Origin: Nymphaea colorata
Taxonomy: Eukaryota > Streptophyta > Magnoliopsida > Nymphaeales > Nymphaeaceae
Direction: 5' to 3'
Length of the DNA: 64,000 bases
NCBI RefSeq assembly: GCF_008831285.2
Contig: NC_045141.1
Span: 19,216,848 to 19,280,847 of the forward strand
The position numbers were made by a program, and so were the translations under genes. The notes under the pieces are model-generated. The model was not told the origin of the DNA and ran no database searches. It saw nothing but the letters and a program-made list of their open reading frames with translations. Position 1 is the stretch's first letter. Every line of letters begins with the position of its first letter. Below are positions 1 through 64,000 of this stretch, piece after piece.

Positions 1-860
1 GTTCAGTTTTTTCTCCACCAAGTGCTCACGACAAGCAACCGAAGAAGGTTATCCTAAAAAGACAAACAAGGACCGACATATTCTAAAAAAAAAGTCTCTA
101 CAATTCATAGAAAAACATGCCAAAACAACATTCTAAAATGCTTAAACTTGTGAAGTTTACTTAATTTTACAGATATATGAAGTCGTTGAAAACCCAAAGA
201 ACTACATCCTAATGACAAGTGGATCCAGCGATTTTTTTGCAAGCTTGAAAATATTCAACTAAGTAGATTCACAACATAAAATTGGGTTTCAAGTTTAATT
301 GTGTGTGATTTTGCTAATAACAAGATTGATAGACCTTTTGGCATTCCTTATGTCATAAGTGAAATATACAAACTGTGGTTTCAGCATTGACCCTCCAACG
401 TGGATATCAAATCCATACTACACTGTAAAAAAAAGTGTAGATTTGAGGTTAAGTACAAGGATACTAAACCTTAACACCAATCCATTTAAGAAGTGTTCGT
501 AGCGCAGTCTTCCACAAATGATCAATTTGTTAACTACTTTATCGCTAGAAGAATCATTCGCCGACTTTCATTCTACCGTTCAATTGTGCGATATAGTTAA
601 CAAGAAGGTTAACACTTGTTAAAAAGAATAATTTACCGTCTCTATCACACAACACTTTATTAATGAAAAACAACATTTCTGGCACAAAGGATCTCCAAAT
701 CACACTACAAGTTCACCAATTAAATCCAAAACACACAAGAATTTCCAAAAACTTCAGGTAGGCACAAAATCAAACACAAGTAATGCTTCATTCGGCCGTG
801 CAAGGCTTCAGTCTGAAGCCGGCGCCGGCGCAGATGATTCATCCTAGTTCTTTGGCTTCT
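1..860. other. 3' flank of PAR1-A, no gene seen
   Basis: No convincing coding region is visible. From about position 360 the sequence is recognisably paralogous to the 3' flank of PAR1-C at about 15,450-15,930. Both contain the same run of short blocks, including the text around 'gcgcagtcttccacaaa' and 'aagaatttccaa'. The stretch is therefore the downstream flank of the duplicated PAR1 unit. The first 360 bases show nothing recognisable. Confidence 0.6.
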
Positions 861-907
861 TTTTGTGGTGGTCCTCATGATGATGCTACTTCCTGTCGTG
901 CTTCTTC

Positions 908-3498
908 TTATAGGTGCTCCTTCTTCTTATCGTGATCCTTCTTATGGTGTTTCTTCTTCGTTTTCTTACCCTCCTTCATCCTCTTATTCTTCTTATCCTT
1001 CTTCTTCTTTTTGTCTCTCCTTGTCACAGGCTTTCGACCAGGCCTTGATTTTCTTGCGGGCTGAGACGTTGGGGCGGGCATTGGCTTGGAACCTGGAGCT
1101 GGCTGTGAAGGTGAAGCTGGCCTTGATCCCGGTGCTGGTTGAGACGCTGGGGCGGGCATTGGCTTAGAACCTGGAGCTGGCTTGGAGCCAGGTGCTGGCT
1201 GCCAAGGTGACGTTGGCCTTGATCCCGTTGCTGGTTGAGACACTGGGGCTAGCACTGGGTCGGAACCTGGAGCTGGCTTGGAGGAAGGTGCTCTCTGGGA
1301 AGGTGACGCTAGCCTTGATCCTGGGGCTGGCATTGGCTCAGAACCAGGAACTGGCTTGGAGGCCGGTGCTGGCAGCGTAGGTGATGCTGGCCTTGATCCT
1401 GGGGCCGGCTTGGAACCTGGAGCTTGCTTGGAGCCAGGTGCTGGCAGCGAAGGTGATGCTGGCCTTGATCTTGGTGCCGGCTTGGAACCTGGGGCTGGCA
1501 CTGGCACAGGCTTGGAACCTGGAGCTGGCTTGGAGCCAGGTGCTAGCTGCGAAGGTGACGCTGGCTTTGAGCATGGGGCTAGCACTGGCCTAGAACGTGG
1601 GGCCAGCTCGAAGGCAGGTGCTGCTTACGAAGGTGATGTTGGCCTTGATCCTGGTGCAGGTTGAGATGCTGGGGCCGACATCGGCTCAGAACCTGGAGCT
1701 GGTTCGAAGGCAGGTGTTGGCTGCGAAGGTGACGCCGGCATTGATCCAGGTGCTGGCCGAGACACTGGGGCCGGCACCGGCTCAGAACCTGGAGTGGGCT
1801 TGGAGGCAGGTGCTGGCTGCGAAGGTGACGCTGGCCCTGATCTTGGTGCTGGCTGAGACGCTGGGGCCAGCACCGGCTCAGAACCTAGAGCTGGCTCGGA
1901 GACAGGTGATGGCTGCGAAGGTGACGCTGGCCCTGATCCTGGTACTGGCCGAGACGCTGGACCTGGCTGGGAGGCAGGTGCTGGCTGCGAAGGTGATGCT
2001 GGCCTTGATCCTGGCTCGGAGGCTGGTGTTGGCTGCGAAGATGACGCTGGGGCCGGCTCGGAGGCAGCTGCTGGCTGCGAAGATGACGCTGGGGCCGGCT
2101 CGGAGGCAGCTGCTGGCTGCGAAGATGACGCTGGCCCTGATCTTGGTGCTGGCCGAGACGCTGGGGCTGGCACTGGCCCAAAACCTGGAGCTGGCTCGAA
2201 GGTAGGTGCTGGCTGCGAAGATGACGCTGGCCCTGATCTTGGTGCTGGCCGAGACGCTGGGGCTGGCACTGGCTCAGAACCTGGAGCTGGCTCGAAGGTA
2301 GGTGCTGGCTGCGAAGGTGACGCTGGCCCTGATCTTGGTGTTGGCCGGGACGCTGGGGCCGGCACCGGCTCAGAACCTGGAGCTGGCTCGGAGGCAGGTG
2401 CTGGATGCGAAGGTGACGCTGGCCCTGATCCTGGTGCTGGCCGAGACGCTGGGGCCAGCACCGGCTCGGAACCTGGAGCTGGCTCGGAGGCAGGTGTTGG
2501 CTTCGACCCTGATCCTGGTGCTGGCCGAGACGTTGGGGCCGGCATCGGCTCAGAACTTGGAGCTGGCTCAGAGGCAGGTGCTGGCTGCGAAGATGGCGCT
2601 GGCCCTGATCCTGGTGCTGAACGAGACGCTGGGGCCAACACTGGCTCAGAACTTGGAGCTGGCTCGGAGGCAGGTGCTGGCTGCGAAGATGACGCCAACC
2701 CTGATCCTGGTGCAGGTCAAGATGCTGGGGCTGACACCGGCTCAAAACCTGGAGCTGGCTCGGAGGCAAGTGCTGGCTGCGAAGATGACGCCGGCCCTGA
2801 TCCTGGTGCGGGTCGAGATGCTGGGGCCGACACCGGCTCAGAACCTGGAGCTGGCTCGGAGGCAGGTGCTGGCTGCGAAGATGACGCTGGCCCTGATCCT
2901 GGTGCTAGCCGAGACGCTAGGGCTGAAACCGGCTCAAAACCTGGAGCTGGCTCGGAGGCAGGTGCTGGCTGCGAAGATGAAGCTGGCACTAATCTTGGTG
3001 TTGGCTGAGATGATGGGGCCGACATCAGCTCAGAACCTGGAGCTGGTTTGGGGGCAGGTGCTGGCTGCGAAGGTGACGCTGGCCCTGATCCTGGCTCAGA
3101 GGCAGGTGTTGGCCGCCAAGTTGACTCTAGGGCCGACACCGGCTCAAAACTTGGAGCTGGCTCGGAGGCAGGTGCTGGCTGCGAAGATGACGCCTGATTT
3201 TGGTGTTGGTTGAGATGAGGGGGCCGACACAGGCTCAAAACCTCGAGCTGGTTTGGAGGTAGGTGTTGGCTGCGAAGTTGCCGCTGGCCTTGATCCTGAT
3301 GCTGACTCTGGGCTGGTTTGGAACCTCACGCTTGTTTCGAACTATATATGAGCTACTTATTGTAGAATAATATTTAAGCATTTCATGACAATATATATGC
3401 ATATATATAAATATATATTTACCGTAAACACACTGAATTGCCAACATGGAAGCGATGAAAATGGTAAGTATTGCTGCAAGGCCTCGAGGACCCGCCAT
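908..3498 (-). pseudogene. PAR1-A: PAR1-family relic, signal-peptide exon joined to a giant repeat exon
   Basis: Exon 1 (3498-3423, 76 nt) encodes a signal peptide starting MAGPRGLAA and ending QCVYG. It is nearly identical to exon 1 of PAR1-C and ends at the equivalent GT donor in the same phase. The cysteine-rich middle exon of PAR1-C is absent. A phase-compatible acceptor at about 3308-3310 would join exon 1 directly to a long exon of 32-residue Pro/Ala/Ser/Gly/Glu repeats. That exon ends in a Lys/His-rich tail (stop at 908-910). The repeat frame is interrupted: it shifts once between about 3144 and 3238, and it has in-frame stops at 2717 and 1625, the first consistent with a CGA-to-TGA change. 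I infer a decaying gene that could at best make a short secreted proline-rich peptide. PAR1 (photoassimilate-responsive) proteins are small secreted cysteine-rich plant proteins of unknown biochemical role. The exon 1 homology is certain; the acceptor and the loss of function are inference. Confidence 0.75.
1060..3305. repeat. 96-bp coding minisatellite, about 23 copies
   Basis: The unit is 96 bp, so it adds exactly 32 codons per copy. On the minus strand it reads as variants of APASEPAPGSEP plus VPAPASRPAPGSGPASPSQP. On the plus strand each copy carries 'ggtgctggctgcgaaggtga' and later 'cagaacctggagctggctcg'. Some copies are shortened, for example near 1980-2110 and 2490-2520, and point differences are scattered. 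Purifying pressure on the frame is not obvious, because stops occur. The same array, with about 5-6 copies, recurs at 11,060-11,600. Confidence 0.9.
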
Positions 3499-3570
3499 GG
3501 CGGACACCTCCCAAATAGAAGAGGATCAAGGAATCGCTTGCGACGGCCTTTTGTTTGGGATATAGGGTGG

Positions 3571-3580
3571 TACTTATAAG
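3571..3580 (-). promoter_or_regulatory. TATA box of PAR1-A
   Basis: On the minus strand this reads CTTATAAGTA, about 75 bp upstream of the exon 1 ATG. The same element lies at the same place before PAR1-B (11,840-11,847) and PAR1-C (17,181-17,188). The promoter core was therefore copied with the gene. Confidence 0.6.
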
Positions 3581-3613
3581 CGTTTATGCCCAGACTTGGT
3601 CATCGATAGGCAA

Positions 3614-3630
3614 GCAGTCGACGTGACTGC
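3614..3630. promoter_or_regulatory. Conserved 17-bp inverted repeat with ACGT core upstream of PAR1-A
   Basis: The sequence GCAGTCGACGTGACTGC has 6-bp perfect inverted arms around GACGT. It sits about 40 bp upstream of the TATA box. An identical copy is found upstream of PAR1-B (11,883-11,899); in PAR1-C (17,223-17,239) one arm is changed. ACGT cores are typical of bZIP sites. Function is inferred. Confidence 0.4.
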
Positions 3631-3794
3631 GAGTTACGAGTTCTTGAAATGTGTGAACGTGATAAGTTCTTCAAGTAAGACTTGCCATACATTGGACAAA
3701 CCAGAATGATCAGGTAGCGGAGAACTATGTAGGTCAATCTAATGGCGTGCACGTACACTTTAATGGCATGTACGTACATCAAGTGACAAGTGTC

Positions 3795-3796
<2 letters not shown>

Positions 3797-3869
<73 letters not shown>
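3797..3869. repeat. (AT)n(AG)n microsatellite
   Basis: A run of AT dinucleotides passes directly into a run of AG dinucleotides in the PAR1-A upstream region. Related AT or GA tracts lie at the same place upstream of PAR1-B (about 12,045-12,093) and PAR1-C (17,356-17,397). Confidence 0.9.
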
Positions 3870-3871
<2 letters not shown>

Positions 3872-3879
3872 CATTAGTA

Positions 3880-5827
3880 AGTTGTTTTTGGCGAATGCAA
3901 CCATGTAAGTTTGCATAAAATTTAAAAGGGGAAAAATGACCTTTTTGGGTCTACTTTCTTGTCCTTAATTTTAGAAAACAAGGCCAATTTTTTTCTATTT
4001 CTCTAACTAGGGTCTTGTTTCTTAAAAATATATATCAAATAAGGGCGTTAGCTAAACTCTATTGACGCGGTAAGCAAACAAAAGGTTGTTATATAGTAAT
4101 AGCGGGCAATGTTTGGAATCGGAAATTGCATTAGACATCTTTCGTTTCCCAAAAGATTTTCTTTCGACCCTCTTATTTGATATTCTTAAAAAAAAATCGG
4201 GCATTGATTAAAAATCACAAAGTGGCAATCCATTTTTATGACTATAAGCAAAAGATGGGACAAAATAGGCATTGTCCTTGAAAAATAATTGAGAAAGATA
4301 TTGTATACAGGCCTTCCAGCATTCTCAACTGTGTTCACGCATAATGCTACCAAAAAAATACTTTCTTTCTACGCCCCTACATATTTCACATTCTTATTAT
4401 AAAAAAAACTTAGCTATTAGACGCCTAGGCAGCGACACCTAGTGATGTCAATGGATCAGATATCCGTTCGAATTGCCTTTAAAAAATCGGATATGGCAAG
4501 CAATTTAACATCCAAATAAGAAAATCGGATCGGACTCAGATTTAAGAAATAACATCAGATCGGATTTAGATTCAGTTCTAAGTAAATAACCGATCGGATA
4601 CGAGTTCGGATTCGGATTAAGTTTTAAGTAAATATCCAATCAAATAGTTCACCATCTTAACAAGTATGAATCAGAATCCTGAGTTGATATTTGAATCCGA
4701 ATTACAGCTTGATATCCGAATCTGATATTGGTAGTCCCTGTTTTATGACTATAAGTGAAAGATGGGACAAAATAAGCGTTGTCTTTAAAAAGTAATTGAG
4801 ACAGATATTTTATATAGGCCTTCCAGCATTCTCAACTGTGTTGACGCATAAACTTAGCTATTAGACGCCTAGGCAGCGACACCTCAATCCGAGAAGTCCT
4901 TTGTGATGAATGAGGGAGGGATATGATATCTCTACTTTGTTTTCAATAACAAGAGGTTGACTCCGGGCGAGAGGAAGTGTGGTGGAAGGTAGCTGTGAGA
5001 AAATAATGACACACTATGAGATCAAAAGTTTTGGGTTATTTATTATGTCATTTTACTTGTGACACAATATCAGAAAATATTTGCACCTTTGAGTATAAGA
5101 TATATCAAAAGCTCATTTACTTAGATTTAGTAAAAAAATAGCAAAATTGCGACCATGTTCTTGAAAAGACCGAATTTTCCATTCATAAATCCTATGTCAT
5201 ATAATACTTGAAAGTATGGTCACAACTCATGGTTAAATTCTAAAAAAGATCGTGCAAGTTAAGTTTAACATAGAATTAGATAGACAATTTGAAACATCTT
5301 ACTAATGGATTAATTGTCCTAGTCACTAATATTTTTAAGGTTATATATCAAAAACTATTAGTGAGCGGGTTTCAGTTATATCAAATCAGGAGCTTGTGCT
5401 TGGTTATTGCAATGGTATCAAAGTCACTTCGACACTGGAATTTAAAGTCTCACGTGCATGGATGCATGAGCTTTAAGGAGATGGATTGTAACACTTCACT
5501 CAAAAGTTTTATCCTATATTTAAGACTTTAAAGAATCTTGGAGAAATTATAAGAGAGTTGGCTGAGTGATTGATTGTCATGGTTTCTAACTTTTTTTTTA
5601 GGAATTGAAGTGAAGTTGTTAGGAGGGTTAGTTCGAATATGCCAACTGAGAGTCCATTCTCTGTACGAGAGTGATGCAGGATATTACATAATTTGACGAT
5701 CAGACGGTCGATATGAAATTGTAAATATACAAGTCAAATTATTTTATAGAAAAGTTCGAAATACACTACAAAGGATGGATGGAGGAAGAAAAAGGAAGAA
5801 GAAAGAAATGAAGTAAAAAATTATGAA
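3880..5827. other. Intergenic block shared by the three duplicated units
   Basis: No gene is seen. The sequence aligns by eye with 12,130-13,735, and its last 900 bases also align with 17,420-18,345. Shared landmarks include 'aagttgtttttggc', 'gcctaggcagcgacacct' and 'ggatgcatg'. Inside this copy a segment of about 200 bp occurs twice (about 4,223-4,440 and 4,727-4,890), on either side of the insertion listed separately. Short open frames in the block are not conserved between copies. Confidence 0.7.
4441..4735. repeat. Repeat insertion rich in GGATnCGAAT motifs
   Basis: These 295 bp are absent from the equivalent place in the middle unit (about 12,745). They are full of 'atcggat' and 'atccgaat' variants and begin with 'agtgatgtcaatggatc'. 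A similar stretch at about 36,600-37,020 ends in 'attgacatccct', the reverse complement of the start motif. I infer a dispersed non-autonomous element; its class is not established. Confidence 0.45.
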
Positions 5828-6673
5828 AGCTTTCAAGTGCAGAAGGCCATCTTAGTTCAGTCGACACAAGATAAGGCGCCATACATGGCAAACATAACAT
5901 ATATGGAACCATGAAATTCCTTTCGTTTGCTTGAGCTCTGCGTTGCATGATTTATTGCTCTCCATACAAAACCTAAAACCAGACGTTCCAAACAGGCATC
6001 GCACTATAAAGATGAAGTAAGAACCATCAAGACAGACGATAAACAGGCGTATCATCTACCGGACAGATGCTGGACTACAATGTCAGGCAAGAAACATGAA
6101 AAATATTACAAACTCTATAAAAATTTATTGCACCAACAAAGTATTCCGTTTGAGCTAGAATCTCAGAATGTTTCTCAGTAAACGGTAAGGGAAAGAGTAT
6201 CAGGGCCAAGGCCTGGATTTACCATTCAGCCTATTCAAGAGGGGAAACCACAGAACACACCGTTTCTCAATAGCTCAACCACAGAAAGATTTCAGTTTAT
6301 CACTTTAACATCACGCATGCGAACATCTAAAAGGAAATATCGGAGATTTTAACAATACGATCGGACAGACCACCAGATCAGCTCTTATGCAGCTGATCAG
6401 CATTAGCACTTACTTCCCACTTTCATTTACAGAGATAGATATATTTTGTGCTGATTTATTATATATATATATATAGATAGTATAGACAAACTTTCATCTC
6501 TGCGCCACTTTGCTTCGTTTCGATAACCCACCGTAAGTAATAAACCACATGACCAACCTAGGTCACAAGGTCTTTTCAAACAAACAAAATACACCCAAAA
6601 TCCTTTTATTTCCAAGGCCAGTAAAACACTTCCATCGCCAACATGGATACACAAGCCCTCTCTATCTGCTTAA

Positions 6674-6713
<40 letters not shown>

Positions 6714-7200
6714 CCCTTTCGTTTTCAAGAAAACAGAATAGAGAGAAGAACACAATCATGCTTTCCCACAAGAAAAAAATCGAGTTTCTGTACACAAACT
6801 TACAATTTCTCCTTTGACAAACATCCGAGAAAATTATGGCAGGTAACGTAAGAGTTTTCCAGCAAATACTGTACGTGTTGGTTAAGCAAAAGGAAAACCA
6901 ACACCAGAGGGGATCTCACAAAACCTCTTCTGTTAGGCGTCATCTATAATCACGAACATGAGACATGAAAGATGGTCTAGTTGCGATCCCCAAAATGAAC
7001 AAAATAAGCCCTAAGTAAATCGAGTTTCACATGTTTTTATTCTTATAATTATTTTTCTACATGGTTAGGAACCACTTTTTAGAAACAAAAAGGCAAATTA
7101 ACATGTGTCCTTCAGATTTGGCTAACCAAATAATTTAGTTCCATTTATTTTAATTTAATGTTTTGCTGTTTCAACCAGCAGACATGGAAAGCAACATCGT
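5828..7200 (-). pseudogene. Fragment of the BSK gene 3' region (3' flank plus intron 9), exon 10 missing
   Basis: The segment is paralogous to 20,849-23,009. It starts at 'gaaagctttcaagtgcagaa' (compare 20,849) and ends inside BSK intron 9 at 'gacatggaaagcaacatcgt' (compare 22,991-23,009). The stretch corresponding to about 22,025-22,810, which includes coding exon 10, is absent: the text passes from 'aggccctaagta'-like sequence straight to 'cacatgtttttattctt'. No coding sequence remains. A (TA)n tract at 6,676-6,713 is longer than its counterpart near 21,712. The fragment is broken on the right by the copia element. Confidence 0.8.
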
Positions 7201-7436
7201 TGTGAAGTTAACACTAAGGAAAAAGAAGAAGAGGCTCAACAAGAAGGATCGTATTTTCTGTATATTGTTATTGATAACTTTCTATCTTAATATACATGGT
7301 AGCAAGAATTTAGGGATATGGAGTTACAACGGATTCTCAGTTACAACAGAATTGGAAACAATATCTTGACTAATAAAGAAGATTTTATCTTCAAAATTCA
7401 AACTGTTTCGGTAGCCATCCTGCTAGTCATCGTACA
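7201..7436 (-). repeat. 3' LTR of the copia fossil
   Basis: In the element's orientation the segment starts TGTACGATGAC and ends TTAACTTCACA, the TG...CA ends expected of an LTR. It is preceded by a purine-rich tract (TTTTGAGGGGGAG) that fits a polypurine tract. Comparison with BSK intron 9 (to 23,009) places the outer boundary exactly at 7,200/7,201. No second LTR was recognised, so an age from LTR divergence cannot be given. Confidence 0.75.
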
Positions 7437-10400
7437 CTCCCCCTCAAAATGGAGGGTACAGATCTGTGACACCCAACTTGGCCTTCAAGCTTTGAAACAT
7501 ATCCCTGCCCAATGGTTTTGTGAAAATATTAGCCAGTTGCAATGACGTGGATACATGCTGAGGTTGAATTGTTTTTTGTTGAACCTTCTCTCGAACAAAA
7601 TGACAATCCAATTTTATATGTTTTGTTTTTATATGTTTTGTTCGTTCATGAAAAACTGAATTTTTGGAGATATACAAGGCTGCTTGATTGTCACAATATA
7701 GGCTTATTGGTTTGTGATGGTGTACATCTGAATCCTTTAATAGTGCCTTCAACCATACAATTTCGCATGCAGCAGTAGTCATCGCTCGATATTCCGCTTC
7801 TACGGATGATCTGGCTACGATAGATTGCTTCTTTGACTTCCATGAGATTGGACTTTTGCTAAGAAAAACCACAAAACCACTTACTGATTTTCGACTTGAA
7901 GGACAGGTCGGCCAATCAGAATCACAATACGCTCTTAACTGCATTTCACTAGATGATGATAGAAAGATACCTTTTTCAGGAGATGATTTTAAGTATCTTA
8001 GTATGCGAAGAGCTGCTTCATAATGTGGAAGTCATGGTGATTGCATGAATTGACTTAACGTATAAATTGAATATGTTATCTTTGGACGAGTAATGGTCAA
8101 ATAAATCAAGCACCCTACTAACCTTCGATACATAGTTGGATCTTTAATCGGTTCACCTTCATTTGGAGTTAGTTTCAGTTTTTGATCCATAGGAAAATCA
8201 GCTGGTTTTGCTCCTAATAGACCAGTGTCAGAAAGAATCTCCAATGCATACTTTGATTTAAAAATATCCCAGATGGCGCTCGAGCAACCTCAATTCCTAG
8301 AAAATACTTGAGATTTCCTAGATCTTTTATATGGAATCTGGAGTGTAAAAAGGTCTTGATTGAAGAAATACCTTGCTCATCATTACCTGTAATAATAAGA
8401 TCATCAACATACACTAGGATATCAATAAACTGATTTCCAGAATGTTGAGTGAATAACGTGTAATCTGCATTGGATTGAATAAAATGAGCATCCTTAAGGG
8501 CAGTCATAAGCTTGTGAAACGAGTTACGTGGTGATTGTTTAAGTCCGTATAAGGACTTATGGAGGCGACAAATAGTAGTACTGGAATACTCCCCCTCACG
8601 AAGAAGGCCTGGAGGAATGGTTATATAAACTTCTTCCTGCAGCTCCCCATGTATGAATGCATTACTAACGTCTATTTGATATATGGGTCATTGACGAGTT
8701 GTAGCAACTGCAAGTAAAGTCCTCATGGTAGTAAGCTTTGCAACTGGAGCAAAAGTCTCATGAAAATCGATGCCCTCAATTTGTGTATACCCTTTTGCGA
8801 CAAGTCGAGCTTTGTAGCGTTCAATGGTACCATCAGACCTCCGTTTGACTTTATATACCCAACGACATCCAATTGGGTTTTTAGTTGGAGGTAGGGTAGT
8901 AAGGGACCAGGTGGTATTTTGTTGGAGAGCATAGATCTCATCAGCCATAGCTTGGCGCCAGTGTTGATGTTGCACCGCTTCCGCATACTAGCTAGGTTCA
9001 GCATCACTCAAAATAGAGGTTAAAAATGCAAAGTGTTGTGGGGAAAACTTAGAATGGTAAAGATAATTTTGAATGGGATACCGTGTACCTAAAGATGGCA
9101 TCATGGAGTGAGGATCCTTAGGCGGCGAATATGATACCATCACGTTTGAGCACACATTCTGATTAAGATATGAAGGTGGGTGTCTTGGGTGACTTGATTT
9201 TCGTATAGTGGGCTCAGGTTTGGATGAAATAGAAGAATTATGATGATTGGCTGGTTCAGTAGGAACGAGATGGGTAGGTGCAATGGGTGGCGACATTGGA
9301 GGAGCTGGCTCATGCGCACTCACAATTGGAGAGTCACGTTCTTCACTCATGTAGTCTTCTTGTGGTGTTGGCAGCATAGGTGAGTTCAAACCATCATCAT
9401 TTTGAAATTGGAATGGGAACCGGTCTTCATAAAATACTACATCGCGACTTATAAAAACTTCTTTGGAGTTAAGATTATAGACTTTATATCCTTTTTTATT
9501 TTAAGGATATCCTACAAAAATGCATCTATATGCACGTGTGGTAAATTTATCTCGGTGTACACTCATATTTCGAGCATAACATAGACATCCAAAGACACGC
9601 AAATCTTCATAGGTGAGTTTTTTATGAAACAAGAGTTCAAAAGGAGATTTATTATTCAAAATAAGGGATTGGAGACAATTAATCAAGAATGTGGCTGTTA
9701 AAATACATTCGCCCCAAAACTTAATAGGTAAGTGCATGAAAACGAAGCGCTCGGGAAACTTCAAGTAAGTGGCGCTGTTTTCTTTCAACTCTTCCATTTT
9801 GTTGCGGTGTCGCAACACATGAAGTTTGGTGTTCTATCCCATGTGTATAAAAAAATTCTGGCATATTATTTGCTATAAATTCTGAACCATTGTCACTTCG
9901 AAGACATTTAATTTTGGTGTAAAATTGGTTTTCTACCATAGCATGGAACCGAGTGAAACAAGAAAAAGTTTCAGACTTAAAGTGCATCAAGAAGACCTAA
10001 GTTGCAGGAGAGAAATCATCAACTATAGTGAGGAAGTAGTGTGCTCCAGTGTGTGAGGGCGTGGGCAGTGAAGCAATGCAAATGGGAAACTCGCTCTACT
10101 ACTACTATGAGAAAAGGACAAGTGAGAGAACTTAGCTTTATGACAAGCATCACATAAAAATTCATGCTTGGAAATGAGAACATCAGAATTCAAAGATTGA
10201 GTCTTGTCAAATGACGGGTGTCCAAGTCTCATATGCCAAACATGAGATTTATTAAGGGAAGAAACAGAAATAGCATGAGAACTGGCCGGTAATCGTAGAT
10301 GGTACAATCCGCTGCATAAGCTACCCACTCCAATCAGCCTCTTCGACAAACGGTCCTAAAAGAGTCAACAAGATGAGAGAAAAACAGCCGCATAGTCAAT

Positions 10401-11050
10401 GGTTTTGGTGAGTTTAGGAATTGACAATAGATTGTATTTAAATTCTGATATGTAAAGGACGTCTATAAGTATGAGGTTTGGCTGGAGTTTTATCGTTCAT
10501 GTATGAGTAGCTGAAAGTTGCTGGCCATTTGAAAGATTAATAAGGCGAACTTTGGGTAGAGGAATGACATTGGACATCAAGTGAAGTTGGGGAGTCATAT
10601 GGTCTGAGGCTCCGGTATCAATAATCCATGGTAAATGATGGGAGGAATTGAGTATATGCTTACCTGCGACGTTTGCAGCAGCAGGTTTGTCATCAGCACT
10701 AAGCCATGCCGTTAATTTACTGATTTGATCTTCAGTCAGCTGAGAGAGAACTGTTGCAGCAATAGTAACATTTGCCGAGGATCCATTTTGAGTGTGTCCG
10801 CCTAGCCATTTCAGGTGAAGCTCTAGATTTTGGATGATTAGGCGGGTAGCCATGTAATGCATGACAGCATGCTTGGATATGCCCAAGTTGTCCACAATGG
10901 TCACATTTTGGACGTGGACTGTTACTCGTGTACTGTTGTCCTCTTGGCTGAAAATTTTTGTTATAAGAAGGTAACGAGTTTACTGCTAAAGCAGTATTTT
11001 CAGAACTCAAGAGCTGCAGAACTAGTAGTCACCGAGTTTCCTCTTGCAGC
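7201..11050 (-). mobile_element. Ty1/copia LTR retrotransposon fossil
   Basis: Minus-strand open segments carry copia parts in the family order. A gag zinc knuckle (CDHCGQLGH) lies near 10,880-10,935 and a protease signature (IDTGASDHM) near 10,595-10,625. A pre-integrase histidine/cysteine region (HMRLGHPSF, CDACHKAKF) lies near 10,130-10,260. The integrase core (RSDNGSEF, QQNGRVERK) is near 9,770-9,915. Reverse transcriptase ([20 protein letters not shown]) falls within 8,390-8,975. RNase H with its closing ANIFTKPLG motif is at 7,444-7,944. Gag, protease, integrase, RT, RNase H is the Ty1/copia order. One LTR is recognised at the 3' end. The element is broken, with roughly ten interruptions or fewer in its coding region, and looks old. 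It is inserted in the BSK-derived fragment on its left side and abuts the PAR1-B repeat array on its right side. Confidence 0.92.
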
Positions 11051-11766
11051 ACAAGGGACCTGGAGTTGACTTGGATGCATGTGCTGGCTACGAAGGTGAC
11101 GCCGGCCTTGATCCAGGTGTTGGCTGAGACGTTGGGGCCGGCACTGGCACACAGCTTGGAGCTGCCTCAGAGGTAGGTGCTGGCTGTGAAGAAGACACTG
11201 GCGTTGATCCTAGTGCTGGCTAAGACGCTGGGGTCGGCACTTGCTCAGAACCTGGAGCTGGGTCGGAGGCAGGTGTTGGCTGGGAAGGTGATGCAGGCCT
11301 TGATCCTGGTGCTGGCTGCGATGCTGGGGTCGGGACCGACTCAGAACCTCGAGCTGGCTCAGAGGCAGGTGGTGGCTGTGAAGGTGACGCAGGCCTTGAT
11401 CCTGGTGCTGGCTGAGACACTGGGGTCAACACTGGCTCAAAACCTGGAGCTGGCTTGGAGTCAAGTGCTCGCTGCGAAGGTGATGCTAGCCTTGATCCTG
11501 GTGTTGGCCGAGACGTTGGGGCTAGCACAGGCTCGGAACCTGGAGCTGGCTCGGAGGCAGGTGTTGGCCTCAAAGATGATGCTGGTTTGGAACCTGATGC
11601 TGTTTCAAAACAATATATGAGCTACTTATTATAGAATAATATTGAAGCATTTCATGACGATATATATGTACATATATAAATATATATTACCATAAACACA
11701 CTGTATTGCCAACATGGAAACGATGGCTATAGTAAGCATTGCTGCAAGGCTTCGAGGACCCGCCAT
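11051..11766 (-). pseudogene. PAR1-B: second PAR1 relic with signal-peptide exon and repeat exon
   Basis: Exon 1 (11,766-11,691, 76 nt) encodes MAGPRSLAAML, a hydrophobic core and QCVYG, ending at a GT donor in the same phase as PAR1-A and PAR1-C. No cysteine-rich exon follows. A phase-compatible acceptor near 11,590 would join it to a proline-rich frame (start near 11,573) that stops at 11,220. The 96-bp array continues past that stop to about 11,060, where the copia fossil begins. The Lys-rich tail and 3' flank seen in the other two copies are missing. The promoter core is retained. I infer a non-functional or very reduced gene; a short secreted proline-rich product of roughly 150 residues cannot be excluded. 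Confidence 0.75.
11060..11600. repeat. Second array of the 96-bp minisatellite, about 5-6 copies
   Basis: The unit is the same as in the 1,060-3,305 array and in the same orientation relative to its signal-peptide exon. On the minus strand it reads variants of PTPASEPAPGSEPVLAP. The copies are fewer and more divergent from each other. The array ends abruptly at the copia fossil. Confidence 0.85.
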
Positions 11767-13857
11767 GGCGGACACCTCCCAAATAGAAGAAGATCAAGGA
11801 ATCGCTTGCGATTGCCTTGTCTTTGTGAGCTATGGTGGTACTTATAGAGCGATTATGCCCAGACTTGGTCATCGATAGGCAAGCAGTCGACGTGACTGCG
11901 AGTTACAAGTTCTTATATGAATGGTGTGAACGTGATAACCTATTCAAGTAAGACTTACCATACATTGGACAAACCAGAATGATCAGGCAGCAGAGAACTA
12001 TATAGGTAGATTTAATGGCATGCACGTACACCAAGTGTGATGTATATATATATAGAGAGAGAGAGTTAAAGAAAGAAAGAGAGAGAGAGAGATTCGACCA
12101 TTCAGGGATCTGCCGCCAAACGCGCCATTTGGTTTATTCAAATATTAGTAAGTTGTTTTTGGCAAATGCAACCATGTAAGTCTACATAAAATTTAAAAGT
12201 GGAAAAAAAGACGTTCTTGGGTTTACTTTTTTTTCCTTAATTTTAAAAAAGAAGGCCAATTTTTGCTATTTCTCTAACTGGGGTGTTGTTTCTTAAAAAT
12301 ATATATCAAATAAGGGCGTCAGCTAAACTCTACTGACGTGGTAAGCAAACAAAAGGTTGTTATATAGTAATAGCGGGCAATGTTTGGAATCAAAAATTGC
12401 ATCCGACATCTTTCGTTTCTCAAAAGATTTTCTTTCGCCCCTGATATTTGACAGTCTTAAAAAAAAAATCGGGCATTGATTAAAAATCACAAATTGGTAG
12501 TCCTGTTTTATGACCATAAGCAAAAGATGGGACAAAATAGGCGTTGTCCTTAAAAATAATTGAGACAGATATTTTATATAGGCCTTCCAGCATTCTCAGC
12601 TGTGTTCACGCATAAAACCTAATGCTTCCAAAAAACTGAGTCTTTCTACGTCCCAACATATTTCACATTCTTTTATATGGTTAATTAGTTTTCCCGAAGC
12701 GAAATAAAAAACTTAGCTACTTCACGCCTAGGCAGCGACACCTCAATCCGAGAAGTCCATTGTGATGACTGAGGAGGGAGGGATATGATATCTCTGGTTT
12801 GTTTTCAATATACTTCGGGCGAGAGGAACTGTGGTGGAAGGTAGCTGTGGGAAAATAATGAGACAATATGAGATCAAAAGTTTTGGGTTATTTTTTATGC
12901 CATTTTACTTGTACACAATATCAGAAAATAATTGCACCTTTGAGTATAAGATATATCAAAAGCTCATTTATCTAGATTTTAGTGAAAAAAATAGCAAATT
13001 TGCGACCATGTTCTTAAAAAGACCAAATTTTTCATTCATAATTCCTGCCGTATAATACTTGCAAGTACGGTCACACCTTATGGTTAAATTCTAAAAAGAT
13101 CGTGGAAGTTGAGTTTACCATAGAATTAGATAGCCAATTTGAAACATCTTACTAATGGATTAATTATCCTAGTCATTAATATTTTTAAGGCTATATATCA
13201 AAAGTTATTAGTGAGCGGGTTGGAGTTATACCAAATACTAAATCAGGAGCCTGTGCTTAGTGTGAGCTTGTGCGTGGTTATTGCATTGGTATCAAAATCA
13301 GTTCGACACTCGAATTCAAAGTCTCACGTGCATGGATGCATGTGCTTTAAGGAGATGGATTGTAACACTTCACTCGGAAGTTTTGTCTTATATTTAAGAC
13401 TTTAAAGAATCCTGGGGAAATTATAAGACACTTACCTAAGTGATTTCGACTTTTTTACAAATTAAACTGAAGCTGTTAGGAGGAGTGATTTCGACTTTTT
13501 TACAAATTAAACTGAAGCTGTTAGGAGGGTTAGTTCGAATATGCCAACTGAGAGTCCATTTTCTATATGAGAGTGATGCAGGATATTATATAATTTGAAG
13601 ATCAGGCGGAAGATTTGAAATTGTGAATATACAAGCCAAATTATTTTATAGAACAGTTCGAAATACAATACAAAGAATGGAGGAAGAAAAAGGAAGAAAC
13701 AAAAAAATTACGAAGTAAAAAATTATAATGAAAAACAGTAAGGATTCTGTACCGCATAAGAGAACAGACCCGACGCGTATCCACTTGAGCCCTTCTGTGG
13801 CAGAGCACGAGGCGTCAAGGTCTCCGAGCAGCCGCGCTCGAGGATTTGGCAGCCGCC
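11767..13857. other. PAR1-B promoter and shared intergenic block
   Basis: The promoter part holds the TATA box (11,840-11,847) and the conserved 17-bp inverted repeat (11,883-11,899). An AT/GA tract lies at about 12,045-12,093. The rest aligns with 3,880-5,827 and 17,420-18,480, without the insertion found at 4,441-4,735. A tandem duplication of about 50 bp occurs at about 13,441-13,540 ('gtgatttcgacttttttac' twice). No gene is seen. Confidence 0.65.
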
Positions 13858-13921
13858 ATGTCTAAGAAGAACGGCTTAGCACGCCGGAAGAGGCAGCACG
13901 AATTTGAGCTACAGAGTTCAT
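13858..13921 (+). pseudogene. Orphan copy of exon 1 of the small Lys-rich protein gene
   Basis: It encodes MSKKNGLARRKRQHEFELQ and matches exon 1 of the gene at 18,488 with one residue changed (Gly for Ser). About 120 bp of upstream sequence, including 'cagacccgacgcgtatccac', is also copied. After 'ctacagag' the sequence diverges completely from the complete gene: the donor is lost and no exon 2 or 3 follows. It is a broken duplicate of a host gene. Confidence 0.85.
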
Positions 13922-15450
13922 ACGAACTGTTGTCTGAAGATCAAACAGCCCTGTAAGTTACAATGGAAGAATGTTCATAGGAATGTGCCATAAGTCCGAC
14001 TAGCTATGTTATGTTTATTGAATCTATTCTAAAAATTGTGTCAAATTAATGGGATACTGTAACATAGTGTCTCAATCATGGAACAATTTGTTATTGTTCT
14101 CATTGTCAAATGGCACCCTTATATTACAATGAAGTCATGTTCATCGGAATCTGATTTCGGCCACAAGCCTGACTAGCTATGTTTTGTTCTTTTAGGGCCC
14201 GTTTGTTGAGCAGGACATATCATGTAGCAGTGATAATAAAATTCAGATTAAAAAATCTGCCCATCAAAATTAGGATGAAAAAACTTACGGTTGGGTTGGG
14301 TGGGTTTTCAAAAACTTCTTTTCGAAAATAACCGTTGGCTTCTTCTTCTACAAAGATTCTGTTTTTCATCTTTCATTCCTATCAAATTGAGAAATTTATT
14401 TCTGAAACATAAACCCAAGCTCAGCAAACACAAAGGAGTTTTGGAAATCTGCATTTTGATTCCATTTCCTCAATTCCTGAAACAAGTTTCTGGAAACTCC
14501 TTTCCAATTTCATATTTCCAATGGTCAAGCGGAATCTCTTAGAGCTACCACATACAGAGTAAACCTGTGCGTGTTCAGCGGCTACTTCAGCCTGACCAAT
14601 TCAGGCTTCAGTACTGGGCAGAGTCACCTCTCCGGTTGATTGTATTTGCCTTATAATGTAATTAGCAATCTATTCTCTTTGTTTTTTCCTTTATGTGAAG
14701 AAACAGCATCGTGCTGAGGCACTTTGTCTGTCGTTTGATAGCATAAAGATAGCATAAAAGCACAAGGGTAGTACCAGTACCATTGTCCCCATGTCCTATG
14801 TCTGCTTCTGTTCCTGTAAGAGGTCGAAAGTTGAGATAACAAAAAGTTAGAGTTGGGATTTGATTTAGGGTGTTCAACTTTGACTCTCCACACTTCCTTT
14901 GAGTACTAAAAAAATAAAAGTAAACAAGTTATATAACAACAACAAAGCGTTCATCATGTTCGAACAAATTTCACGTTTAAACCAGAAATTATAATTATTC
15001 AATATAGTTTGACTGTACGAGTTCGTATGATCACTACTCAAATTTTGCTTGTAAAAAAACAAATTTCTGGTCTATAAACAAAAAATGCATGCATGGGCTC
15101 TTCAAAAAGCTTTAAAAGTACGAAAGAAGTTAAAGTCTAAAAACAAGACCAAGCTTGCAAACACTCTTTTCGAACCCCAACTCTGTCGAGGGACTGCTGT
15201 GGAAGAAGATCAACAACTCTGTCGAGGGACTGCTGTGGAAGAAGATCAAGAAACTTACAATGCAAAAACCAAAACTCAATATCAAAATCCAGGAATAATA
15301 TAAGGGCCTTTGGAAATTTTCTGATAATCAAGTAATTATTTTGGGCCTACGGAAAAGGTTTTTGAACGAGCATAATTTTAAACAACATGGTAAAATATTT
15401 AGGTTGCATTTGGTTATCCACGGATCTTAGGTCCGAGAGAATCAAAAGTG
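13922..15450. other. Intergenic, with a small tandem duplication
   Basis: No supported gene is present. At 15,181-15,250 a 36-bp unit ('ctctgtcgagggactgctgt' and following) occurs twice in tandem. Near 14,197 'gggcccgtttgttgagcagg' resembles the end of common plant miniature transposons, but I could not find a matching opposite end. Homology to the PAR1 3' flank resumes at about 15,450. Confidence 0.5.
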
Positions 15451-16012
15451 AAATTTACAATTTTAACAAATTGTGGATTTCAGCATCAACCCTTCAGCAT
15501 GGATGTCAAATGCTTACTACATTGTAAAAAAGCATAGATTTGGGGTTGGACGGGGGCCATATTTTTCAATAGAACATTAATTACATAGATACTAAACCTT
15601 AACATCAACCCATTTGAATAATGTTCATAGCGCAGTCTTCCACAAACGATCAATTTGTTAACTTCTTTAGAATCATTCGCAGACTTTCTTCCCAACCGCT
15701 TAATTCGCTGACATTCGTAACAAGAGACTTAACACTTGTTAAAAAGAATTATTTACTGCCTCTCTCACACAACAGTTAAATGCAAAACAAGATTTCTGGC
15801 TCAAGGGTCTCCAAATCCCGCAACACAAATTAAACAAAGAACACACACACACACAAGAATTTCCAAGAGCTTCACGTCGGCGCCAAATCAAACATAGCAG
15901 TGCTTCGTTTGGCCGTGCGTGACTTCAGTTTGATGCAGGCGCAGGTGATGCCTCCTTGTTCTCTGGCTTCTTCTTTCTAACATCCGCTTTCTTCTTCTTG
16001 TTCTTCGTCTTC
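15451..16012. other. 3' flank of PAR1-C with Lys-rich coding remnant
   Basis: The segment is paralogous to about 360-905. Its right part (15,925-16,012) is open in another minus-strand frame that encodes a Lys-rich tail ending KEASPAPASN. This matches the Lys/His-rich tail region of PAR1-A, but it is out of frame with the PAR1-C stop at 16,013-16,015. Confidence 0.6.
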
Positions 16013-17089
16013 TTATAATCCTCCTTTTTGTGTGTTTCCTGCCCCAGACTCACCATGTGTACCATTCGTTGATCCTCGTGCTGGGGCTGGGGCTGGCACC
16101 TGCTCGGACCCTGGAGCTGGCCCTGAGGCAGCCGCTGGTTTGGAACCCGGCCCCGGTGTTGGCTCCGACGGAGGTGGCAATGACCCTGGTGCTGGAGCCA
16201 CAAAGCCGGAGCTGAGCGTCTCAAACATCCCACGCCTGGGGTTGTCCTTCAATGACTCACACAGTTTGGGGAGGAAGATGCCTGCAGCATCGTCAGCAGA
16301 AAGAACATCATTTTCGATACCATTCATTATATACAAACATAAACCGTAGAGAAAGAGAGAGAGTCATAGAGTTGATGTGGCTGCACTACAGGTTGACAAG
16401 AATGGCGGAGGGAATAACTTGCCTTCAGCTGCAGCAAGTTTGAAGTAAAGGTCGACGATGTTGGGGCAGCCTCCATAGCAAGGGTCGGAGCAAAGTCTCT
16501 CCAGGAATTGGCGCTCCATGAGCGAGTCGGAGGAGATGCCCACCGAGCTTCTGTCCACACCACATGCCTCCACGCACCCGTCGCTCTCGACCCACCCGGC
16601 GATGTCGTCCGCCTTCACCTGAGACGTCCTGCATTGCAGCTTCACTTCTTCGCCGTAATTGTACTTCTCGAGCACGCACCGCATTCCGGCCGACGACACC
16701 GAGAACGCGCACATCTCCGTCGGCAGGTTCTCGCAAGCTATTTCCCCTGTTCATGAGTCCACCACAAACGCCACAATATGGGATATTCATGACCAGTTAC
16801 TGGGCAAAAGCAGAGGAACCTTACATGGTCGATCGGACGCCAGAAAAGCAAAATTATCACAAAACTCAAATAATGCAGTAACGGAATGCGCAAACCATGT
16901 TCCGATGGTTTTGTTAATTAAATGGCGCAACTGATATGTATGACAACAAAACGATGAGCTAATTATTGTAGAATATTCAACCAATTCATTGCGATATACA
17001 TATATATATTTACCGTAAACACACTGAATTGCTAACATGGAAGCGATGCCCATGGTGAGCATTGCTGCAAGGCCTCGAGGACCCGCCAT
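16013..17089 (-). CDS. PAR1-C: PAR1-family secreted cysteine-rich protein
   Basis: There are three exons: 17,089-17,014, 16,746-16,423 and 16,281-16,013 (669 nt, 222 aa plus stop). Residues 1-26 form a signal peptide. The Cys-rich PAR1 domain follows, with landmarks GEIACENLPTEMCAFSVSS, VESDGCVEACGVDRSSVG, LCSDPCYGGCPNIVDLYF and FLPKLCESLKDNPRRG. A short Pro-rich tail (APAPGSLPPPSEPTPGPGS and on) follows. This is the full architecture and usual length of plant PAR1 (photoassimilate-responsive) proteins, which are presumed extracellular and have no known enzymatic role. All joins keep phase 1. Intron 1 is GT-AG; intron 2 uses a GC donor (AAG|GCAAGT). The tail ends QKGGL just before a Lys-rich region in another frame. 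The start is the ATG at 17,089, preferred over an in-frame GTG 9 nt upstream. It appears to be the only intact member of the three-copy cluster. Confidence 0.9.
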
Positions 17090-17180
17090 GGCGGACACCT
17101 CCCAAATAGAAGAAGATCAAGAAGACGCTTAGGATTCAGGAATCGCTTGCGATGCCCATGTGTTCCGGAGCTAGTGTGGT

Positions 17181-17188
17181 ACTTATAG
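17181..17188 (-). promoter_or_regulatory. TATA box of PAR1-C
   Basis: On the minus strand it reads CTATAAGT, about 95 bp upstream of the ATG. It is conserved in position and sequence with PAR1-A and PAR1-B. Confidence 0.65.
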
Positions 17189-17354
17189 AGCGATTATGCC
17201 CAAACTGCTCTCCGATAGGCAAGCTTTCGACGTGACTGCGAGCTACAAGTTCTCAAATGAAAGGCGTGAACGTGATAACCAATTCAAGCAGATACATTGG
17301 ACTAACCAGAACGATCAAGCAGCAGAGAACTAGCTAGATTTAATGGCATGCACG

Positions 17355-17355
<1 letters not shown>

Positions 17356-17397
<42 letters not shown>
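17356..17397. repeat. (AT)n microsatellite
   Basis: About 20 AT repeats in the PAR1-C upstream region. They occupy the position of the AT/GA tracts in the other two units. Confidence 0.9.
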
Positions 17398-17399
<2 letters not shown>

Positions 17400-17419
17400 A
17401 TTCAGGGATCTGCCGCCAA

Positions 17420-18480
17420 TAACAAGAGGAACTGTGGAGGAAGGCATCAGTGGAAAAAGAATGTGACAATATGAGGTCAAAAGTTTTGGGTTGTTTATGT
17501 CAGAGTAGATTATTTATCATGCCATTTCCCTTGTGACGGAGAAAGAGCCCAACCATTGTAAGACATATGGCACATTATGCTCCACCTTTTCACTGTCATA
17601 GGCAAAAGAATAACAAAAGCTCATTTACCTATATTTTAGTAAAAAACAAAAAAAACAAAATTGCGGCTATGTTCTTTAGAATTCTCCTTTCATATTTCTT
17701 AAAAAGGATGGAATTTTCCCTTCATAAATCATATGTCATACAATACTTGAAAGTATGGTCACACCTCATGGTTAAATTCTAAAAACGATCGTGCAAGATA
17801 AGTTTACCATAAAATTAGATAGCCAATTTGAAACACCTTACAAATTAATTAATCCTCCTAGCCACTAATATTTTTAAGACTATATCAAAAACTATTGGAG
17901 AGCGGGTTTGAGTTCCACGAAGCTAGGAGCCTGCACTTATTGTGAGTTTGTGGTTGGTTATTACATTGGTATCAAAATTGGTTTGACACTCGAATTTAAA
18001 GTCTCATGTGGATGGATGCATGAGCTTTAAAGAAGTCGATCGAAACGAATGTTTAATCTTATATTTAAGACTTTAAAGAATCTTGGAGAGATTATAAGAC
18101 ATTTGGTAAGTGATTGTTTGTTATGGTTTCTATCTTTTTTTTACATATTGAACTCTGAAGCTATTAGGAAGTTGTTTCCAACCGAAAGCTCATTCTTTAT
18201 ATGAGAACGACCCAGGATATTATGTAATTTGAAGAGTAGACGGTGGAGATGAAATTGTAAATATACAAGCCAATTTATTTTATAAAAAAGTTCGAAATAC
18301 CCTAAAAGAAGAAGAAAGAAGCAAAAAAATGAAGTAAAAAATTATACGGAAAAACAGTATGGATTATGTGCCGTATAAGAAAACAGACCCGACCCGTATC
18401 CACTTGAGCCCTTAAGTGACGGAGCACGAGGCGTCAAGGGAAGAAGGGAAGATCCGAGGAGCCGCGCTCGAGGGTTTGAC
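17420..18480. other. Shared intergenic block, third copy
   Basis: The block aligns with about 4,950-5,830 and 12,810-13,850. It lies between the divergent PAR1-C and small Lys-rich genes and so carries both promoters. No other gene is seen. Confidence 0.6.
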
Positions 18481-18487
18481 GGTCGCC

Positions 18488-19473
18488 ATGTCTAAGAAGA
18501 ACAGCCTAGCGCGCCGGAAGAGGCAGCACGAATTTGAGCTACAGAGTGAGCAAGAGAGAGGCGCTGCTGTGCCTCACTTCCTTCTTCCTCTCCGTTGAAT
18601 TTCAATCTCTCTTTTGTTGCTAATTCCTCTGTTCCTTTCTCTCCTTGCAGAAGAGAGAGAGGCAAAGGAGAAGAAGGACAAGAAGCTACATGCGAAGAAA
18701 TCCAAGATGAAGGCATGATTAGTTCTCTTCTTTTGGTTACCCTTATTTTTTGCTTTCTGGGTTATGATAGCCGTTTGTAAAGATTGACCAAGTTGATTTG
18801 GCTTGTGGGAGTGCTACCTTCGTTTTCGATTTGCCCTTTTTGGGCGTTCATGATTTTTGTTGTTCGACTCAAGAAAAAGGAAGAGAATCCATTGGGTTGT
18901 GTTAGAGATTGTTTCTTGGTGATGCAAACGTTTATATAGGTTCTGACTACTGCGGCGTACTTTCTCTTTAGCAGGTTATGAAAAACTTGTTTCCCTGCTG
19001 TTGATTATCCCCCAATTTTTATCACTTATGCCTGTGCTTTTCTCTTATGGAATATTCTTCAGTATTGCTAGTGCTACTTCAGTTAGTCTACATAACAGAT
19101 TGCTATAGCATGAAAAATCGAGAATATGTTATAGTATTCGTCATCATACGCTGCTTCTCTTTCGTTTCTTATTTTGTTTCTAGAAACCGTTATAGGTCAT
19201 TGTTTCACTGTTACTTATCTGAAGCACTTCAGACAAAAGCACTAATGTTTGTGGTCAAATTCATCTTTGGTTTTTGCATTTCCTAATGTATCAATGTAGC
19301 TGTTTTTAATTTATTCTTCTGATCTATGATTTGTCTTTCAGCTTGATGGGGCTGAAATGAAGAAGAAAAAGAAAGGTTCTGGTCGTTTTCCAGTTGGTAA
19401 GAAGAAAGTAAAGACAAAGCTATCAGCACTTGCAAAGGCAAAAGCTGCACAAGCAATGGAAATTGACAAATGA
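18488..19473 (+). CDS. Small lysine-rich protein of unknown function
   Basis: There are three exons: 18,488-18,545, 18,651-18,712 and 19,342-19,473 (252 nt, 83 aa plus stop). Exon 1 encodes MSKKNSLARRKRQHEFELQ. Exon 2 adds EREAKEKKDKKLHAKKSKMK. Exon 3 adds LDGAEMKKKKKGSGRFPVG and then KKKVKTKLSALAKAKAAQAM, ending EIDK. The protein is highly basic, likely helical and likely nuclear or nucleolar. I recognise it only as the kind of short conserved KKK-rich protein seen in plants and assign no function. Exon 1 to 2 is GT-AG in phase 1. Exon 2 to 3 needs a GC donor (AAG|GCATGA); without that splice the frame would end two codons later at 18,716-18,718. The good C-terminal exon and phase argue for the GC-AG intron. 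A broken copy of exon 1 lies at 13,858. Confidence 0.75.
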
Positions 19474-19856
19474 GATCAGTATCAAGGATTGGCGACTCCA
19501 TTGTACCTCTTTCTGGTTATATGGGAATTTTATTGTCAGCGATTCAGCTGTAAATGCCTTAGTGTGTAACTGTTCATGTGAGCGTCTCAGTGATCAGGAA
19601 CATGAAGGTATTTAACTGATTTTGCGCACTCAAGCGCTTTGTCTTTATTTCGCTCTTGCCACTCAAGCAGCATCTCCTTCTTAATTACGAGCTCGCCAAT
19701 CACTCATACACAATATCTCTAACAATGTGAACGATTCGAATTTGGATAACCTAAATGTATATGAAAAATGGATTTGGACCTAAATCATGCACACACAATT
19801 GAGGCCATGAATAGAAGAAGGTGGCTAGAACCCCCGAGTCTGGCCATGCCTGACAT

Positions 19857-20703
19857 CTTACAAGAATATGAAGATATGTTAGAGAGAACTCAGATTGTTC
19901 CCATGTGGCATTGCAATTGATCAGTTTTCCAAGGTGGTATGGAAGTATATTAAGTAGTCCGTATTTGGCCTTTCATATGTATGGACTGATGCATAAGCAT
20001 GTCTTGCAGAATAGAGTCATTAATAAGGAAAGGATGCTGGCAAAAGGCATGTCTTGTTAACTAATTTGTCTGTATTAATCAGATACCAGTCCATTCTGAT
20101 ATTCATCAACGAAAAAGTCCACTCATATTAAGATCCACATTCGGCTTACAAAAGTTCAGAATAGGTTGCGGCCGACCAACGGCTTACCCGCATTACAGAA
20201 TATGAAGATATGCTAGTGAGAACTCAGATTGTTCCCATGTGGCATTGCAATTGGTCAGTTTTCCAAGGTGGAATGGAAGTACATTAAGCAGTGCGTATTT
20301 GGCCTTTCATCGGTCATTTGACTAATGAGATGGTAACATATTACCCCATGAACCTGTCTCAAAAATGGGAGAGGTTCATGAAACTAAAACCTCCCCAATT
20401 ATTAGCGCAGGTTTATGAAACCATATGTAAAGCTAATTATGCAAATTTGTATAAAGGGAATATGTTTTAGTTTAAACTTTTAATTCCAGGACTAGTTTAG
20501 AGTACTTATGCATTACTACGGAAGAATGGAGTCATTAATAAGGGATGCTTGCAAAAGGCATGTCTTGTTAACTAATTTGTCTGTATTAATCAGAAACCAA
20601 TCCATTCTGAAATTCATCAATGAAAAAGTCCCACTCATATTAAGACCCACATTTGGCTTACAAAAGTTAGTTGTGGCCGATTAACTGCCCACCCACATTA
20701 CTT
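19857..20703. repeat. Tandem direct duplication, units of about 340 and 510 bp
   Basis: Unit 1 (about 19,857-20,192) and unit 2 (about 20,193-20,703) share 'cagattgttcccatgtggca', 'aaaaggcatgtcttgttaac' and 'cccac/gcattac'-type ends, at roughly 90% identity by eye. Unit 2 contains an extra AT-rich stretch of about 170 bp (around 20,320-20,510). No coding sequence is seen. Confidence 0.8.
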
Positions 20704-20848
20704 GCAAAATGCAGCTCGAATTAGCTTATCGAGCTTACTAGGGATAATATCTGTACGCTCTTCTTGACCTGCTGCCGCCAACCCACAGCAGAGATGGAAA
20801 AGCCGAGCCCATCTCTGCCTATACATGGGTTGCTTAGGGAGGCCCACG

Positions 20849-22171
20849 AAAGTTTTCCAGTGCAGAAGGCCATATTAGTTCAGTCGAGACAAGGCACCAT
20901 ACAAGGCGCGAACATATCAAAGTTGGAACCATGAAATTCCTTTGATTTGCTTGAGCTCTGCGTAGCATGATTGATTGCATTCCATGCAAACCTAAAACCA
21001 GACGTTCCAAACAGGCATCGCCCTTTAAAGTTGATGGAAGAACCATGTAGACAGACCATGAACAGACCTATCATCTACTGAACAGATGCTAGACTACAAT
21101 GTCAAGCAAGGAACATGTAAAATATTATGAACTGTATAAAAACTTAATGCACCAACCAATAGAGTATCTGTTTGAGCTATAATCTCATAATGTTTCTCAG
21201 TGAACGGTAGGGGAAGGGGTCTCAGGGCCAAGGTCTGGATTTACCATTCAGCTTGTCCATGAGGGGAAACCACAAAACACACGGTTTCTCAATAGCCCAA
21301 CCACAGAAAGATTGCAGTTTATCACTTTCACATCACGCATGGGAATATCTAAAAGGAAATATCGGAGAAATTTAACAATATGATCAGACAGACCACCAGA
21401 TCAGCGCTTATGCAGCTGATCAGCATTAGCACTTACTCCTCACTTAAATTTACAGAGATACATATATTTTGTGTTGATTTATTCTAGAAATTTTCTGTTA
21501 GTATAGACAAACTTTCGTCTCTGCGCCAACTTTGCTTCGTTTCCATAACCCACGGTAAGTAATAAAACCACATGACCGACCTATGTCACAGGATTTCACG
21601 TTCAACTTTTCAAACAAACAAAATACAGCAACATCCTTTTATTTCCAAGGTCAGTAAAACACTTCCACCGCCAACATGGATACACGAGCCCTCTCTATCT
21701 GCTTCAGAATAAATATATATATGTAGCCCTTTCGTTTTCAAGAAAACAGAATAGAGAGAACACAATCTTGCTATCCACACAAGAAGAAAAATCGAGTTTC
21801 TGTACACAAACTTACAATTTCTCCTTGACAAACATCCGAGAAAAATCTGGCAAGTAATGAAGAGTTTTCCAGCAAATACTGCACGTGTTGGTTAAGCAAA
21901 AGGAAAACCAACACCATAGGGGATCTCACAAAACCTCCTGTTAGGCGTAATCTATAATCACGAGCATGAGACATGAAAGATGCTCTAGTTGCGAACCCCA
22001 AAAGGATGAAAATAGGCCCTAAGTAGAAAGAAAATTTCCCATTAATAACTGAACTTATCGATTTGAATCCCAGCTTCAACACGTTAACAATGCACTGAAG
22101 ATGCATTTGCATGGAAGACTGTGGTAAGAGGCCAAAACTTTACCACTTTACCTTCGGCGCTGGTACTAATA
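20849..22171 (-). other. 3' flank and untranslated region of the BSK gene
   Basis: No coding sequence is present. It lies immediately downstream of the BSK stop codon and is paralogous to 5,828-7,020, which helps define the duplicated unit. It probably includes the 3' UTR, but no polyadenylation site can be fixed. Confidence 0.5.
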
Positions 22172-31278
<9,107 letters not shown>

Positions 31279-48286: not shown

Positions 48287-49873
48287 ATGTTGAGATGGGG
48301 TGAGGGACGCCACCGGCACCTTCTCTTCCTTCGCTTCCGTCTCTACGTGCACGCACCAACCACCGTTGCTACTGATCACCATCAACGCATACACTTACGA
48401 GACGGCTCCGCGTGCTCAACATGGAAGAAAAGCGTGTTGTTGAGATCCTTTTTTGCCGAGAAGTCTGCTGCCAGAGTCATCCGACTCTACCGTTTCCTCC
48501 TGTCTTCCAACGCAGAGCTCTGCAACTCCGCGTTCCTGCACGCCCTCAAGGCATGCGCTTCAACGGCGGCGGCGCTTCCCGTAGGCAAATCAATTCACTC
48601 ACAGGTTTGCAGGTTGGGATTTTGCCACGACGTCTATGTCTGCAATTCTTTAGTCGACATGTATGCTAAATCTGGGTGTTTATCGGAAGCTCGCCATCTG
48701 TTTGATGACATGCCAACCAGGAATATTGTATCCTGGAACACAATGGCTTCAGGTTATAGCATAAACGGGCTTTATAACGATGCACTGCAAATTTGTTCCT
48801 TGTTGAAGACCAGCGGATTAAGATTAGACAAGGTTGGCTTGAAGATTGTCATTCCGCTTTGTGGACGGTTGCAGAGACTACGACTTGGGCAAGCTGCACA
48901 CTCTCATGTCATTGCTTCAGGCCAGTTTTCAGATTTGGATTTGGTGGCAGCCATTATGGATATGTATGTAAAGTGTGAGTGTTTGGACGACGCAGCACGG
49001 ATTTTCAACAAGATATTAGTCAAAGATGTTGTCATTTGGAACACCATGATTAGTGGGTTCTCAAGGTTTGCAGACTTAGAGCAGGCACTGGAGCTATTTT
49101 GCCGGATGCAGAATGAAGATGTGAAGCCCAGTGTGGTGACCGCTCTGCTTGCTCTGCAAGCATGCGCCGGTCTAGCGATTCTTTCTGCAGGGGAGGCTAT
49201 TCATGGCCTCTGTATCAGAAGCGGATTATATCTTGATATCTCTGTCCAGACACTTTTGATTGATATGTACTCAAAATCTGGGAAACTGAAGTCCGCTTAC
49301 ATGGTCTTCAGGGGGATTAAGCATAAAGCGACCATTAATTCGTGGAGTGCAATGATTTCAGGGTTTGGTAGGCATGGACAAGGGGAAAGCGGTCTGGCGC
49401 TTTTCTTCAAAATGTTGCAGAGAGGTCTATATCCTGACCGGATCTGCTTTGTGTCACTCCTGTCCATGTGCAGCCATGCTGGTTTAGTAGATGATGGCTG
49501 GAAGTGTTTCAATTATATGGTGCATTTTGGCGTCTCACCTTCAATGGAGCACTATGCTTGTGTAGTTGATCTTTTAAGTCGTGCAGGACATCTGAAGGAG
49601 GCACTCGAATTTGTTCGCAGGATGCCATTTGACCCAGATGCCAGTATCTGGGAAGCTATCATAGGGGGCTGCAAAATCCATAGTGATCTTGAAATGGCAG
49701 AAACATTAAGGCATCATGTTATGGACGTAGGCCCAAGGGCTAAAGGATTTTATTCACTTCTCTTAAGTTGTTATGCTGCTAGAGGCGACTGGAATGAGGT
49801 GCTGAAGATGAGAACCTTGATGCAAAAGAGAGGTGTAGAAAAAACACAAGGGTGGAGCATACTGGAAATGTAG
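48287..49873 (+). CDS. Pentatricopeptide repeat protein, PLS class, E type
   Basis: A single exon of 528 aa. The start at 48,287 (MLRWGEGRH) is preferred to the upstream in-frame ATG at 48,143, because the extra 48 codons come from a microsatellite. The Arg/Ser-rich N-terminus suggests organelle import, but the target cannot be told. Tandem PPR motifs with PLS spacing run from about residue 90. They include SLVDMYAKSGCLSEARHLFD, VSWNTMASGYSINGLYNDAL, AIMDMYVKCECLDDAARIF, VIWNTMISGFSRFADLEQAL, LIDMYSKSGKLKSAYMVF and CVVDLLSRAGHLKEALEFV. An E-type C-terminal region follows (ASIWEAIIGGCKIHSDLEMA to GWSILEM). There is no DYW domain. Such proteins bind organellar RNA sequence-specifically, and E-type members often serve C-to-U editing sites. 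The RNA target is unknown. Confidence 0.93.
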   Translation: MLRWGEGRHRHLLFLRFRLYVHAPTTVATDHHQRIHLRDGSACSTWKKSVLLRSFFAEKSAARVIRLYRFLLSSNAELCNSAFLHALKACASTAAALPVGKSIHSQVCRLGFCHDVYVCNSLVDMYAKSGCLSEARHLFDDMPTRNIVSWNTMASGYSINGLYNDALQICSLLKTSGLRLDKVGLKIVIPLCGRLQRLRLGQAAHSHVIASGQFSDLDLVAAIMDMYVKCECLDDAARIFNKILVKDVVIWNTMISGFSRFADLEQALELFCRMQNEDVKPSVVTALLALQACAGLAILSAGEAIHGLCIRSGLYLDISVQTLLIDMYSKSGKLKSAYMVFRGIKHKATINSWSAMISGFGRHGQGESGLALFFKMLQRGLYPDRICFVSLLSMCSHAGLVDDGWKCFNYMVHFGVSPSMEHYACVVDLLSRAGHLKEALEFVRRMPFDPDASIWEAIIGGCKIHSDLEMAETLRHHVMDVGPRAKGFYSLLLSCYAARGDWNEVLKMRTLMQKRGVEKTQGWSILEM

Positions 49874-51270
49874 CCGTGAAGCTAGTCAAGTGTGGAAAAG
49901 TGAGCGCTGTTAATTGAATCTTCTTTTGGAGGAGCTCAAGAAATGCAATCTAACATCCCGAGTCTGTAAAGTTCTTGTTAAATGTCGATCGAAGAATTTG
50001 CTAATGCTTGTATATCTACTTGTTGTTTATGAACATCTAGGGACCACATAAGGTATCAGTTTAATATATTTATCCAGCCGAAAACATTTCAGCATGATAT
50101 CTGGTATACGCCACCAGATGCCCCTGGCCCTCAAGGTGGGGGAAAAAGAAAATCACGCTTCAGGACTTTTTCCTCGTACAACAACCGGACTTAGATCTAC
50201 CATCAGCCTTTTACCTATGCAACGGTCTCACAACACCACACCAATGACTTATCAGACCCTGATTACCCCAATCAAGGAGCAGGCGGTGTAACATGAGAAC
50301 AGAAAATGCCCTGATATTCAGGTACAGGTGCAAGCACAAGGCAATGCAGAATTTGAACAGTGCATCATTCATACAATCAGAATGCAATAAACTTGAATAT
50401 GGACTTGAAATGCGAAGCTGCACATCATTTCCAAGTTATATGTTTCAATCACATCCAATTAACCTTCGTGAATCCAATTAAGCGAATTCAGAGTTCACCT
50501 GACATAAGGACGTTTGGAGCCCTGATTTATCATAACAGACATGAATAACACCAAGTCCATTCTGATGTTCAATTAGTAACCAAAATGTAAACAACACAGC
50601 CTTGACGACTCCAGAATTGACCATCACGTTTGGAATCGCAAACCCTGTTGTTCAATTTAAGTTTCGCAACTATCACAAAGAAATTGATTTTCAAAACCTC
50701 CAACACTGGTTTACGATCACGTGAGCGGGCGCATGAAACTTCACAGAGAAAATTTATTTTGATTTTCTCTCTTCAGAAGACCCTGAACACAAATGGCGCA
50801 ACTGATTTCAGGAAGCGTCATTTGTTCGTTGCTAGATGTTTTATTTTCATAGGCAATCTGGTGGGTGTTTGGGGTTAAGCAGCCCCTCCCAAATTATGCC
50901 AGCAGATGCACCCGGAGCATTGATTATTGAACCCTCAATTTCCTTCCATTTTGTGGTCTTATGTCCAACCCCTAGACAGGGGAAAGAAAAAAAGAACTCC
51001 GTCCATCTGATGGTTGTTTTCGCATTGCTAGACTGGACGGTTACTGGCCGACAACCATCAGTAAGGATATACACACAGACCAGACATCTGACCTCTGCCA
51101 CTATAGAAGCTAGAGACTAAACCGATGGTCTACCATATTTCAGTGTACTATTTTGTCTCCCTAGTAACAAGAACTTAATTGCCTTCTCCAGGCGTAGCAA
51201 ATTGAACATATACACAAAACTGATATGTACAAGGGGCTCAACTAATGCAAATACTTGCAAAAAAGAAGAT
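49874..51270. other. Intergenic between convergent genes, no gene seen
   Basis: It holds the 3' regions of the PPR gene (left) and the TFIIS-like gene (right). Open frames under 95 codons on both strands show no domain and overlap each other. Confidence 0.5.
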
Positions 51271-54261
51271 CTACGCTTTACCAGGCAACCCTGAAGAGTC
51301 ACCAGCCCTTGGCCTGCTATTCATAGATTTCTGAGTTTCAAGCACAGCGGATTTACTTTTCTGGAAGATATCTGGAGATGGTTTCTCACTTTCACGAGGG
51401 CTTACCAACTTCTTCTCAACATCTTCGAACTTGGCTGTTGCCCATGGTGCTGTGCCAACAGAAACAGCAAGGTTTGGTGTCTCTTGTGTCAAGGTAGAAA
51501 TGGCATCACGAGTAGTATACCATGTGTTACCGCATTGCAGGCATTCCAGCTGGCATTATTTTCAAAAGGTTAAGGGGCATCAATCTTAGATGAAATTTCT
51601 AGTGCAGAAAAAAATTAATTAAACGATAATGACAAAATTGATGTCCTGTAAAGTGTGTGAGCCTACCAATCTCATCCCCAAAAAACTGAATATAAAGGTT
51701 TGACATCTAGAAATATATGTCTAGCATTGCAGCATGGTCATAATAATGGCCACTAATCTATTGGCCGGGTTGGTGGATAAAGAAGAACCACCAGGTAAAT
51801 GGGCTATTTAGTTCCGCAAGACTTCCATATAGCCTCCCTAGAAAGCTGTAATATCTGAAAGGTGAAAAGTGAAAACCCCATAAAAGAGAAATTGCCACTA
51901 CCCAGTGCCCTTCAAAAAGTTTAGGATGCAAGTTAAGCTTTCTAAAATAGAACCTTCCAAGCTCAGAACCTAGCAAAGATGTGACAGTAACCTGATATCT
52001 GTCGCCATGGCCAACTGTAATAATGTCAGAAACTCTGACTTTTTTCTCCATGCATCTCTTGCATCGTACATCTGTCATCTGTCTCAGATTTATGTAACAT
52101 TAGAATCGAAGATATACAGCACAATAAATAGCAATAAAAATTGATACGTCATTAGAATGCAATATATGTGTAACACAAAAAAAAAAAAAAAAGAAATAGT
52201 TTGTCTCAGAACCAGTCAAAGCCTGGACCAATATTTTTTTGAATTCAAGTATCAAGCTCTCACCTGATCCTTCTGATAATGCAGGTCAAAATATCAGTAA
52301 CACTTCACCAACCCACACATGTAATCATAGTGGTGCTTTATGAAACAAGAATGAGGAAGCTTCTGTTTATAGGAATGAGAAAGCCTTGCCCTCCCATCAT
52401 CTTATCCACATAGGTTGAACATTTCTACCTTAACCTTGGATTAGAAAAAAAAAAGAAGTATCTCCAGAGTTTCTCATTCATAGGAAGTGAGAGGGTGTAC
52501 ATCAAAATAGTAATATAATATACAAAAAAACTGCACATTTCACATAACAATACATGACGCATGGGTACACATTATTGCACTTAAAAAAAATAAACCACAT
52601 TAATGAGCACAAAAATGGCAAGTCTTTGAGTGTCAACAGGATCAAGTGGCCAACTGAACATATCCCTTGGATTTAATTTAGTCCATCTTATTTAATTTAG
52701 TCCGTCTTTGGATAGGACTTGGTTGACTTGACAGTGAAATATTCACATTTATGATAGATAAATATAGTCCTGGTTTTACTCCAGCCCAACCAGCATGTAC
52801 AGTATACCTAATAAAGTATTCACAGATTTAGAGAAAGAAACTAAGCTATCCTTTATGAACACAGTACTTCCTGATAGTCTTTATGTTAAGATAAAAAGAT
52901 GGTCACCTGGACTGGCTCTTCCAATTCTTGAGGCTCCTTAGCAGATTTCTCTTCTGCAGTTATTCCCTCCTGGAAAGACAATTATGAGATGTTTTTCACC
53001 AGAAGCCAAACGATACATGTCAATCAACTTGGTTTATTGTTCAGTGGTAAAAGCAATGGGATGCTCAGAATTAGCTGAAAAATGAGTAAAAACTCAAGCT
53101 AGAATAGCATACCATAACGATTAACAGGAAAAAGATAGATAAATATGTGACAAAGTCTAGCCTCGCTGGTAGACGGGAGTTCCAAACCATACCTCTTACC
53201 CCGTTCAAATGACATGACATGGTAAATTTCCTTTTCCAGGCGTAACTTTCCCAAAGAGGCACTATCTTATTTATTTCTGATTTTCTGAAAACTGTCAAGG
53301 CCAACTAAAAAAGGAAAACCTTATTTTCCCATTTTCAACATTTCAGGAAGATAAATCTATCCCAAGAACTAAAATGTGCCAAATAGTTAAGGTTGCTGCC
53401 ACTGTGGCTCCTAGGTGTGTTGCCGTGCACTACTTATTAGTTATTGCACAGGTCTCTGATGTGCAGCGAGCCCATATTGCATCATTTGCTGCTTCCCATG
53501 CTCCTAATGTTGAGGCTCTAAACAAATTAGTAAAGCTACCATTGCTGCTATAATCAATGATGTTAGGCGAAGGCGAAGCTCAAAGCCTATGATGAGGCGA
53601 GGCATACGCCTTGAAGCATCAAAGCATAAGCTTCAGGATTAATATGGTGACATGTACATAATATTTATAAAAGCAACTGAAAAATATGCATATTCATTTG
53701 TCATGTAACAGATGTTTCTAGTGTTTTAGTTTTTCATTTTACATGAGCTTTGTAAACTATATAGATCATATCCATGTAATTTTTTTAACCATTTGACCAC
53801 AAACACTTGATTGAATGGCACTTTAAAACTTGAGCACATCTCTCTCTCTCTCTCAGAGGGAAAAAGAGCGGTGCCCATCTCATTATAAACAGACATCAAA
53901 TTCTTTCCTTTGTATTTTTTTTTAATTTACCATGTATCTTGTTAAGAAAAAAAAAAAGAGAAAATATTCATCTCTGACCAATGCATGGTCCAAAGATGTC
54001 TATATATTCTTTGAGAACTTAGTTCAACTTAACATATGCTTACATATTCTTAAAAAAAATAACAGCAATCTTGGAGTTGGAAAAGGAAAAGGCAGAGAGT
54101 TAGAAGTCAAGGAGAACTGTGATCAACAACCTTGGAGTCATCAGCAACGATGGAGAGAACAACCCTCTTCCCACTTGCACCATGAGGGCTATGCAAAAGA
54201 GAGTGACTGAGAGAGAACCCTAAGAGAACTGTACTCAGTTGTTGTGTGTGTGTGTGTGTGC

Positions 54262-54296
<35 letters not shown>

Positions 54297-57230
54297 GTCT
54301 CACCCTCTCACATTCTTACTATGATCTTCAAGATCCCTCTCTCTCTATGTATGTCTCATCTTTGCTTCCGCTTGCAGCCAGCAGATGTCATTGGCGGGTG
54401 ATTTCTACCGGAGGCCCTCTCCGCTGTCTTTTTTTGAGGTTTCTTGTTGAGGGTTTCAGTTTAGGTTCTCTTTTGGGCTTTGCCATGGCATTTTTATTGG
54501 GATTTTTGGATCTCCAGTTGGCTCTCCATGGGGATTTCTTGTTGAAGCTTTTGGTTTGATTCTTTGGTTGATGTTGCTGCTGGTTTTTGGTGTTTGGGTT
54601 GCTGTTTACCCTACCGCTTGGGTCGTCATTGTAGCTTCCGCTGTTTTGGGTCGTCGTTGTCGCTTGAGTATGCCATTAGGTCATCACTGCCATTTGAATC
54701 TATCGTTGGGTCACCATATTTGCTTGGGTCTGCCATTTGGTCGTGACTACCGTCACAGCTGCTAGGTTCTATCATTGTAGTCGGTCATTGGATTAATCTC
54801 CCATGTCACTGGGTTCTGTTGCTGCTACTAGGGACTTTTATTGCAACAGCCAGGGATTGATCCGGGCTTCTAATGTCTTGTTGGATTCATAATGTTGTCT
54901 GTCTTACTGGTTCTTCCCAGCCTAGCTTGCCCTTTACCATCCTGTTGTGTAACTATTGCTCTTGTCTAGTTCGTCTTCCCAATGCCTGGTTATTCTCATT
55001 AATGGTTTTTTACTTTTTGTTAGCACTTATGGCATTTAGACAAGCTGCTACTCGTTTTCCAACCATTGGACGTGCTATTTTTTAGCCTCTTTATGGCTCA
55101 GTTTGGAGTTTCTCATAGGGCTCTTGGGGAATGATGGAATTCCAACCAGAATTTATGGCATTTATGACTTGCCTCTTTTTTGGCCTCTTAATGGGCCAAT
55201 GTGGAGAATCATTTGGCTCGTAGGGCTCTTGCAGAATGATATGATCATGGTACTGATGACAGTTGTATTCATATCGGAATATACTACATATTGTATAGGT
55301 TTGAGAAATTTATACAATATGCTTGTATACCATAGGCATATTGCCCGTGTCGTACGATACAAAGGCCATACCGAACAATACGGGTAATAGGCCTCTGTAT
55401 CTTACGATACGAGGACAAAACAAAAGAAATGGGCTTTTTTTTAAACAGCTCATCCCTCCCACTTTGTACACATCTTTAAGAGCTATGGGAAAGGGAGGTT
55501 TTACTAGTTTTCTAAAAAAATCGACATATGTTGATAAAGGCATTCCATTTGAAGGCATTGAAACCATTACAAAGAAAATGAGGATGAAGATGAAGATGAT
55601 GATGATTAGCATTCATTGATGATAATCATGATATTTGGCACTTGGCAATAAACAATTATATGTTGTCAATTTGTGATATAATGTAAAACATTTTAAACTT
55701 GAGATGGATGTTTATTATGTTGTTCTGAATCTATGATTGATTGATTGATTTCTCATTTCTAAATGGGTTGTTGATATATTATGGCTTATAAATGATAAAT
55801 CATGAATGTTCTTTATGTGAGATGATTTTTTTATATGGAATACATTTTTCCTATTTTTTCTGAATTTTTCTCTATTTTATATAACTTTTTAATTTTTGAA
55901 AAAATTAAATTTCACGACGCGCTACGCTACATTTACTATACGTTACGATATGGTGTATATGTCGGCCCAACCGGTACGCGTCCTGATATACCTTTTACAA
56001 CATTGACTAATGGTATTTTGGGTACTCGGTTTAGTGTTTGTATTGGAATTTTTCAATACTTTTGCGTAAATTTAAAATTCCCTAACTTCTTGTTGGGGGT
56101 TTCATTAGTAATGTTGAGTTTAAGGTTATGCTCCCTCCCCCTCTCATATGCTCATCTTCTTATTGTAGCTATCCATGGAAAGTCTTCAACACCACATTCA
56201 TCCTCATTTTGTTATTACCTCAATATAACCTATGAAATTGCTCATGCTAGTTTTGGAAATATACTTGAAACTGTAGGTACTACCATCATTGTCATCCTCA
56301 AATTGCTAAATGTGTCAAACGTCATCAAGATGGCAGATAAGAAAGTGGTGAGTTAAAAAAAATTAACAAAAAAAATTAAAAAGTAAAAACATGGGCAATT
56401 TTGTGTGCCCATACTTGAGGTGCATGCCTCACATTGATGCATGCCTGGATGAAAAGCTTGCCTCAAGCCTTAAGGCGTTAAGGATCTGAAATCACCTTGA
56501 GGCATGTGCTTCACCGCTTCACGCATTGAAGTTTACGCCTCTATCTATCATTTTCCTGTTTGCAGCCCCATCCCCCATTCCCCCCTCTTCAACACAAACA
56601 AGAGCCAAAGTCTTGCACTAGTTGTTGCACACATCTCTGAGATGCAGCCAGCCCCTCTCTTGCATGATTTGCTGCTTCTCATGCTCCTAATGTTCAAGCT
56701 CTCAACGAATTAGTAAAGCTACAATTGTTGCTATAATTGTTCTATCATTTTCCTGCTTCCAGCCCTGTCCCCAATTCCCCCTCTTTAACACAAACAAGAG
56801 CCCAAGTCACCTCCTCATTCCTCCAACCTGACATAGACAACCTACTCTACTGTGCCAACTCTCAATTGTTAGACAAGAATTATGGTCCGGGTGACGGAAG
56901 AATGAGGAAAATACGCAGGCTGCATGCTCAAAAGATGAAGATATGAAGATTTAGGAAAAGGGAATTATAGGAGTTAAGGAGCTGAAGGCAAAATAACAGT
57001 GCAAGAAAAGAAAAACAAATGGCCTGAAGGGTAGGGAAAAAATCCAATCCAAAGAAACATAATTTTGGTATTCTAGGATATTTGACAAAAGAAGGGAAAC
57101 GGCAAGTTGCACAGGCCTTTATTTAACAGTTTGTAGGAAATATGAGGCCCATATCCAATAGCAAGCCACATGTGGGAAGCCCCACAAACTTTCTATATTT
57201 CATATTTCTGCCTTCAACTATTTGCTTTTG

Positions 57231-57278
<48 letters not shown>

Positions 57279-57575
57279 TGTCCCTAAAAGTATGAGAGTT
57301 TTTGAATTAGTGCCCCTCATCCCAAAATTTATAGCTCCACCAATGCCCATATCAGGAATTCAGAAAGGTGGTTCCCTTTTTTGGGACATGAGCAAAGGCA
57401 GGCCTGAAATTAAAATTTCTCGTACAGCCTGGCGGAAGTGAACCCCAAAGTCCAAACACCTCCCACACCAAAAAAGAAAACCATTAAATAAACCAACTAC
57501 ATTGGCATTGATGAAATGAACTCAAATTGGCTTGAGTATGCAAGCCTTCAAAAGCTATGAGAAAGGCACAGATTG

Positions 57576-57625
<50 letters not shown>

Positions 57626-59488
57626 GTGAGGATAGCAATAGCATTCATCCACTAACTCAAATCAGAACGAAAATGCGACATACTGGAGTCTTAAAAGTGA
57701 TCAGAACGTCACACATTGAGCCTTCTCAAGATCAAACCAAGAACACTAGTCAACACTCAGCCAGCTCAAATCATTCCACTGCAGATTTAAGATCAAAGTA
57801 TACGCATCTTTGGAAAGGCAGTACTAAATTGAGTATGATGATTGATTAGGTGTAAGCATCAACAAGAAGTTTTCAATGAATTTGCTGCATACATGCTTAT
57901 AAAGTTTTCATGCAGGCAGAATTTTCATAGGCAACCCATGCAGCCATGCCTTCTTGCCATGTGATAGATCTCAAGACAAACAGCCTCTTTGAACATTATG
58001 ACATACCATGCAAAAATATGTACCCTAATATAACCCAGTGAATAGGATAGATCCAGCTCGAGAATATGGACTATAGAGGCATTACCTTCAGTTCAGAAGG
58101 AGACATGTTCAATATGACAGAAGGCTCCAATTCTTTGTCTAGCAATCGCCTTGCCAACAGAGCATTGTTCTGAAATATTATAAGTAATTACCAAATGGAC
58201 AGGAAATTTGTTGCCTAATTAACATATGATTATAAGAAATTACATAAGTAGTGCAACGTAAACGGATATCCTAGCACAAGTTTAACCACTTTTTCAAGCA
58301 TAAAAACTAAAGGAGTGAAAACCATGCCTACATCATGTATTTAAATGAAAGACATCAATGCCACACAGAAACAAAATCAAGACAGTTTGCAGGATCCATC
58401 TTCTGAGTCAATGCATGTGTGCATGAATGCGAGCACGCACTAGTAGAAGCAGAACATGCAAATGCACTCACAGAAAGTCTAGGTTTTCTAAGCACATAAC
58501 AAAAAGATGAACCACAAGCTGTTTACCATGAGATAGGCAAATAGTCAGCCAAAGTGTTTTACAATTAATTCATTTCTTCAGCATAATGAGGGAAAAATTC
58601 AGCTGGCCTATAACATAGCCATTATGGGTATAATACGTATTACATACATATCTTACAAGGATACAAATTGCAGTCTTAATCAACCTTTGAACAAGCAACT
58701 TAAATTTCAGAAAAAACATTAGTAACCGATCCCTCCAAAGTACATTCCTGCCATGGAAAATTTGACAATAAAAAGACCATCTTGTTCAAGACAAGAGAGA
58801 AGTACAACTATCATGCCATTATGTCCTCTGGTTTCAAGAACTTCCAAGTGGGCGTGTTTCCTCAATTGAGAATGGTTTTCCTTCAGAAGACCCAAGAAAC
58901 TGCAGAACACCACCTTCAAGACCATCTCATCCTATTTTCTCCAACATACATAAACAAGAACTTTCATACATACCAATCTTTACTATCACACTTTGAGGTC
59001 TCTAAAGTCAATTTTGAGTACCTAGCTTGCTGCCTAGTTTTGCCTAAGCTATTTTATTGTTAGAGTGGATATCCATTTGGAATGTATTTGGTCCAAAGCA
59101 AGTAGCAGTTACATACTTCTCACAGAAGCTTACTATTCACTTGCTATACTCAGCAAGCAGCAGAGTCTACCCTTGTATACAGAAGTGTATGGACATATAT
59201 AGCCTATAACAGATACCGATCTTCAGACAACAATGCATATCATTCAACACAACATATGCAGTTTATAATTCCATGATGGCAGATACATGAGGATTCATCA
59301 CCAAAGGCCTGAGTACAAGCAAATGTACATGTAAAAATGCAAAACAGGTAAACCTTAAAATTAAAAACTAACTGCCGCATCTTCTGGTTATACTTTTGAA
59401 GATCTGAACCCAGCCCCTCATGTGAGGCCTTCTCAAGAGCAGTAACAGCAGACACAGCAGCGTCTGGCCAACGGACGGTCTCCTCACC
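51271..59488 (-). CDS. TFIIS-like protein (central domain plus zinc ribbon), 5' end not found
   Basis: Five in-phase exons are recognised: 59,488-59,354; 58,169-58,086; 52,969-52,907; 52,078-51,992; 51,549-51,271 (648 nt, 215 aa plus stop). All joins are phase 0 with GT-AG borders. The product has a TFIIS central-domain part (KYNQKMRQLVFNFK, NNALLARRLLDKELEPSVI, LNMSPSELKEGITAEEK) and then a four-cysteine zinc ribbon (VRCKRCMEKKV ... LECLQCGNTWYTTRD). A Ser/Pro/Lys-rich tail follows. True TFIIS inserts an acidic DE hairpin into RNA polymerase II; this ribbon shows no such pair. It is therefore more likely a plant TFIIS-family relative than TFIIS itself, a nuclear protein linked to transcription. 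The first exon found starts in phase 0 after an AG acceptor, so upstream exons must exist to the right, but I could not identify them. Intron 2 is 5.1 kb and repeat-filled. Confidence 0.82.
54242..54295. repeat. (GT)n(GA)n microsatellite
   Basis: A GT run passes into a GA run inside the intronic element. Confidence 0.9.
55255..56010. mobile_element. Nested repeat with 'tacgatac' inverted motifs
   Basis: The left part contains 'cgtacgatacaaaggccata' and 'cttacgatacgagg'. The right part contains 'tacgttacgatatggtgta' and 'cggcccaaccggtacgcg'. These palindrome-like words flank an AT-rich, non-coding core. It is likely a small non-autonomous element nested in the 53,564-56,540 element. Boundaries are uncertain. 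Confidence 0.4.
57233..57275. repeat. (AT)n microsatellite
   Basis: About 21 AT repeats in the long intron of the TFIIS-like gene. Confidence 0.95.
57579..57621. repeat. (CT)n microsatellite
   Basis: About 21 CT repeats in the same intron. Confidence 0.95.
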
Positions 59489-59944
59489 CTAAAAGCACAA
59501 TTTCATTACATCAATACATTCTGTGAGGAAAAAAAAACATAGTGATTTCACAACACCAACACATAGACAAATGCCCCACAACCCAAGAAATATGTTCCCT
59601 GTCATTCATTTGCTACTGATTAGTATCAGAAATTATAAGTAATATAGGAGAACAGAAACTTAAATAGTTCCTCACAGAAATTCAAAACAACAAACTGGAA
59701 AAGGTCTTCTGGAAGTAATTGTACTGGAAGAAATAAACATAGGCATCAAATACAAAGGCAAAACTCAAATTTAGATAGCTCATTGATTAGGGAAAATAAA
59801 AAATCATCAATCACAATCTCACATTTCTGGGTGAAACTAAAGTTATGATACACTGAATTGGTTGAGATATCTGAGGAGCATTATATGAGCCATAAGAGGC
59901 AGAACAGTAAAATGATCAGCCAACAGTCCATGGAGGCTTCACAA

Positions 59945-60582
59945 CTATGTCACATAGGTACGAGTAGGGGTGCGGGTACGGGTGCCGGTGCGGGTACGGA
60001 TATGGACCATTTTTAAAAAACTTGGGTGCGGGGGTACGGCCGTACACACACATGCACATATACATATATATGTCAAAAAATTTGAAACAGAATAACATAT
60101 TCACACATATATATATATATCAAAAAATTACAAACAGAATAATATATTCATAAATCATAATCCAAAATTTATCATTCTTGATTCTCATTCTCCTCAGTCG
60201 CAAATTTACTGCTCAACTGAAGCCGAAGAAAATCACGCGTGTACAGAAGCATAAGCACAAACACAAGAACATAAACTTTTACATAACAAGATAAAGGAGC
60301 TAGCGAAGCAAAAAACGGATCCCAACACTACGAAGCAAGAATGAAGAAAAAAGAGGGAAGTGGAACATTAAAATGAGGGTTTCAAAAATTTTAACGTTAA
60401 AATGTTTTAAAAAGTTAAAATGTAAAAATCGTTAACATTAAAATCGGACATATTTGGACGCAGTCACGCATTGACCGCACCCGGTGCGGTCAACGCAGCA
60501 CCCCTGTCGTACCCAGGGCCGTACCCGTGTCGTCCGGTACCGTGCAGGTACTCCTCCTTAGGAGGAGTACCCGTGTGACAGA
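59945..60582. mobile_element. Mutator-like non-autonomous element, 638 bp, with 9-bp target-site duplication
   Basis: The direct repeat GCTTCACAA flanks the element at 59,936-59,944 and 60,583-60,591. The ends are inverted: the left TATGTCACATAGGTAC matches the right end in reverse, TCTGTCACACGGGTAC. Subterminal GC-rich words (GGGTGCGGGTACGGG left; CCGTACCCGTGTCG right) form longer imperfect inverted arms, and the core is AT-rich. A 9-bp duplication is typical of the Mutator superfamily. No transposase is present. Confidence 0.75.
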
Positions 60583-62647
60583 GCTTCACAATGGTTCTGA
60601 AATGGCATTTTTAGCTTCTTCGATATCATTATTACAAAAGATGGTCAATGACACCCAATGCTTTTCTTCCTACCTTTTTTTTAGTATCCAACACAGTTAT
60701 CAATGTCATAACTAGCAATTTTCAGGAAGGCTATTGTGAAAGTTTGTTTTCAAAGCACATGTGCTTTTTCTTATAAAAGTCATAAGAAAATATTCACACA
60801 AAGAAAAATAAAATACATAGCTAAAAACTTAAATTTTGCAATTAATTAAACACGATTCCTCACGTATGTATAAGACCGAATCCATTCGATTTCTAAAAAG
60901 GATCAATAGGGGGCCGTAGCACTGACCTCTGTCTTTCTTCCATAGGGGAAAAGATCGTAATGTTCCCTACCGATACAACGGACACTCTCAACGGATCTTG
61001 GTATGGTGAGTACTCATTGTTGATGGTCAGTCTGAATGGCATATAATGACAATGAGTTCTGACTTTTCCTCAAGAATTCTCATTAGTCCTGACCTTTCCA
61101 GAGAGTCCTGACCTTTCTCTCTAATTCATTAAAAACATCCATGAGTTCCTTTCTGTCAGGTCAACTGTACCATTTTGCCCTCTAAAATTGACATGAAAAA
61201 AATCCTCCACAAGTGTACCTAGGTTTCTCTTGAGTGATGCTCTAGCATTAACTTAATAGGACATAAAAGATTAGCCAACCCAGTTTAGATACTAGCAAAA
61301 AATAATGTTATTTGGTATACTTAGAAAAGCTAATAGAAATAAAATTTGGTTGTATTTTGATGATATTTTAGTCATTTTATCTCATAAACTAGGTTAGTGA
61401 AGACCCAGATCTAATTGATTAGAAGGTTATTTTGACGATACAAAACATTTGTATTTTTAACAATAATGAAGATATGGTGTTCTTAATAATTGAAAATTTT
61501 TTAGGTGCTTTTTACAACATTTCCTTTTAAATCAAAAGAAAACACATATTTGCAAAGATTTTTTTATATTTTATCGTACTTTCCAGAAAGGAAAAATATC
61601 CTGATATTATCAAAATAGCATTGTGACATCATGCTGATATTTACCTTTTTGTGATTTTTAAGATTATCACAGGATTTTCAACACTGTGTACATACAGGGT
61701 TCTTTGTAATTTTCATCAAAAAATGTGCACTCCTTCATGTGTAGAATGCCAACTTCAGTTAGGTTTTTTACTTTTTTCCCAACCAACAGAGAAATCCACA
61801 TACACAGTTCTCTAATATATAATCCAATTTTATAAACCAGCAAAGTTTGTTGAATTTTCAAAGCGTACAAAATGATCCAACTAACTATGCGAAAATTAGG
61901 TTTTCCAACATGTAGAGCATATATAGTCAAATTTAAAAAAAAAAAGAAAATCACCTATGTATGTGTGTGCACTAACATTCAAACACCCTGCCACAACTAC
62001 ACTTATTGCACTCAATTTTTTTGAGAAATATTGCACCCGCATCCGAACTCACACTAGCACCTCTGACCTTATGCAAGGTCATCTAATTCAAAAGATGAAA
62101 CATATAATGAAGATTACTGGGGATCCCTAATTATAGGAAACAGCCTAAGCTTCTAGTCATTCCAGCTCCAATACTTTGTTAAATTCTATGCAGCAACGTA
62201 CTTTGAAGACATAATAAATATGGAGCATTTTTTTGACCTGTTTGTGATATTAATCCTGTCAAATTATGTCGTGTCTTGGTACCAACTATATAAGAAAACT
62301 ATTATTTGATATTAGTCATGATTTTTTGCTTTGAATTATTTAAAAATATTTGGAGCAAGTCTTGTGCGAAGATCAATCTGGTCTGCTGGACCAGCATCTT
62401 AGACCCTTACTGGATGTCTTTCAACACATATTCCAGGACATCATGCATGTAAGTTGTAACTATAAAAATCTTACTCCTTTCTTTCATGTGGAGTTTACCA
62501 CTTTTGTGTTTTTCTCGTTAGCATAACATAAAGTTAAAAGGCAGAAAAAGTGGTAGGTGTGCTTTCATGTGAGGCATAAATCCCATAGTGGCTAAAAAAA
62601 ACATAAAAGTTTGTTCAAATGCAAAGCATGTATGTACATATGTGTAT

Positions 62648-62687
<40 letters not shown>

Positions 62688-63065
62688 TGTGTGTGTGTGT
62701 GTGTGATTTCAATGGAAGAAAGAGCTACCTTTACAATTGACAAAATAAGTGGAGAAACACAATCCTAATTGTTAGCGCTGCTTCACTTATGATCCATCAT
62801 GCATACAAACATATTAAAAAATCTAATTTAGACACGTCCAAAGCTTAGTAGTCGTGCGGGCACCCTGACCTCTTAGACTAGGCTGGGTCATGTAGGAACC
62901 CAAGCCAAAAGAAAATGTTTTAGCTATTTTCTCCTACTTTCCTCTTCTACTACTACTTTACCATTTCCATTTCTGTGTTTTCCTCTTTTTCCTTTTGTTT
63001 TTCTTTTTTCTTTCTCATTTTCCTTCTCCTTCTTCATCCCATAGTCACAAATATTGTTTACATGT
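60583..63065. other. No gene recognised
   Basis: AT-rich sequence. Missing 5' exons of the TFIIS-like gene may lie here or beyond the window, but no segment shows convincing coding plus splice signals. A (CT)n(GT)n tract lies at 62,654-62,704. Confidence 0.45.
62654..62704. repeat. (CT)n(GT)n microsatellite
   Basis: About 15 CT repeats followed by about 10 GT repeats. Confidence 0.95.
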
Positions 63066-63420
63066 TTTAAATGGCGAGGTTTTTCTCGGGTATAATACAG
63101 TGAGCCTTCAAAATACAGGAAAAACATGGTAAATTTTAAAAAAATTAAAAAACTTAAAAAAATAAGGAAAACTAAAATAAATGAGAAACCAATAAGGCAA
63201 CATCAAAAAATAAGTAGCTAAGCAACAAATAAAAATTAAGAACTGAAAATAAGCAGTTTGGCATTAAACAACGCGAAAAAAAAGTGCCTAAAATAAAAAA
63301 AATGGAACAAACATTGTTTGGCATTTTTTTCATTTAGGCATTGTTTTCAAGAAATGCATTTTTGCCATTTTATTCAGCTGATTTACTTATCACACTTTTA
63401 AGGCACTTTTTGTGACTATG
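63066..63420. repeat. AT-rich dispersed repeat, inverted copy
   Basis: It begins 'gttttaaatggcgagg' and 'tttctcgggtataatac', the reverse complement of the end of the copy at 39,370-39,750. The rest is A-run-rich and non-coding. Confidence 0.6.
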
Positions 63421-63639
63421 TGCTGAACAGAAAAATATAAAAATAAGTTACAAAAACAGAAAAAAAAAATACAAGAGCAAGAACTTAAGATTATTATACA
63501 ATTTAACAGTGGATAGCATAGTATTTCAAGCAAAATCTTTCTTCTTTTAGTATAGATACTTCATGTATTTTTTCCATTCCATCATTAACTTTTTAGACTT
63601 TAGAGTACATTCCTATCCACATTCATGTTCTCCATCTAA

Positions 63640-63945
63640 GTTGGACACAGCACTGGTGTCGACATCCCGACACGGGTAGGGCGACACACTTGGACATGGC
63701 AGTTTTGATTTTTTCATATTTTTTGTAGAATTTTGCAGGCTTGCATGTTTTTTTGTGGAATTTTGGAATTTTACATATTTTTATGGTGTTTTTCATATTT
63801 CTAGTGGAATCTTGTACATTTTTTGTGGAATTTTGGACACACACATATATATGTATATATACCTTGTTGTATCCCCATGACCGCAATTTTTAAAATTGCC
63901 GTGTCTGCACTAGTACCCATACCAGTATCAGTACGATTTAGTTCT
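63640..63945. repeat. Possible further member of the Mutator-like repeat family
   Basis: 'cgacatcccgacacgggtag' and 'gggcgacac' lie at the left. 'tgtatccccatgaccgcaat' and 'cagtatcagtacg' lie at the right. The order resembles 26,185-26,345 and the reverse of 59,945-60,582. The ends are degraded, and no target-site duplication was found. Confidence 0.35.
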
Positions 63946-64000
63946 TGATACATTCAATCTTCCACGTATCCAAAGCAAAAGCAGCGAGCAAAACTTGCTC

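Follow-up and report, generated by a model that had tools for sequence, protein, structure and literature searches.

Two fused PAR1 copies in Nymphaea colorata are probably pseudogenes carrying a neutral minisatellite of coding origin

The window analyzed here, a 64,000-nucleotide stretch of contig C4 (NC_045141.1) of Nymphaea colorata, holds two fused copies of a PAR1 gene (photoassimilate-responsive protein 1), named here copy A and copy B. Judging from sequence comparison, both would very probably be duplicated pseudogenes carrying a neutral, coding-derived minisatellite after a single domain deletion. The two copies share one junction, each bears disabling lesions, the substitutions in their arrays follow a neutral pattern, and intact paralogues are available for comparison, copy C inside the window and copy D 2.5 kb outside it (Table 1).

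The four copies align from the promoter through exon 1 into the beginning of intron 1, with about 74 nt of the copy A intron stub alignable to the intact copies; then, A and B jointly switch to sequence resembling the exon 3 tail. Copy B (11766-11058, at 11.05-11.77 kb) has the same junction as copy A, where the exon 1 ATG at 3498 and a GT donor are present. Copy C is an intact three-exon paralogue (17089-16013) whose product matches the Pfam family PF06521 (PAR1) at 9.2e-62, which bears out the family assignment made in the first-pass annotation. The exons of copy D are open and code for a signal peptide, the PAR1 domain, roughly one proline-rich unit and, still in frame, a long Lys-rich tail; the Lys-rich part of copy C sits in another frame. 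Because copy D carries both elements in frame, the tail unit and the Lys-rich end would most simply be ancestral, and copies C and D, which retain the PAR1 domain together with roughly one tail unit, would be the ancestral form. The promoter region, exon 1, the start of intron 1, the tail unit and the Lys-rich end are homologous between these copies and A and B, supporting the descent of the latter from a PAR1 gene. However, A and B are without the whole PAR1 domain, and their tail is multiplied. Copy A no longer has exon 2, which is the Cys-rich one, nor intron 2, nor the beginning of exon 3, and the Cys-rich domain by which PF06521 is recognized is found in copy C and in neither A nor B. The comparison of four paralogues thus agrees with the earlier description of a retained exon 1, a missing Cys-rich exon and an expanded proline-rich tail.

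Table 1. Features of the fused copies A and B, of the intact copy C and of the neighboring mobile-element fragment (positions in the window)
Feature	Position	Strand	Remarks
Copy A (fused PAR1 form)	908-3498	-	Exon 1, shortened intron, array, Lys-rich end
Copy A exon 1	3423..3498	-	Signal peptide MAGPRGLAAILTIFIASMLAIQCVY, judged by eye; phase 1 end at G/GTAAAT
Copy A shortened intron 1, then deletion junction into exon 3 tail	3342..3422	-	From alignment
Copy A TGA right behind the acceptor homologous to that of copy B	3326..3328	-	
Copy A coding-derived 96-bp array	1040..3305	-	Spans about 23.6 units; in-frame consensus PAPGSGPASPSQPAPASEPAPGSEPVPAPASR
Copy A 5-bp deletion (frameshift) in array, near 3194	3190..3198	-	From alignment to the 96-bp consensus
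Copy A in-frame TGA in array	2717..2719	-	Proline-rich frame
Copy A in-frame TAA in array	1625..1627	-	Proline-rich frame
Copy A Lys-rich C-terminal end	908..1039	-	TAA at 910-908; shorter than that of copy D
Copy B exon 1	11691..11766	-	Same fused form as copy A
Copy B array	11058..11603	-	Five whole rows of 96 bp plus a partial one
Copy C exon 1	17014..17089	-	Intact PAR1 paralogue
Copy C exon 2, Cys-rich PAR1 domain	16423..16746	-	Ends by eye; missing from A and B
Copy C exon 3, about one proline-rich unit	16013..16281	-	Ends by eye
Ty1/Copia-type pol reading frames, degraded	7444..11028	-	By eye; adjoin the cut end of copy B

When the genome (407,766,735 bases in 783 contigs) was searched with the region around exon 1 of copy A, the matches were at A, B, C and D, four places in one cluster. 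A PAR1 profile gave nine matches over the same genome, six of them of the exon 2 type (copies C and D, one each on contigs C6 and C13, and two on C12), and no PAR1 domain of A or B is among these six loci. Also, the single match of copy C exon 2 in the window, by tblastn, is copy C itself. The exon 2 match on C13 (C13:5588809-5589147) has one TAA inside, possibly because the match extends past the exon into an adjoining intron. For a query made of the Lys-rich end and 160 bp of the array, 22 of the 26 genome matches fall in the C4 cluster, and the remaining 4, on C5 and C11, cover query letters 2-123 (the Lys-rich end) only. Comparison of C with D gives 13 differences in 321 positions of exon 2 (dN 0.029, dS 0.088) and, where exon 3 encodes the domain, dN 0.015 and dS 0.167, so both regions look constrained in the intact copies. 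Intron 2 of copy C apparently has a GC donor (GAAG/GCAAGT) at 16423/16422, with identical letters in copy D.

The first-pass annotation took stops and a frameshift as signs of decay, and this is the better half of its reading. Copy A has a stop at the junction, two more inside the array in frame, and a deletion of 5 bp; there are two TAG codons (11222-11220 and 11090-11088) in the proline-rich frame of copy B. The splice phase, said to be kept, is so in copy B, where the acceptor AAACAG/CATCAG ends at 11600 and makes an open phase 1 join, but in copy A, the homologous acceptor (AAACAAG/CGTGAG) leads to an immediate stop, which adjoins a one-base insertion relative to copy B. When all AGs within 260 nt of the donor of copy A are considered, the longest frame has 227 residues; it uses an alternative AG 6 nt downstream (98-nt intron), and its first part is not in the proline-rich frame. 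Some observations count against the pseudogene reading. The donor and in-phase acceptor of copy B give 151 residues before the first stop, copy A has just two stops in the proline-rich frame from 3196 to 911, past the 5-bp deletion, and in both copies a TATA-like sequence and the surroundings of the start codon are retained, as judged by eye.

The array of copy A is far beyond chance (TRF score of 1674 for 1606-3304), and Pfam gave no family at E 1 for two stretches of it. The earlier figure of about 23 units of exactly 96 bp is corrected by wrap-around alignment to the 96-bp consensus to about 23.6 unit lengths; of the 25 complete rows of copy A, 13 measure 96 bp and are free of indels and the rest range from 58 to 108 bp, and all five complete rows of copy B are 96 bp. 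Copy A contains 15 indel runs if its ragged ends (3313 and 1040) are set aside, 10 of them multiples of six and five (38, 16, 5, 4 and 2) not multiples of three. If four of these runs, presumably split by the aligner, are merged into two events (38 + 16 = 54 and 4 + 2 = 6), 12 of 13 events are multiples of six and keep the frame, which counts against the pseudogene reading, and one (5 bp, at 3194) breaks it. However, the unit has a self-similarity of 0.52 when the lag is a multiple of six, compared with 0.24 when three does not divide it, the consensus being most similar to itself at lags 36, 18, 42, 6 and 24. Indels in multiples of six are then what slippage on a six-base internal period would be expected to give, and in-frame lengths were rejected as a sign of selection. 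It is true, as proposed before, that a unit length divisible by three preserves the frame, although this gives no sign of selection. Mean row identity, for pairs of rows that have 50 or more columns in common, is 0.85 in the 5' part of copy A, 0.80 in its 3' part and 0.76 in copy B; the higher likeness in the 5' part would fit a later expansion in copy A.

Copy B is cut short beside the Copia-type fragment, whose reading frames we take to be those of a zinc knuckle, integrase, RT and RNase H. The tail regions of A, C and D have no match at E 1e-3 in the DNA from 3501 to 11055, and the 3' end of copy B is therefore not beyond the fragment within that stretch. Elsewhere in the window, a 1.2-kb stretch is repeated with 86% identity (5825-7017 and 20848-22025), with a second match at 7025-7200 and 22824-23009. 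Also, frames resembling beta-tubulin exons (about 42209-46274, plus strand), a pentatricopeptide-repeat gene (48107-49870, plus strand) and a kinase-like end (24877-25329, minus strand) were seen by eye.

For the substitution tests, each distinct change was placed at random on sites of equal base and CpG state, with two approximations, that distinct changes are independent and that the consensus is the ancestor; the consensus base is not the commonest at one of the 96 columns. The 139 distinct changes of A and B exclude the first six bases of copy B (another count gives 141), and all counts exclude copy A above 3305. In the proline-rich frame, 46 of the 139 changes are synonymous, against 45.6 expected at an omega of 1. 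An omega of 0.5 is rejected (60.1 expected, P 0.0007), but 0.7 is not (52.9 expected, P 0.075), and this last result counts against the pseudogene reading. Changes present in at least two units, which are likely older, are synonymous in 24 of 66 cases (25.2 expected), and those private to a unit in 22 of 73 (20.6 expected). Moreover, 31 changes lose a proline against 28.9 expected, and three make a stop against 3.6. Hence, no purifying selection is seen in the proline-rich frame for either shared or private changes, and the proline codons are unprotected. When repeated changes are counted each time, synonymous changes in this frame number 109, below the 123.7 expected. Another sense frame had a synonymous excess under that counting (130 against 102.5), but it was rejected as a sign of selection; with each distinct change counted once, the excess is gone (38 against 36.9), and it is attributed to the copying of units.

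Exon 1 was considered separately. Between A and B, it differs at 9 of 76 positions, compared with 24 of 259 for promoter plus 5'UTR and, in the intron stub, 5 of 74; exon 1 therefore differs no less than its flanks, on few differences, and its conservation was rejected as a sign of function. The same comparison (exon 1, then promoter and 5'UTR) gives 6/76 and 44/248 for A-C, 8/76 and 43/246 for A-D, 7/76 and 43/260 for C-D, 9/76 and 33/251 for B-C, and 9/76 and 32/248 for B-D. The A-C, A-D and C-D pairs would suggest constraint on exon 1 and the pairs with B hardly do so, all on few differences. For A and B, the conclusion would only be that no sign of exon 1 constraint is apparent since their split.

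Since the junction is common to A and B, one deletion in their common ancestor is the simplest account. In a duplicated PAR1 gene, a single deletion that began about 75-90 nt into intron 1 and ended inside the proline-rich exon 3 tail would have taken out the PAR1 domain. The leftover tail unit, GC-rich and internally repetitive, may then have become a minisatellite by slippage or unequal exchange. Duplication of the fused gene would have produced A and B, with further growth of the array in A, and both copies would later have gained stops and A also a frameshift. The order of these events, the slippage mechanism and the lack of a functional product are what we infer from the observations above.

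An alternative to decay is that a secreted protein, hydroxyproline-rich or arabinogalactan-like, is produced by the fused gene or was so until recently, with the signal peptide re-used, the tail under selection and the reference copies being broken or truncated alleles. In plants, arabinogalactan and hydroxyproline-rich proteins, some of them Lys-rich, have Pro/Ala/Ser-rich repeats behind a signal peptide, and the fused form resembles them in these repeats, in the signal peptide and in the Lys-rich stretch, but differs in its PAR1 origin and broken frames. Retention of exon 1 with its start codon and donor and of the TATA-like sequence, the phase 1 acceptor and 151-residue frame of copy B, and the in-frame indels of copy A (12 of 13 events) would favor such a protein. 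On the other hand, shared and private changes are both neutral with proline unprotected, A and B both carry lesions, and the six-base period explains the indel lengths, which makes this reading unlikely. The secreted repetitive product proposed in the first-pass annotation is thus not sustained, considering the several lesions per copy, the lack of purifying selection and an exon 1 conserved no better than its flanks; selective maintenance as a protein of this class finds no support, with omega 0.5 rejected and 0.7 not.

A related proposal is a plant counterpart of the birth of antifreeze glycoproteins, in which the PAR1 domain was discarded, the signal peptide and promoter were kept, and the one tail unit was expanded into a proline-rich repeat protein that is secreted. 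Its present source would be copy B, copy A by way of a different acceptor, or intact alleles in other plants. The notothenioid antifreeze glycoprotein genes are said to derive from a trypsinogen-like protease, as Chen reportedly described in 1997. These genes combine a signal-peptide exon with a repeat exon, and one chimeric fish copy with a long repeat run was judged a pseudogene (PMC10256766). The likeness is one of anatomy, the genes being unrelated, and the chimeric copy is without exon 1, whereas A and B retain it. However, the fish genes make antifreeze proteins, while A and B show neither product nor selection, and the proposal appears quite improbable.

The array could also act as DNA or RNA (a recombination hotspot, a regulatory element or a non-coding transcript), with the protein frame being irrelevant. 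Its G+C content of 0.638 in A and 0.603 in B stands out from the 0.35 of the flank (3500-5800), but it may simply reflect the proline- and alanine-rich codons of the ancestral tail, and such a role is very unlikely. Small indels are typical of long-read error, and one lesion of copy A is a small indel in a repeat, its junction stop also adjoining a one-base insertion relative to copy B; that the lesions are assembly errors in an otherwise open gene is nevertheless the least credible reading, the TGA and TAA of array A and both TAGs of copy B being reached without any indel and the neutral substitution pattern being independent of indels.

As probable pseudogenes, A and B can also be compared with the coding-derived minisatellites (VNTRs) of pseudogenes, which consist of a neutral array with in-register units and internal sub-repeats, as is the case here. 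Unlike those, A and B still lie in one cluster with intact paralogues. Among the literature matches listed, one set of them mostly on the unrelated thrombin receptor, no title or abstract opening describes a PAR1 gene of the fused form.

Finally, a single cluster brings together the gene in its intact state, its deleted derivative and a repeat expansion of the sort that might, in principle, give rise to a novel secreted protein made of repeats; however, the outcome at the PAR1 cluster looks like decay. The locus is a useful case of how such fusions arise and fail, and it serves as a warning that an array with a unit length divisible by three and open frames is no evidence of coding.
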